Assembly: GCA_913057195.1 (NCBI GenBank) | Contig: CAJXNL010000008.1 | Coordinates: 1 to 64,000, forward strand | Reading direction: 5' to 3' | Source of the DNA: an uncultured Wenzhouxiangella sp. | GTDB lineage: Bacteria; Pseudomonadota; Gammaproteobacteria; Xanthomonadales; Wenzhouxiangellaceae | Length of the DNA stretch: 64,000 bases | In this document: in pieces, positions 1 through 64,000 of the stretch | Numbering within the stretch: position 1 is the first letter of the stretch | How the letters are laid out: every line of letters starts with the position of its first letter | The notes under the pieces: generated by a model | What the model was told of the DNA's origin: nothing | Databases searched by the model: none | Seen by the model: the letters and a program-made list of their open reading frames with translations, nothing else | Made by a program: the position numbers and the translations under genes

Positions 1-155
1 GTAAACACAGGCACCCAAAAAGCCAACAGACCGATTGACCCAATGGCAATGTGCAGCCATCGGTTTGTTTCTAGCCACACCGCCACCATAAACGCCCCAT
101 TGGGTTGCTGTAATCGATGTGGCCAGTATAGCCAAGTGGCCGTGGTGATTGCCAT
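1..155 (-). CDS. N-terminal fragment of a probable membrane protein (runs off window)
   Basis: An ATG at 155 on the minus strand, directly after an in-frame TGA, opens a frame that stays open to the window edge (51 codons). The peptide has a short polar start and then a hydrophobic stretch (LHIAIGSIGLLGFLGACVY) like the first membrane span of an inner-membrane protein. No clear Shine-Dalgarno is visible. The family is not recognised from so short a piece. The plus strand is also open here but gives no membrane-like or family-like peptide, so the minus frame is preferred. Low certainty. Confidence 0.35.
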   Translation of the reverse strand, partial: MAITTATWLYWPHRLQQPNGAFMVAVWLETNRWLHIAIGSIGLLAFWVPVF

Positions 156-228
156 TCACTGAGTCTGGAGGCGGGCACTGATAACCTTTGGATTTAAGTT
201 TTTATTTTCGACACAGGGAGCCTCACTC

Positions 229-1236
229 ATGACCCAAACCGTCCAAGCCTATGCCGCCATGGAAGCCGGCCAAACCTTGGTCCCTTATGAATATCAGTTG
301 CCTGAGTTGGGCGCCCATCAGGTCGACATCGAGGTTTTGCACTGCGGGATTTGCCATTCTGATTTGAGCATGCTCAACAATGATTGGGGCTTCAGTGCCT
401 ACCCCTTGGTGGCGGGACATGAGGTCATTGGTCGGATCAAGGCCAAAGGGGATCACGTCACCAACCTTGAATTGGGAGACACTGTCGGACTGGGATGGCA
501 AGCCGGTTATTGCATGGCGTGTTCTGAGTGCATGGGTGGTCACCACAACACGTGTCCCAGCGTCGAGATGACGATTGTGGGGCGCCATGGGGGGTTTGCC
601 AGTCATGTACGCGCTGAAGCACCTGCGGTGCTGAAACTCCCAGAGGGGCTTGATGCTGCTAAAGCCGGCCCGCTGCTGTGTGGCGGGATCACAGTCTTTG
701 CACCGATTCTTGAGCACGTCTCACCGACCGATGAGGTCGCCGTCGTGGGCATCGGTGGTCTGGGCCATTTGGCCATTCAATTTCTCAACAAGTGGGGATG
801 CGAAGTCACAGCGGTCACGCGGTCAAGCGACAAAGCCTCACAAGCACAAGCGCTGGGTGCGCACCACGTGATCACACCTCAGCAATTGGCGTCGGGTGAA
901 GCGGGTTTGGGCCGGTTCAAAATGGTGCTTTCGACCGTCAATGTTGCCATGGACTGGGCGGGCATTTTGGAGACTTTGGCCCCCCGAGGCCGGATTCATT
1001 CCGTGGGCGCAGTCGATGCACCGCTCGAGCTTCCGATTTTTCCATTAATCATGGGCGAGCGCAGTGTGGGTGCCTCGCCTGTGGGCTCGCCTGACGCCAT
1101 AACAACCATGCTCCAATTCGCTGCACGACACGGCATCGCCGCTCAAACCGAACACTTCCCGATGGCGTCGGTCAATGAAGCGTTGGCGCATCTGAAATCA
1201 GGCAAGGCACGTTATCGGGTGGTCTTGGACGCCTGA
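229..1236 (+). CDS. Zinc-dependent NAD(P) alcohol dehydrogenase (MDR family, YahK/CAD-like)
   Basis: Medium-chain dehydrogenase/reductase that should interconvert alcohols and aldehydes with NAD(P)H in the cytoplasm. Catalytic zinc ligands are C39 (GICHSD context), H64-E65 (GHEVIG) and C151. The structural zinc lobe has four cysteines at 95, 98, 101 and 109. The Rossmann glycine motif GIGGLG is at 174-179. At 335 residues it is slightly shorter than E. coli YahK but complete. AGGGAG at 215-220 precedes the ATG at a good distance. It is a single gene whose TGA abuts the stop of the convergent glycosyltransferase gene, the two stops sharing the palindrome TGATCA. Substrate is not predictable; the family prefers aromatic or branched aldehydes. 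Confidence 0.9.
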   Translation: MTQTVQAYAAMEAGQTLVPYEYQLPELGAHQVDIEVLHCGICHSDLSMLNNDWGFSAYPLVAGHEVIGRIKAKGDHVTNLELGDTVGLGWQAGYCMACSECMGGHHNTCPSVEMTIVGRHGGFASHVRAEAPAVLKLPEGLDAAKAGPLLCGGITVFAPILEHVSPTDEVAVVGIGGLGHLAIQFLNKWGCEVTAVTRSSDKASQAQALGAHHVITPQQLASGEAGLGRFKMVLSTVNVAMDWAGILETLAPRGRIHSVGAVDAPLELPIFPLIMGERSVGASPVGSPDAITTMLQFAARHGIAAQTEHFPMASVNEALAHLKSGKARYRVVLDA

Positions 1237-2268
1237 TCAGGCCGACTCGTTTGGGGTGTCAAGCGCCTCCCGCAGGCTGTTGGCCACAACATGGGGCTGG
1301 GCGTCGGTCCATGCCCAGCCCCGGTTGCCTCCGCCGTAAGGGGCATAGACTTCAGCTCGAGTGACCTTAAATAACCCGTGTGTGAGCGTGTCGGCCGCGC
1401 ACGCCAGGTGCATGACGCCACCATCGGTGGCAATCACGGCATCCAGCGCACTCAACTGTGCCGCAAAGTCGCGAAGCTCCAGCGCAAGAAAAGCACCATC
1501 GGTGCCATCAAGCAGCGTTTCACCATGCGCTGGCAAGATCTCGATTAACCGCGCATCGGGCATGGCGTGACGAAGCGCTTCGATCAGTGAGTGCCACCAC
1601 TCGATGGGATAATCCCGTCCTTTATTGGCGAAGGGATACAAGCCAATCAAGTGCGCCGGTCTGTCACTGAAACCCAGCCTCTCCATTAACCGATGCTGGC
1701 CGTGAGCCTTCTCTTCTGGAGTCAAGCGCAGGCTGACACGTGGAAAGGGTGTCGGCAAAGGCACATCGAGCTGCTCGTTTAAAGCACTTAGGGCGGCCAA
1801 AGCCATGTGCGGGTCGTGGTGTGCCTGCGGGATGATTGTGATGGGCGCATCAATGATGCGGGCAATCAAATGCGCCGATTGTGAGGTTGGATCGACCAAG
1901 ATGGCCAAGTCATATTGATGGCGGACCGACCGTCTAAATGCCATATCAAACGGCAGTTTCAAGATGGGCTCGGGCGTTTCAATGCAGGCGCGAATGCAGT
2001 GAAAAGATTGACAGATGGCCGCTGCGCGACCGCCGGCAATGAGATCAACCCTTGCGTTCGGCCAGCGCTTTTCAATGGCTGCGATGAGGGGTGTGAGCAA
2101 TAAAATGTTGCCCAATCGGTGGTTGGGCCGAATGATCACGATGCGCTGAGGGGAGTGGGTGATTGTTTCGCTGGATGGCTCAAGCGCCAGACGCTCCACC
2201 AGCAAAGACACCAACCGACGCCGCCAGGCACGGCGTCCACGGTGTGTCCACCAATGGGGCGCCCTCAC
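1237..2268 (-). CDS. Glycosyltransferase family 9 (heptosyltransferase-like)
   Basis: GT9-type GT-B glycosyltransferase of 343 residues, the family of LPS-core heptosyltransferases. The N-terminal Rossmann domain starts near residue 43 with IVIIRPNHRLGNILLLTPL, matching the family signature around RxxxLGDxLLxTP. The C-terminal domain has the donor-binding region ATDGGVMHLA near residue 280, equivalent to the S-D-T-G-P-M-H-LA motif. It starts with GTG at 2268, 30 bases after the upstream metallophosphoesterase stop, so the two probably form an operon. No other LPS-core gene lies nearby, so the acceptor (core, glycan or other polyol) is unknown. Confidence 0.8.
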   Translation of the reverse strand: MRAPHWWTHRGRRAWRRRLVSLLVERLALEPSSETITHSPQRIVIIRPNHRLGNILLLTPLIAAIEKRWPNARVDLIAGGRAAAICQSFHCIRACIETPEPILKLPFDMAFRRSVRHQYDLAILVDPTSQSAHLIARIIDAPITIIPQAHHDPHMALAALSALNEQLDVPLPTPFPRVSLRLTPEEKAHGQHRLMERLGFSDRPAHLIGLYPFANKGRDYPIEWWHSLIEALRHAMPDARLIEILPAHGETLLDGTDGAFLALELRDFAAQLSALDAVIATDGGVMHLACAADTLTHGLFKVTRAEVYAPYGGGNRGWAWTDAQPHVVANSLREALDTPNESA

Positions 2269-2298
2269 GAGCGGTGGCCGTGATTTTGGGGTGAGGCC

Positions 2299-3189
2299 TC
2301 AGTAGTCAAACCGGTGTGTGAACTTCGGCAGGGTTTGTCCGGTTTGGGCATCGATGGTTTCAATCACACCCAAACGAGTGTCATAGAGCGTGACCAGTCG
2401 AAAGTAAGGATGGTGAAACGTCTCATCCGGGAGTTTGGTGCGCTCCAATGCAGGCACATGCACATGTTCGACACCTTGGTGTTCGACAATGCCGTTCACG
2501 CGGTGGAGATCCATGTGTAAATCGCCAGAAAAAATGACCGCGAGCGTTTCGTGTTCAGACAAAGCCTGGAAGCTGGGGTTGGCGGTGCCTTTGTCACCGC
2601 CTTCTGGGAAAACGCCCACTTGAGCGCCGTGGACAAACAAAAACTTAGGCTGCTCAGGTGCCTGGTTGAGTTGTGTCTCGATCCAAGCCACGCCGTCATC
2701 GGTGAATTCGCGACCATCCAAATCGGGTGAGGCGGAAATGAAAGTCGCGACCGGGCGCTGTGTGACATAACGAATCGAATCAACGGGCGCTTGAAGGTTG
2801 CCCCAATGCTGGGCATATTCGAAAAATTTTTCTGGCGTGTCGTTGAACTCTTCATTGCCCATGATGGGATAAAACGGCAACTCCAGCTTCTGGAGCACCG
2901 CTGTGAGGTTTCGATACTGAATATCGGTGGCCTTGTGCGGGAGATCGCCGACTCCAAAGACCATCTCGATATTTCTTGGCCCAGCCAGGGCATTGAGGGT
3001 GTTTACTGCGGCTGACAGGCCTGGGAACTCAGCGTTGGGCTTGGGTTCGGCATCACCAATGACGGCGAACGTCAACACGGGCTGAGCGGTGGCAGGGTGC
3101 GCATCGCCAGGCTTGATCACCAGCGCCATCAGCATCATCATGCAGGTCAGTGTCATCAATGACCATCTAAGCTTTTGAATCTGTAACAT
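2299..3189 (-). CDS. Secreted metallophosphoesterase-like protein with variant metal motifs
   Basis: A 296-residue protein with an N-terminal signal sequence (hydrophobic core about 10-25), probably periplasmic. It keeps the order of calcineurin-like phosphoesterase motifs but with changes: GDAE at 45-48 (motif I, normally DxH), GVGD at 79-82 (motif II), GNEE at 111-114 (normally GNHE), VHG at 186-188 and GDLHMD at 222-227 (normally GHxH). Activity on phosphomonoesters is therefore uncertain. It is divergent from the phytase gene and sits within a group of phosphate-scavenging genes, with the GT9 gene downstream. Start ATG 3189 follows a GGGATGG purine run. Most likely a hydrolase of phosphorylated compounds; a non-catalytic role cannot be excluded. 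Confidence 0.7.
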   Translation of the reverse strand: MLQIQKLRWSLMTLTCMMMLMALVIKPGDAHPATAQPVLTFAVIGDAEPKPNAEFPGLSAAVNTLNALAGPRNIEMVFGVGDLPHKATDIQYRNLTAVLQKLELPFYPIMGNEEFNDTPEKFFEYAQHWGNLQAPVDSIRYVTQRPVATFISASPDLDGREFTDDGVAWIETQLNQAPEQPKFLFVHGAQVGVFPEGGDKGTANPSFQALSEHETLAVIFSGDLHMDLHRVNGIVEHQGVEHVHVPALERTKLPDETFHHPYFRLVTLYDTRLGVIETIDAQTGQTLPKFTHRFDY

Positions 3190-3296
3190 CCATCCATCCC
3201 GAATCGCTTAAAGTAAAAAAAGAAAAATCAAGGGGTGCGCACAGTTTGATTGTTCGCGCATTCACTGGTTCGACACCAACTAAAAGGATACTTAAC

Positions 3297-5246
3297 TTGC
3301 GCATTCAATATGCCATTTTTGTCTCGATTGTTGCCACTGTCGTCGCTGCCTTTGCCGCGATCGCGCCAACTCAAGCGTCGGATCGACAAGTCGATGCGGT
3401 CAGCACTGGCTATCTCAAAGATGTGGCCCTGGCGCCCTCACAAACGCCCACACCATGGCGAATTGTCGCGTTGGATGCCGGTGGATTGGCGGTGTTGGAC
3501 AAACATGGTCAGCCCGTCTCCACGGTTGAAGGCCACTGGATTGAGCGTGTGGATGCCATCGAAACAGACGACCAAGTGATTTTGGCTGCCCCCGAAGAGC
3601 AGGCCGGCATTCACCTGTGGTCGGTTGATCAAGCCACAGGGGCTTTGTCACCCTGGATGGGTCAAGACAGCTTGTGGCCAGTTGACTTTGCGCCGGTGGT
3701 GGCGTGTTTGGCCCACGATGCCTCTGATGATCAATACTTTGTCTTTGCGGCCACCGAGGATGGCACCATCCACCACTACCGCATTTTGGATGGCGCTGAA
3801 AATCCCTCTCTACGGCGGATCAGAACGCTGGCAATCGGTGGCGAAATCAGCAGCTGCAGCACCCGTTCTGACCATCAGTGGTTGTATGTGACAGAGCCTG
3901 GCGTGGGCGTCTGGCGGTTGCAGACGGCATCGGAGGCCGAAAGAATCCGTGAGCCACTGGCCTTGCTTGAACCGTTTGGTCAGCTTGATGCGGCCGTTAA
4001 GGTTTCGATGGGGCCGAACGGGACACTGAGCGTATTGGGCGAGCGCAATATTTATTTTTTGAGCAGCCGCGACGGTGCCATCCAGACGAGCCAGCCCGTG
4101 CCGGTTGAAGCGTTGGGTGCCGAGGGAATGAGTGTGGATGATGATTGGATGGTCTTTGCTGTCGAAGGGGGCGAGCGGGAAGGCGGTGGTCGGTTGGTCT
4201 CGACCGCATTGCCCAATGTCGAATTCACGCCCGCTTCTGGGCCTTCCCCCGTGGCGACAGTGAAGGCGACGGTGGAAACCGAGCCGGTGGCTTCGGTGGG
4301 TGATGCGGCCGATGACCCAGCCGTTTGGATACATCCTGAAGACGCCACCCGAAGCCTGATCCTGGGCACAGACAAGCAGGCAGGCTTATATGTCTACAAC
4401 CTGGCGGGCGACGTTGAGCAGTTTTTGCCCGCAGGCAAAGTCAACAACGTGGATGTGCGCTACGGATTTGAGCTTGGTGATGGTTCCGTGGTGGACATCG
4501 CTGTTGCAACCAACCGAAGCCACGGGACATTGACCATCTGGGGCATTAATCAGCGCACAGGTGAATTGGTCGAGCTGGGCGCGGGGCGCGAGAACCTGGT
4601 GATGAACGAGCCCTATGGGTTGTGCCTGTATGCGCATGCCGATGACAATGCGCTTTATGCCATCGCGAACTCTAAAGCGGGTGAGGTGGAGCAATACCGC
4701 CTGATGGCCACTGATCAGGATCAGATCACCACCGCGTTGGTTCGATCGTTTGAAGTGGGATCCATCACAGAGGGCTGTGTGGTCGATGATGCCCATCATC
4801 GTCTGTTCATCGGTGAAGAGACTCGTGGAATTTGGGCGTACGACGCGCGGCCCGATCGCCCGGCATCCCAAGCCGATCGATTTTCGGTCGACGCGGTGGC
4901 GCCAGAGGGTCGCCTGACGGCCGATATTGAAGGTTTGGCGCTTTACTTGGAGGGCACCGACGGAGGCTATTTGGTGGCTTCTGTCCAGGGAGCGAATCAA
5001 TTCGCCGTGTACGACCGAAAGCCACCCCACGCCTTCCGGGGCTTTTTTGAGATTGGGGCCAATCCAGCCGATGGCATTGACGGGGTCAGTGAGACCGATG
5101 GCTTGGAAGTGGTCAGTCATGACCTCGGCCCGGCATTTCCGGCCGGATTGATCGCGGTTCAAGACGGGCGGAATGTTGAGCCCCCCGAGCGTCAAAACTT
5201 TAAGCTCGTTCCATGGACGGACGTGGTTGACGCTGTGCTGAGGTGA
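3297..5246 (+). CDS. Beta-propeller 3-phytase, two-domain, secreted
   Basis: Hydrolyses phytate (inositol hexakisphosphate) with Ca2+ in the periplasm or outside the cell. I choose TTG 3297 because AAAAGGA at 3282-3288 lies 8 bases upstream and the translation then begins with a good signal peptide (residues 1 to about 28, cleavage near TQAS). This gives 649 residues. Residues about 30-310 form a first, incomplete propeller domain. Residues about 323-649 form the canonical domain, with DDPAVWIHP, GTDKQAGLYVY, KVNNVDVRY, EPYGLCLY, DIEGLALY and SVQGANQFAVYDR. Dual-domain phytases of this layout are known. The TonB-dependent receptor gene follows after 90 bases, behind its own Pho-box-like repeats. 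Confidence 0.9.
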   Translation: MRIQYAIFVSIVATVVAAFAAIAPTQASDRQVDAVSTGYLKDVALAPSQTPTPWRIVALDAGGLAVLDKHGQPVSTVEGHWIERVDAIETDDQVILAAPEEQAGIHLWSVDQATGALSPWMGQDSLWPVDFAPVVACLAHDASDDQYFVFAATEDGTIHHYRILDGAENPSLRRIRTLAIGGEISSCSTRSDHQWLYVTEPGVGVWRLQTASEAERIREPLALLEPFGQLDAAVKVSMGPNGTLSVLGERNIYFLSSRDGAIQTSQPVPVEALGAEGMSVDDDWMVFAVEGGEREGGGRLVSTALPNVEFTPASGPSPVATVKATVETEPVASVGDAADDPAVWIHPEDATRSLILGTDKQAGLYVYNLAGDVEQFLPAGKVNNVDVRYGFELGDGSVVDIAVATNRSHGTLTIWGINQRTGELVELGAGRENLVMNEPYGLCLYAHADDNALYAIANSKAGEVEQYRLMATDQDQITTALVRSFEVGSITEGCVVDDAHHRLFIGEETRGIWAYDARPDRPASQADRFSVDAVAPEGRLTADIEGLALYLEGTDGGYLVASVQGANQFAVYDRKPPHAFRGFFEIGANPADGIDGVSETDGLEVVSHDLGPAFPAGLIAVQDGRNVEPPERQNFKLVPWTDVVDAVLR

Positions 5247-5248
5247 AA

Positions 5249-5292
5249 TTGTAAAAAAAACGTCATATCCATGTGACTTTGGTGTTACATGC
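5249..5292 (+). promoter_or_regulatory. Four tandem 11-bp Pho-box-like repeats upstream of the TonB receptor gene
   Basis: Directly after the phytase stop lie four consecutive 11-base units: TTGTAAAAAAA (5249-5259), ACGTCATATCC (5260-5270), ATGTGACTTTG (5271-5281) and GTGTTACATGC (5282-5292). Each fits the PhoB half-site pattern, a 7-base element like CTGTCAT or CTGTAAC followed by a 4-base spacer. Two adjacent units make one Pho box, so this would be two boxes, 45-88 bases before the receptor start. PhoB binding is an inference; it is supported by the phytase immediately upstream. Confidence 0.6.
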
Positions 5293-5336
5293 CCGCTCCA
5301 CCATGACGATGTTTTCATACACGTCAGGTGAGCCCC

Positions 5337-8144
5337 ATGATTGTTAATGTTTCTAAACGCCTCGCAGGCCTGTTGCTGGCTTGCGGCATGATGATGTCCG
5401 TTCAGGCCCAAACACCCAACACTGGCGCGATCGTCGGTGAAGTGGTGGTGGACGAGGCCATCAAATTAGAGGGTGCCAGTGTGCGCTTGGTGGGCACAGA
5501 CCGGCGCGCCTCAACCGATCGTGACGGTGCATTTCGCTTTGCTCAGGTCGCGCCCGGTGACTACGAGCTCGAAATCGTTTACGTGGGCACCCCGGCATTG
5601 AGCGCATCCGCTGAGGTGGTCGCTGGGCAAACCACCGAACTGGTCATCGAATTGGCCCAGGATGCCCAGATGGACCGGATGGTCGTTGTCGGTCAGGCGG
5701 CGATTCAAAGCGCTTCTTTATCGCGTGAGCGGTCCGCAATTAACAACATCAACGTGCTCTCGGCTGACGCGATTGGCCAATTCCCAGACAACAATGTGGC
5801 TGAGGCTTTGCAGCGGGTCTCTGGTTTGTCGCTTGAGCGTGATCAGGGCGAAGGTCGGTTTGTGGTCATCCGAGGGGCCAACGCCAACTTCAACACCACC
5901 ACATTCAACGGCCTGCGCGTGCCGGGTCCAGAAGACGACAGCCGAGCGGTGAACTTGGATGTGGTCTCGTCTGACTTGGTGGAGAGTGTCGAAATCAGCA
6001 AGTCACTGATGCCTGATCAAGACGCCGATGGCGTGGGTGGCAACATTGAAGTGACCACCCTGAGTGCGTTTGATTTGGGCAATTCAGTCAAGCTCAATGC
6101 TCAAGGCAGCTACAACGAGACCCTTGAAAAGACCAGTCCCCGAGTCAACCTCACCGGCACGCGCTTGTTCAGCGTCGGCGGTGGCGTGGACAATCTCGCG
6201 GTGTCTGGTTCGATCAACTATTTCGACCGGGAGTTTGCAGTGGATAATGTCGAAGCCGGCATTTATCCTGAGGTTGACGCACCCGGTGGCGGTGTGGTCC
6301 GAGCACCAGAAGCGGCCGAGCAGCGCGATTATCAGTTGAGTCGTGAACGCACCGGCGGCGTGTTGAACTTCGACTATCGGCCCAATGAACAAACAGAGCT
6401 CTATTTGCGAACGCTTTACAGCGAGTTTGCTGATAATGAGATCGAGCTTGAGCATGAGTACATTTTTGAAGATGCTGACGTTGTCGATCTGAATGAAGGC
6501 GGCGGCATTTTCTCAGGGGGTGAGGTGGAGCGCCGCGGCAAGGAAACGACCGCCACCCGTGAGATCATGACCATCGCTGCCGGCGGTCGCATTTTTCAAG
6601 GCGATTGGGAAACCGACTTTCAGGTGGGGTATGCCGAAGCATCAACCTCAGAGCCATTCTCACTCGGAACTGCTCTGATCGCGGGTGATCTGGACATTGG
6701 GTACGACTACACAGGCGCCGGTGGGCGCGAGGCGCCCAATTTGTTTGGCTTGGACAACAGCGCATTGGAGGACTTGGGTGCCTACGAGCTTGACCTGGTT
6801 GAGTTGGAAAGCGACAAAACGCAAGAAGAAGAGTGGTCATTTGAAATCAACACTCAGCGCTATGTGGCCTGGGGCAGCAATCCTGGCCGCATTCAGTTTG
6901 GGGCCAAAGCGCGCATCCGAGAAAAGTTCAACGACGCGAATAACTCAAACTTTGTGGACTTTGACGCCGATTACACGTTGAATGATTTGGTCGGTCCAGG
7001 CCAACGTGATTATCCGTTGGGCCGGTTTGGGCCCTACATCAGCACCGCGACACTTCGTGATTTTTATTTCGCGAATTCGGCTAACTGGGGCATTGACCCG
7101 ACGGATTTCTTGCTCGACAGTGAGGGTGAAGACTACACATTAGATGAGAACGTGTATGCGGCCTATTTTATGGCGGAGTCTTCTATCGGTGATCTCGATC
7201 TGTTGGCAGGTCTTCGTATTGAACAGACCGACATTGAGCAAAGTGGGTTCCGCGCGATTGTCAACGAAGATGTCAATGACGGCATCCCGACGATCGAGCC
7301 ATTTTCAGGCGACAACGACTACACCGATCTGTTCCCCAATTTCCAAGCGCGTTACGCAATCAATGACAACTGGCAATTCCGTGCAGCCTATACACGCTCG
7401 ATGGGGCGCCCAACATTTGAGGCGGCTGGTGCGCGCCAGGTGGTTGAGATTGAAGGGGGAGAGACGGTCGCAGAAGTGGGCAACCCCGGTCTCAACCCGT
7501 TTTATGTTGATAACTTTGATGCAGAGTTCAGCTATTTTGCCAGCGAAGCCCTTGGAGCGGCGTCGGTCGGCGTGTTCTACAAAGACGTTGAAGATTTCTT
7601 TGTGACAAGCAACATTGCCGGTCAGTCTCCTTTTGAGACTTTCGATGAGGTCGAATCGGTTATCAATGGAGGCAACGCCGAGGTGTATGGCTTGGAGTTG
7701 AGTTACGTGCAGGAATTCACGTTCTTGCCTGGAGCGTGGCGTGGTTTGCTGTTAACCGCCAACTACACGCTGGTTGACTCCAGCGCCCAGGTGCCGTTCC
7801 GAGACTCTGACATTCCGCTGCCGGGTCAATCGGACAACATTATCAATGTGGCATTGGGGTATGACTATCAAGGTTTGTCGCTTCGTCTCGCCGCGAACCA
7901 TCGTGGTGAGTATTTTGATGAGATCGAAGAGCCTGATGATCCAACCCAGGATCGATATGTCAGCTCAGAGACGCGTTTAGATTTCACCTCTAAGTACCAG
8001 TTCACAGAAAACGTGACCGGCGTATTCAACGTCTCGAATATCACTGACGAGCCGTTTTACGCCTTTTTGGGTGAGAAAGCATACGCAAACCAGTACGACG
8101 AATTTGGCCGCACCGTCGAGCTGGGTGTGGAAGTTCGCTTCTAA
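5337..8144 (+). CDS. TonB-dependent outer-membrane receptor with carboxypeptidase-regulatory-like N domain
   Basis: Outer-membrane active-transport barrel of 935 residues. The start is ATG 5337 because AGGTGAG at 5325-5331 is a good Shine-Dalgarno; an in-frame GTG at 5328 overlaps it. A signal peptide (1 to about 25, ending VQAQ) is followed by a carboxypeptidase-regulatory-like beta domain (about 30-105) and a plug (about 125-245, with QFPDNNVAEALQRVSG, VVIRGANANFNT and MPDQDADGVGGNIEVTT). The 22-strand barrel ends in the terminal phenylalanine of VELGVEVRF. The type resembles large Caulobacter/Xanthomonas receptors. Its place behind phytase and Pho-like repeats suggests uptake of phytate or an inositol-phosphate or metal-phosphate product, which is inference. 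A terminator follows at 8174. Confidence 0.92.
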   Translation: MIVNVSKRLAGLLLACGMMMSVQAQTPNTGAIVGEVVVDEAIKLEGASVRLVGTDRRASTDRDGAFRFAQVAPGDYELEIVYVGTPALSASAEVVAGQTTELVIELAQDAQMDRMVVVGQAAIQSASLSRERSAINNINVLSADAIGQFPDNNVAEALQRVSGLSLERDQGEGRFVVIRGANANFNTTTFNGLRVPGPEDDSRAVNLDVVSSDLVESVEISKSLMPDQDADGVGGNIEVTTLSAFDLGNSVKLNAQGSYNETLEKTSPRVNLTGTRLFSVGGGVDNLAVSGSINYFDREFAVDNVEAGIYPEVDAPGGGVVRAPEAAEQRDYQLSRERTGGVLNFDYRPNEQTELYLRTLYSEFADNEIELEHEYIFEDADVVDLNEGGGIFSGGEVERRGKETTATREIMTIAAGGRIFQGDWETDFQVGYAEASTSEPFSLGTALIAGDLDIGYDYTGAGGREAPNLFGLDNSALEDLGAYELDLVELESDKTQEEEWSFEINTQRYVAWGSNPGRIQFGAKARIREKFNDANNSNFVDFDADYTLNDLVGPGQRDYPLGRFGPYISTATLRDFYFANSANWGIDPTDFLLDSEGEDYTLDENVYAAYFMAESSIGDLDLLAGLRIEQTDIEQSGFRAIVNEDVNDGIPTIEPFSGDNDYTDLFPNFQARYAINDNWQFRAAYTRSMGRPTFEAAGARQVVEIEGGETVAEVGNPGLNPFYVDNFDAEFSYFASEALGAASVGVFYKDVEDFFVTSNIAGQSPFETFDEVESVINGGNAEVYGLELSYVQEFTFLPGAWRGLLLTANYTLVDSSAQVPFRDSDIPLPGQSDNIINVALGYDYQGLSLRLAANHRGEYFDEIEEPDDPTQDRYVSSETRLDFTSKYQFTENVTGVFNVSNITDEPFYAFLGEKAYANQYDEFGRTVELGVEVRF

Positions 8145-8173
8145 AAAACACCCCATGGTGTCAAACGAATTTT

Positions 8174-8199
8174 GGGGCGCCTCGGCGCCCCATTTTTTT
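8174..8199 (+). terminator. Rho-independent terminator of the phytase/receptor transcript
   Basis: GGGGCGC (8174-8180), tetraloop CTCG (8181-8184) and GCGCCCC (8185-8191) form a perfect 7-bp GC stem, followed by A and seven T residues (8193-8199). It lies 30 bases after the receptor stop. On the opposite strand the stem is not followed by a U-run, so it works only rightward. It is the only strong intrinsic terminator I found in the window. Confidence 0.9.
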
Positions 8200-8202
8200 G
8201 TC

Positions 8203-8907
8203 TCAATCCTCAGCCGGGCGGGTGTCTGTTTGCCCAAACAGATTTTTCCGAATCGCGTCGGTCATCTCTTTGGGCATTTGATAGTTCTCAGCATGGCGGT
8301 AAGCCGCCTGCACGGCGGGCCGTTGGCTGATTCGCTCAAACCACGCTTTCAACGCGGGGAATTGCTCGAGGTCTTGACCTTGAATTGCGTGGGGGACGAT
8401 CCAGGGGTAGCTGGCCATGTCCGCAATGCTGTAGTCCCCACAGATGAACTCGCTGTTGTCGAGTTGGCGATTCAAAACATTGTAGAGCCGAGTGGTCTCT
8501 TTGGTATAGCGCTCTATTGCGTAGGTGATCTTCTCAGGCGCATAGCGGTTGAAATGATGGTTTTGACCGAGCATGGGGCCCAAGCCACCCATTTGCCAAT
8601 GCAGCCATTGCAAAACGCTAAATCGTGCTCGAGTGTTGTCTTGGGGCAAAAACTGTCCAGTTTTATCTGCCAAGTATTCAAGAATGGCCCCGGATTCAAA
8701 CAGGCTGATGGGCGGCCCTCCATCTTTGGGCGAATGATCGACGATCGCGGGCATTTTGTTGTTGGGTGAGAGGGCCAAAAACTCAGGCTTGAACTGATCG
8801 CCCTGGCCGATATGGACCGGATGGATTTCGTAATCCAGCCCTGCCTCTTCTAGAAAAATGGTGATTTTGTGGCCGTTTGGCGTCGGCCAGTAATACAGAT
8901 CAATCAT
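8203..8907 (-). CDS. yfcG: Nu-class glutathione S-transferase, YfcG-type disulfide reductase
   Basis: 234 residues closely matching E. coli YfcG along the whole length. The thioredoxin-fold domain starts MIDLYYWPTPNGHKIT and contains SPNNKMPAIVDH and LFESGAILEYLADKTG. The helical domain carries the Nu-class signature QMGGLGPMLGQNHHFN at about 104-119. Family members bind two glutathiones and reduce disulfides rather than conjugating xenobiotics. The start is supported by GGAG five bases before the ATG. It is a single gene, convergent with the TonB receptor gene, 16 bases downstream of the phosphatase gene stop on the same strand region and possibly transcribed with it. Confidence 0.92.
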   Translation of the reverse strand: MIDLYYWPTPNGHKITIFLEEAGLDYEIHPVHIGQGDQFKPEFLALSPNNKMPAIVDHSPKDGGPPISLFESGAILEYLADKTGQFLPQDNTRARFSVLQWLHWQMGGLGPMLGQNHHFNRYAPEKITYAIERYTKETTRLYNVLNRQLDNSEFICGDYSIADMASYPWIVPHAIQGQDLEQFPALKAWFERISQRPAVQAAYRHAENYQMPKEMTDAIRKNLFGQTDTRPAED

Positions 8908-8923
8908 GCAAACTCCAGCGAAT

Positions 8924-10363
8924 TCAGTGGTTGGGGGATGATATCAACTCCTTGCCATTCCAGCACCGATCGGATTCGGGCATATCGGGATTGGTGCATC
9001 GATGGATGGGGCGATCCATTGGGATGAGATTGTCAAGCGTTGTTTGGCCCTTCTCATCTTGAACAATTGCGAATGCATCATAAAGCTTGCCGGCTGCGGT
9101 CCATGCTTGGAAATGAATCCGATCTTTTGAGACCTCGATGGTTTGATAAAGCTGCAGCTCTTCAGCCATTCTGTCCATGTTGGGATTGTCTTCATCGGCA
9201 ATCATGTACATCTTTGGACCCGCGACCGAGACAACATACACGGGGCCATTGTGCTGGGCGCGATTGCTGTCAGGCAAGGGTGCGCTCGAGCCTCGACCGT
9301 ACGTGTGGTCATGCCCCTGCAGGACCAAATCAACGCCGTGGCGCTCGTAGATGGGTTGCCAATGTTCCCGCAGTGGGGGATTATCGCGCCCCACCGATAC
9401 CGAATGAATGGGGTGATGATGACTCACGATCACCCAACGGTGGTTGCTTTTTTGCAGCAGCTGATCCAGCCACTCGGCTTGGGCTTTGGCATGATCATCG
9501 TCATACAGTGCGTTCATGGAGTCCATCACCACAATCAAGGTGTCTTGATAAGTGATGTGATAGACCGTGTCTTGAAGGCCTTCAGGGCCATTTTGAGGGG
9601 TGGTGAATTGGGGTTGAAACTGCGGGCTGATTGCCCGCTGTAAACGAAAGGGACGATCAACGAACTCGTGGTTGCCCGCCACCACAGCCGAGGGGATCAT
9701 GGCGTTGAGAAACGCCCCGGCATCAAACCACTCACCCCATTCATCGTCATGGTTGCCCTCTCTTAAGTTCACCATGTCACCGGCGTGCAGCATAAACGCT
9801 GGGCGGGCGTTTTGCATAAATGCCTCCCGGATCACCCGCGAGAAATGACTGCGCACTGAGTTTTGGGCATCTCCAAAATAGAAAAAACTAAAGGGCCTGT
9901 CTTGCGCTGGGGCGGTCTTGAACTGAAACCACTCGCTCCAAGTCTCGTCTCCAATCACTCGATAGGCATAGAGGGTGTCGGGCTCAAGGTCGGTGAATGT
10001 CACAGCATGATAATGCGCCTGGCCGTTCTCAGTCTTGATTGACTGGTGGTTGCCCGTGACTGTGCGAGCGTCACGGTGAAGACCAGGGCGCCCATCGGCT
10101 GGGACAATTTGTGCGATTGATTGATCCACCTCGGCATTGGTTCGCCAATTGACCGCTTGGCTGATGTGTGGCGAAGCGGTGAGCATTAGCATGACCCGAT
10201 CTGGAATGGGGCTTGGCGTGTACTCACTGTGACCGCGAGGCACGAGTGTGTTGCGTTCATGGGCCAGCGCACCTGTGGCTGTGATCATCAAGGCCAACAC
10301 CCCAAAAGAGAGGGCCATTAAAAGAATCTTGCGGATAAATCGTTGTTTGCTGTTAACTGTCAT
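8924..10363 (-). CDS. Purple-acid-phosphatase-like metallophosphoesterase, exported
   Basis: 479 residues if begun at ATG 10363 (MTVNSKQRF); a longer open frame extends upstream but would lie inside yedK. Hydrophobic residues about 14-34 form a signal/anchor. An N-terminal fibronectin-like purple acid phosphatase domain (about 50-150, with LTASPHISQAVNWRT) precedes the catalytic domain: GDAQ 164-167, GD 195-196, GNHE 230-233, SHHHP 314-318 and GHDH 350-353, so the metal ligands are largely intact. Predicted to release phosphate from esters in the periplasm or outside. It overlaps the yedK stop by 11 bases, hence shares its transcript. It fits the nearby phytase/receptor group functionally. 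Confidence 0.85.
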   Translation of the reverse strand: MTVNSKQRFIRKILLMALSFGVLALMITATGALAHERNTLVPRGHSEYTPSPIPDRVMLMLTASPHISQAVNWRTNAEVDQSIAQIVPADGRPGLHRDARTVTGNHQSIKTENGQAHYHAVTFTDLEPDTLYAYRVIGDETWSEWFQFKTAPAQDRPFSFFYFGDAQNSVRSHFSRVIREAFMQNARPAFMLHAGDMVNLREGNHDDEWGEWFDAGAFLNAMIPSAVVAGNHEFVDRPFRLQRAISPQFQPQFTTPQNGPEGLQDTVYHITYQDTLIVVMDSMNALYDDDHAKAQAEWLDQLLQKSNHRWVIVSHHHPIHSVSVGRDNPPLREHWQPIYERHGVDLVLQGHDHTYGRGSSAPLPDSNRAQHNGPVYVVSVAGPKMYMIADEDNPNMDRMAEELQLYQTIEVSKDRIHFQAWTAAGKLYDAFAIVQDEKGQTTLDNLIPMDRPIHRCTNPDMPESDRCWNGKELISSPNH

Positions 10364-11069
10364 GGGTGCGGATGTCCTCGTTGAATCCTGGGTTGTTGAT
10401 TTTTGTGGTGACCGGTTGGGTATCCAAGACCGCATCATCGGGCGGTTGCAGCAACCGTTCGGCCTGATCAGGCGCGCCTTCCAACCACGTGCGCCAATTG
10501 TTTTGAGCCAAGATCACTGGGCTTCGGTGGTGTCCAATCGCTTGCAAGGTGTGATTGGGCGATGTGGTAACTATCGTACAAGACAGCCAAGTGGCGTCCG
10601 ATGACGGCTTTGTGACATCCCACAGACCAGCCATGGCCATGATGGGCCGGTCTTTGAGTGCGACTTTCCAAGGCTTTTTGGGTTGGCTTCTCTGATCCCA
10701 CTCATAAAACCAAGAAAAAGGAATCAAACATCGGCGTTGTTTCTGCCACGCCTCCCGAAAAGCCGGTTTTTTTTGCATCGTTTTGGAGAAGGCCTCGTCG
10801 GGCTCGCTGCGGCAATTGGCTGTAGAAAACGCGGGCAATTGCCCGTGACACCAATCCGGGATCAACGGCCAGATCATCCCCCGAACAGCGCGTTGGTTCT
10901 GACCGTCGGCCGTGACCACCGGCAAACGAGTCCATTCAGCGCCGTGCTTGCTTTGTCGTGAGGGTGCGACGTTAAACCGGGTCAGTCCTCCCTCGGGTGC
11001 CGGCCCGTTGATGTTGAACTCATCAAAGAGCTGCTGCCATGAAAACACCTGCGCACCGCGGGCACACAT
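10353..11069 (-). CDS. yedK: SRAP-domain abasic-site DNA-protein crosslinker (YedK/HMCES family)
   Basis: 238 residues. Catalytic Cys2 follows the initiator Met (MCARGAQ), forming a thiazolidine crosslink to abasic sites in single-stranded DNA. The other family active-site residues are present: Asn in TANCRSE (family NAR), Glu in WFYEW and His in GHHRSPVIL. FNVAPS is the usual nucleotide-contacting segment. It is the first gene of a leftward pair with the phosphatase. The start is fixed by the need for Cys at position 2. GAGG lies 11 bases upstream. Confidence 0.88.
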   Translation of the reverse strand: MCARGAQVFSWQQLFDEFNINGPAPEGGLTRFNVAPSRQSKHGAEWTRLPVVTADGQNQRAVRGMIWPLIPDWCHGQLPAFSTANCRSEPDEAFSKTMQKKPAFREAWQKQRRCLIPFSWFYEWDQRSQPKKPWKVALKDRPIMAMAGLWDVTKPSSDATWLSCTIVTTSPNHTLQAIGHHRSPVILAQNNWRTWLEGAPDQAERLLQPPDDAVLDTQPVTTKINNPGFNEDIRTHDS

Positions 11070-11073
11070 GGGT

Positions 11074-11466
11074 TCAATCGCCTCGGGTTAAGGCGCGCAG
11101 TTGGCGCCGTTGACGTTTGTCGGGGCGTTTCGGCGGTCTCACCTCACTCCGTCGCTGGGCCTTTTTCTCCATCAGGCGCGCTTCACGGGCGGCTTGACTG
11201 TCAGGGGTTTCCGCATAAAGTGCCTGCGCTTGCACAGCGCTCAGCCGCCGATCGGCCAGGGCCAGCACGTCGACGATGTAGTTCAGCTCCTGTTTGGTGA
11301 TGGTCAATCGGTCGCCGACGCTGATCGTTTTTGCCGGTTTCACGCGCTGTCCGTTGAGACTGACCTTGCCCCCTTTGATGGCTTTTTGAGCCAGCGCGCG
11401 GGTCTTGAAAAATCGAGACGCCCACAACCATAAGTCCAGCCGGGTGTTGTCCTTCTCAAGGCTCAT
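11074..11466 (-). CDS. hslR: Ribosome-associated heat shock protein Hsp15, S4 domain
   Basis: 130-residue RNA-binding protein that in E. coli binds free 50S subunits carrying nascent chains and helps recycle them. The S4 domain covers about 8-65 (RLDLWLWASRFFKTRALAQ, then GGKVSLNGQRVKPAKTISVGD), with a basic C-terminal tail typical of HslR (KKAQRRSEVRPPKRPDKRQRR). It starts at ATG 11466 without a visible Shine-Dalgarno. A TGTAAT -10 hexamer lies 8 bases upstream, suggesting a leaderless message. The gene is divergent from nnrU and four bases upstream of yedK, so the three leftward genes may be co-transcribed. Confidence 0.9.
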   Translation of the reverse strand: MSLEKDNTRLDLWLWASRFFKTRALAQKAIKGGKVSLNGQRVKPAKTISVGDRLTITKQELNYIVDVLALADRRLSAVQAQALYAETPDSQAAREARLMEKKAQRRSEVRPPKRPDKRQRRQLRALTRGD

Positions 11467-11474
11467 CGGGTGGG

Positions 11475-11482
11475 ATTACAAT
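11475..11482. promoter_or_regulatory. Shared symmetric -10 element for divergent hslR and nnrU
   Basis: The 8-base near-palindrome ATTACAAT reads TACAAT rightward (11477-11482) and TGTAAT leftward (11475-11480). The rightward hexamer is 7 bases before ATG 11490 (nnrU); the leftward one is 8 bases before ATG 11466 (hslR). Neither gene has a Shine-Dalgarno. Both transcripts would begin at or next to the start codon. The -35 regions are weak on both sides. Inference from spacing only. Confidence 0.5.
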
Positions 11483-11489
11483 GGCGCAT

Positions 11490-12050
11490 ATGATGATTTT
11501 ACTCATTCTCGGCTGGCTGTTGTTTGTCGCGGTGCACCTGCTGATCGCGGTGCGCGCGGGACGCGAGAAAATTGAGAACCGTTGGGGCCGGTGGGGGCTT
11601 CGCGCCTTTGTTGCGACAGGCGCTTTGATCGGTCTGGCCATGATGGTGCAGGGCTATGCCGCGGCACCGTTCTATCCAGGCTGGATGCCGCTGGCTTGGG
11701 GCCGCGAGTTGAGCGCTGTATTGATGCCTGTGGCCAGCGTGTTGTTGGTGGCAGCCTATCTGCCCAGCAACATCAAACGTCTCACCGCGCACCCCATGCT
11801 TTGGGCAGTGGTGCTGTGGGCGGGCTCGCATTTGTTGGTGCGTGGCGATTGGGCCTCGATGGTGTTGTTTGGAGGTCTGGGGCTCTATGCGCTGGTGGCC
11901 ATGGGCCTGGCTTGGATAAGAGGAGTTCGCCGTCGAACCGGCCCACAGCCGGTTTGGGCCGATGGGGTGGCTGTCGCTGGCGGGTTGGTGCTGTATGCGG
12001 GATTGTTGATTGCGCACCCGGTGCTGTTTGGCGTGGCGGTGTTTCAATGA
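11490..12050 (+). CDS. NnrU-family inner-membrane protein
   Basis: 186 residues with about five or six hydrophobic spans. The family hallmark [16 protein letters not shown] followed by [16 protein letters not shown] lies in the middle. NnrU proteins were linked to nitric-oxide/nitrite metabolism in alpha-proteobacteria, and relatives act in carotenoid isomerisation or denitrification; the role here is unknown. An alternative ATG at 11481 overlaps the apparent -10 hexamer, so the downstream ATG 11490 is preferred. The stop overlaps the queC start (ATGA), so the two are translationally coupled. Confidence 0.8.
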
Positions 12051-12724
12051 CGACAAAGGCTGTGGTGTTGTTGTCTGGGGGGTTGGATTCGGCCACGGTG
12101 TTGGCGGACTTGGCTGCTCAAGGCCATGCCTGTCATACGCTGGCTGTGGATTATGGCCAGCGCCACCGAGCCGAGCTGCTGGCGGCCGAGCGGGTCAGCC
12201 GGTCACTGGGCGCTTGCTCGCATAAAGTCATCAGTGTCGATTTGAGGGCCATTGGTGGGTCTGCGCTGACCGATGACGCGCTGGCCATCCCCACAGAGCT
12301 TGATGAGGGCATTCCCGTGACCTATGTCCCTGCCAGGAACACGTTGATGCTGTCGTTGGCTTTGGGTCACGCTGAGGTGTTGGACGCCCGATACATTGGC
12401 ATTGGCGTTAACGCGGTGGATTACTCAGGTTATCCGGATTGTCGACCCGAATTTATTGAGGCGTTTTCGCGGTTGGCGCAGCTGGCCACGAAAGCGGGTG
12501 TTGAAGGCCAGCCGGTGGCGATTGAGACGCCCCTGATCAACCTGACCAAGGCCGAAATCATTCAGCGTGGGATCGCGCTGGGCGTGGACTATGCGACCAC
12601 GGTGTCGTGCTATCAGGCCACGGATGAGGGTTTGGCGTGTGGGAAGTGCGACTCTTGCCGGTTGCGAAAAAAAGGGTTTTTAGACGCCGGTGTGGCCGAC
12701 CCCACTCGATACCTCACACGCTAA
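12047..12724 (+). CDS. queC: 7-cyano-7-deazaguanine synthase
   Basis: Converts 7-carboxy-7-deazaguanine to preQ0 with ATP and ammonia in the queuosine tRNA-modification pathway. 225 residues. The PP-loop ATPase motif SGGLDSATV is at about 10-18. The zinc site is the C-terminal cluster beginning SCYQAT and containing CGKCDSC. The start ATG 12047 overlaps the nnrU stop (ATGA); the frame is open further upstream, but that part is not QueC-like. No queD, queE or queF is next to it, so the pathway genes are scattered. Convergent with ispA, 19 bases apart. Confidence 0.95.
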
Positions 12725-12743
12725 GGGCGACGTGGAATCGATG

Positions 12744-13667
12744 TCAATGGTCTCTTTGCGTCAATTGGCTGGCCAGCCAGATGAGGCCCTCGCTGTCGCC
12801 CTGTAACTCTGGCTGCGCCGCACTCAAAGCCCGCATGGCCTGGTCATACAGTTCATTGATGCGCTCTTTGGCCGCGCCGGTGCCGAACAGTCCCGGCCAA
12901 GTGGCTTTGTCTTTGGCCGCATCGGAACCGGTGGGCTTGCCGATGATGTCAGATTCGCCCTCAACATCCAACAGATCATCGCGGATTTGAAACGCCAAGC
13001 CCAAGTGTTCACCGAATTGGCGAAGATGGTCCAAGCATTCATTACTCAAATCGTCGATCAACAAGCACGGCATCATCACTGAGGTTCGAATCAAAGCCCC
13101 GGTTTTTAGAGCAAACATGGTCTCTAATGTGGCTCGATCGGGTCGGTGCCTTTCCAGTTGGAGATCCCACGCTTGACCCCCGGCCATCCCATCGGCCCCG
13201 CAAGCCTCGGTAAGCTCTTGCAAAACGCGGATGACGCCGTGGGCATGGCTTGCACCTAAGGGATCGTCCGCCAGCAGTTGATACGCCAGCGCTTGCAACG
13301 CATCGCCGACCAAGATGGCAGTGGCTTCATCATAGGCCAGATGCGTGGTGGGTCGGCCGCGGCGCAGTGCATCGTCATCCATGGCCGGTAAGTCATCGTG
13401 CACCAGTGAGTAACAGTGAATCAATTCCACCGCCGCGGCAGGTGCCATCATGGATCTTGGGTCGACACCGATCGCTTCGGCGCTGGCAAACACCAGCAGG
13501 GGCCGCAGTCTTTTGCCGCCGTTGAAAACAGCGTAGTGCATGGCCTCTTTTAGGCGAGTGTCAAGGCCTGGCTTGGCCACCAAACGCGCTTTGAGGGTCT
13601 GCTCGAAGACCTCCAGATAGTCCGATATCCGCGTCTCGAAGCCTGCGCTGTGGCGAACTTGAGCCAT
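12744..13667 (-). CDS. ispA: Farnesyl diphosphate synthase (geranyltranstransferase)
   Basis: Condenses IPP with DMAPP/GPP to make C15 farnesyl diphosphate. 307 residues from ATG 13667 (a TTG at 13676 is the alternative). First aspartate-rich motif DDLPAMDDD with downstream RRGRPTTH; second motif QIRDDLLDVEG; GKRLRP at the allylic substrate site. The start is 5 bases after the bamD stop, so ispA follows bamD in one transcript. The usual neighbours xseB and dxs are absent, which is unusual for Gammaproteobacteria. It supplies substrate for UppS, encoded at 37709. Confidence 0.93.
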   Translation of the reverse strand: MAQVRHSAGFETRISDYLEVFEQTLKARLVAKPGLDTRLKEAMHYAVFNGGKRLRPLLVFASAEAIGVDPRSMMAPAAAVELIHCYSLVHDDLPAMDDDALRRGRPTTHLAYDEATAILVGDALQALAYQLLADDPLGASHAHGVIRVLQELTEACGADGMAGGQAWDLQLERHRPDRATLETMFALKTGALIRTSVMMPCLLIDDLSNECLDHLRQFGEHLGLAFQIRDDLLDVEGESDIIGKPTGSDAAKDKATWPGLFGTGAAKERINELYDQAMRALSAAQPELQGDSEGLIWLASQLTQRDH

Positions 13668-13672
13668 GCCGG

Positions 13673-14482
13673 TCAATTAAAGGGCCACAGTTTTTTGAAA
13701 AACCCTTCAGACTCAGGGTCGGGTTTGGATGCGCCTTGCGCGTTCATTTCCAGCACTTGACGAGTGTCTGACGCCAGCTCATCGAGCTCGAGTTCGCTGT
13801 AGGCGTCGGTCATGATCTCAAGTGCATCCACTTTGGCCGGGGCGTTGGGGTACATCTCAAGCACGTACTCAGCACGATTGATCGCACCTAAGTAAACACC
13901 TCGACGGAAATAATATCGAGCCACGGTGATTTCATACTCAGCCATGGTGTTTCGTAAGAACACCATGCGCTGGCGGGCATCGGCCACGTAGCGGCTTTGC
14001 GGGTAGCGTTGCGTCAGTTCTTGAAAATCATTGAACGCCAAGCGAAGACTGGTTTGATCTCGGTCAATGATCTGATCGGGGAACAGCCGACGCAAAAACC
14101 CCAGAGAGTCTGCGTAATGGACCAAGCCCTTGAGATACCACGCATAGTCGACGTTGGGATGCGTTGGATAGGTCCGAATGAACCGGTCCAATGTGGTGAT
14201 TGCCGCCTCACCGCGATTGGATCGATATTGCACATAGGCAAGATCCAGTTGGGCCTGCTCGGCGTGGCGACCAAAAGGATAGAGCGTGGTCAACCGCTGA
14301 TACAAGCGAATGGCTTGCTCGTATCGGCGCGCATCCAAGGCCGCTTTGGCTTGTTCATACATCGCCTCGGCGCCAGGATCGTTATCACGCTTTTCTTGGC
14401 TGCATGCGCTGAGAATCAGCAGCGCACTGGCCACGATCAGGATCATCCGAAAGATTGGGGGTTTGGCTGAAATAGTGTGCAT
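13673..14482 (-). CDS. bamD: Outer-membrane assembly lipoprotein BamD
   Basis: Lipoprotein of the BAM complex that helps BamA (encoded at 32986) insert beta-barrel proteins. 269 residues. The signal peptide ends in lipobox LSAC with Cys27 as the lipidated residue. It then has five TPR-like repeats (for example MYEQAKAALDARRYEQAIRLY and YPTHPNVDYAWYLKGL regions) and ends FKKLWPFN. ATG 14482 is chosen over an in-frame TTG at 14491. No Shine-Dalgarno is visible, and TATCAT lies 8 bases upstream, suggesting a leaderless message. Divergent from rluD, as in E. coli. Confidence 0.93.
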   Translation of the reverse strand: MHTISAKPPIFRMILIVASALLILSACSQEKRDNDPGAEAMYEQAKAALDARRYEQAIRLYQRLTTLYPFGRHAEQAQLDLAYVQYRSNRGEAAITTLDRFIRTYPTHPNVDYAWYLKGLVHYADSLGFLRRLFPDQIIDRDQTSLRLAFNDFQELTQRYPQSRYVADARQRMVFLRNTMAEYEITVARYYFRRGVYLGAINRAEYVLEMYPNAPAKVDALEIMTDAYSELELDELASDTRQVLEMNAQGASKPDPESEGFFKKLWPFN

Positions 14483-14490
14483 AATGGCCA

Positions 14491-14496
14491 ATGATA
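14491..14496 (-). promoter_or_regulatory. Candidate -10 (TATCAT) of bamD
   Basis: TATCAT on the minus strand ends 8 bases before the bamD ATG. A TTCCCA sits 17 bases further upstream (14514-14519) as a possible -35. No Shine-Dalgarno lies between, so transcription would begin at about the start codon. Not experimentally supported. Confidence 0.4.
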
Positions 14497-14559
14497 AGCC
14501 TTTTGGGCATGGATGGGAATTCGCAAGACGCGCCTAGGGTACTAGAGAGCCGAGTTAAA

Positions 14560-15506
14560 TTGTCATTATTTAAGCGCCAACACCATGTCACCTCCGCCGA
14601 GCAGGGACTTAGACTCGACCAGCTGGTCGCCACCGTGTGGGGTGATTTTTCTCGAAGTCGCTTGTCGCAGTGGATTCGGGCAGGCGACATCACCTTAAAC
14701 GGTCAGGTGGTCAAGCCCAAAACACCTGTGTCGATGGGAGATGACATTGCGCTTGCGGCTGAGTGGGTGGCGCATGATGATCAGCTCACACCCCAAGCCA
14801 TGGACTTGGAGGTGCTGTTTGAAGATGACGATGTGATGGTCATTAATAAACCTGAGGGGTTGGTGGTCCACCCCGGCTCGGGCAACCCTGACGGCACATT
14901 GGTCAATGCGCTGATTGCCCGCGAGCCAGCGCTGGCGGCGTTGCCCCGAGCTGGTCTGGTGCACCGCCTCGACAAAGACACCACCGGGTGTTTGCTCGTT
15001 GCCAAAAACCTGCATGCCCACCCTGTGTTGGTTAACCTGCTCAAAGAGCGCGACATCCAACGCGCCTATTGGGCGGTGGTGTGGGGCCAGGTGCTGTCGG
15101 GCGGTGAGATCGATGCGCCCATCGGGCGCCATCCCACCGATCGTCGCAAGCAAGCCATTCGCCGCGACGGCCGGCCGGCGCTGACCCATTTTCGAGTGGC
15201 TCAACGTCTGGCCGGCGCGACTTGGCTTAACGTGATGCTGGCCACCGGGCGGACCCATCAAATCCGCGTTCACCTGGCCCATCACGGCTGCCCCATCATT
15301 GGCGATCCAGTCTACGGTCGGCGGGGGTCACCCAAAGGGTTAACGGAGGATCAGCGTGATGCTTGGCAAAACTTTCCTCGACAAGCGCTGCATGCCCATC
15401 ACTTGGCCTGTCCCCACCCCCTCAACCCGGCGCTAAGGATTGATGTGAATGCGCCCATGCCGACAGACATGAGGGCACTGATCACCACCTTGGGTGGACA
15501 CGCCCA

Positions 15507-15510
<4 letters not shown>
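14560..15510 (+). CDS. rluD: 23S rRNA pseudouridine(1911/1915/1917) synthase RluD
   Basis: Makes the three pseudouridines in helix 69 of 23S rRNA. The N-terminal S4 domain (about 17-65: GLRLDQLVATVW, FSRSRLSQWI) is followed by the RluA-type catalytic domain with VHRLDKDTTG, catalytic Asp at about 138, and TGRTHQIRVHLAHHGCP. The start is uncertain. The family N-terminus fits TTG 14560 (LSLFKRQHH); ATGs at 14491 and 14509 are in frame but add a non-conserved stretch that would overlap the bamD promoter. The end overlaps pgeF by 4 bases. The divergent bamD/rluD-pgeF layout matches E. coli. Confidence 0.92.
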
Positions 15511-18705
<3,195 letters not shown>

Positions 18706-18723
18706 TCCAAAGATGGGGAGTGA

Positions 18724-21088
<2,365 letters not shown>

Positions 21089-21092
<4 letters not shown>

Positions 21093-22678
21093 TGCGCCCC
21101 TGGCGCCTGACTCGCCAGTTATTGCTGTGGCCCCTGTTGTTGCTGGTGGCTTTGCCTTTGCTGATGCTGATGTTGTCTTGGCTTCAGCCTGAGCCTGCGG
21201 TCTGGGCACATATTCGAGTGCACCTGTTGCCCCGTTTGGTGACCCACAGTCTGGCCATGTTGGTCATCGTAGGCATTGGGGTGGCGGTGGTGGGCATCAG
21301 CATGGCCTGGCTGTCGGCGTGCTGCGATTATCCATTCCGTCGCTGGCTTGATCCTTTGCTGGTGTTGCCACTGGCGTTCCCCACCTACGTATTGGCATTC
21401 ATTTATTTGGGGATTTGGGATTACAGTGGACCACTGCAGACGCAATGGCGCCAGTGGTTTGATACCGACCCGGGGTTCTTGCAATTTTTGTCTGAGCCTT
21501 GGGGGGTATTGGTGATTTTGATCTTGGCATTTTATCCCTATGTCTACTTGTTGGCCCGTGCGTCTTTTGCCAGCGGTGGGTTGGCGGCTTTTGAAGCCAG
21601 CCGCAGTCTCGGGGTGGGACCGATCAAGACATTTTTCCGGGTCAGTTTGCCGATGGCGCGCCCAGCCATTGTGGCGGGGTTGACGTTGGCCATGATGGAG
21701 ACCTTGGCCGATTTCGGTGCGGTCTCGATTTTTGGGTTTGATACCTTCACCACCGCCATCTATCGAACCTGGTTTGGGTTGTTTAACCTCACCTCTGCGG
21801 TGCAATTGGCGTCGATTCTGATGCTGTTTATTTTGGCGCTGATATTGGTTGAGCGCGTCAGTCGCGCGGAGGGCGCCGGTGAATCTGAAAAACGCCCCAC
21901 CGGTCACCGCATTGCCCTTCGGGGTGCGCCTGCCTTTTTGGCACCGCTGGCCCAAGCCACGCTGGTGTTGTTGGCGGTGGTGATGCCGTTGGTGCAGTTG
22001 GTGGTTTGGGTGTGGCCGACAGCCAGCGCACTGTTCGCTCGACCCATGCCCATGCTGATCGCCAATACCCTGCTTTTGGGCTTCGGTGGCGCTTTGTTGG
22101 TGGTGCTGGGCGGGGTCATGCTGCTGGCTGCGACGCACAAACTCCGACAGCGTGCCCACGTGTGGGCTGAGATTGCTGCTTTGGGGTATGCCATTCCCGG
22201 GACGGTTTTGGCGGTGGCAATCATGCTGGCATTTATACGTGTGGATCAGTGGCTGGGCACAGCCTTGGCAGGGGGGCTGATCGCGCTTTTGCTGGCCTAC
22301 GTGATCCGCTTTTTACGGGTGGCTTGGGGGCCACTGGAGAGCGTTGCTGGGCGGATTCGTCCAGAGTATACGGAGGTGGCTCGAAGTTTGGGCGTGTCGC
22401 GGTGGTACACCATCATGCGGGTGAACGTGCCGTTGCTGTGGCCAGGTTTGATCACAGCATTCCTTTTGGCCGTTGTTGAGATTGCCAAGGAAATGCCAGC
22501 CACCCTAATGCTTAGACCGTTTGGTTGGGATACACTCGCTGTTCGGATTTATGAGCTGACCTCTGAGGGACAGTGGGCCATGGCTGCGGCGCCGGCATTG
22601 GTGTTGGTGGTCATCGGTGCCGTGCCTGTGATTATTTTGATCCGCCGCTCCTTGAGTCTGGTGGGCAACAATGGATAA
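21089..22678 (+). CDS. Iron(III) ABC transporter permease, fused two-domain (FbpB-like)
   Basis: 529 residues with about 12 membrane spans, made of two binding-protein-dependent transport domains. Each holds an EAA-type loop that contacts the ATPase: EASRSLGVGPIKTFFRVSLP at about 170-190 and VARSLGVSRWYTIMRVNVP at about 430-450. The double-length permease is typical of FbpB/SfuB systems. It overlaps the binding-protein gene by 4 bases (ATGA) and is followed after 6 bases by gcvT rather than an fbpC ATPase. The ATPase must be encoded elsewhere or shared. Confidence 0.9.
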
Positions 22679-22684
22679 ATAACA

Positions 22685-23773
22685 ATGGAACTAAAAACGC
22701 CTTTACATGATGCGCATGTCAACGCTGGTGGACAAATGGTCTCATTTGCCGGTTGGTCCATGCCAATTCACTATGGCTCGCAAATTCAAGAGCACCAAGC
22801 CGTGCGTGAAACAGCAGGCATGTTTGATGTCTCGCACATGACCGTTGTCGATATCCAAGGCCCCCAAACACACGAGTACCTGAGACATCTTCTCGCAAAC
22901 GACGTTGCCAAGCTGACCGATGCTGGGCAAGCGTTGTATGGCTGTATGCTGAATGAGGCCGGTGGCATTATCGATGATTTAATCACTTACCGCTTGGAGT
23001 CCAATTTCTATCGAACGGTGGTCAATGCGGCGACGCGGCAGGCGGATTTGGACTGGATGCGCGCGCAATCTAAGCCCTTTGAGGTGGAGATTGTTGAGCG
23101 AGATGATTTGGCCATGGTGGCGGTGCAGGGACCGCAGGCACGTCAGCATGTCATCGACGCCTTGAATGCGCCTGAACTCGATTCTTTGAAGCCATTTAAC
23201 GCCGCCCAAGTGGGCGATTGGTTTGTTGCTCGGACAGGCTATACCGGTGAAGATGGGTTTGAGGTTCTGCTCCCAGCCAGTCAGGCTGAGACATTTTGGG
23301 CAACCTTGACTTCGTCGGGCGTGGTCCCTTGCGGCTTGGGCGCCAGGGACAGCTTGCGCTTAGAGGGTGGCTTAAATCTTTATGGGCAAGACATGACGAC
23401 CGATACGCATCCGTTCGAATCCAACTTGGGTTGGACGGTGGTGATGAATATCAACGAGCGTCCATTTATCGGGGCCGCGGCATTGGAAAAGGCCAAGACT
23501 GCCGGATTTGATCGGCAGTTGGTGGGCCTGGTGCTCAATAAAGGCGCCATCCCAAGAACAGGCAGCGTGGTCACCACGCCTGGAGGGCCTGGGGTGATCA
23601 CCAGCGGCTCCTTTGCACCCACATTGGACCGGCCGATTGCGCTTGCGCGTATCCCGCGGGGTGATTTTGATCGAGTCGAGGTCGAGGTCAGGGGCAAATC
23701 TTTGCCCGCGGCGGTGGTGAACCCCCCTTTTGTCCGCGCCGGAAAAATCAAGGTGGACCTGGACTCGATCTAG
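22685..23773 (+). CDS. gcvT: Glycine cleavage system aminomethyltransferase (T protein)
   Basis: Transfers the methylene of the aminomethyl-lipoyl H protein to tetrahydrofolate and releases ammonia. 362 residues. LKTPLHDAHVNAGGQMVSFA at the N-terminus, MFDVSHM, TGYTGEDGFE, and LGARDSLRLEGGLNLYGQD are family hallmarks. No gcvH or gcvP gene adjoins it, which is less common. No strong Shine-Dalgarno is visible, and the gene starts 6 bases after the permease stop. It is the last gene of the rightward run from pyrG and is convergent with the asparaginase-like gene. Confidence 0.95.
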   Translation: MELKTPLHDAHVNAGGQMVSFAGWSMPIHYGSQIQEHQAVRETAGMFDVSHMTVVDIQGPQTHEYLRHLLANDVAKLTDAGQALYGCMLNEAGGIIDDLITYRLESNFYRTVVNAATRQADLDWMRAQSKPFEVEIVERDDLAMVAVQGPQARQHVIDALNAPELDSLKPFNAAQVGDWFVARTGYTGEDGFEVLLPASQAETFWATLTSSGVVPCGLGARDSLRLEGGLNLYGQDMTTDTHPFESNLGWTVVMNINERPFIGAAALEKAKTAGFDRQLVGLVLNKGAIPRTGSVVTTPGGPGVITSGSFAPTLDRPIALARIPRGDFDRVEVEVRGKSLPAAVVNPPFVRAGKIKVDLDSI

Positions 23774-23795
23774 GCGGTCAACTCAATGTGAGAGT

Positions 23796-24290
23796 TCAGG
23801 CTGAGCTGACCGGCTCGAAACGGTTGGCCTGGCGGTTTTTTTGGACTTGACTGGGCGGCCAGATTTTACCGTTCATTGCGATCCAAACGCCTGGGGGTAG
23901 GGCCTGAATGGCCCCCACCGCGCATCCGATGTTAAACACCGCATCCGAGTCAATAAAGCGTGCGGGATTTAATGCACCCGTCATGACCATGACTTTGTCC
24001 GGGATGGGTTCTAGAACCCTGGCGGTTTCGATCATCGAATCGGTGCCGTGCGTGATGAGCACATGCCCACAAGTGGACTCGGCGATGGTCTGTGCAATCA
24101 GCTGCCGGTCGGCCTCTGTCATGTGGAGGGAGTCTTTCCGCATCAATGCCTGAATCTCCCAATCAAAAGCCACATTCATCGCTCGTAAGATGCGGGCAAT
24201 TTCTGGTTCACCAATTTGATAATCCGATTGATCATCGTAATAGATCTTGTCAATCGTCCCACCGGTGGTGATGATGCTGAGGGTATTCAC
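23796..24290 (-). CDS. Single-domain asparaginase-like protein
   Basis: 164 residues from GTG 24290, chosen because AGGA lies 8 bases upstream; the open frame extends to 24362 with no family similarity. It equals only the N-terminal half of L-asparaginase. The two catalytic-threonine motifs are present: ITTGGTIDK at about 7-15 and THGTDSM near 78-84. The C-terminal domain that completes the active site in classical asparaginases is missing, so activity would need a special oligomer. Short forms like this exist in proteobacteria. Convergent with gcvT (22 bases apart) and divergent from the large unknown gene at 24383. Confidence 0.8.
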   Translation of the reverse strand: MNTLSIITTGGTIDKIYYDDQSDYQIGEPEIARILRAMNVAFDWEIQALMRKDSLHMTEADRQLIAQTIAESTCGHVLITHGTDSMIETARVLEPIPDKVMVMTGALNPARFIDSDAVFNIGCAVGAIQALPPGVWIAMNGKIWPPSQVQKNRQANRFEPVSSA

Positions 24291-24370
24291 AATCGGTATC
24301 CTGACCTGGCAGCGTTGGGTGCAAAGTGGGTGGGCCTGACCCGTTGCCGCGAGTCCACCCAAAGGTAGAG

Positions 24371-24376
24371 TAGTAT
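24371..24376 (+). promoter_or_regulatory. Candidate -10 (TAGTAT) of the 845-residue protein gene
   Basis: TAGTAT ends 6 bases before ATG 24383, placing the expected transcription start on the A of the start codon. AGGTAG at 24363-24368 is too far (14 bases) to be a normal Shine-Dalgarno. An overlapping TATAAC is too close to the ATG. A -35 is not evident. Confidence 0.35.
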
Positions 24377-24382
24377 AACCGT

Positions 24383-26920
24383 ATGATCATCCGTTCGCTG
24401 ATTTTGACCGTTGGCTTAATGCTGTCGGTGAACTGTTTGGCGCAGTCTCAGGCCAATGTGAGCCGAGAGGCGATCGCCGCGCATTGGTTGCCAGAAACGG
24501 CCGCAACGGCGCGTCTTTACACTCTGGCCGCGGCGCAGGTGTTGCGCGCTTCAGAGGGTGAGGTCTCGGCCGAGGCGTTCATGCAGCGCTGGCAAGCGCG
24601 GGTGGACCAATGGGAGGCGTTTGTCCCATCAGCGCCGGTGACGCATCAGCTGGTCGATGGCCGCTGGGGTCATTGGGTCATTGGTCAGCGTGGCGATGAT
24701 GCGCGGGCCCGGCGGCCCTTTGCCTTGCGGTGGCAAGACATGCCCGAAGTGCTGGAGGGACAGTGGTGGCTGTGGCAAGCCGTGGTGGCTCGTCAGGTGT
24801 CTGAGATTTGGGCATCGGTCGAGGGGATCAATCCAAACGATATTTTTGCGCCGCTGATCGCTCGTTTTGATGCCGCTGATCCGGCGTCTTTAAACCATGC
24901 ACGTGCCCAGGCGCGTCGGATTGAGCGGATGCACCGCGCGCCAAGTGCGAGAACCCAGGCGCTGATTCAACGGTCTTTAATTCTGGCGCAGGCTCAACAC
25001 GAGTGGGCAGGGGGTCGGCAGTTGGCCAGCGTCTGGTTGGCCCTTGAGGGCTTAATGCGATTGGCCTCGTCGAACGATCAGCAAAACACACGGTTTTATG
25101 CAAACTGGCTGGACTCACTGCCCCTTGATGATATTCGTGCACTGCAGTCTTTGGATGGCCAGTTCCCGGTGATTGTGGCGCTGCTGCAAGACAGCGTTCG
25201 ATATTTGCTTGCTGAGGACCACAATCAAGCCATGCAGGCCCTCGCTCAGGCCTACGGGGCTCTTGCATTAATTGGCTCGGGCCTGTCAGCTTACTTGGAT
25301 CAGCCTGTTCGCGAGCAGCTCCGCGCGCTGTATCAACGGTGTGCCAATTCATCCTTACCCATCACTGAAGACGTTCAGAGCGAATGCATCGAGCAAATCG
25401 CCAACCTCCTGCGCAACGACCTCGAAAGTGATGAATTGGTCGGTGCGACGGGTCCCCTGTCTCCGGCATTTTTACGTCGCGAGTTGGACTTGGTCAACTG
25501 GCAGCGCGCTCGGTATCTTGACAGCTACCTCAATTGGCAGCTGGACAGCGAATGCGCCTTGCCAGAATGGTTTAATGTGCTTGAGTGGAATCTGGGCGTT
25601 CATTATTTGGAACCGCTGGCGCGGGGTGCCGGGAGCGAAGAAATCGTGCGTCAGTTGATGGCCCAAAATCAAACGCTGATGGCACAATCCACCGAGTGGC
25701 TCGATTGCATCGCCGGCGTGGGAGGTGAGCGGCGAGACATCATATTGCGGCTGCTGGCTGAGCACCAACAAGCCGTCGACGCCTTAGATGAGGCCCTGTC
25801 AAGAGCCTATGATGCCTACGCTGCCGAGGCATTGGTGGCCGAGGCAGAGATCAAGTTGGATGCGCCGGTTGATCCACAGACCGCCTACCGCAACGCTGCA
25901 CTGACCATTGAGCCTTGTCATCCCTCGCGCGTTTGTGGGGCTCGAGCGACGCTGCCTGTCAGTGATGGTCTGTTGGATCTGGTGCCTGGAGGCTACTGGT
26001 TGGCCGAGCAGTTGCGTATGGGTGAAGTTAATTTCTGCTATGACAAAGTCAGTTGGATTGATCGCCAGCAAGTCCCCGCACGCCATAACGACTCTGGCGT
26101 CGCCAATTATAGCGGTCGCTTGCGGTTTTCGTTGGAGGCACGATTTGAGCGATCAGAAACCACAGAGTTGATTTTTTCACATCGTCTCGCCAGTCAGCCC
26201 CGGGCAATTTATTTTTTTGGGCAAGCCGATGAGGACCGATTGTCAATGGACTGCCCCCACGGTATGGACGGCCAACCGATTGAAAGTGAACTCTCAGGCA
26301 ATGATGCGGGTCTCGTGCCTGATCGGTTGACCTACTTTACCAGCGTACCAACCACAACCACGGCGCATTTTTTGGCGAACTGGACACAAGGGGATGACTG
26401 GCAGTCTCAATTGGCTGAAGGTCACAACATTGACGTGGTCCACTCAGCTGATGATGCCGCTATCTTGGAAGAGGTGGAACAAACGCGCCTTGAACTGGTG
26501 AATCGACGAGAGCGGGCGCTGGCCACACGTCTGACTCATTCGGATTTCGAGCCCGAAGATCCATTGATGGAGGCCATGCAAGAGGTGGAGACCTTAACTC
26601 AACTGCTCAAGCAAGCACTGACGTTGCACTATGCCTCGATTGCTCGGCATGATCAGCAGCTGCGATCAGTGCTTTGGGGAGAAAATGGGTTGATGTCACC
26701 GGCATTGGTGCGGCAAGCCCGAGATGGTGGCGTCTTGATGCGCGAGTTGCCCTCCATCGCCCGGCAGCGCAGCGCGACCTTTTTGGAACACTGGCGTCGC
26801 TGGCCCGCATCCACTCGCCAGAGGGGCCTAATGGCGCCGGCGCTTCAACAAGCCCATGCGTTGTTGGCTGGCATGTTTAACCCCGAGGTTTCTGACGACG
26901 AACGGCCAGAAGACCGGTGA
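24383..26920 (+). CDS. Unrecognised large exported protein, 845 residues
   Basis: I do not recognise a family. The first about 22 residues form a clear signal peptide (hydrophobic LILTVGLMLSV, cleavage near CLAQ/SQA), so the protein should be periplasmic or cell-surface. The mature part is mostly predicted helix, rich in Trp, Arg, Gln and Ala, with eight cysteines, two of them close together in EPCHPSRVCG near residue 515, allowing disulfides. A beta-rich stretch near 575-620 contains SGRLRFSLEARFER and LASQPRAIYFFG. The C-terminal 150 residues are again helical and charged. Codon use resembles the neighbours. The 3' end overlaps the convergent DUF2069 gene by 44 bases. Confidence 0.8.
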   Translation: MIIRSLILTVGLMLSVNCLAQSQANVSREAIAAHWLPETAATARLYTLAAAQVLRASEGEVSAEAFMQRWQARVDQWEAFVPSAPVTHQLVDGRWGHWVIGQRGDDARARRPFALRWQDMPEVLEGQWWLWQAVVARQVSEIWASVEGINPNDIFAPLIARFDAADPASLNHARAQARRIERMHRAPSARTQALIQRSLILAQAQHEWAGGRQLASVWLALEGLMRLASSNDQQNTRFYANWLDSLPLDDIRALQSLDGQFPVIVALLQDSVRYLLAEDHNQAMQALAQAYGALALIGSGLSAYLDQPVREQLRALYQRCANSSLPITEDVQSECIEQIANLLRNDLESDELVGATGPLSPAFLRRELDLVNWQRARYLDSYLNWQLDSECALPEWFNVLEWNLGVHYLEPLARGAGSEEIVRQLMAQNQTLMAQSTEWLDCIAGVGGERRDIILRLLAEHQQAVDALDEALSRAYDAYAAEALVAEAEIKLDAPVDPQTAYRNAALTIEPCHPSRVCGARATLPVSDGLLDLVPGGYWLAEQLRMGEVNFCYDKVSWIDRQQVPARHNDSGVANYSGRLRFSLEARFERSETTELIFSHRLASQPRAIYFFGQADEDRLSMDCPHGMDGQPIESELSGNDAGLVPDRLTYFTSVPTTTTAHFLANWTQGDDWQSQLAEGHNIDVVHSADDAAILEEVEQTRLELVNRRERALATRLTHSDFEPEDPLMEAMQEVETLTQLLKQALTLHYASIARHDQQLRSVLWGENGLMSPALVRQARDGGVLMRELPSIARQRSATFLEHWRRWPASTRQRGLMAPALQQAHALLAGMFNPEVSDDERPEDR

Positions 26921-27209
26921 AATAAACACAAATCAAAACGATTTGGAATATCGCAAGCCAGCGCGTTTGGCTTGAGGCATAGGCTTCCGAGACGGCCAAC
27001 GAGAAATGGAACAACAAAATAAAGCCACCGATCACCATGGCCCGGGTGCGATTGTTCCATACACCCCAAAAAACAAGCAACAACGGACCGACCATGACCA
27101 AAAGAACAAACGTCGGTGGCAATGCGCTGGGCGGATACAGCCAGCCAAACCACACCGCCTGAAGGGCGATTAACGCCAACAACGACCACCGACACCATGT
27201 GACCGACAT
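26877..27209 (-). CDS. DUF2069 small inner-membrane protein
   Basis: 110 residues with about four hydrophobic spans (for example LLALIALQAVWFGWLYP, FVLLVMVGPLLLVFWGVW and MVIGGFILLFHFSLAVSEAY). This pattern and position just downstream of wrbA match the DUF2069 family of Gammaproteobacteria, whose function is unknown. It starts 4 bases after the wrbA stop, so the two are one transcript. Its last 44 bases lie antisense to the end of the 845-residue protein gene. Confidence 0.75.
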   Translation of the reverse strand: MSVTWCRWSLLALIALQAVWFGWLYPPSALPPTFVLLVMVGPLLLVFWGVWNNRTRAMVIGGFILLFHFSLAVSEAYASSQTRWLAIFQIVLICVYFTGLLAVRRQKPRG

Positions 27210-27213
27210 GGTC

Positions 27214-27822
27214 TCAGCTGTCCAGCGTTACAGCGAGCTGGGCAATGCGTTGACCCAGTGCTCGACACAGCTCAATTTCATCCGCATCCAAAGCTCGATC
27301 GCTGTCGGGCCCTGCCAGGTGACTGGGACCGTAAGGTGTTCCGCCGCTTTGTGTTCGGTTCAGGGCTTTTTGGGAATAGGGAAGCCCAGCCATAATCATG
27401 CCGTGGTGGAGCAAGGGGATCATCATGCTCAACAGCGTCGCTTCTTGTCCGCCGTGTAAGCTTGCGGTGGAGGTGAACACCCCAGCTGGTTTGCCTTCCA
27501 ATGTGCCTGAAAACCATTGTCCGCCTGTGCCGTCAAGAAAATATTTCACGGCTGAGGCCATATTGCCAAAACGCGTCGGGCTGCCTAAAATCAAGCCGCT
27601 GCACTGATTGAGGTCCTCATGGCTGACCAGGGCCGGGCCTTGGTCGGGGATCTGCTGTGGGGCGGGGTCAATGGCAGAGGTGATGGGGGCAACGGCCCGA
27701 ACACACGCCTGCGCTCGGTTGACCTGCTCAACACCGCGGGCAATTTCTCTGGCCATATTGAACGTGTTGCCGTGGACAGAGTGACAGACGATGAGAATGG
27801 TTTTATCGGTTGGTTCAGTCAT
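27214..27822 (-). CDS. wrbA: NAD(P)H:quinone oxidoreductase WrbA
   Basis: FMN-dependent two-electron quinone reductase with a flavodoxin fold, 202 residues. The phosphate-binding loop is SVHGNTFNMA at about 15-24. GSPTRFGNMASAVKYFLD and the family segment STASLHGGQEATLLSMMIPLLHHGM (around 120-145) identify WrbA; the C-terminal part contains PYGPSHLAGPD. It likely acts as a tetramer in oxidative stress defence. TATAAT is 8 bases before the ATG with no Shine-Dalgarno. Followed by the DUF2069 gene. Confidence 0.93.
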   Translation of the reverse strand: MTEPTDKTILIVCHSVHGNTFNMAREIARGVEQVNRAQACVRAVAPITSAIDPAPQQIPDQGPALVSHEDLNQCSGLILGSPTRFGNMASAVKYFLDGTGGQWFSGTLEGKPAGVFTSTASLHGGQEATLLSMMIPLLHHGMIMAGLPYSQKALNRTQSGGTPYGPSHLAGPDSDRALDADEIELCRALGQRIAQLAVTLDS

Positions 27823-27830
27823 GGGTCGAT

Positions 27831-27836
27831 ATTATA
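27831..27836 (-). promoter_or_regulatory. Consensus -10 (TATAAT) of wrbA, leaderless spacing
   Basis: A perfect TATAAT on the minus strand ends 8 bases before the wrbA ATG. No purine-rich Shine-Dalgarno fits in the gap. The -35 region is weak (CAACCA at 17 bases). The transcript would start within a base or two of the ATG. Confidence 0.5.
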
Positions 27837-27930
27837 AGTGGATGGGTGTGAAATGGTTGGGCTGAGACACCGCACAGATGGGCGCGCTCAGTGACTGAGA
27901 TGCCGTATCATGGCACTTTGAGAAAAGTCA

Positions 27931-27952
27931 TCATTTGATGGCATTCAAATGA
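27931..27952. repeat. 8-bp perfect inverted repeat upstream of the TlpA-like gene (possible operator)
   Basis: TCATTTGA (27931-27938) and TCAAATGA (27945-27952) form a perfect inverted repeat with a 6-base spacer, 30 bases before the TlpA-like start and 109 bases from the divergent wrbA start. It is AT-rich with no T-run, so it is more like a dimeric regulator site than a terminator. The regulator is unknown. Confidence 0.4.
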
Positions 27953-27981
27953 CCTGTCGTGGGCAATCAGAGGAGAAATCT

Positions 27982-28482
27982 ATGCGATGTCAATTGTTGT
28001 CCCCACCATTGTCTCGATGGGTGGTGGCTTGCGTTGTTCTGATGGCCAGCGCTCAGGCGAAGGCGCAAGCGCCGTTGGAGTTTGAGTTATTGGATTTGTC
28101 TGGGCAGGTCCACACGTTGTCGGAGTATCGGGGCAGTCAGTGGGTCGTGGTGAATTTCTGGGCGACCTGGTGTGCCCCGTGCCGCAAAGAAATTCCAGAT
28201 CTGTCTCGTCTCCATGACGCCCGAGATGATGTGACGGTCTTAGGGCTGGCTTTCGAGGACATCTCCGTGGACATGTTTGAGGCGTTTTTGGAAGACTACC
28301 CGGCCAGTTATCCCATTTTGATGGTTGACACATTCAATCCCCCTGAGGCCTTTGAAGCCCCCCGGGCGTTGCCCACCACGCACCTGCTCAATCCACAGGG
28401 CCACGCGGTTGAAACCTGGTTGGGGCCTGTGACCAGTGAGATGATCACCGCTCGGATTGGTGAGCTTCAAGCGCTCGAATGA
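27982..28482 (+). CDS. TlpA/ResA-type periplasmic thioredoxin
   Basis: 166 residues. The start ATG 27982 is fixed by AGGAG (27971-27975) seven bases upstream; the longer frame from 27949 lacks this. Signal peptide about 1-32 (VVACVVLMASAQAKAQA). The thioredoxin fold has active site WATWCAPCRKE at about 60-70 and the cis-proline segment RALPTTHLL. It probably reduces or maturates disulfides such as those of c-type cytochromes or secreted proteins. A monocistronic gene whose 3' end overlaps the convergent rnhB gene by 38 bases. Confidence 0.88.
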   Translation: MRCQLLSPPLSRWVVACVVLMASAQAKAQAPLEFELLDLSGQVHTLSEYRGSQWVVVNFWATWCAPCRKEIPDLSRLHDARDDVTVLGLAFEDISVDMFEAFLEDYPASYPILMVDTFNPPEAFEAPRALPTTHLLNPQGHAVETWLGPVTSEMITARIGELQALE

Positions 28483-29029
28483 CCGGTTTGTAACTCATCC
28501 GATGGGCAGGGCACGGTCCCAACTGGGTCAGCATGTCAAGATGCTGCGCAGTCGGGTAGCCTTTGTGACGATCAAAGCCGTAGTCTGGATAACGTTGGTG
28601 CAGGTTTGCCATCCACTGATCTCGTTGAACTTTCGCCAGAATGCTGGCCGCTGAGATGGCCGGGTCCAACCCGTCGCCGCCGACAATGGTCTCAACGTGA
28701 CCCGCGATGGGTGGGCGTTGATTGCCGTCGATTCGAACGCAATCAGGCGGTTGGTCCAAAGTCGCCACGGCTTGCACCATTCCCTGTAAGGTGGCTTGAA
28801 GAATATTAAGTCGATCGATGGTCTGAGCAGAGATCTCGATGACCGAAAAGCTCAGCGCATGTCTTTTGATTTGGTCTGCCAGCTGCTCCCGGCGTTTGAC
28901 GGTCAGCTTTTTAGAGTCGTTTAACCCTTCAATGGGGGAGCGAGGATTTAAGATCACCGCAGCAACCATCACGGGTCCAGCCAGTGGCCCGCGGCCCGCT
29001 TCATCGACACCGGCGACCGTTTTTATCAT
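28445..29029 (-). CDS. rnhB: Ribonuclease HII
   Basis: Cleaves RNA in RNA-DNA hybrids and excises single ribonucleotides. 194 residues from ATG 29029, which overlaps the lpxB stop (ATGA). Catalytic carboxylates lie in GVDEAGRGPLAGP (Asp-Glu), CVRIDGNQ (Asp) and GGDGLDPAISAASILAKVQRD region (Asp). The C-terminal GYPTAQHLDMLTQLGPCPAHR is a family segment. It is the last gene of the rpsB-to-rnhB run. In E. coli dnaE follows lpxB-rnhB; here the convergent TlpA-like gene follows instead. Confidence 0.95.
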   Translation of the reverse strand: MIKTVAGVDEAGRGPLAGPVMVAAVILNPRSPIEGLNDSKKLTVKRREQLADQIKRHALSFSVIEISAQTIDRLNILQATLQGMVQAVATLDQPPDCVRIDGNQRPPIAGHVETIVGGDGLDPAISAASILAKVQRDQWMANLHQRYPDYGFDRHKGYPTAQHLDMLTQLGPCPAHRMSYKPVIRALEAHQSER

Positions 29030-30153
29030 GTCTGAATGAAATCCAGCACGCACCGAGCTGCCTGATCACCTGCGGCCAGCTGTTCTCGCCATTGAGCCGC
29101 GGTTTGACGATATTGCCCTGCTCGCTTGGGTGTGTCCAACCAGTCTAAAGCGGCGCGTGAAAGCGCTTGTGGTGTCGCATCATGTTGAATAAATTCAGGC
29201 ACCACGGATTGCTCAGCCAAAATATTTGGCAAGGCGATATGAGCCGATTGAACCAGGCGCATGGATCGAGCCAGCCAGTGCGTGACAGGCGCCAAACGAT
29301 AAAACACAACCTGGGGACAGCCGATCAGAAAGGCCTCCAGTGTGACAGTGCCAGAGGCGGTGATGGCGACATCGGCATGAGCAAGGGTTTGGCGGGTGGC
29401 GTCGGTGACAATCTTCACCTTCAGAGTCTGCAGGGCCTGTCCAAAACGCTGCTGCATTTGTTGGGCGTGTTTAAGCTGTGCCAGTGGCATGATGAACTCA
29501 GCATTGTCCCGATGGGCTCGAATGGCTGACGCCGTCTCCACCAAAATAGGGCCGTGACGGTCAATCTCGCTTTGCCGAGAACCAGGGAGCAGAGCGATTA
29601 TGGGGCCATGATCACTCGGTTTGGTGATCTCGGAGCTCATCTCCAACATCGCTGAGATGTCATCGGCCGCCGGGTGACCAACGCAAGTGGCTTGTAGGCC
29701 TTGAGCCTCATATAACGCTGGTTCAAATGGGAAAAGTGTCATCAGGGCATCAACGCTTTGAGCGATTGTCTTGATGCGATGCGCCCGCCAAGCCCAGACC
29801 GAGGGAGAGACATAGTGCATGGTGGGCACGCCGTGTCGCTTGAGCCGTTTGGCCAGTCCAAGATTGAAATCAGGCGCGTCTATACCGATGAAGACCTCCG
29901 GTTGCCAGTTGAGCGTTTTTGCTTTGAATTGATGGCGGAGTCGAACCAATCGAGGCAAATGGGCAAGGACCTCTTGCAAGCCCATGACGTTTAAGTCATC
30001 GAGATTAAACCAAGGCCTTACCCCTTGAGCTTTCATTCGAGGCCCGGCAATGCCGGCCATTTCAATACCGGGATGACGTTGTTTGAGCGCAGCCGCCAGG
30101 TGGGCCCCGAGAAAATCACCGGACGCCTCCCCCGCTGAGAGCACAACGCGCAT
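29026..30153 (-). CDS. lpxB: Lipid-A-disaccharide synthase
   Basis: GT19 enzyme that condenses UDP-2,3-diacylglucosamine with lipid X to make the lipid A disaccharide. 375 residues from ATG 30153 (MRVVLSAGEASGDFLGA), 5 bases after the lpxA stop; a GTG at 30168 inside lpxA is the alternative. Signature segments: AGEASGD, FIGIDAPDFNLGLAKRLK, YVSPSVWAWR, PFEP with VGHP, and LLPGSRQSEI. ATG of rnhB overlaps its stop. Part of the fabZ-lpxA-lpxB group. Confidence 0.95.
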   Translation of the reverse strand: MRVVLSAGEASGDFLGAHLAAALKQRHPGIEMAGIAGPRMKAQGVRPWFNLDDLNVMGLQEVLAHLPRLVRLRHQFKAKTLNWQPEVFIGIDAPDFNLGLAKRLKRHGVPTMHYVSPSVWAWRAHRIKTIAQSVDALMTLFPFEPALYEAQGLQATCVGHPAADDISAMLEMSSEITKPSDHGPIIALLPGSRQSEIDRHGPILVETASAIRAHRDNAEFIMPLAQLKHAQQMQQRFGQALQTLKVKIVTDATRQTLAHADVAITASGTVTLEAFLIGCPQVVFYRLAPVTHWLARSMRLVQSAHIALPNILAEQSVVPEFIQHDATPQALSRAALDWLDTPKRAGQYRQTAAQWREQLAAGDQAARCVLDFIQT

Positions 30154-30158
30154 GGTGT

Positions 30159-30932
30159 TCAGCGGCACAATCCGCGTTCAGAGGCCTGAATCCATTTGAT
30201 CATCGGTGCGATTTCAGGCTGCTCACAAGCGCGTGCTTGCAGTTTCTCGAGCGCTTCTGAGCGCTGCAGGCCACTGCGATAGACGATGCGGTAAGCTTCT
30301 TTGATATTGCGGATCTGGTCGTCAGAAAACCGGTGGCGCTTGAGTCCTTCACTGTTGATGCCGCGCGGGCGTGGAGGCTGGCCTGAGACCATGACATACG
30401 CAGGGACATCTTGGGTCACACCACCATACATGCCTAAAAAGGCGTGATCTCCGATTTTGCAAAACTGATGAGCTCCTGAAAAGCCAGCAAAAATCACATG
30501 ATCACCCACATGCACATGCCCCGCTAGGGTCGCACCGTTGGCCATGGTGACATGAGAACCCACCTGGCAGTCATGTGCGATGTGGCAATAGGCCATGATC
30601 CAGTTGTGGTCACCCAATGTGGTGACCCCGCCGCCATCGCCACTGCCTCGGTTGATGGTGACTGATTCTCGAATCGTATTGTCGTTGCCAATGACAAGCT
30701 TTGAGGCTTCCCCCTGATATTTTTTGTCTTGGGGATCACCACCGATAGAGGCAAATTGAAAAATGCGATTGCGTTGGCCTAAAGTGGTGCCACTCGATAT
30801 GACCACATGGGGGCCGATAATACAGTCATCGCCAATGACCACATCAGACTCGACGACGCTGTAGGCGCCGATCGTAATGTTTTCGCCAAGCTGAGCACCC
30901 GACTCGACGACTGCAGTGGCATGAATGCTCAT
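30159..30932 (-). CDS. lpxA: UDP-N-acetylglucosamine O-acyltransferase
   Basis: First lipid A step: transfers 3-hydroxyacyl from ACP to UDP-GlcNAc. 257 residues from ATG 30932 (MSIHATAVV), which overlaps the fabZ stop (ATGA); the open frame extends upstream but within fabZ. The left-handed beta-helix hexapeptide repeats cover about 1-190, with catalytic His in YCHIAHDCQVG and nearby HQFCKIG. The helical C-terminus carries GLKRHRFSDDQIRNIKEAYR. Trimeric cytoplasmic enzyme. Confidence 0.96.
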   Translation of the reverse strand: MSIHATAVVESGAQLGENITIGAYSVVESDVVIGDDCIIGPHVVISSGTTLGQRNRIFQFASIGGDPQDKKYQGEASKLVIGNDNTIRESVTINRGSGDGGGVTTLGDHNWIMAYCHIAHDCQVGSHVTMANGATLAGHVHVGDHVIFAGFSGAHQFCKIGDHAFLGMYGGVTQDVPAYVMVSGQPPRPRGINSEGLKRHRFSDDQIRNIKEAYRIVYRSGLQRSEALEKLQARACEQPEIAPMIKWIQASERGLCR

Positions 30933-31390
30933 GCCGACGCCTCCTCGGGCGCTTTCGCTGCACACAAAAGTTCGGCGCTGGCCACGGTGTCTTCACCAAC
31001 GGAGGCGGTTGTCTCGTAGACCCCCATATTGCGCATCAAACGCTTTTGGGTGACGTTAAAAAACAATTGATCACCCGGAACCACAATTTTGTTAAAACGC
31101 GCTTTGTCGACTTTCACCAGATAAAACAGCTGCTTTTGCTCTCTGGCCGCGGCATCGGCCAAATAAGCAAGGCATCCTGCGGCTTGAGCCATGGCCTCAA
31201 TAATCAACACGCCCGGCATCACGGGATGGCCGGGGAAGTGACCTTGAAAAAAGGGCTCATTGATCGTGACATTCTTTAGAGCGGTCAAAGTGGCAGGTTC
31301 ATCATTGCTAAAGCTCAGCACCCGGTCAACCAACAGAAACGGGTAACGATGGGGAAGCAAGTCTAAAATTTTTTCGATGTCAGCAATCAT
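30929..31390 (-). CDS. fabZ: 3-hydroxyacyl-ACP dehydratase FabZ
   Basis: Dehydrates 3-hydroxyacyl-ACP in fatty acid elongation, competing with LpxA/LpxD for the same substrate. 153 residues, hot-dog fold. LPHRYPFLLVDRV at the N-terminus; active-site His and Glu in GHFPGHPVMPGVLIIEAMAQ. It lies 37 bases after lpxD and overlaps lpxA by 4 bases, the standard order. Confidence 0.97.
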   Translation of the reverse strand: MIADIEKILDLLPHRYPFLLVDRVLSFSNDEPATLTALKNVTINEPFFQGHFPGHPVMPGVLIIEAMAQAAGCLAYLADAAAREQKQLFYLVKVDKARFNKIVVPGDQLFFNVTQKRLMRNMGVYETTASVGEDTVASAELLCAAKAPEEASA

Positions 31391-31427
31391 GGTTGGGCGA
31401 TCCTTATCTGAGGCTCAGGCTGGCCAC

Positions 31428-32450
31428 TTAGTCTTTGGGTTGTTTTGACTTTTCCAGCTTTTTGATGCGTTGGGCCCACTCATCCAAGCGGGTCAGCCTC
31501 ACTAGGGTGCGTTTCCAGCTTTGATGAGGCTGGGCTGGGATGCCGGAGCCATATGTTCCCGGCTGATCGATTGATGTCACCACGGTGCTCATGGCGGTGA
31601 TCACAACCTGATCAGCGATCGTGAGGTGCCCGCCAATGCCGCTGGCACCGGCAATCATGCAGTAGGCACCGATGTGGGTCGATCCGGCGATACCGACGCA
31701 GCCTGCAATGGCCGTATGATCTCCGATCTGGACGTTGTGTGCAATCTGGACTTGGTTGTCGATGCGGACGTCCACGCCAAGCTGGGTATCGTCCAACGCA
31801 CCTCGATCAATGGTGGTATTGGCGCCGATTTCGCAATCGTCACCCACCACCACACGCCCCAGTTGGGGGACCTTTTGCCACTGGCCTTGGTCCATGGCCA
31901 AACCAAAGCCATCGGCACCGATCACCACGCCCGGATGCACGATCACCCGATCGCCCAGGATGCACCGAGGACCCACATAGACGTTGCCCACCAGATGGGC
32001 ATTTTCACCAATCTCGGCGGCGTCCTCGATGATGGTGTGAGGCCCAATGACAGCACCGGATCCAATGCGCGCCTTTGACCCGATCACGCAATGGGGGCCA
32101 ATGTAGGCGGCGGAATCCACCATGGCCGAGTCATCCACAACGGCGGTGGCATGGACGCCAGTTTGTCGTTTTGGAGGTGGGTTGAGCAGCCTTAATGCGC
32201 TCGCCCATGTGGCATAGGGATTGTTGCTGACGATGGCGGCCGTTGGACAAGCATCGACGTGATCAGGGTGCACAATGACGGCACCTGCGTGCGTGTTGGC
32301 CAACTGTTCGGTGTAGGCACGGTTGGCCAAAAAGCTCAGTTGGTCAGGCTTGGCTGACGCCAACGTGCCCGCACTCTCAATTGTTCGATCTTGTGGGCCA
32401 TGAAAAGACGTGCCCAACGCCTCAGCCAGCTCTGTCAGTGTCCAAATCAT
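31428..32450 (-). CDS. lpxD: UDP-3-O-(3-hydroxyacyl)glucosamine N-acyltransferase
   Basis: Third lipid A step. 340 residues: N-terminal uridine-binding domain (1 to about 100), then hexapeptide-repeat beta-helix (about 105-310). Catalytic His lies in QIAHNVQIG, and the family segment VIGADGFGLA is present. The C-terminal helix ends in lysine-rich KKLEKSKQPKD. ATG overlaps the ompH stop by 4 bases. Confidence 0.96.
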   Translation of the reverse strand: MIWTLTELAEALGTSFHGPQDRTIESAGTLASAKPDQLSFLANRAYTEQLANTHAGAVIVHPDHVDACPTAAIVSNNPYATWASALRLLNPPPKRQTGVHATAVVDDSAMVDSAAYIGPHCVIGSKARIGSGAVIGPHTIIEDAAEIGENAHLVGNVYVGPRCILGDRVIVHPGVVIGADGFGLAMDQGQWQKVPQLGRVVVGDDCEIGANTTIDRGALDDTQLGVDVRIDNQVQIAHNVQIGDHTAIAGCVGIAGSTHIGAYCMIAGASGIGGHLTIADQVVITAMSTVVTSIDQPGTYGSGIPAQPHQSWKRTLVRLTRLDEWAQRIKKLEKSKQPKD

Positions 32451-32983
32451 GGCAAGCTGTCGGCCTGTGACTCGATATCGTTGGCCAACCAGACGAGCAC
32501 CGCATCGGTGATATCCACGCGCTCAGAGGCGTAGGCGACCGGGCTGGTTAAAATCAGATCATAACCATTGGTGCGTGCGACTTGCGAAACCGCCAATTCG
32601 ATGGTGGCTTCCAAATCACTGGTTTCGGCATTGGTGCGAAATCGAACCTCCTCAGCCAAGTCATCTCGTCTTCGATCAATGGAGCGACGCAGGTTCCTGG
32701 CTTCTCGCATCAAAGCCTGGCGTTGGCTGTTGATCAAAGAGAGGGTGTCGTCAGCGAGCTGCGACTCGATCTCCTCGAGGCGAGCCTCATCGGCCAATAG
32801 GGCTTCATTTCGAGGCCGGAACTCCCGGTCCAAGGCCTCTCTGACACGTTGGACCTGCGGGGCCTCATCAAATAAGCGCTGCATATCCACATACCCGATT
32901 TTCGTTTCTTGCGCGACCAGTGGGCCGGCGAAGACAAGACCCGCCAAGCAGACTAACTGTAAGCAGAGTCTGCGAGCAGACAT
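32447..32983 (-). CDS. skp: Periplasmic chaperone Skp/OmpH
   Basis: 178-residue chaperone that holds unfolded outer-membrane proteins for BamA. Signal peptide about 1-24 (LVCLAGLVFAGPLVAQ), then the OmpH start KIGYVDMQRLFDEAPQ, long charged coiled-coil arms (about 50-120, rich in Arg/Glu) and the closing segment YDLILTSPVAYASERVDIT with VLVWL. The start is 2 bases after the bamA stop. Confidence 0.93.
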   Translation of the reverse strand: MSARRLCLQLVCLAGLVFAGPLVAQETKIGYVDMQRLFDEAPQVQRVREALDREFRPRNEALLADEARLEEIESQLADDTLSLINSQRQALMREARNLRRSIDRRRDDLAEEVRFRTNAETSDLEATIELAVSQVARTNGYDLILTSPVAYASERVDITDAVLVWLANDIESQADSLP

Positions 32984-32985
32984 GT

Positions 32986-35415
32986 TTAGAACACCTGACC
33001 GAAACTAAATTGTAAGGTCTGAACCTCATCGCCTTGACGTTTGATCAATGGCTGGGAAAGGTTAATCACAATCGGGCCCACGGGCGCTTGCCACCTGACT
33101 GAAAACCCGGTTGAGGCCCTGAGTAAGTCAGCATCAAAACTGTCATAGTTTGAAAAGACATTGCCCACATCAACAAACCAAGACAATCGTGTCCCAGACG
33201 CCTCGACAAAGGGAATGGGGAAAGCAAATTCAACGCCACCGGAGAGCTTAAAATCCCCCCCAACTGAACGACAGAAGCGGTCTTTGGGGCCGAGTGAGTT
33301 GTCGTCAAAGCCTCGAATATCGGAAACACCGCCTGCAAAAAAGTGCTCATAAAAAGGCAGGCCATCATCGAGCGTGACAATCTCATCGACCTGACAGCGG
33401 CCCGCCAGTCGCTCGGGCTCAATGGGTTCAATGCCGACTTTGTCGTCGTAATCGTCAAACACGCCACCATAGGATACATCCGCGCGCAGACCAAATGCCA
33501 TCGTCTGTCCGACAGGCCAGTATTTCCGGCCTCGATATGAGAACTTGTAGTATTCTCGCGTGCTTCCTGGCAGCGCGACTTCGCTGGTGAGGCGATTCAA
33601 TGAACCTTGGGTGGGGTTCAAGTAGTGGTTTCGACTGTCGCGAGACCAAGTTGCATCAAGCACGTAAGATGTGACCCGACGCTCTGAAGCCGAGATCAAC
33701 CCGTCTTGATCCTCATCCAACGAAATCCCCAAGGGCCGCTCAGCGGGTGTCGCCAAGACGACCGGTGAGTCAGGGTCATCAGGATCGGTTGGCAAGAACG
33801 CCACGGGGAGATTGATGTCAATGCGCTGGGCAGACGCACCGACGCGCAAGAAGTCAAGCTCGGTCAAGGGAAAGCCAAAGCTGACGCCACCGGCGGCCTG
33901 ACTGGTTGAAAACGAGGAAATGTTGGCATCACCCTGATCAAACTCGGTATAGCGCAAGAAAAAGCCCCGAGAGACGCCATCATCGGTGTAGTACGGGTTG
34001 GTATAGTTGACACCGATCTGCGACAAGATTGAGCTTCTTGAGACGGAAAAGCCCACCTGGCGCCCTGAGCCCAAGAAGTTGTTCTGTTCGACAGAAACCG
34101 AGGCAATCAAGCCTTGGATTTGGGAGTAACCCAAACCCACTTGGAAGTTGCCTGAGGGGGTTTCTTCGACGCTGACGGTGATGTCGATTTGATCATCGCT
34201 GCCATCGACCGGTTCAGTCTCGATGTTCACGTTGTCAAAAAAGCCCAAGCGCTCGATGCGTATTTTAGAGCGATCCAGGAGGGCTTGTGAGAACCAAGAG
34301 CCCTCGAATTGACGCATCTCGCGGCGAAGCACTTCATCTTTACTTTGATCGTTGCCCTCAAACTCAATGCGTCGCACGTACACACGCTGGCCGGGTTCAA
34401 CAAAAAAGTTCAGTTCCACCTCTTGGTTTTCACGGTCCAGTGAGGGCCTGGGGTTCACGTTGGCAAATGCATAGCCAATGTTGGACAGCACGGCGGTGAT
34501 ATTTTCAACCGACGCTTCGATGTCTTTTCTGGAAAATCGATCGCCAATCTCAATGACCAGCAGGCGGCGCAAAAACTCCTCTGTCAACACAAGATCGCCA
34601 GTAATATTGATGTCGCTGACGGTGAAGACCTCGCCCTCTCGGATATTCGCGGTGACAAAAATATCCTGCGCATCGGGGCTAATAGAGACCTGAGTTGACT
34701 CAATGGCAAAGTCAATGTAGCCCCGGTCGAGGTAGAAAGAGCGGAGTGTTTCAAGATCGCCTGAGAGCTTTTCACTCGTATACTGGGTCTTGCCTTGCCA
34801 AAATCGCCAGCCGCGCTTTGTGTCCGTCTCAAAGTCGTCCCGCAACTCCTCTTCGGTGAAGCTTTCATTGCCAACAATATTGATATGGCGCACCTGAGCC
34901 TGATCACCTTCAGTGATGTCAATCACCAAAGAGACTCGATTTCTCACCAAATTGGTGACTTGCATATCCACATTGACGTTGTAGTAGCCGCGGCCAAAAT
35001 ACTGACGCACAAGCTCTTGTTGGATTCGATCCAGGTTGAGTTGGTTAAAAATCTCACCCTCAGCAATGCCAATCCCTGCCAACGCGGGCATCATTTCCTC
35101 GGTCTTAATTTGCCGGTTGCCCGTGATAGAAATTGATGAGATGGCGGGGCGCTCTTGGACTTCAATAATCAGCGTGTTGTTGTCTCTCAGGAGTTCAACA
35201 TCCGAAAAAAAGCCCGTTTGGTAGAGATCACGAATGGTCGAACGTGCCAATGCAGGGGTGTATTCGTCACCCACCTCGATTGGGATAAAACTGAAAATGT
35301 TGCCTTCCGAGATTCGTTGGATGCCATCTACACGGATGTCTTCAACGATAAAGCGCTCCCCCCACGCTGGACTGGCGGTGATCACAAAGATCAAAATAGC
35401 GAGGACTTTTCTCAT
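32986..35415 (-). CDS. bamA: Outer-membrane barrel assembly protein BamA with an EF-hand-like loop
   Basis: Core of the BAM complex, 809 residues. Signal peptide 1-19 (cleavage after WG), five POTRA domains (about 21-420) and a 16-stranded Omp85 barrel. The conserved loop-6 motif is IRGFDDNSLGP at 700-710, with the usual closing strands. Residues 567-578 read DEDQDGLISASE, a perfect EF-hand loop pattern (acidic at 1, 3, 5, Gly at 6, Ile at 8, Glu at 12). They lie in a long insertion (about 540-585) that aligns with extracellular loop 3 of E. coli BamA; the preceding part DPDDPDSP is also acidic. Position between rseP and skp is standard. Confidence 0.96.
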   Translation of the reverse strand: MRKVLAILIFVITASPAWGERFIVEDIRVDGIQRISEGNIFSFIPIEVGDEYTPALARSTIRDLYQTGFFSDVELLRDNNTLIIEVQERPAISSISITGNRQIKTEEMMPALAGIGIAEGEIFNQLNLDRIQQELVRQYFGRGYYNVNVDMQVTNLVRNRVSLVIDITEGDQAQVRHINIVGNESFTEEELRDDFETDTKRGWRFWQGKTQYTSEKLSGDLETLRSFYLDRGYIDFAIESTQVSISPDAQDIFVTANIREGEVFTVSDINITGDLVLTEEFLRRLLVIEIGDRFSRKDIEASVENITAVLSNIGYAFANVNPRPSLDRENQEVELNFFVEPGQRVYVRRIEFEGNDQSKDEVLRREMRQFEGSWFSQALLDRSKIRIERLGFFDNVNIETEPVDGSDDQIDITVSVEETPSGNFQVGLGYSQIQGLIASVSVEQNNFLGSGRQVGFSVSRSSILSQIGVNYTNPYYTDDGVSRGFFLRYTEFDQGDANISSFSTSQAAGGVSFGFPLTELDFLRVGASAQRIDINLPVAFLPTDPDDPDSPVVLATPAERPLGISLDEDQDGLISASERRVTSYVLDATWSRDSRNHYLNPTQGSLNRLTSEVALPGSTREYYKFSYRGRKYWPVGQTMAFGLRADVSYGGVFDDYDDKVGIEPIEPERLAGRCQVDEIVTLDDGLPFYEHFFAGGVSDIRGFDDNSLGPKDRFCRSVGGDFKLSGGVEFAFPIPFVEASGTRLSWFVDVGNVFSNYDSFDADLLRASTGFSVRWQAPVGPIVINLSQPLIKRQGDEVQTLQFSFGQVF

Positions 35416-35464
35416 TCAAAACATCCGTATCGGTTAAGCGTTGGCATTGGTAAACCTTCTAAGT

Positions 35465-36841
35465 TTAGGCAATCAGCCTTAATATATCGTTAAATATCGC
35501 CACCCCCATGAGCATCACGATGAGCATCAACCCCACGTACTGACCGACGACTTGCGTGTGTTCAGACACAGGCGAGCCTTTGATGATTTCGACCAAGTAG
35601 TACAGCAGATGCCCACCATCGAGCATTGGAATGGGCAGCAAGTTGATGATCGCCAGTGACAGACTGATCAAACCCAGAAAGAACAAAAATCGAGAAATCC
35701 CCAAACGCGCTGATTGGTCAGCCAGTCGGGCGATCGTGATCGGTCCAGACAGGTTCTCCAGTGAAGCTTTGCCGACCACCATTCGACCCAGCATTCCAAG
35801 CGTTGCTGTGCTGAGTCGCCAGGTCTCAGAGGTGGCCTCGACCAGCGCCTCAATGGGGCCGCGTTGGTCAATAACAAAAGCGCGCTGGATGTCAGATTGC
35901 ATCGACGCGCTGGGTTCGACGGATTGAATCCCCAGCAAGGGCCGATTGCCTGCTTCATCGAGGTTGGGCATGATGTCAAATTCGATTTCGCGGCCATTGC
36001 GCTCAACCACAACATTCAGTCGCTGCAATTGACCTGAATCGTTGAGCCCCTGTTGGGGGACAGTCTGGGTGATGGTTGGCCAGTCATCGATCGTCACACC
36101 GTTAATGGCAATGACACGATCGCCCGCCTCAAGGCCGGCCTGATCGGCCGCAGACCCCGGGCTGACCGCACCGATTGTCGGCGGCAGTGCCGGCCGCCAG
36201 GGATGCAAACCCAGCGCCTCTAAGGTCTCGTCCTCTTTAAAATCCCGGCCCAGCGTGCTGAGGTCGAGCTCAATCAAACGCTGGGACTGTTGTGGCGACT
36301 CGACGACCAAACGCGCCGTCCCACGATCCAACGCGATTGGGGTCAAGGCCAACACGGCATGTGTCCATGTTTCTACGGCTTGGTCATTGACTTGAATGAT
36401 TTGGTCTTGTGGGGCGATGCCAGCATCCGCAGCGATGCCGGTGGGTTCACCCACAATGGGCCGCATGGCCGCAATGCCAATGACAAACATCAACCAAAAT
36501 GCCGCCACCGCGAAAATCAGGTTAAAGATCGGACCTGCCGCCACGATCGCAATGCGCTGCGAGACTGGCTTTCGATTAAATGACTCGCTTTGCTGCTCGG
36601 TCGGCACGGGTTGTGCACGCTCATCGAGCATCTGTACATAACCCCCCAACGGGATCGCTGCAATTTGGTAGCGGGTGCCGTCGCGCGCGGTTCTTGACCA
36701 CAGCGCGCGCCCAAACCCCACCGAGAAACACAGCACGCGCACACCACAGCGCCGAGCCACCCAAAAGTGGCCAAACTCATGGAAGGTCACCAAAAGCCCA
36801 AGGGCCACCAGCAACCAAAAAACAGGGCCGATTATGTCCAT
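35465..36841 (-). CDS. rseP: RIP zinc metalloprotease RseP (site-2 protease)
   Basis: Inner-membrane intramembrane protease that cleaves anti-sigma-E RseA and leftover signal peptides. 458 residues. HEFGH zinc motif at 21-25, two PDZ domains (about 120-310, with GLEAGDRVIAINGV), and the C-terminal PIPMLDGGH motif with LDGG near 407-410. Four membrane spans. Sits between cdsA (71 bases upstream) and bamA (49 bases downstream). In many relatives dxr lies between cdsA and rseP; it is absent here. A TACAAT 41 bases before the start may be an internal promoter. Confidence 0.95.
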   Translation of the reverse strand: MDIIGPVFWLLVALGLLVTFHEFGHFWVARRCGVRVLCFSVGFGRALWSRTARDGTRYQIAAIPLGGYVQMLDERAQPVPTEQQSESFNRKPVSQRIAIVAAGPIFNLIFAVAAFWLMFVIGIAAMRPIVGEPTGIAADAGIAPQDQIIQVNDQAVETWTHAVLALTPIALDRGTARLVVESPQQSQRLIELDLSTLGRDFKEDETLEALGLHPWRPALPPTIGAVSPGSAADQAGLEAGDRVIAINGVTIDDWPTITQTVPQQGLNDSGQLQRLNVVVERNGREIEFDIMPNLDEAGNRPLLGIQSVEPSASMQSDIQRAFVIDQRGPIEALVEATSETWRLSTATLGMLGRMVVGKASLENLSGPITIARLADQSARLGISRFLFFLGLISLSLAIINLLPIPMLDGGHLLYYLVEIIKGSPVSEHTQVVGQYVGLMLIVMLMGVAIFNDILRLIA

Positions 36842-36912
36842 CTAGATGCGTTTCGTCGATTCAGGCGAACAGGCTCCATTGTACTGGTTTGAGCCTGGGG
36901 CGTTGGACTGGA

Positions 36913-37716
36913 TTAGAGGTGGTAAAGCGCGGCCATGGCCAGCGTAAAAAAGGGCAAGGCGGCGCCCAGGCTGTCGAGTCTGTCTAAGATGCCACCGTGA
37001 CCCGGCAAAAGCTGAGAGCTGTCTTTTAAGCCCGCCTGGCGTTTTAGAAGGCTGATGGTGAGATCCCCCACAATCGAAATGGCAGCCAACGCCAATCCCA
37101 AAAGCGCCAGCCAGTACCAGGGCGCGCGGTAGTCCAGCGGCACCAGGACCTGAGCGATGGGCGCGACCGCCATGGCCGCCACGATACCGCCATAGACCCC
37201 TGCCCATGTCTTTTTCGGACTGACATTCGGTGCAAGCTTGGCGCCCCCAAAGGCGCGGCCCGAGAAATAGGCGCCGATGTCGGCACCGGCAATGATGGCG
37301 ACCACCCAGACGATCAGCCAAGGGCTGATCGATTGGAGCAGCACCAACGAGAGCCAGGCCCCGATTAAGAGCCCACCCAGAAACACCGCCACCCAAGCGC
37401 TCGCCCGCTGTTTTTGTGGTTGCCGCAACCACACAAGCGGACTCGCCCAACTCAGCGCAACACAGCCCAACGCCAAACCTGACCACTGCATGCTCATGGG
37501 CCACCACAGCACCGCGCCAACGAGGACCATGACGGTCACATACAGCGCCATTTTCCCGGGCGTTTTGATCTGCGCAAGCCGGCTTGCTTCCCAGCCACCG
37601 ATCATGACGATCACGCCCATTGCCAGCAAGGCAAAGGCCCACGGGGGCGCCAAAAAAATGGCGCTCAAGCCGGCGATGGCAATCACCACCGCGGTGAGAA
37701 CGCGGTCTTTAAGCAT
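36913..37716 (-). CDS. cdsA: Phosphatidate cytidylyltransferase (CDP-diglyceride synthase)
   Basis: Makes CDP-diacylglycerol from phosphatidic acid and CTP, feeding PssA encoded at 44762. 267 residues from ATG 37716 (MLKDRVLTAVV), overlapping the uppS stop by 8 bases; the open frame runs upstream inside uppS. About seven membrane spans. The family signature spans SLLKRQAGLKD and LLPGHGGILDRLDS near the C-terminus. Confidence 0.94.
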   Translation of the reverse strand: MLKDRVLTAVVIAIAGLSAIFLAPPWAFALLAMGVIVMIGGWEASRLAQIKTPGKMALYVTVMVLVGAVLWWPMSMQWSGLALGCVALSWASPLVWLRQPQKQRASAWVAVFLGGLLIGAWLSLVLLQSISPWLIVWVVAIIAGADIGAYFSGRAFGGAKLAPNVSPKKTWAGVYGGIVAAMAVAPIAQVLVPLDYRAPWYWLALLGLALAAISIVGDLTISLLKRQAGLKDSSQLLPGHGGILDRLDSLGAALPFFTLAMAALYHL

Positions 37717-38437
37717 TTTCGACTTGGGGGAGGGTTCCGAAACGTCGCTGGCGGCACGAAAAATCGGCCAAGGCAGCATCCAGATCTTCCGCGCCGAAAT
37801 CGGGCCACAGCGTATCGGTGAAATGAAGTTCTGTGTAGGCCATCTGCCAGAGTAAAAAGTTGGACAGTCGTTTTTCGCCACCTGTGCGAATCAATAGATC
37901 AGGCGCGGGCAAGCCCTGGGTGTAGAGTTTCTCTTCAATGGCTTGCTCGGTGACTTGCTCGGGGCGAAGAACGCCTTGGGTGATTTCTTGAGCCAGCTGG
38001 CGCACGGCATGCGTGATTTCAGCATGCCCGCCATAGTTGACAGCCACATTCAGACACAGTCCATCATTGTTGAGCGTCTTGGCTTCTGCGCGGCGCATGC
38101 CATCTCGTATGGCGGCATTGAAGGCCATGCGGTGACCAATAAACCGCAAGGCCACATTGTTCTGGTCAAGCTCCGCCACATCGCGGTTTAGTGCATTTAA
38201 AAAAAGCTCTAAGAGGTGTTTAACCTCGACACTGGGGCGGTGCCAGTTCTCACTCGAAAACGCATAGACCGTCAAGGTGTCGATGCCCCGCCGGCCGACG
38301 GCTTCAACCGTTCGTTTCAACGCATCACTGCCGGCCTGATGACCTGCTGATCGAGGCTTGCCTTGGTTTTTGGCCCAACGGCCGTTGCCATCCATGACGA
38401 TGGCAATGTGCCGGGGAATCGAAGGGGACTGAGACAT
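37709..38437 (-). CDS. uppS: Undecaprenyl diphosphate synthase
   Basis: Cis-prenyltransferase that extends farnesyl diphosphate with eight IPP units to C55, the peptidoglycan/O-antigen carrier. 242 residues. Catalytic Asp in IVMDGNGRWAK, GHQAG, AFSSENW, and the C-terminal DLLIRTGGEKRLSNFLLWQ. The start is 3 bases after the frr stop. Substrate comes from IspA encoded at 12744. Confidence 0.96.
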   Translation of the reverse strand: MSQSPSIPRHIAIVMDGNGRWAKNQGKPRSAGHQAGSDALKRTVEAVGRRGIDTLTVYAFSSENWHRPSVEVKHLLELFLNALNRDVAELDQNNVALRFIGHRMAFNAAIRDGMRRAEAKTLNNDGLCLNVAVNYGGHAEITHAVRQLAQEITQGVLRPEQVTEQAIEEKLYTQGLPAPDLLIRTGGEKRLSNFLLWQMAYTELHFTDTLWPDFGAEDLDAALADFSCRQRRFGTLPQVENA

Positions 38438-38440
38438 GGC

Positions 38441-38998
38441 TCAGATTTCCATGAGTTCCCGCTCTTTTGTCGCGACCAGCTCGTCGACCTGAGCGACGTA
38501 GCGATCAGTGAGTTCTTGGATCATGCTCTCCCCTTTCCTGACATCGTCTTCTGTGATGGCTTTGTCTTTCAAAAAATCCTTAAGTTGCCCATTGGCGTCT
38601 CGGCGAATGTTGCGGATCGCCACTTTGGCTTGCTCACCCTCGCCACTGACCACTTTGGCCAATTCAGCGCGGCGTTCTTCAGTCAAGGCGGGCAACGGGA
38701 CGCGAATGTTGGTCCCCGAGGTGGCTGGATTGAGACCTAAGTCTGAGGTCATGATGGCCTTCTCAACAGCTGAAACCATGGTCTTGTCGAAGGGCACGAC
38801 GCTTAAAGTGCGTGCATCTTCACTGTTGATGTTCGCCACCTGATTGAGTGGCACGACAGACCCGTAGTATTCCACGGTAATGTGTTCGAGCAGACTGGGA
38901 TGTGCCCGTCCAGTGCGGATTTTGGCCAGCTCATTTTCCAGCGCCTGCGCTGACTTCGCCATGCGACTGTCCGCTTCAGATTTGACTTCGTTCAACAT
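38441..38998 (-). CDS. frr: Ribosome recycling factor
   Basis: Releases ribosomes from mRNA after termination with EF-G. 185 residues, the usual length. Three-helix bundle with the conserved [18 protein letters not shown] and [22 protein letters not shown], then [13 protein letters not shown]. 11 bases after pyrH, same strand. Confidence 0.97.
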
Positions 38999-39009
38999 TG
39001 CTTGCTTCC

Positions 39010-39726
39010 CTAGCTCACCAGCGTGCCGACTTGCTCACCTTGAATCAATCGATCCAGCTCGCCGGCACGGTGAAGATTGATGATTCGAATGGGCATTGAC
39101 TGGTCACGGCACAACACAATCGCGTTGGTGTCCATGACCTCCAGTTTTTTCTCTATGACTTCATCATAGCTGATCCTGGCATAATGCTTGGCATCAGAAT
39201 TTGTCATTGGATCTGAGCTGTAGATCCCGTCAACTTTGGTGGCTTTGATCATCAAATCGGCGCCGATCTCTATTGCTCTTAGGCTGGCGGCGGTATCTGT
39301 GGTGAAAAATGGATTGCCCGTGCCGGCAGCAAAAATCACCGCTCTGTTTTTCTCCAAGTGTCTGATCGCTCGGCGTCGGATGTAGTCTTCACAGACTTCA
39401 CGAACAGAGACCGCCGACATCACACGCGTGGTCACACCGGCGGTTTCTAAAGCGTCCTGTAGGCCCAACGCGTTCATGACCGTCGCCAACATCCCCATCT
39501 GATCACCCGTGATCCGGTCAATGCCAGACGCGGCAAGGCCTTTCCCTCGGAAGATGTTGCCACCCCCAATCACAATGCCTATTTGGACACCGGCCGCCAC
39601 CACGGCTTTGACTTCTTGGGCAATTCGAGAGCTGACTTTGGGATCGATGCCATAGTCGAGCTCACCGAGCAATGCCTCGCCACTGAGTTTGAGCAAAATG
39701 CGGGACACGGCCGGTGAGTCTGACAT
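39010..39726 (-). CDS. pyrH: UMP kinase
   Basis: Phosphorylates UMP to UDP, upstream of CTP synthesis by PyrG. 238 residues, amino-acid-kinase fold. [12 protein letters not shown] at the N-terminus, [26 protein letters not shown] and [15 protein letters not shown] are all typical of hexameric bacterial PyrH. 2 bases after the tsf stop. Confidence 0.97.
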
Positions 39727-39728
39727 GG

Positions 39729-40598
39729 TTAGCTTCCCTGAACCTGCTGCATGACCTCGGTGGCGAAATCTTCTTCTTCTTTTTCGATGCCTTCGCCAAC
39801 CTCCAATCGCGAGAAGGCCATCACTTCGGCATCCCGAGATTGGAGGAGCTTCTCAACGGTGATGTCGCCGTCTTTGACAAATGGCTGGCCGGTCAGCGTG
39901 ATCTCACCGAGATGTTTCTTCAATCGACCCTCAACCATTTTTTCGATGATTTCAGCGGGCTTGCCGCTGTCTGCCGCTTGGGCCACGAGAATGTCTTTTT
40001 CTTTGTCCAAGACTTCAGCCGGCACATCATCGGGCTTGATGTAGGCTGGATTGAGCGCGGCAATGTGCATGGCCAGATCGCGAGCGAGCGCCTCATCCCC
40101 ACCGCGCAGTGCCACCATGACACCAATTCGTCCACCGTGGATGTAGCAGCCCATGTTCGCGCCCTCGACCCGCAAATGTGACAGGCGCCGCACTTGGATG
40201 TTTTCGCCAATTTTTGCGACCAGCTGTTGACGGGCGTCTTCTACCGTGTGACCGCTTGGCAACGTCGAGCCGAGCAAGTCATCAATGTCTTCAGCGTCCA
40301 GCGCATTGGTGGCGACTGAAGATGCAAACTGAGCAAAGTTGTCATCTTTGGCCACGAAATCCGTTTCACAGTTCACCTCGACCATCACCGAGTGCCCGTT
40401 TTGACTGGCGTGGACAATCACGCCCTCAGCGGTCACGCGGTCGGATTTTTTATCGGCTTTGGCCAAGCCAGATTTTCTTAAAGTCTCGATCGCCGCGTCC
40501 ATGTCGCCTTGAGTTTCGACCAAGGCTTTTTTGCACTCCATCATGCCCGCGCCACTGCGCTCTCTTAATTCTTTCACTTGTGAGGCTGTCACACTCAT
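39729..40598 (-). CDS. tsf: Elongation factor Ts
   Basis: Nucleotide-exchange factor for EF-Tu. 289 residues. The UBA-like N-terminus contains [19 protein letters not shown], followed by [13 protein letters not shown] and the dimerisation core [13 protein letters not shown] overlaps the rpsB stop by 4 bases. Order rpsB-tsf-pyrH-frr is the standard bacterial one. Confidence 0.97.
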
Positions 40599-41698
40599 GA
40601 CTCGTCTCCTGAATCGCTTTGGTCGTCTGCTTTGGCCGCTGTTTTCTTGGCCACTTTTTTAGCTGTTTTCTTTTTGGCCGCTTTTTTCTTCGTGACTTTT
40701 TTCTTGGTTGCTTTTTTCTTCGCGACCTTTTTAGAGGCGGGTGCCGCAGCCGGTGCGGGCGCCTCGCTGGGTGCGTCTTCGGCCTCGGTGCTGGCTTCGC
40801 TTTCTGCTGGAGTTGACTCTAGGGCAGCGTTTTCAGAGGCCTCAGCTTTCGGTTTGCTTGCGGCGGCGACTTTCTTTTTCTTAGCCACTTTTTTCTTAGT
40901 GACTTTGGCTGCAGGCTTGTCGGTTTGCGGTGGCGCATCGGAGGCCACAATTGGGTTGCCGTCTGCGTCAAGCTCGACAAACTCATCGTCACCCTGTGCT
41001 GGCCCTGGCGCGGGTGCCGACGCGCGCCCTTCCAAAATCGCGTCCGCCGCCATTTGTGTGTACAAACGGATGGCCCGAATCGCATCGTCATTGCCTGGGA
41101 TGACATAGTCAATGTCATCAGGAGAGTGGTTGGTATCCACCACGGCAATCACCGGAATCCCCAGTTTTTTGGCTTCGGCCACGGCGATGGACTCGTGACC
41201 GACATCGATCACAAACAGCGCATCGGGCAAGCCCTTCATGTCTTTAATACCGCCCAAGCTCTGTTGGAGCTTGTCGCGTTCGCGGGTCAGCTGCAACACT
41301 TCTTTTTTAACCAGGCGCTCAAAGCTGCCATCGGTCTCCATCTGCTCGAGCTCTTTGAGTCGGTTGATGGACTGGCGAACGGTTCTGAAGTTGGTCAGCA
41401 TGCCACCGAGCCAGCGGTGTGAGACATACGGGCTGTTGCAACGCGCGGCCTCTTCCGAGATGGCCTGACTGGCAGCGCGCTTGGTGCCGACGAACATGAC
41501 GGTGCCGCGACGAGCAGCCAAGCGACTTAAGAAATCCAGTGACTCTTTAAAAAGAGGCAGGGTCTCTTCGAGGTTGATGATGTGGATTTTGCCCCGGGCC
41601 CCGAAGATGAACGGTTCCATTTTGGGGTTCCAGTACCGGGTCTGGTGACCAAAGTGAACGCCTGCTTCCAGCATTTGGCGCATGGTGACATTTGGCAT
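40595..41698 (-). CDS. rpsB: 30S ribosomal protein S2 with a long Lys/Ala-rich C-terminal tail
   Basis: 367 residues from ATG 41698 (AAGGA 9 bases upstream); S2 is usually about 240-250. Residues 1 to about 226 are a normal S2 ([44 protein letters not shown], ending AADAILEGR). The remaining about 140 residues are low-complexity: an acidic/Pro-Ala linker ([12 protein letters not shown]) and two lysine-rich blocks ([19 protein letters not shown], and [20 protein letters not shown]) separated by an acidic Glu/Ser/Ala section, ending SDSGDES. The downstream tsf start overlaps the stop by 4 bases, so the tail is genuinely in frame. It resembles tails of AlgP/histone-H1-like proteins. Confidence 0.95.
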
Positions 41699-41809
41699 GA
41701 TCTTGCATCCTTGTTGTGTTGGACAACCCACCATCGTCCCGAGGCTTCCAAAAGGGTCGCGACGGATCGAGATGGACTTGTCCGGGGTTTAAGCCTCCGC
41801 ATGGCCTGT

Positions 41810-41849
41810 GGTTGCGAACCGCGGTTTGATCAATCAAACCGTGGCAACC
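41810..41849 (-). promoter_or_regulatory. Nested hairpin in the rpsB mRNA leader (possible S2 autoregulatory site)
   Basis: CGGTTTGAT (41822-41830) and ATCAAACCG (41833-41841) make a perfect 9-bp inverted repeat with a 2-base centre. They are enclosed by GGTTGC (41810-41815) and GCAACC (41844-41849), a second 6-bp stem. It lies 111-151 bases before the rpsB start within the transcribed leader of about 190 bases. In E. coli S2 represses its own rpsB-tsf mRNA through the leader; equivalence here is inference. No T-run follows, so it is not a terminator. Confidence 0.5.
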
Positions 41850-41891
41850 CCGCACCACTTAACGACCAGCGTGTGTCGATAAATCCCGCCA

Positions 41892-41921
41892 ATTATAGCT
41901 TGGGCGGCGCGCGCCGGGCAA
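41892..41921 (-). promoter_or_regulatory. rpsB promoter
   Basis: On the minus strand a perfect TATAAT (41892-41897) is preceded by 18 bases and TTGCCC (41916-41921). A GC-rich stretch (GGCGGG) follows the -10, like the discriminator of stringently controlled ribosomal-protein promoters. It would give a leader of about 190 bases for rpsB-tsf and the genes behind them. Confidence 0.7.
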
Positions 41922-41965
41922 GCCCCGGCAACGCCCATGCGCCTGTTTTCCAGCCCGGTTGGCTT

Positions 41966-41971
41966 TAAAAT
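41966..41971 (+). promoter_or_regulatory. Candidate -10 (TAAAAT) of trhO, leaderless spacing
   Basis: TAAAAT ends 7 bases before ATG 41979. The only purines between (AGAGCGG) touch the ATG and cannot serve as a normal Shine-Dalgarno. The -35 is weak (TGTTTT region). Back to back with the rpsB promoter, whose -35 is 45 bases away. Confidence 0.4.
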
Positions 41972-41978
41972 AGAGCGG

Positions 41979-42896
41979 ATGATGCTTTTGAGTGCCTATC
42001 AATTCGTTGATTTAGATCGTCTGGCGCTAAAACAGGCCGATTTGCGCGCCCAGGCCAAGCGCTTGGGCTTGATTGGCACCGTGGTCATCGCTCGCGAGGG
42101 CATCAACTTCTCGTTGGGGGGGTCGCGGCCTCAATTGGATGATTGGCAGGCCTATTTGGCCCAAGCGCACGGGATTGATCAGCTGGTCACCAATTTTCAG
42201 CCCGTTGAGGCGGTGCCATTCTTGCGTTTGCGGGTTCGCATCCGCCCAGAAATCATCACCTTTGACCCCGACATCCAGCCCCATCATGCCGGCACCGCCG
42301 AGCACGTCGAGCCGCCGAGGTGGCATGCCTTGATTCAAGACCCCAACGTTCAGCTTGTTGATACACGCAACGACAACGAGTGCCAGGTGGGGAGCTTCGC
42401 CGGGGCACAAAATCCGCACATCGAAAAGTTCAGTGAGTTCGCTGAGTGGGCCACGAGACATTTGGACCCCACGCGGCCGGTGGCCATGTTTTGCACCGGG
42501 GGCGTACGCTGTGAGAAAGCGGGCACCCACCTCAAAAGCCATGGGTTTGGTGAGGTCTATCAGCTCAAAGGCGGTATTCTTAATTACTTACAACAGATCG
42601 ATCAAGATCAGTCGCTGTGGGATGGAGAGTGCTTTGTGTTCGATGACCGCATCGCGGTGGATCATGCGCTTAAACCCACCGATCAGGGCATTTGCGCGGG
42701 GTGTCGCAACCCTGTGGAGGGTCTCGATGCCCATCATTTACCGCCTTGGGATGAGACCGGGCAGTGCTCGATCTGTCAGCAGCGGTTTAGCCAGGACAAA
42801 ATCGCCGGCATAAAAGAGCGGATTCGGCAAATGGCTTTGGCGCGCGAGCGTGGCGCGAAGCATCTGGGTCCCCAAGGCCAGGACCAAAACGGCTGA
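41979..42896 (+). CDS. trhO: tRNA uridine-34 hydroxylase (rhodanese-type)
   Basis: O2-dependent hydroxylation of U34 in tRNA to 5-hydroxyuridine. 305 residues from ATG 41979. N-terminal ferredoxin-like domain with TVVIAREGINFSLGG; rhodanese domain with VDTRNDNEC and catalytic Cys172 in MFCTGGVRCEKAG; C-terminal cysteine cluster (CAGCRNP and CSICQQRF) likely binding zinc. The N-terminus of the longer open frame does not fit the family. Divergent from rpsB and convergent with proS. Confidence 0.92.
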   Translation: MMLLSAYQFVDLDRLALKQADLRAQAKRLGLIGTVVIAREGINFSLGGSRPQLDDWQAYLAQAHGIDQLVTNFQPVEAVPFLRLRVRIRPEIITFDPDIQPHHAGTAEHVEPPRWHALIQDPNVQLVDTRNDNECQVGSFAGAQNPHIEKFSEFAEWATRHLDPTRPVAMFCTGGVRCEKAGTHLKSHGFGEVYQLKGGILNYLQQIDQDQSLWDGECFVFDDRIAVDHALKPTDQGICAGCRNPVEGLDAHHLPPWDETGQCSICQQRFSQDKIAGIKERIRQMALARERGAKHLGPQGQDQNG

Positions 42897-42958
42897 GCTT
42901 TTGCGGTTGAGCTCAGACGGTGGCGCGCACTTGAAAGGCGGTTGAAGCCGATGCGGGC

Positions 42959-44671
42959 TTAATGCTCGATCAATGACAGCAGGTGGGCTTTGGCGTCTTC
43001 CAGTGGCATGACCACCCGCGCTTGACCGCGCGGCTGATACTCACATTCACCCTGATCCAATCCTCGATCTGACAACACCACGCTGTGCGGGATCCCCAAC
43101 AGCTCCGCATCGGCGAACATCACTCCGGGGCGTTGGTTGCGATCGTCGAGCAGCACCTCTACGCCCGCTTCAGTCAGCGTTTGATACCAATCTTCAGCGG
43201 TTTCGCGGACCCGATGTGATTTGTGGCCATTGAGCGGCAAGAGCACAACCTGAAATGGCGCCATCGGCGCGGGCCAAATGATGCCCCGATCATCGTGATT
43301 TTGTTCGATCGCTGCCGCCACAATCCGAGATACGCCAATGCCATAGCAGCCCATCAAAGGGTGCATGGCTTTGCCGTTTTCATCCATGACCACCGCGTTC
43401 ATGGCTTGAGAGTATTTGTCGCCCAATTGGAAGATGTGGCCCACCTCGATGCCACGGATCAATTCAATCTCGCCTGAGCCATCAGGCGCGGGGTCACCGG
43501 CCACCACCTTTCTCAAGTCAGCCACGGCGGGCAGTGCCACGTCACGGCCCCAATTGATGCCGAAGTGGTGTTGGCCGTCGACGTTGGCGCCAGCGCTGAA
43601 ATCGCTCATGAGCGCGACTTGACGATCGACCACCATTGGGATGGGCAGGTTGACCGGGCCAAGCGAGCCTGGATGCGCGCCCGTGGCCTGTTTGATCTTT
43701 TCATCGCTGGCGAAGGTCAGCGGACTGGCGACTTCAGGGCGTTTTTCGGCTTTGACTTCGTTGAGTTCATGGTCGCCACGCACCAGCAGCGCAATCAGCT
43801 CGTGATCGGCGTCAGGGTGGGCTTCAACAACCAATGTCTTGACGGTTTTTTCAATGGGCTGATCGAATTGCTCGACCAGATCATCAATGGTTTTGGCATT
43901 GGGCGTGTCCACAACCTCCAAATCTCGCTGAGGGGGGTCAAGCTCGCCGATCGCCACGCCCTCGGCGCGCTCCACGTTGGCGGCATACTGTGTATCGGGG
44001 ACGTGAGCCAATTGGTCCTCCCCAGAATCGGCCAAGACATGGAACTCATGACTGGTGGCGCCGCCGATGTTTCCAGAATCCGCTTCCACAGCTTTAAACA
44101 GCAGCCCCAGTCTTTCAAAAATGGCCGTGTAGGCGTCAAACATGACTTGATAAAACGAATCCAAAGACGCCTCGTCCATATGAAACGAGTACCCATCTTT
44201 CATCAAAAACTCGCGCGCCCGCATCACGCCAAACCGCGGCCTGATCTCATCTCTAAATTTGGTTTGGATCTGATAAAAACAAATGGGCAGCTGTTTGTAG
44301 GAGCGAAGCTCGGCGCGCGCAAAATCGGTGATCACCTCTTCGTGCGTGGGGCCAAACGCAAATTCGCGTCCAGCACGGTCGGTGATCTTTAAAAGAAGCG
44401 GCCCAAAAGCATCCCAGCGATCGGTCTCTTGCCAGAGCTCAGACGGCTGGATGGCAGGCATCAAAAGCTCGAGACACCCTGCTTTATCCATTTCTTCTCT
44501 GACCACTTGCTCGACTTTTCGAAGCACGCGAAGGCCCAATGGCGTCCATGTGTAAATGCCTGAGGTCAACTTTCGAATCATGCCCGATCGGATCATCAGC
44601 TGATGGCTGACAATTTCGGCATCGTTGGGCACTTCTTTTTGGGTGGCCAAATGAAACTGTGAGATTTTCAT
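42959..44671 (-). CDS. proS: Prolyl-tRNA synthetase, bacterial type
   Basis: Charges tRNA-Pro; 570 residues, class II, with the bacterial insertion editing domain. Motif 2 region [21 protein letters not shown] (about 138-158), [11 protein letters not shown], the INS editing domain about 225-385, and C-terminal anticodon-binding domain with [25 protein letters not shown] split around 510-535. A good promoter lies at 44711-44740. Divergent from pssA. Confidence 0.97.
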
Positions 44672-44710
44672 GCGAGCGAGAGCGTGATGCTTCCGTTAAA
44701 ACAAACCGTC

Positions 44711-44740
44711 ATCATAGCAGGAGATGACCCATTGACCCAA
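44711..44740 (-). promoter_or_regulatory. proS promoter
   Basis: TATGAT (44711-44716) with an extended TGC just upstream, 18-base spacer, and TTGGGT (44735-44740) as -35, read on the minus strand. Predicted leader about 35 bases. The -35 overlaps a small inverted repeat (CCATTG/CAATGG) whose meaning is unknown. Confidence 0.5.
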
Positions 44741-44761
44741 TGGTGATAACCTGACGCAGCT

Positions 44762-45529
44762 ATGGCGTCGAACACTCCAAAAAAAGCACGTGGCGCATTC
44801 TTACTGCCCAACGCGTTCACCACCGCGGCACTGTTGGCCGGGTTCTACGCCATCATTGCCTCGTTTAATGGCGACATCATTGCAGCATGCGTGGCGATTT
44901 TGGTCGCCGGTATCTTGGATGGGGTGGATGGTCGGATTGCGCGCATGACCAATACCCAATCGGCATTTGGCGTGCAATATGACAGCCTGTCGGATTTGGT
45001 GTCCTTCGGAATGGCGCCTGGCTTTTTGGCCTTTGCCTGGGTGTCGTCAGCTTTGGGTGCGCCGGACACCACCACCGCCAAGCTCGGCTGGTTGGCGGCA
45101 TTTTTTTACACCGCATGTGCCGCGCTTCGGCTGGCCCGATTCAATACCCAAGCTGGCGTGGCGGATAAGGCTTATTTCCAAGGCATGGCGACGCCGGCGG
45201 CGGCGGGGACGTTGATGTCGACGGTGTGGTTTTCGATCGACCGAGGCGTTCCGTCTGAGGTGATGGCCGGACCGGTGCTGATCTTGATGGTGCTGCTGGG
45301 CGCGCTGATGGTCTCGGGCATTCGATATTTCAGTTTCAAGCAAGCACCGACCAGCGGCAGGGTGCCGATCACCAAGGTGTTGGTGGTGATTGCGGTGCTG
45401 ACTTTGCTGGCCATTGACTTGCCTGCGGTGTTGTTGGCCATCGGGGTGAGCTATACCTTGTCGGGGCCTTTGCTCACCGTCAAGGGCCGCTACGCCGCGC
45501 AACGTCGGCGTCGACGAGGTCAGGAGTAG
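44762..45529 (+). CDS. pssA: CDP-diacylglycerol-serine O-phosphatidyltransferase
   Basis: Makes phosphatidylserine, precursor of phosphatidylethanolamine, from CDP-DAG. 255 residues with about seven hydrophobic spans. CDP-alcohol phosphotransferase signature DGVDGRIARM plus downstream YDSLSDLVSFG at about 58-85 (D-G-x2-A/G-R-x8-G-x3-D-x3-D type). It is the integral-membrane type, not the E. coli soluble type. holD follows directly in the same direction. Confidence 0.92.
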   Translation: MASNTPKKARGAFLLPNAFTTAALLAGFYAIIASFNGDIIAACVAILVAGILDGVDGRIARMTNTQSAFGVQYDSLSDLVSFGMAPGFLAFAWVSSALGAPDTTTAKLGWLAAFFYTACAALRLARFNTQAGVADKAYFQGMATPAAAGTLMSTVWFSIDRGVPSEVMAGPVLILMVLLGALMVSGIRYFSFKQAPTSGRVPITKVLVVIAVLTLLAIDLPAVLLAIGVSYTLSGPLLTVKGRYAAQRRRRRGQE

Positions 45530-45532
45530 GTG

Positions 45533-45958
45533 ATGTCGCGACTGACCCGTGTTCAGCATCAGCGTCTGAACGCCATGGGCATCAATGTGTGGACCCGTCG
45601 GCACGCCAGCGGCGGAGTAGACCAGCTGAGAATTCGATTGGCCAGCGGTGATGGGCGGTGGGTATTGGTCCAGCGCCAGCCGTGGCGCGGTCAGTTCGAT
45701 GCCTTGCTCGCTGATATCACCGCGACTTTGGGCGTGGCGGATTGTCGCTTTGGTCAGTGGGCCAAGAGCCAGGAGGCCGGCGTCGGGGTGTCTGAGTTGG
45801 CTGAGCGCGGGGTTCAACGCGTCTTGTCCTTCGGCCCGCCTCCACGTCCACTGGAGGCCTCTGAAGTGATTGAGGTGCCGACACTGCAAGCCATCCATGA
45901 CGACCCTGAAGCCAAGCGGGCGTTATGGCGCCAACTGCAAACCGCCCGGTTGAACTGA
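45533..45958 (+). CDS. holD: DNA polymerase III psi subunit (HolD-like)
   Basis: 141 residues, poorly conserved family. It resembles E. coli HolD at both ends: N-terminal HQRLNAMGINVWTRR against QLQQLGITQWSLRR, and C-terminal AIHDDPEAKRALWRQL against DLRANPTARAALWQQI. Position directly before rimI is the same as in E. coli holD-rimI. Psi links the clamp loader to chi (HolC, encoded at 50065). Start ATG 45533 has AGGAG (45522-45526) 6 bases upstream; a GTG at 45530 is adjacent. The stop overlaps rimI (TGATG). Confidence 0.75.
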   Translation: MSRLTRVQHQRLNAMGINVWTRRHASGGVDQLRIRLASGDGRWVLVQRQPWRGQFDALLADITATLGVADCRFGQWAKSQEAGVGVSELAERGVQRVLSFGPPPRPLEASEVIEVPTLQAIHDDPEAKRALWRQLQTARLN

Positions 45959-46482
45959 TGGCTGCGCGCTGGGACACCATGCCTGTCTCAACGGATCGGT
46001 CGATCCGGCGCTTGGCTGAGGACGATGTCGCGGCGGTGATGGCCATTGAAACGAAAGCGTATGACTTTCCTTGGAGCCTGCCCATTTTCAAAGACTGCTT
46101 GCGGGCGGGGTACGCGTGCCATGGGATGTTTGAGTCGGGTGAGTTGCTGGGCTATGCGATTGTCTCAAGCGCACTGGATGAGGCGCATCTTTTGAATTTG
46201 TGTGTGCGCCACGAAGCGCGCCGGCAGGGGTTGGCCGAGGGGTTGCTCGATCATGCCTTGACCGATGCGGCATTGCTGGGTGTGGATCGGTGTTTTTTAG
46301 AGGTCAGACCCTCAAATAAGCCCGCTCGAAGGCTGTATCAAAAATCCGGTTTTCGGGTCATCGGCCGGCGGCCTGGCTACTATCCAAGCCACGCGGGACG
46401 AGAGGACGCGTGGGTGATGATGTGCCACCTCAGCGAGCGGCCTCGGCTCGAATTCGAACACCCCCCAGCTGACCCCCTTTGA
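45958..46482 (+). CDS. rimI: Ribosomal protein S18-alanine N-acetyltransferase
   Basis: GNAT acetyltransferase, 174 residues from ATG 45958, which overlaps the holD stop; ATG 45925 (inside holD) and 45979 are alternatives. RimI features: IETKAYDFPWSLPIFKDCL, LLNLCVRHEARRQGLAEGLL (acetyl-CoA pyrophosphate-binding), FLEVRPSNKPARRLYQKSGF and GRRPGYYPS. The C-terminus is about 15 residues longer than usual (ERPRLEFEHPPADPL), and that tail is encoded opposite the convergent methyltransferase gene (53-base overlap). Confidence 0.9.
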   Translation: MAARWDTMPVSTDRSIRRLAEDDVAAVMAIETKAYDFPWSLPIFKDCLRAGYACHGMFESGELLGYAIVSSALDEAHLLNLCVRHEARRQGLAEGLLDHALTDAALLGVDRCFLEVRPSNKPARRLYQKSGFRVIGRRPGYYPSHAGREDAWVMMCHLSERPRLEFEHPPADPL

Positions 46483-47266
46483 ACAAGGTCACCATGACCG
46501 AGTAAAAATGAGCGAGCGCGTCATAAGTGGCTTGGTCATGCACTTTGATGAACGCATCGGCTTGATCTTGAAATGTCCAAAGTCGCTCAGACACAAAGTC
46601 GGTCCACGCCTCGGAGACGTCCTCAAATACGATGTTGGTAAACCCCGCATGACTCAGGTCTTGGATGTATTGCGCCTGATGGGGCAGGTGGGCACAAAAC
46701 ACTTCCTCGGTGAGGGTTTTTTGGGTGGCCTCATCGAGCGGCTGGCGCGCGTAAAAGTCCTCCAAATACATTTGGCCCATGGGTTTGAGCGTCTCTTTGA
46801 GGCATTCAAAAAGCCCGGCGCGATTGGGAATGTGCAACACCGTCAACCAACTGACCACGGCATCGAAGTGATTGGGCGGCAAGGGTGCTGCCAGCACATC
46901 ACCTTGGGTGTGGCGAATGTGGTTATCTAAACCGCAACGCGCTGTCAGCGTTTGTGCCAGCGCATTCAGATCGGCTTGAAGTTCGATGGCCTCGATCTGG
47001 CCACCCAAGCGCTGAGCGATGTAGCGTGCTGGACCACCCAAGCCTGCACCGACGTCCAAGACGGTGTCTTCCCCAGTCAAGCCCAACACGTCAATCGCAT
47101 GCTCGACGGCATCAATGCCGCCATAGTGGAGCTGGTCAAGATCATGTAGGTCGGACGGCCGCAACGCGCCTTTGGCCATCCCTCGGGCAGACAGGGCGCG
47201 CTGCACACGCTCCATTTGGGTGTAGAGCTTCATTTGTTTGATGGCGTTGGGCGCGGTCATCTGCAT
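46430..47266 (-). CDS. Class I SAM-dependent methyltransferase, substrate unknown
   Basis: 278 residues. SAM-binding motif VLDVGAGLGGPARYIA at about 69-84, acidic residue in IEAIELQADLN, and motif IV-like DAVVSWLTVLHI at about 135-146. It is similar in layout to UbiE/sarcosine-dimethylglycine-type methyltransferases acting on small molecules, but the substrate cannot be read from the sequence. It starts 6 bases after the valS stop, so it is the last gene of pepA-holC-valS. Confidence 0.82.
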   Translation of the reverse strand: MQMTAPNAIKQMKLYTQMERVQRALSARGMAKGALRPSDLHDLDQLHYGGIDAVEHAIDVLGLTGEDTVLDVGAGLGGPARYIAQRLGGQIEAIELQADLNALAQTLTARCGLDNHIRHTQGDVLAAPLPPNHFDAVVSWLTVLHIPNRAGLFECLKETLKPMGQMYLEDFYARQPLDEATQKTLTEEVFCAHLPHQAQYIQDLSHAGFTNIVFEDVSEAWTDFVSERLWTFQDQADAFIKVHDQATYDALAHFYSVMVTLFKGGQLGGVRIRAEAAR

Positions 47267-47272
47267 GATCGC

Positions 47273-50068
47273 CTAAGCCAGCGACTTCAGCTTGTCGATT
47301 TGGTTGGTCAGCGCCTTGACCGTCTGTTGGTGTTGTTCCAATCGCTCGCGCTCTTTTTCAACCACCGCTTCGGGGGCATTGGCCACAAAGCGCTCATTGG
47401 CCAGCTTCTTCTCGGTGCTGGTGAGCCCTTTGGTTTCTTTATCGAGCTGTTTGTTCAGCCGTTCGAGCTCTTCTTTGATGTCCACCAAGCCTGCCAGCGG
47501 GATCAACAATCGCATTGACCCCACCAAAGCGACCGCCGCACCCTCGGCCGGGTCGCCAGCCGTGGTGTCGGGCTCGAGCCAGTCAATGGACGACAGCCGT
47601 GCCAATCGCGCCACCCAAGGGCCCAGCCGATCCATGCGGCGTTGATCGTCGTCGCTGCCTTGCTGAATCAACAGCGGCATCGGCTTGCCGGGGGCCAGGC
47701 CAAGTTCAGTGCGGGTGGAGCGAATGGCAGAAATCACGGCTTTGAGCCACTCCACATCGGCCGTGGCCTCATGGTCTGCTGTCGGCGCGGTGGGCCAAGG
47801 CTGGGTGCTGATGCTCTCGCCCGAGACCGCCGCGGCCGTTTTGACTTGTTGCCAGAGCTCTTCGGTGATGAAGGGCACGAATGGATGCAGCAGACGACAG
47901 CTGGTCTCGAGCACATGGGCAAGCGTGTGCCGAGTGGCGTTGGCGCAAGCGGGGTCTTCGTTGGCTTGCGGCGTTTGCAGCGCTGGTTTGGCCAGCTCCA
48001 AATACCAATCGCAAAACTCATGCCAAATAAACTCATACAAGGCTTGAGAGGCCAGGTCAAACCGGTACTGATCCAAGGCGTCATCCACGGCATTGATGGT
48101 CTCGCCCAGCCGTGACAGGATCCAACGCGCGGGCGTGTCCAGCGCATCGGCCGGCGGCGTGGCGATGGGATCATGGTCCACGTGCATCAACGTGAACCGT
48201 GCCGCATTCCAAAGCTTATTGAGAAAATGCCGATAGCCTGCACACCGTGATAAGTCGAAGTTGAGATCGCGGCCATGACCGGCCAACGAGGTGAACGTGA
48301 AGCGCAGCGCATCAGCACCGTGGCTGTCGATGCCGTTGGGAAACTCCTGGCGCGTGGCTTTTTCAATGCGCTGGGCCTTGTCAGGCTGCATCAATGACTG
48401 CGTTCGCTTGGTCACCAGCGATTCCAACTCAATGCCATCGATCACATCTAAAGGATCCAACACGTTGCCCCGAGACTTCGACATCTTCTGACCTTCGGCA
48501 TCGCGGATGAGGCCTGTGATGTAGACGGTTTTAAACGGCACTTGCTCGGTGAAGTGGCCGGTCATCATGATCATTCGTGCCACCCAAAAAAAGATGATGT
48601 CAAACCCGGTGACCAACACTTGGGTGGGCAGGTACCGATCAAAGCCCGCCTCGGCCATCCGCTCAGGATTGGGCCAGCCCATCGTGGAATGCGCCCACAG
48701 GGCCGACGAAAACCAGGTCTCTAAGACGTCGTCGTCTTGGTGCAACGCCACTTCATCGTCCAAGCCGTGGTGCTGACGGACCGCGTCTTCATCGCGGCCG
48801 ACGTAGCAGTGCCCTTGCTCGTCATACCACGCCGGAATGCGGTGACCCCACCAAAGCTGTCGGGAGATGCACCAATCTTTGAGATCCTCCATCCAACGGC
48901 GGTAGGTGTTGATCCAGTTGCCCGGCACAAAGTCAATCTGTCCTGACTCGACCAATGACAGCCCCAGCTCGCCGAGCTGATCCATTTTCACAAACCACTG
49001 ATCCGTCAAAAAGGGTTCGATGATTTCGCCCGATCGATCGCCTCTGGGAACCACCATGGCGTGGGGCTTTTCTTCGATTAACAGGCCTTGGGCCCGCAAA
49101 TCTTCCAGCACCCGTGCCCGAGCGACAAAGCGATCGAGCCCCTGATACGGCGTGGGCGCATTGGCATTGATGGTGGCGTCCGGGTTGAAGACGTTGATGG
49201 GGTCAAGCCCGTGGCGCTGGCCGACATCCCAGTCATTGAAGTCATGCGCCGGGGTGATCTTCACACACCCCGTTCCAAACTCAGGATCGACGTAGGCATC
49301 GGCGATGACTGGAATTTCGCGGTCGGTCAAAGGCAGCCGCACGGACTGACCCACCAGATCCTGGTAGCGCTCATCATCTGGGTGGACGGCGATGCACACA
49401 TCCCCAAGCAAGGTCTCAGGGCGCGTGGTGGCCACCACCACATCCCCACGCCCATCGACTCTGGGGTAGCGAATGGACCACAGGTGGCCTTGCTCATCGA
49501 CATTGACCACCTCCAAATCAGAGATCGCGGTTTGCAGCACCGGATCCCAGTTGACCAGCCGCGGCCCGCGGTAGATCAGGCCCTCCTCGTACAGCCGAAC
49601 AAAGGTCTCAATGACCGCCTCAGACAGGTCGGGATCCATTGTGAACCGCTCGCGCGACCAATCTGCTGAGGCGCCCAAGCGGCGCATTTGGGCCGTGATG
49701 GTCGAGCCGGATTGTTCTTTCCACTGCCAAACGCGATCAATGAACTCGGCTCGACTGTAATCGTCGCGAGACTGACCGTCGGCCTCGATTTGGCGGGTGA
49801 CCACCATCTCGGTGGCGATTCCGGCGTGGTCCACCCCCACCTGCCACAGCGCGTCTTTGCCCTGCATGCGCTGATAGCGAATCAACAAATCCATCAGGGT
49901 GTGCTGAAACGCATGCCCCATGTGCAGCGTCCCGGTGACGTTGGGCGGCGGCAGCAAAATGCAGTAGGGCTCGCCGCGACCGGACGGTTTAAACAGGCCA
50001 TCGGCTTCCCACGCGCGGTACCAGCGGTCTTCGATGTCTTCAGGGCGGTAGCTTTTGTCCATGGTCAT
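47273..50068 (-). CDS. valS: Valyl-tRNA synthetase
   Basis: 931 residues from ATG 50068, overlapping the holC stop (ATGA); the open frame upstream lies inside holC. Class I: HIGH-type [15 protein letters not shown] at the N-terminus, CP1 editing domain (about 190-410), KMSKS-type [15 protein letters not shown], anticodon-binding helical domain and the ValS-specific C-terminal coiled coil (last about 65 residues, [14 protein letters not shown] and so on). Confidence 0.97.
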
Positions 50069-50472
50069 TTCAATGCGTGGTGGTTCAGTGTCGCGCCGCG
50101 CGCCTGCCACGCGCGCCACCGCGCCCGCAGCGGCTCGCGCGCCTCTTCGGTGGCGGGCACAAGCTCGCATACACGTTCAAAATCACCCGCCGGCAGCGGC
50201 GCATCTGGGCTTAAGTTAATCAACAGTCGAGCCTGGCTGGGGGCTTGGGTCAGGAGACGAATCGGGGCGGTGTCATCGTCTCGCGCGTGTGGAAAAAATC
50301 GCCCGGTGGGCGTAGACCACAGGGTCTCATCGAGCGCGTCCAACTGTTTTTTTGAGGCCACCACGGCAATGTCATCAAGTTGGGGCCAGGCTTTGGAGAC
50401 CAAAAGCGCGGTTACGGTCAATGGATCGGCAAAACGCCCGCCCATTTGATAGAAGTCAACCTGCAAGGTCAC
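50065..50472 (-). CDS. holC: DNA polymerase III chi subunit
   Basis: 135 residues. Links the clamp loader to SSB. Starts VDFYQMGG as in HolC; middle [11 protein letters not shown]-terminal YxxA-like region with [23 protein letters not shown]. Found between pepA and valS as in E. coli. Its partner psi (HolD) is 4.1 kb away. The start is 12 bases after the pepA stop. Confidence 0.88.
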
Positions 50473-50484
50473 CGACCCGATGAC

Positions 50485-51999
50485 TCAGCGCGTCAGCGCC
50501 GCTGACCAGCCGCCGACGCGATCCACGGCCCACTGGACCAACATGCCCACGGGCCGCCCGGTGGCCGAACCGGGTTGACCCCACGCCCACGCGGATCCCG
50601 CAATGTCAATGTGCGCCCAAGTTTGGTCCTTGGCAAAGCGCGACAAGAAACAGCCAGCCGTAATGGTGCCTGCCGGCATGCCGCCAATGTTTTTCATGTC
50701 GGCAAACGGCGAGTCGATTTGTTCTTGATAGTCATCCCAAAGCGGGAGCCGCCAGCCGCGGTCGGCCGCTTCCAGGCCCGCGTTGATCAATTCATCGGCC
50801 AGCGCATCGTCTTGGGTCATGATGCCGCTGGCGTGGTGGCCCAGCGCGACCACGCATGCCCCAGTGAGCGTGGCGATATCGACCATCGCGGCCGGCTTCA
50901 CGTTTTGGCCTGTCCAGGTCAGCGCATCGGCCAAGATCATTCGCCCTTCTGCGTCGGTGTTGTGCACTTCAATGGTTTGACCCGACATGGACGTGATGAC
51001 GTCACCGGGCCGGTAGGCTTTGCCATCGGGCATGTTCTCCACGGCCGCGACCACAACATCCATATTGATCCGAAGTTTCAAGCTGGCCACGGCTTTCATA
51101 ACGCCCAACGCCGTCGCGGCACCGCACATGTCAAACTTCATCTGCTCCATGAGGTTGCCCGGCTTGATTGAAATGCCGCCGGTGTCAAAGGTCACGCCTT
51201 TGCCGACCAAGGCCACGGGCGCTTGATCTTCGCCACCGCCGCGCCAGCGCAGATGAATCAGCTTGGATGGGCATTCGCTGCCTTGGCCCACCGCCAGCAG
51301 CGCGTTCATGCCCAACTCGGCCATTTGGTCTTCATTGAGGACCTCCACCGCCAAGCCACCGTGATCGCCTGCCATCTGTTCGGCGACTTTCGCCAGGTGG
51401 GGCGGGTTGCACACGTTGGGGGGCAGGTCTCCCAGATCACGACACAGTCCCACGCCGGCGGCCACGCCCTCGGCAATGTGGAGCGCATCCGCCACGCCCT
51501 CGCCCGCGCTGAAACTGATCGATTCTGTGGCCGGTGCGGCGTCGTCTTTGGGCTTTTTGGTGGCTTGATACACATAATCCGCGTGCGCATAAGTCAGCGC
51601 CGCTTGCCGGGTGGCCCACGGGCCATCGGCGTCGATCAGGCCATACTCGGTGAGCGTACAGTGCGCGGTCACCGCGCGCGATTGACGCAGCGCTTTCCCG
51701 GCGGCTGTGAGCGCCTTTTTAAAGGCCATCCGATCGCGCTTTTGATCTTCACCCAACCCCACCACCAAGATGCGTTCAGTCCCGGGGTGGTCTGCGGTGT
51801 GCAACATCACGCAGCGACCGACTTTGGTTTGGACATCACCGCTGTCGATCAGGCGAGTGATTAAGCCGCCCGTGGCCTCGTCCATCGACCGCGCCGCTGG
51901 GCCCAGATAAGGTGTGTTGTCGGGATCGGTGCCCACGCCAATCAGCACGCAGTCCACGTTGAGCTGATCGAGCGCGTCGGGGGTCGTTGTAAACTTCAT
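50485..51999 (-). CDS. pepA: Leucyl aminopeptidase PepA
   Basis: M17 metallo-aminopeptidase; PepA also binds DNA in Xer recombination and transcription control in E. coli. 504 residues from ATG 51999 (AAAGG 10 bases upstream). Two-metal site ligands visible: Lys267 and Asp272 in GKGVTFDTGGI, Asp290 in KFDMCGA, and Asp349/Glu351 in NTDAEGRMILADAL. First gene of pepA-holC-valS-methyltransferase. A TACAAT on the minus strand at 52116-52121 could be its -10. Confidence 0.96.
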   Translation of the reverse strand: MKFTTTPDALDQLNVDCVLIGVGTDPDNTPYLGPAARSMDEATGGLITRLIDSGDVQTKVGRCVMLHTADHPGTERILVVGLGEDQKRDRMAFKKALTAAGKALRQSRAVTAHCTLTEYGLIDADGPWATRQAALTYAHADYVYQATKKPKDDAAPATESISFSAGEGVADALHIAEGVAAGVGLCRDLGDLPPNVCNPPHLAKVAEQMAGDHGGLAVEVLNEDQMAELGMNALLAVGQGSECPSKLIHLRWRGGGEDQAPVALVGKGVTFDTGGISIKPGNLMEQMKFDMCGAATALGVMKAVASLKLRINMDVVVAAVENMPDGKAYRPGDVITSMSGQTIEVHNTDAEGRMILADALTWTGQNVKPAAMVDIATLTGACVVALGHHASGIMTQDDALADELINAGLEAADRGWRLPLWDDYQEQIDSPFADMKNIGGMPAGTITAGCFLSRFAKDQTWAHIDIAGSAWAWGQPGSATGRPVGMLVQWAVDRVGGWSAALTR

Positions 52000-52160
52000 T
52001 GCGTCTTTGCCTTTATCTTTTGCTTGATTGGTGTGTTTGATCTGAGCGGGTCTCACAGATGGGGTCGCAGTGGGGTGATTCATGCCACAATGCAGACAAC
52101 GATTCATTGTAACCGCCCGACTTAAAACAATGTGGATTGTCCCACCATGAGCCCGTTGGC

Positions 52161-53216
52161 ATGATTGTATCGCGCTATCTCAACCGACAAGCTTGGGTGA
52201 CTTCGCTGATGACCTTGGCGGTGTTGCTGGCGGTGGTCAGCGCGCTTTTTTTGGCCGAGCTTTTAGCGCAGGCCGCACAGGGGCAGTTGCCGGGGATGGC
52301 GGTGTTGGGTTTGTTGGCGCTTCGCTTGCCTGAGGCTGTGTTGATGGTGGCCCCGTTGGCGCTGTTGGTCGGGGTGTTGTTCGCGCTGGGCCAGGCGTAT
52401 GATGCCGGCGAGGTCACCATTGCGCGGGCTGCGGGCATGGGCTTTGCCGAATGCTTCAAACCCATGGTGGGACTGGCGGTCATTTGGGCCGGTGCGGTGT
52501 TGGTCATTTCAGGCTGGGTCTTGCCATGGACGGTGGCCCAAACCGATCGAGTGCTTGATCAATCGGCGGGCGAGGCGCTGATGTCTGGCTTACAGCCCGG
52601 GCAATTTGATCGCCTGGATCAGGGCCGGCTGACCTTGTATGTGGCCAGCGTCGATGGCGATGCGGCGACGTTAAAAGAGGTGTTTGTCCAGCACGCCACC
52701 CATGATGTCGAGGAAATGATTGCAGCGCCCAGCGGACGGCTGTGGCAAGACCCCAGCGATGGCGCTCGCTACCTGTCACTGCAAGACGGTCACCAGCTGC
52801 GCCAAGATGATGGCGGGTGGATGCGGCTGCGGTTTGGTGAAAACGACATCCGATTGCCGCCGCCTGCCGCGCGACCCACCCAAAATGCGGAGATGATCGC
52901 CACTTTGCCGGCGCTGTATCCGCCGGCGAGTGCCATCGAGCAGCGCGAGTGGCATTGGCGTTTGGCGCCGCCTGTGGGGACGTTGTTGCTGGGGCTGTTG
53001 GCCATTCCACTGGCGTGGCGGGCGCCGCGCGCGGGACGCTTTGGGTCTGTGGTGGTGGCGCTTTTGGTGTACCTGATCTACAGCAACGGCGTTCATGTGG
53101 GCTTGGTTTGGATGGAGCAATCAAACCAAGTGGGCGGAGTGGGGCTTTGGCCCATCCATCTGAGCCTCGCCGGGGTGGTTGGCGGGTTGGCGATGTGGCG
53201 GGCTCGGCAGTGGTGA
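52161..53216 (+). CDS. lptF: LPS export permease LptF
   Basis: Half of the LptFG inner-membrane permease that pulls LPS out toward the Lpt bridge. 351 residues from ATG 52161 (MIVSRYLNRQAW), which fits the family start; the open frame begins at TTG 52137. Six membrane spans: three N-terminal, a periplasmic jellyroll domain (about 125-255), and three C-terminal. The start region lacks a strong Shine-Dalgarno. The stop overlaps lptG. Divergent from pepA, as in E. coli. Confidence 0.93.
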   Translation: MIVSRYLNRQAWVTSLMTLAVLLAVVSALFLAELLAQAAQGQLPGMAVLGLLALRLPEAVLMVAPLALLVGVLFALGQAYDAGEVTIARAAGMGFAECFKPMVGLAVIWAGAVLVISGWVLPWTVAQTDRVLDQSAGEALMSGLQPGQFDRLDQGRLTLYVASVDGDAATLKEVFVQHATHDVEEMIAAPSGRLWQDPSDGARYLSLQDGHQLRQDDGGWMRLRFGENDIRLPPPAARPTQNAEMIATLPALYPPASAIEQREWHWRLAPPVGTLLLGLLAIPLAWRAPRAGRFGSVVVALLVYLIYSNGVHVGLVWMEQSNQVGGVGLWPIHLSLAGVVGGLAMWRARQW

Positions 53217-54313
53217 GGGCACCCGCCAAGCCTGGCGTGTTGATTCGTTATCTGGCCCGACGCGTGTTGGTTGCCATCGCTTGGGCGAGCGTGGTGCTGT
53301 TGGGGGTGTTCACCCTGGTGGAAACGATTCGCGAGCTTCGCGATCTGGCCGGTGAGTATGGGCTTGTCGACATGGCCAGCTACATGCTCAAGACAACGCC
53401 CAGGCGCCTGTATGACATCTTTCCCTTCGCTGCCTTAATCGGCACTTTGATTGGCGTGGGCAGCCTCACGCAAGCCAACGAATTGGTCGCGATGCGCGCC
53501 GCGGGCATGCACCGCAAAAAAATCAGCGCCCACGTATTGGCCGTGGTCGGGCTTTGCCTGTTGGGGTTGGTGGCCGTCTCTGAGTGGCTGGTGCCTGGGT
53601 TGGAGACTCAGGCCCAAGCCGATCGGGATCAGGCCAGGCTTGGCCAGATTGACCTGGATCGGAGCGGGGCCCTGTGGCTTCGTGATGCTCAACTGATGGT
53701 TCGGATCGGCCATTCGATCTGGGGCGGCGACGATGGCCTGGCATTGACCAACGTGTTGATCTATCGATTGGATGAGCGTTTGCAGCCTGTGGTGACTTAC
53801 CGCGCGGCACAGGCGGTGCATGAACCCGGCCGGTGGCGATTGCGCGACGTTACGCGCACCGAGTTGGGTCGGGATGGGGTCGCAGTGGCCCAGCATGACC
53901 AGTGGACCCTCCCGTCAAGCATCGCGCCTGAGCTTTTTGATGCCGCCGTGACCCGCCCGAGGCTGTTGTCCACCCGCGATCTGGTGGAGATGCAGGCGTT
54001 TTTGGAGGCCAATGCGCTTGATGCCGAGCCCTACACGCAGGCGCTGTGGGAGCGGGTGCTGTTTCCTGTCAATGTCTTGGCGATGGTGCTGATTGGCCTG
54101 CCTTTTGCCCTTGGGGGGGTCTTTCGGCAAAGCCCGCGCGGGGGCTTGGGGCTGAATGTGTTTGTGGGCATTGGCTTGGGGTTGGTGTTTTTTGTTTTAA
54201 GCCGGGTGATTCAAGGCGTGGTCACACTGTGGCCGATCCCCATCTGGTTGGGGTCGCTGCTGCCGGCGGCGATGATATCCATGGTGGCTTTGGCGCTGTT
54301 GGCTCGGCGCTGA
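53213..54313 (+). CDS. lptG: LPS export permease LptG
   Basis: 366 residues from GTG 53213, whose GTGA overlaps the lptF stop. It begins VLIRYLARRVLVAIAW after a short lead, with coupling segment ANELVAMRAAGMHRKKI that contacts the LptB ATPase, a periplasmic domain (about 125-255) and three C-terminal spans ending ALALLARR. LptB is not encoded in the window. Downstream, a convergent RDD gene ends 26 bases away. Confidence 0.93.
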   Translation: MRAPAKPGVLIRYLARRVLVAIAWASVVLLGVFTLVETIRELRDLAGEYGLVDMASYMLKTTPRRLYDIFPFAALIGTLIGVGSLTQANELVAMRAAGMHRKKISAHVLAVVGLCLLGLVAVSEWLVPGLETQAQADRDQARLGQIDLDRSGALWLRDAQLMVRIGHSIWGGDDGLALTNVLIYRLDERLQPVVTYRAAQAVHEPGRWRLRDVTRTELGRDGVAVAQHDQWTLPSSIAPELFDAAVTRPRLLSTRDLVEMQAFLEANALDAEPYTQALWERVLFPVNVLAMVLIGLPFALGGVFRQSPRGGLGLNVFVGIGLGLVFFVLSRVIQGVVTLWPIPIWLGSLLPAAMISMVALALLARR

Positions 54314-54338
54314 TCGGGCTTCGTTGACCGGCTCAAGC

Positions 54339-54815
54339 TCATGACAAGCGGCGCGATTGGGCGGGTGGTGTGACAATCACCAAACGGGTCTTCGAGGCCA
54401 AATCGTGCCAGGTGGATCGGTCGGCATTGAACCAGGCCCAAATAAAGCCCAGTCCCACACTGCCCCAGCTGGCCACAGCGACCACAAATCGGATGAGCGT
54501 GGCCGGCCAGCCAATGGGTTGACGCTCGCCGAGGATGCGGATGTGCCAGGCCTTCATGCCCAGGGTGCACCCTCGGCGCCAGCTGATCGCAAAATACGCC
54601 CAAGCCACAGCGGCCAAGTAGCCCTGGAACCACAGCGTGTCTGCGGCCACCCCCGCGTTGGTGGGCACCACCACCGCCACCGTGGCAATCATCCAAAGCC
54701 CCACCAGCAGCAAACCATCGTAGAGGGCGGCCAACAGTCGCTTGCCGAGCGGGCACGGCCGCGTGGTCGCCCCAGCGGCGGTAGAATGCGGAATGACAGG
54801 CTCAACAGCGCTCAT
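54339..54815 (-). CDS. RDD-family membrane protein
   Basis: 158 residues from ATG 54815 (MSAVEPV); the longer frame to 54890 has no family match. RDD features: RLLAALYDGLLL with Arg and Asp in span 1, GCTLGMKAWHIRI, and TWHDLASKTRLV near the C-terminus. Some RDD proteins act as Na+(Li+,K+)/H+ antiporters; the role here is unknown. A TACAAT lies 9 bases before the start. Divergent from xerD. Confidence 0.85.
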   Translation of the reverse strand: MSAVEPVIPHSTAAGATTRPCPLGKRLLAALYDGLLLVGLWMIATVAVVVPTNAGVAADTLWFQGYLAAVAWAYFAISWRRGCTLGMKAWHIRILGERQPIGWPATLIRFVVAVASWGSVGLGFIWAWFNADRSTWHDLASKTRLVIVTPPAQSRRLS

Positions 54816-54824
54816 GGTCTGGGC

Positions 54825-54830
54825 ATTGTA
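54825..54830 (-). promoter_or_regulatory. Candidate -10 (TACAAT) of the RDD gene
   Basis: TACAAT on the minus strand ends 9 bases before ATG 54815, and no Shine-Dalgarno lies between. Spacing would put the transcript start two or three bases before the ATG. No clear -35. Confidence 0.3.
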
Positions 54831-54892
54831 GAGCAGTGACCCACCAAAACCGTGAGCGCGGGCACCATGGATGAAAACAGGGTGAGACACCG

Positions 54893-55777
54893 ATGAAGGC
54901 CGAAGCGCTGATCGATCGGTTTTTGGATGCCAGTTGGGCCGAGCGCGGGCTGAGCCGGGCGACGTTGCAAGCCTACCGCGATGACCTGCTGGCCGTTGTC
55001 CGGGCCGATGACGCCCTTGCGCAGGCGTTTCCCCGGCTCACCCAAGCCCAGGTGCTGAGCCACTTGGCCAAGCGGCTGCAATCGGGGGCTCAGGTGAGTT
55101 CGATCACCCGCCAGCTGTCGGCCATGCGGCGTTTCTATGCCTGGGCGATGACCCACGGCGAGGCGGACGCCAATCCCCTGACCGATTTGGAGCCGCCCAA
55201 AGCGCGGCGTGATTTGCCCGACGCGCTGTCTGAGGCGCAGGTTGAGGCCCTGCTGAACGCCCCTGATCCCGCCACGCCGCTGGGTCAACGCGATCGGGCC
55301 TTGCTCGAGGCGCTGTATGCCTCCGGGATGCGTGTCAGCGAAGCGGTGGCCTTGAGCTTGTCGCGGTTGTCCATGGCACAGGGGCTCGTTCGAGTCATTG
55401 GAAAAGGCGGTCGTGAGCGGCTGGTGCCGCTGGGCGAGCGCGCGCTGGAGGCGTTGGAGGTTTGGCTCAAACACGGCCGTTTGGCATTGGCGCCTCGATC
55501 AGAGGCGGTGTTTGTCTCTGCCCGTGGGCGGGCGCTGACGCGCCAAGCGGTGTGGCAGCGGATCAATAAGCATGCGCTGGCCGCGGGGATTGAGGGGCGT
55601 GTGCACCCCCACCGGCTGCGCCACTCGTTCGCCACCCATCTGCTCGATCACGGTGCTGATCTTCGCGTGGTGCAAATTTTGTTGGGTCATGCTGATTTAT
55701 CCACCACGCAGATTTATACTCACGTGTCGAGATCAAGGTTAAAAGCGCTGTACGCCGAACACCACCCGCGGGGGTGA
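54893..55777 (+). CDS. xerD: Tyrosine recombinase XerD
   Basis: Resolves chromosome dimers at dif with XerC and FtsK. 294 residues. N-terminal SAM-like core-binding domain (about 4-90) and catalytic domain with Arg in ASGMRVSEA, Lys in GKGGRERLV, HPHRLRHSFATHLL (His-x2-Arg), His in LLGHADL and nucleophile Tyr in TTQIYTHV. AGGG about 10 bases upstream of the ATG. xerD followed by dsbC is a common Gammaproteobacterial order, which favours XerD over XerC. Confidence 0.94.
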   Translation: MKAEALIDRFLDASWAERGLSRATLQAYRDDLLAVVRADDALAQAFPRLTQAQVLSHLAKRLQSGAQVSSITRQLSAMRRFYAWAMTHGEADANPLTDLEPPKARRDLPDALSEAQVEALLNAPDPATPLGQRDRALLEALYASGMRVSEAVALSLSRLSMAQGLVRVIGKGGRERLVPLGERALEALEVWLKHGRLALAPRSEAVFVSARGRALTRQAVWQRINKHALAAGIEGRVHPHRLRHSFATHLLDHGADLRVVQILLGHADLSTTQIYTHVSRSRLKALYAEHHPRG

Positions 55778-55834
55778 TTGTCGCGCGCCGAGACCTTGAG
55801 ATGCCCACCCCACCGCACGTTTGAGGAGTTCCAC

Positions 55835-56572
55835 ATGCGCCACGTCGTCACTCGCCGAATCTATCCTATGATTCTGGGCCTGATCGGGCTGATTATTTCG
55901 CCCTGGGTGGCCGCCGATTACGAGGCCATTGAAGCGCGTTTGGCTGACATTGTGCCTGCCAACACACCGGTGACGATCAACGAGACCCCCATTGATGGCG
56001 TCTTGGAGGTTCGCCTGGGCGGCGATGTGGTCTACATGAGCGCCGATGGCAAGCACCTGTTTCAAGGCCGGCTGATTGATTTGGATACGCGCGAAGATTT
56101 GACCAGCCGCGCCCAAACGGCGATTCGCCGAGAGCGCATTGCCGCCATCGACCCCGATGAATTCGTCACCTTCGGCCCGGACAACCCCACCCACCGCTTG
56201 ATGGTGTTCACCGATCCCGACTGCGGCTATTGCCGGCGGTTGCACGAACAAATGGACGCCTACGTGGCCGAGGGGATCGAAATCAACTACCTGGGCTTCC
56301 CGAGGGCGGGTGAGGACTCGTCCACCTACGATAAGTTGGTTTCGGTGTGGTGTGCCAACGACCCGCAGGCGGCCATGAACACCGCCAAGGCGGGCGGCGA
56401 GCTGCCCGCGCGCGACTGCGACAACCCCGTCAGCAAGCATTATCAATTGGGCCAAGACATGGGGGTGACGGGCACGCCGGCGCTGTTGGGGTTTGACGGC
56501 ACGCTGATCCCGGGGTTTGTGCCCCCCGATCAGCTCAAAGCGCGCCTCGAGCAGCAGGCCAACGCGCGCTGA
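55835..56572 (+). CDS. dsbC: Thiol:disulfide interchange protein DsbC
   Basis: Periplasmic disulfide isomerase. 245 residues from ATG 55835, with GAGGAG 6 bases upstream; the open frame from 55778 is not signal-like. Signal peptide about 1-28 (LGLIGLIISPWVAA), N-terminal dimerisation domain (about 28-90), thioredoxin domain with active site FTDPDCGYCRR, a second Cys pair (VWCAND and ARDCDNP) and cis-Pro in GVTGTPALL. Follows xerD by 57 bases; recJ, often next, is absent. Confidence 0.95.
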   Translation: MRHVVTRRIYPMILGLIGLIISPWVAADYEAIEARLADIVPANTPVTINETPIDGVLEVRLGGDVVYMSADGKHLFQGRLIDLDTREDLTSRAQTAIRRERIAAIDPDEFVTFGPDNPTHRLMVFTDPDCGYCRRLHEQMDAYVAEGIEINYLGFPRAGEDSSTYDKLVSVWCANDPQAAMNTAKAGGELPARDCDNPVSKHYQLGQDMGVTGTPALLGFDGTLIPGFVPPDQLKARLEQQANAR

Positions 56573-56601
56573 CCCGGCGTCCACGCAACACCTGAGCCGG
56601 C

Positions 56602-59600
56602 GTGATCCACCTTTTCGGGCAAACGGTTTGGCCACAGTTCCAGGTGGATGCCTGGGCGGCTCAGTTGGGTGCGATGCTGGGCCACCCCGTGACCGTCACC
56701 GCGCACAGCTGGCTGGTGATCGATCAATCGATTCGGCCACCCGAGACCCTGTTTGAGGTCTTGGATGCGGGCCCGGTGACGGCTGAGGGCTTTCGGCCCG
56801 GCGAGGACGTCTTCATTGCGCCGCGTCCGGGGACCCAAACCCCTTGGGCATCGCGGGCCGGTGACATTCTGAGCCGATGTGGCCTGGCGGAATTTTCGTC
56901 TGTGGAGCGGTTGATCCACCTTCGGTTTGAGGGGGTGGGGGTGGAGGCGTTGCCCCAGGCTTGGTGTCAAAGCGTGTTTGATCGGATGACCCAGGTGTGG
57001 CTCACCCAGTGGCCTGACTGGGGTCGATGGTTCCACCACGCCCAATCGCCCGCCTCAGTGGTGACGCTGCCGTGGGGTGCGTCACCTTTGGCCTCACTGA
57101 AAGAAGACAACGCGCGGATGGGTTTGGCGCTGAGTGATGCGGAAATGGATCACTTGGTCGAGCTCTACCGCGGCCTTGGACGGGCGCCGACGGATGCTGA
57201 GTTGATGATGTTCGCCCAGGCCAATTCTGAGCACTGCCGGCACAAGATTTTTAACGCGCACTGGACCATCGATGGGCAGGCCGTGCCGGAGCGTTTGTTT
57301 GGCATGATCAAACAGACCCATCAAGCCACCCCAGATCACACCGTCACCGCCTACGATGACAACGCCGCGGTGATCGAGGGGGGTCCATCGACGCAGCTGG
57401 TCACTGAAATGGCACATCGGCCCTATCGCGTTGAGCATGGGGTGATCTTGCACACCCAAATCAAAGTCGAAACCCACAATCACCCCACCGCCATCTCACC
57501 CGATCCGGGCGCGGCCACCGGGGCCGGTGGTGAGATCCGCGATGAGAGCGCCACCGGTCGTGGCGCGCGGCCCGTGGCGGGCTTGACCGGCTTTAGCGTG
57601 TCTGATTTGAACATCTCTGGCGAGCATGAGCCTTGGGCGCATGCCCCAGCTGCGCCGGATCGCCTGGCCAGCGCGCTGCAGATCATGATCGAAGGCCCGG
57701 TGGGCGCGGCACGATACAACAATGAGTTCGGTCGGCCGAACTTGTTGGGCTATTTCAGAAGCTTTGCCGGTCGGGTCGCGGGGCGCTGGTGGGGCTATCA
57801 CAAGCCCATTATGCTCGCCGGGGGCAGCGGGCTGATTCGGGCCGAGCACACCCACAAACAGGCCTTGGCGCCTGGCGATCATATCGTGGTGCTCGGCGGG
57901 CCAGCGATGCTGATTGGCCTCGGTGGCGGTGCGGCCTCCTCCATGGCCTCAGGCCAGTCCGATGCCGGCTTGGATTATGCCTCCGTGCAGCGCGGCAACC
58001 CTGAGATGGAGCGCCGCGCCCAAGAGGTCATCGATCGCTGTTGGGCCATGGGGGCGGCCAACCCCATCAAAATGATTCACGATGTGGGGGCTGGGGGGTT
58101 GTCGAACGCCATTCCTGAGCTCCTGGACGATGGTGGCGTTGGGGCGCGGCTGTCGCTTCAGGCCATCCCCAGCGCCGATCCTGGGTTGTCGCCTTTGGAG
58201 ATTTGGTGCAATGAAGCCCAAGAGCGTTACGTGCTGGGCATTGGCGCTGAAGATTGGCCTTTGATCGAGGCCTTGGCAGACAGCGAGCGTTGTCCCGTGG
58301 CGAGCGTGGGCCAGGCCACGGCCACCCAAGACTTGGTGTTGATCGATGATCGACCGGGGCAGGGCGATGCGGTGGTGATCGATCTGCCCTTATCGGGCCT
58401 TTTGGGTGAGATGCCGGCGCGACACATTGAGGCCATCACTGCGCCGGTGGCGTGTCCCGATCGCGGGCTGGCGGGCATTGAGGTGTCGGATGCGATCGAG
58501 CGGGTGCTTCGATCCCCCACGGTTGGCTGCAAGTCATTTTTAATCACCATCGGCGATCGGACGGTCGGCGGGCTTTCGGTCAGAGACCCGATGGTCGGCC
58601 CCCATCAGGTGCCGGTGAGCGATTGTGCGATCACGCTTCGAGATTACACGGGCGATGCCGGCTTGGCCATGGCTGTGGGCGAGCGCACCCCATTGGCGAT
58701 TTGGGATGCCCCGGCCTCGGTGCGGATGGCCATTGGCGAGGCGCTGACTAACCTGTCTGGTGTGGCCATCGATGATTTAAAGCGGGTCAAACTCTCAGCC
58801 AATTGGATGGCCGCGGCTGGTCAGCCGGGGCAAGACGCCGCGCTGCATGCGGCCGTGTCCGCGGCCCGTGACGTGTGTGTCGCGCTGGGGCTGTCGGTGC
58901 CGGTGGGCAAAGACTCGCTGTCGATGCACACCCAGTGGCACAGCGACACCGCCGGCCCCCAAGCCATGAGTGCGCCGGTGTCGCTGGTGATATCAGCGTT
59001 TGCCCGCATCGAGGCGGTGGGCCGGCACATCACCCCCGAACTGCAGCCTCAGCCCTCGTCGCTGGTGCTGATTGACTTTGGACGCCAACGCCTCGGGGGA
59101 TCGGCGCTGGCACAGGTGTTTGCCGACGATGAGATTCGCGCGCTGGGCGCGGTCCCGGACCTCGATTCCTCCAAAGCGCTGAGCGCGTGGTTGTCGCTGG
59201 CCTGGGAGTGGGTCCGTGAGGGCCGGTTGCTGGCTTGCCATGACCGATCCGATGGCGGGGTGGTGGCGTGCGTCTTTGAGATGGCGCTGGCCGGTCACCT
59301 TGGCGTGCGCGTTGAGGTGCCCGAGGAATTGGAGGCCTCGGCGCGTCTGGCGTGGTTGTTTAATGAGGAGTTGGGGGTGGTGGTTCAGGTGGCCGATGCT
59401 GAGCGGGCGGCGTTTTGGGCGGCGTTGGACGCTGCGGGACTGGCCGCTTTTGCTCGCCCGATCGGCCAGTTGGATGCCTCGTCGGCCACCCAGACCACGT
59501 TTGAGGTGTGGCAAGGTCGCGTGCGGCTGGATGCGCATTCGATGGGGTCGCTGGCACAGACGTGGTCGTCGACCTCTCATCAGATCCAGGCGCGTCGGGA

Positions 59601-60486
59601 CAATCCCGCCTGCGCCGATCAGGAGTGGGCACGCTGGGGCGATTGGTCGCGCGCAGGGCTCAGTGCGACGCTGACCTTTGATCCGCCGCCGCGGCCGGTG
59701 GCCCACCCCTCATCCAACGCCGCCCCCCAGGTGGCGATCTTGCGCGAGCAGGGGGTGAACGGGCATCGAGAAATGGCCCAATCATTCATGGCCGCTGGTT
59801 TTCAGGCGGTGGATGTGACCATGTCCGATTTGTTGGCCGGGCGACAGTCGTTGGCCGCTTTTGTCGGTGTGGCTGCATGCGGCGGGTTCTCCTACGGCGA
59901 TGTGCTGGGTGCCGGTTTGGGTTGGGCGCGCTCGGTGCTGCACCACCCCATTCTTCGGGATCAATTTGAAGCGCTGTTCGCCGATGAGTCTAAGTTTGTG
60001 TTGGGCGTGTGCAACGGCTGCCAAATGCTCTCGGCGCTTCGCGAGCTGATTCCTGGCACCGAGCACTGGCCTGATTTTCGGCACAATCGCTCCCAGCAAT
60101 TTGAGGCGCGTTTGAGCTTGGTGCGCGTCGAGCCCACGCCGTCGATCTTTTTTACCGGCATGGCGGGTTCGGTGATGCCGGTGGTCACCGCCCACGGCGA
60201 GGGTCAAGCGGTGTTTGATGGGGGGCATGTCGATTCGGCGTGCGTGGCGCTTCGCTATGTCGATGAGCTCGGTGAGCCCACTGAGCGCTACCCCGACAAC
60301 CCGAATGGCTCGGTCGACGGGATCACGGGGCTTTGCAACGACGACGGCCGGGTGAGCATTTTAATGCCCCACCCCGAGCGCTTGCTTCGGTTTGAGAACC
60401 ACTCGTGGGCCCCAAAGCACTGGCGCGGACACGCGCCGTGGGCGAAAATGTTCGACAACGCCCGCGACTGGATTGGATCACGCTAA
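56602..60486 (+). CDS. purL: Phosphoribosylformylglycinamidine synthase (FGAM synthase)
   Basis: Fourth step of purine synthesis: FGAR + glutamine + ATP to FGAM. 1294 residues, the fused large type of Gammaproteobacteria. GTG start 56602. N-terminal domain (1 to about 150), linker/ATP domains with MMFAQANSEHCRHKIFNA and VETHNHPTAISPDPGAATG region, PVGKDSLSMHT near 770, and C-terminal glutamine amidotransferase (about 1045-1294) with nucleophile Cys in GVCNGCQM and His in MPHPER. Starts 29 bases after dsbC. Confidence 0.97.
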   Translation: MIHLFGQTVWPQFQVDAWAAQLGAMLGHPVTVTAHSWLVIDQSIRPPETLFEVLDAGPVTAEGFRPGEDVFIAPRPGTQTPWASRAGDILSRCGLAEFSSVERLIHLRFEGVGVEALPQAWCQSVFDRMTQVWLTQWPDWGRWFHHAQSPASVVTLPWGASPLASLKEDNARMGLALSDAEMDHLVELYRGLGRAPTDAELMMFAQANSEHCRHKIFNAHWTIDGQAVPERLFGMIKQTHQATPDHTVTAYDDNAAVIEGGPSTQLVTEMAHRPYRVEHGVILHTQIKVETHNHPTAISPDPGAATGAGGEIRDESATGRGARPVAGLTGFSVSDLNISGEHEPWAHAPAAPDRLASALQIMIEGPVGAARYNNEFGRPNLLGYFRSFAGRVAGRWWGYHKPIMLAGGSGLIRAEHTHKQALAPGDHIVVLGGPAMLIGLGGGAASSMASGQSDAGLDYASVQRGNPEMERRAQEVIDRCWAMGAANPIKMIHDVGAGGLSNAIPELLDDGGVGARLSLQAIPSADPGLSPLEIWCNEAQERYVLGIGAEDWPLIEALADSERCPVASVGQATATQDLVLIDDRPGQGDAVVIDLPLSGLLGEMPARHIEAITAPVACPDRGLAGIEVSDAIERVLRSPTVGCKSFLITIGDRTVGGLSVRDPMVGPHQVPVSDCAITLRDYTGDAGLAMAVGERTPLAIWDAPASVRMAIGEALTNLSGVAIDDLKRVKLSANWMAAAGQPGQDAALHAAVSAARDVCVALGLSVPVGKDSLSMHTQWHSDTAGPQAMSAPVSLVISAFARIEAVGRHITPELQPQPSSLVLIDFGRQRLGGSALAQVFADDEIRALGAVPDLDSSKALSAWLSLAWEWVREGRLLACHDRSDGGVVACVFEMALAGHLGVRVEVPEELEASARLAWLFNEELGVVVQVADAERAAFWAALDAAGLAAFARPIGQLDASSATQTTFEVWQGRVRLDAHSMGSLAQTWSSTSHQIQARRDNPACADQEWARWGDWSRAGLSATLTFDPPPRPVAHPSSNAAPQVAILREQGVNGHREMAQSFMAAGFQAVDVTMSDLLAGRQSLAAFVGVAACGGFSYGDVLGAGLGWARSVLHHPILRDQFEALFADESKFVLGVCNGCQMLSALRELIPGTEHWPDFRHNRSQQFEARLSLVRVEPTPSIFFTGMAGSVMPVVTAHGEGQAVFDGGHVDSACVALRYVDELGEPTERYPDNPNGSVDGITGLCNDDGRVSILMPHPERLLRFENHSWAPKHWRGHAPWAKMFDNARDWIGSR

Positions 60487-61113
60487 ATGTCCCCACCCCA
60501 TCACGATTCGGCCAATGACTACATCGGCGGCAACGCCATTCGACAGATGTTCATTTTGGCGTTGCTCTACCTGCCGTTGGGCTTCTTTGGGTGGTTCTTT
60601 GCGGCTTCAGCGCTGATGTGGCCCAGCGGGCAGCTGACCGGGATGGTCTTAAGCGGGCTCGATCCGGTGTTGTTTGAGCGCTTGGTCCAGCTGGATTTTA
60701 TTTTCGAGATTCAAACTGGCGTGGTGCTGCCTGAGCCTATCAATGGTCAGCAGGTCGCTTTAAACATTGAGGTCAATCCCATGATCTATGCCTGGGGCAT
60801 GGCACTGCTGTTTGGCTTGACCATGGCCACCCCGCTGGGGGCGTGGCGCCGCGTGGCGCAGTTGCTGGTGGGGTTTTCGGTGGTGACGGTGATCACCACT
60901 TGGGGGGCGTGTTTCGACGCCCTGACCCAGCTGGCGTTTCGGTCCGGGCCGGAGGCGGCCATCGCCGCGCGCGGGCTGGGTCTGTCCATGGAGGTCATTG
61001 CTTTGGGCTATCAGCTGGGGTATCTCATGCTGCCGGCGGTGATTCCGGTGGCCACTTGGATTGTGATGAACCGGTCGTTCATCGAAACGCATGTCATTCA
61101 AAAGCGCGGCTGA
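60487..61113 (+). CDS. Inner-membrane protein resembling exosortase-H-associated membrane proteins
   Basis: 208 residues, starting directly after the purL TAA with no spacer. About four or five membrane spans. A pattern EVNPMIYAWGMALLFGLTMAT near 97-117, then TTWGACFDAL and ALGYQLGYLMLPAVIPVATW. From memory this resembles the membrane protein that accompanies exosortase H, but no exosortase or CTERM-tagged gene is in the window. The assignment is tentative; it may simply be an uncharacterised membrane protein co-transcribed with purL. Confidence 0.6.
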   Translation: MSPPHHDSANDYIGGNAIRQMFILALLYLPLGFFGWFFAASALMWPSGQLTGMVLSGLDPVLFERLVQLDFIFEIQTGVVLPEPINGQQVALNIEVNPMIYAWGMALLFGLTMATPLGAWRRVAQLLVGFSVVTVITTWGACFDALTQLAFRSGPEAAIAARGLGLSMEVIALGYQLGYLMLPAVIPVATWIVMNRSFIETHVIQKRG

Positions 61114-61240
61114 ACTTCGCCAGGCCCTGGGTGGTCTATTCTGAGGTAACATCGCAACTGTTCGAGCCCAAGCCCCACCGCGCGAAGTCTGCGCAGAGGC
61201 GTTGAATTGGGCGCTCATCAATCACAAAGACATCTTAGGT

Positions 61241-62995
61241 ATGGACGCACAAGCCCAACAAACTTCGGCCCCGGATGGCCTGATGCCCCAGATCGGCGGA
61301 CGGTTGGAAGATCGCGCCAAAGAGCTGTGTGAGCTGATGATCGAGCGCGGTCGGCTGCGCGAAGAGGACCTCAATCGCGCCCGGGCGTACCGAGAACAGC
61401 ACGGCGGGCACTTGCTGACGCTGCTGGTGCGGCTTGGGTTGGTGTCGGAGCGCGATTTGGCCAGCGCTCAAGCAGAAATGCTGTCGCTGGACATGGTCAG
61501 CGAAAAAGACTACCCCGAGGATGGGCCCGACGTCGATGATGTGTCGGTGAAGTTCATGCAGCAGCAACACCTTGTGCCATTTCACCGAGACGGCAACACC
61601 CTGCACGTGGCGATGGCCGATCCCAGCGATGACTTCGCCACGCGTGCGCTGTCGATGGCGACGGGGTTAACCATCCAGCCGCACGTGGGGATTTCATCTG
61701 AAATTGAGAACACCATCGAGCGTTACTTCGGCGGGGGTCGGTCGGCCATGGGCCAAATTGCCGACAGCCTAGACGGCGATGAGGTCAGCGATGATGAGCA
61801 AGACGTTGAGCATTTGCGGGATTTGGCGTCTGAGGCGCCTGTGATTCGGGTGGTCAACCTGATCTTGCAGCGCGCGGTCGAGGCGCGAGCGTCTGATATC
61901 CACATTGAGCCTTTCGAAAACCGTCTCAAAGTCCGCTACCGAATCGATGGGGTGTTGCAAGAGGTCGAAGCCCCGCCGTCTCGATCCACTGCAGCGGTCA
62001 TTTCGCGGGTGAAGATCATGGCGCGGCTGAACATCGCCGAGCGGCGTTTGCCCCAGGATGGCCGAATCATGCACCGGGTCGGTGGCAAAGAATTGGATCT
62101 TCGGGTCTCAAGCATTCCAACGGCCCACGGCGAGTCGGTGGTGATGCGGATTCTCGATCGTGAGGCGGTGGTGTTGGATTTTGCAAGCCTTGGCTTTGCC
62201 GAGGACACCCAAAAGACGTTTATTAACGCCTTGGAAATGCCCCACGGGATCATCCTGGTCACGGGCCCCACTGGGTCGGGCAAGACCACCACGCTGTATA
62301 CCGCGCTCAGCCAGCTCAACGATCCCACTCGGAAGATCATCACGGTCGAAGATCCGGTGGAGTACCAGATCGAAGGCATCAATCAGATCCAAGCCAAACC
62401 CTCCATCGGGTTGGACTTTGCCGGCGCCTTGCGCTCGATTGTTCGCCAAGACCCCGATGTCATTATGATCGGTGAAATGCGCGATCTCGAAACCGCCAAG
62501 ATCGCGATTCAGTCGGCGCTGACCGGCCACTTGGTGCTGTCGACGCTGCACACCAACGACGCCGCCGGCGGGATCACCCGGATGCTCGATATGGGGGTCG
62601 AGGATTATTTGTTGACCTCGACGGTGAATGCGATCATGGCCCAGCGGCTGGTGCGTCGTCTGGATCCTGCCACCCGTGAGCCCTATGAGGTGCTGCCCGA
62701 AATGATCGAAGAGCTCGGGCTGGAGCGGTTGACCGATGAGCGCCCCATTCGGCTCTACCGACCGGGCAGTTCTGAGGCCGTGCCCACCGGCTATCGGGGC
62801 CGAACGGGGATTCATGAGGTCTTGATTGTCAGCGATGAGATCCGGCGCATGGTCATGCGCCAAGCCACGGCGGGCGAGATCGAGCGCCAAGCGGTGGCCG
62901 AGGGCATGCGCACAATGTATGAGGATGGCTTGATGAAAGCGCTTCGCGGCGAGACGTCGGCCGAAGAAGTGCTCCGGGTCACCCAGGAGGCCTAG
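61241..62995 (+). CDS. gspE: Type II secretion ATPase GspE lacking the zinc-binding cysteines
   Basis: 584 residues from ATG 61241 (a TTG at 61202 is the other option). Powers the type II secretion pseudopilus at the inner membrane. N-terminal T2SSE domain (about 25-160), NTD with SDIHIEPFENRLKVRYRIDGV, Walker A GPTGSGKTT (342-350), Asp box VEDPVEYQIEGINQIQ and Walker B IMIGEMRDLETA, then STLHTND. The usual C-terminal tetracysteine zinc segment is replaced: RLVRRLDPATREPYE and LYRPGSSEAVPTGYRGRTGI have no cysteine. RVGGKELDLRVSS favours GspE over PilB. gspF follows after 26 bases. Confidence 0.9.
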   Translation: MDAQAQQTSAPDGLMPQIGGRLEDRAKELCELMIERGRLREEDLNRARAYREQHGGHLLTLLVRLGLVSERDLASAQAEMLSLDMVSEKDYPEDGPDVDDVSVKFMQQQHLVPFHRDGNTLHVAMADPSDDFATRALSMATGLTIQPHVGISSEIENTIERYFGGGRSAMGQIADSLDGDEVSDDEQDVEHLRDLASEAPVIRVVNLILQRAVEARASDIHIEPFENRLKVRYRIDGVLQEVEAPPSRSTAAVISRVKIMARLNIAERRLPQDGRIMHRVGGKELDLRVSSIPTAHGESVVMRILDREAVVLDFASLGFAEDTQKTFINALEMPHGIILVTGPTGSGKTTTLYTALSQLNDPTRKIITVEDPVEYQIEGINQIQAKPSIGLDFAGALRSIVRQDPDVIMIGEMRDLETAKIAIQSALTGHLVLSTLHTNDAAGGITRMLDMGVEDYLLTSTVNAIMAQRLVRRLDPATREPYEVLPEMIEELGLERLTDERPIRLYRPGSSEAVPTGYRGRTGIHEVLIVSDEIRRMVMRQATAGEIERQAVAEGMRTMYEDGLMKALRGETSAEEVLRVTQEA

Positions 62996-63021
62996 CATGA
63001 CAAGGTCAGTGGGGTGTCGGC

Positions 63022-64000
63022 ATGCCGGTTTTTGAGTACAAAGCAGTCGCGGCCAGCGGCGAGACCATCACCGGCGAAATGGAAGCGCCGTCTGAAGCGG
63101 CGGTGATTGAACGCATCCAGGGGCAAGGATCGATTCCCATTTCTGCGCGCGAAGCGGGCAAAGGGCTTCGCCTGGACACCCTGTTTCGGCGCAAACCTGG
63201 GCTCAGTCAGCGCGAAATCGGTGACATCACCCAGCAGCTGTCGACCCTGTTGGGCGCTGGCCTGCCGCTGGATCGATCGCTGGGGATTTTGGTGGAGCTC
63301 AGTGACAACGATCGAGTCCAAGCCACCGTCGAGAAAATTCGCAACCGCGTGCGTGAAGGCGGGTCGCTGTCGGACGCGCTCGAAGAGCGCCACGGGGTGT
63401 TTTCGAGGTTTTATATCAACATGGTTCGCGCCGGTGAGGTGGGGGGGTCGTTGGATCAAACCCTGGCCCGAATGGCCGAATATCTTGAGCGGGCCAAAGA
63501 GCTCAAAGACAGCGTGGTCTCGGCGCTGATCTATCCGGCGCTTTTGGTGTTTTTAGCGATTGTGTCGCTGATGCTTTTGATGATTTATGTCATCCCGCAA
63601 TTTACGCCGATGTTTGAAGACTTCGGCGGTGATTTGCCGTTTTTGACCAAAGTCGTGGTCGGCGTGGGCGATGTGTTGCAGCGGTTTTGGTGGGCCATCG
63701 CGGGCTTGGCCGTGCTTTTGGTGGCTTGGTTTAAGGCCCAAATGGCCGGTGAAAAAACGCGGTTTTTGTGGGATCGGCGGTTTCTCAACACCCATTGGGT
63801 GGGCGATGTGATCGCCAAGATTGAAACCGCGCGGTTGGCGCGGACCACCGGCACCCTGCTGGTCAATGGGGTGCCCTTGTTGTCTGCGTTGTCCATTGCC
63901 AAAAACGTCATGACCAACACCGTGCTCGCCGCTGAGGTGGCCGAGGCGGCCAAAAAGGTCAAATCAGGCGCGCCGCTGGCCCGAGCGCTGGATGAGGATG
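63022..64000 (+). CDS. gspF: Type II secretion inner-membrane protein GspF (partial, cut by window end)
   Basis: The first 326 codons from ATG 63022; the gene runs past the window end. Starts MPVFEYKAVAASGETITGEM as typical GspF. First T2SSF domain about 60-185 with QQLSTLLGAGLPLDRSL and VRAGEVGGSLDQTLARMAEYL; membrane span about 165-192 (LIYPALLVFLAIVSLMLL); second domain begins near 265 (ARTTGTLLVNGVPLLSAL). Platform protein that couples GspE ATP hydrolysis to pseudopilus growth. Other gsp genes should lie downstream, outside this window. Confidence 0.93.
   Translation, partial: MPVFEYKAVAASGETITGEMEAPSEAAVIERIQGQGSIPISAREAGKGLRLDTLFRRKPGLSQREIGDITQQLSTLLGAGLPLDRSLGILVELSDNDRVQATVEKIRNRVREGGSLSDALEERHGVFSRFYINMVRAGEVGGSLDQTLARMAEYLERAKELKDSVVSALIYPALLVFLAIVSLMLLMIYVIPQFTPMFEDFGGDLPFLTKVVVGVGDVLQRFWWAIAGLAVLLVAWFKAQMAGEKTRFLWDRRFLNTHWVGDVIAKIETARLARTTGTLLVNGVPLLSALSIAKNVMTNTVLAAEVAEAAKKVKSGAPLARALDED

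Follow-up and report, generated by a model that had tools for sequence, protein, structure and literature searches.

An EF-hand-type loop in predicted extracellular loop 4 of BamA from Wenzhouxiangellaceae and a neighbouring family

BamA, EF-hand loops and calcium at the outer face

BamA is essential, and its outer loops have been studied as drug and antibody targets. The BamA/Omp85 proteins of Proteobacteria share five POTRA domains, a 16-stranded barrel and, in the loop from strand 11 to strand 12, an RGF motif. The inhibitory antibody MAB1 binds E. coli BamA at loop 4 (PMC6287456). In Bacteroidota, BAM carries an extracellular canopy in which BamM is structured by seven metal ions, assigned as calcium on the basis of their coordination, and the term 'EF-hand' is absent from the main text of that report (PMC12611786). 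These BamM ions are the nearest parallel that we found for the BamA loop described below: the likeness lies in calcium at the extracellular face of a BAM complex, and the difference in that the Bacteroidota ions belong to the separate protein BamM and not to BamA. Among the papers listed in a literature search with few subscription journals, judged by titles and the openings of abstracts, none described an EF-hand or Ca2+ site in BamA. Both BamA and EF-type loops are well known.

EF-hand or DxDxDG loops, such as those of calmodulin and dockerin, have the 12-residue length and the residues D1, D/N3, D/N5, G6, I/L8 and E12 in common with the BamA loop, for which short entering and leaving helices are likewise predicted. 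In contrast to the loops of calmodulin and dockerin, the BamA loop is single, lies between two barrel strands, has an Arg at position 13 and, in the protein analyzed here, scores below the Pfam cut-off. Canonical EF-hands act in pairs, and their position 13 is usually hydrophobic.

The BamA gene of the window and the position of the loop

We analyzed a stretch of 64,000 nucleotides from an uncultured Wenzhouxiangella sp., hereafter the window. Its bamA gene (32986-35415, minus strand) encodes 809 residues, which comprise five POTRA domains followed by a barrel of 16 strands. The domain scan assigned five stretches to PF07244 (E 4.9e-70) and the barrel family Omp85 (PF01103) with an E-value of 5.5e-67, and the same scan of the whole protein gave no EF-hand match. 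The best solved relatives of the protein were BamA structures; for example, the barrel modelled with AlphaFold2 (AF2) aligned to 4k3b, the BamA of N. gonorrhoeae, with a Z score of 34.0 and an rmsd of 2.6 over 343 residues, although such PDB fold searches speak to the identity of the barrel as BamA and have no bearing on the EF-type loop. As is characteristic of BamA, 16 strands were counted in the AF2 model by DSSP, and the RGF motif (here DIRGF) falls between strands 11 and 12. The gene is flanked upstream by an rseP-like reading frame and downstream by a skp-like one, followed by lpxD-, fabZ-, lpxA- and lpxB-like frames (all named from their translations); bamA of E. coli K-12 likewise lies between rseP and skp. 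The genome of the window measures 1.78 Mb at 99% completeness and most genomes of the genus are larger (up to 4.2 Mb), so that it may be a streamlined member of its genus.

The sequence-only reading had located an EF-hand loop at residues 567-578 of this protein, and we found DEDQDGLISASE exactly there (33682..33717, minus strand), with D1, D3, D5, G6, I8 and E12 all correctly named. The loop is immediately followed by Arg579 (33679..33681, minus strand) at EF position 13. It is preceded by a short predicted helix, GISL (residues 563-566; 33718..33729, minus strand), whose last residue, L566, was found in 57 of the 58 aligned proteins of Wenzhouxiangellaceae (f1, the family of the window) and a neighbouring family (f8). 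Further upstream, the motif DPDDPD (residues 544-549; 33769..33786, minus strand) lies in the turn of a predicted beta-hairpin, and its D544 and P545 were each present in 51 of 57 ungapped rows.

Structure models predict that the EF-type loop belongs to extracellular loop 4, between strands 7 and 8. In the AF2 model of the window's barrel (mean pLDDT 88.2; built without templates from a 128-row alignment), strand 7 comprises model residues 102-116 and strand 8 comprises residues 161-174. The EF-type loop occupies residues 148-159, with helices at 144-147 and 157-160 before and after it (block pLDDT 87-89). A two-residue strand (154-155) lies inside the loop, at the point where EF-hands have a short strand. 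The model of an f8 protein (L051; no templates, mean pLDDT 90.4) placed the loop at residues 164-175 with a block pLDDT of 94-95 and flanking helices at 158-163 and 173-176, and the two-residue strand was absent. The flanking helices in the two models, of 4-6 residues, are shorter than the classical E and F helices. In the established topology, with the POTRA domains at the N-terminus inside the periplasm, each loop that comes after an odd-numbered strand points out of the cell; coming after strand 7, the EF-type loop is accordingly predicted to face outward, and it is numbered loop 4 because the RGF motif lies in the loop joining strands 11 and 12. The alignment agrees, since residue H555 in L4 of E. 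coli BamA (PMC6287456) aligns into window residues of about 536-578. Loop 4 thus defined by strand count and alignment spans residues of about 536-578 (33682..33810, minus strand), that is, 43 residues, whereas the corresponding anchors in E. coli BamA enclose a loop 4 (about residues 538-564) of 27 residues without an EF-type loop. The earlier suggestion of an acidic insertion in an extracellular loop therefore stands with respect to its side of the membrane and its extra length of about 16 residues, but its assignment to loop 3 has to be replaced by loop 4. A periplasmic turn was ruled out by the strand count, and the model likewise places the loop outside the periplasmic turns.

Conservation, family membership and distribution

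We collected BamA from 130 of 149 genomes with a BamA match, reading the loop wherever it was present. The strict pattern D-x-[DN]-x-[DN]-G-x-[ILV]-x3-E was matched by 52 of 59 proteins from the two families (f1, 35/40; f8, 17/19), compared with 0/70 in proteins of ten further families within the order. A looser pattern was matched by 38/40, 19/19 and 1/70, respectively, and the sole match among the 70 outside proteins was an acidic run in a protein of another family (f2). Residue statistics were based on 58 aligned proteins, without L036, truncated by its contig end ahead of the loop, and L090, whose reading frame is broken; the pattern count of 59 adds the second piece of the latter. In L090 (G017:C144:25800-28350), bamA falls into two open stretches of 541 and 380 codons, of which the second keeps the loop, and this split is perhaps an assembly error.

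Among the 58 aligned proteins, D567 was present in 58, D or N at 569 in 56, D or N at 571 in 57, G572 in 53 and I or L at 574 in 58, and position 578 was E in 57 and D in the other one. Five proteins deviated from the strict pattern by a single residue (L010, L037, L038, L052 and L056). Weakened loops were observed in two species of the window's genus: DQTGDGFLSRDE in L014, which with T at position 3 is one residue off the strict pattern and outside the loose pattern as well, and DRDGSQLLSRQD in L019, which differs at three positions (S at 5, Q at 6 and D at 12). The six key columns had a mean entropy of 0.52 bits versus 1.84 for the remaining columns within residues 536-584, and only 62 of 100,000 random six-column draws were equally low. 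When compared across the whole barrel, D567 and E578 were among the least variable sites, while D569 (54th percentile of variability) and D571, G572 and I574 (31st to 34th) were unexceptional. Synonymous codons were mixed at D567 (26 GAT, 32 GAC) and E578 (35 GAG, 22 GAA). As a partly independent check, we examined 67 named loci of the clade picked by two peptide patterns outside the loop, and the strict motif was kept in all 17 that were new to the set. Loss of the acidic positions in close relatives, which would have spoken against the first interpretation, was not observed, since they were kept in nearly all of them.

Resemblance to an EF-hand by chance was assessed by shuffling. With residues 538-590 shuffled 200,000 times, the strict pattern appeared in a fraction of 6.5e-5 and the looser one in 0.0033, and with the whole protein shuffled 20,000 times the strict pattern appeared in 0.00115. 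By themselves these figures would be weak for a reader scanning many proteins, and it is the conservation that decides; the two together ruled out a chance resemblance. Accordingly, it is very improbable that the motif arose by drift in a surface loop that changes quickly under the influence of phages and antagonists. The remainder of loop 4, which varies in both sequence and length, would suit such an origin, but the key residues are kept across two families of one clade and the strict motif is rare among the shuffled sequences.

We then compared the loop with EF-hand families. The first 12 positions of PROSITE PS00018 were matched by the window's loop and by 55 of the 58 proteins, and by 0/70 outside the two families. 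However, the full pattern with its hydrophobic position 13 was matched by 0/58, as position 13 is Arg579 in all 58. The loop piece of the window reached 11.7 bits (E 0.19) against the Pfam family EF-hand_5, below the cut-off of 25.9, and in a search of the whole genome with EF-hand_5 the BamA loop scored 11.4 bits and no protein passed the cut-off. A weak EF-hand_5 match (E <= 10) was obtained for 36 of the 58 loop pieces, with a best E-value of 0.0028, and an unrelated family, WW_TCERG1, reached 0.0024 in five of them. These weak Pfam matches therefore carry little weight, because unrelated families reach similar E-values. The sequence had earlier been called a perfect EF-hand loop; this holds for its 12 loop positions but not for position 13 or for the Pfam score.

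The membership results would also suit a metal-free acidic turn in which D, N and G residues form Asx-turns and helix caps and the EF likeness is convergent: the window's piece falls short of the Pfam cut-off at E-values that unrelated families share, and the hydrophobic position 13 is missing throughout. We nevertheless regard such a turn as unlikely, since it would not lead one to expect the invariance of D1 and I/L8 and the near invariance of E12 across the 58 proteins, where these residues stay constant while their synonymous codons vary.

To describe the distribution of the loop, we searched with a 48-position model (A3) covering the EF-type loop and strand 8. Among 398 genomes of the order, 76 had full-length matches (from position 1-2 to 47-48, at least 80 bits), 40 of them in Wenzhouxiangellaceae and 36 in f8; the model had been built from 58 of these genomes, and the 18 independent ones probably overlap the 17 named loci mentioned above. 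The next best match in the order scored 46 bits and began at position 11. Three Wenzhouxiangellaceae genomes were without a match, namely G004 and G042, in which BamA was not found either, and G007, whose contig ends before the loop, as were at least two of f8 (G553 and G561). The nearest named records belong to Wenzhouxiangellaceae (Wenzhouxiangella limi, W. sediminis and many MAGs), with loop sequences equal to those of genomes of the window's genus (g1), and on this basis f1 was taken to be Wenzhouxiangellaceae. By sequence, f8 corresponds to MAGs labelled Lysobacterales, Xanthomonadales or plain Gammaproteobacteria, and in a few cases Chromatiales or Oceanospirillales.

In a sample of 369 genomes of the class, 74 matched A3, and the whole EF-type loop (model positions 9-20) was covered only in the window's genome, the remaining matches beginning at position 10 or later. 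When 29 other loci of this sample were read by eye, including those of three f113 genomes with matches from positions 10-12, no EF-type loop was found; the other 44 matching genomes were judged by their A3 positions. A divergent loop could also lie in a genome without an A3 match. In a sample of 398 genomes of the phylum, which has some genomes in common with the class sample and was judged by A3 match positions alone, 27 matched, and apart from the window's genome these matches began at position 19 or later. The EF-type loop was likewise absent from four poribacterial Omp85 matches (L200-L203) and from Silanimonas (L199). A wider spread in Proteobacteria was thus rejected for the two samples searched with A3. 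In a tree of 128 BamA proteins computed without loop 4 (quick method, midpoint root; L014 and L019, with their degenerate loops, labelled as carriers by hand), the 58 proteins of the two families formed one side of a branch with an SH-aLRT support of 100. The loop is conserved within this one clade and restricted to it, and therefore a single origin before the split of f1 and f8 is most likely. Within the clade, the Wenzhouxiangellaceae genera g3-g5 branch apart from the other members of that family, at an unresolved fork with f8.

Possible roles of the loop

We consider it probable that the EF-type loop is a permanent structural Ca2+ site that fixes the shape of loop 4 over the barrel mouth. 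By the EF-hand rule, one Ca2+ would be held by three side chains (D567, D569 and D571), by the backbone carbonyl of L573 and by E578 through both of its oxygens, with S575 probably holding a water molecule that coordinates the ion. The predicted short helix would enter the loop, and one helical turn after it would run into strand 8. Binding of an ion would partly neutralise the acidic 43-residue loop 4 and would fix its exit into strand 8, directly at Arg579. In this way, a Ca2+ staple could give the enlarged acidic loop one fixed shape. Three points here are inferred: the identity of the ion as Ca2+, its binding in vivo, and selection for rigidity as opposed to regulation. The strict conservation within one clade and the helices predicted around the loop favour this reading. 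The Arg at position 13, the low Pfam score, the single rather than paired loop, the unexceptional variability of some key columns within the barrel, the weakened loops of L014 and L019 and the missing two-residue strand in the L051 model speak against it.

Alternatively, the site might act as a Ca2+ sensor, the filling of which alters loop 4 and, by way of this loop, barrel opening or the folding rate, so that assembly is tuned to outside Ca2+; in a variant, filling would report the arrival of the loop at the cell surface. A sensor would be in keeping with the extracellular placement predicted by strand count, and in E. coli, MAB1 inhibits BamA and H555Y in L4 disrupts MAB1 binding, while an allosteric effect of L4 on distal parts is described by the authors as speculative but possible (PMC6287456). 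We consider the sensor and its variant, taken jointly, rather improbable: no regulatory partner or conditional feature was found for the BamA protein, to which this search was confined, and D or N at positions 1, 3 and 5 with E at 12 suggests a tight site and not a switch. In addition, sea water, with about 10 mM Ca2+, would keep a site with the usual EF affinity filled at all times. Stated for the machinery as a whole, a calcium-responsive insertase, in which Ca2+ bound by loop 4 would shut or stiffen the extracellular cap and thereby change the rate or place of outer-membrane protein assembly, is to be regarded with the same reserve; if true, surface assembly would read the ion content outside.

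The habitats of the carriers bear on the identity of the ion. Isolate codes in the record titles of the carriers (CSSed, GSL, PLM and others) presumably denote soda lakes, salt lakes and sediments, so that the link to a marine or saline habitat proposed in the sequence-only reading is plausible. However, free Ca2+ is scarce in soda lakes, which disfavours a simple account in terms of surroundings rich in calcium. Low free Ca2+ in places from which some carriers appear to come, together with the position of loop 4 on the outer face, would be in line with a cation other than Ca2+ (Mg2+ or a lanthanide) or with an ion that bridges to lipopolysaccharide phosphates. Such a role seems more doubtful still than that of a sensor or a metal-free turn, because a 12-residue loop ending in Glu is characteristic of Ca2+ sites; in Mg2+ sites, Asp tends to occupy position 12, and the loops of lanmodulin carry a Pro at position 2. 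The records of the two species with weakened loops (L150 and L153, which share the loop 4 of L014 and L019) bear names with 'CSSed', which we take to mean soda-lake sediments. As many other CSSed genomes keep the loop, a tie between the weakened loops and this sediment is no more than a hint.

With regard to the relation between the outer face of BamA and its activity, a metal site in loop 4 would give a built-in handle, the occupancy of which could be set by adding or chelating Ca2+. If the rigidity of loop 4 affects assembly, Wenzhouxiangellaceae and the f8 lineage would permit a direct test.

Cysteines were also observed on the predicted outer face. Residues 674 (33394..33396, minus strand) and 715 (33271..33273, minus strand), both in extracellular loop 6, are Cys in all 58 proteins, and Cys was outside the four commonest states at these positions in families other than f1 and f8. 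From the sequences, a clade-specific Cys674-Cys715 disulfide in loop 6 is possible. Two Cys were found inside the loop-4 stretch in 26 of the 58 proteins, and in 14 of those 26 (L035, L037-L040, L047, L049, L051, L053 and L055-L059) a stretch of the form D-x-[NDG]-x-[ND]-x-x-C, such as DINQNGIC, lies upstream of the EF-type loop. Perhaps this stretch is a further Ca2+ site, secured by a disulfide; it is absent in the other 44 of the 58, in which the EF-type loop of loop 4 stands single. The Cys pairs of loops 4 and 6 would fit a stiffened outer face.

In the genome of the window, three proteins gave weak EF-hand_5 matches (E <= 1), namely BamA, an FG-GAP-like protein (L236) and a TonB-dependent-receptor-like protein (L234), the last two named by reading their translations. 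The last of these, probably an outer-membrane barrel protein unrelated to BamA, carries the EF-type loop DLNGDGVVDEAE (G000:C22:27062-27097).
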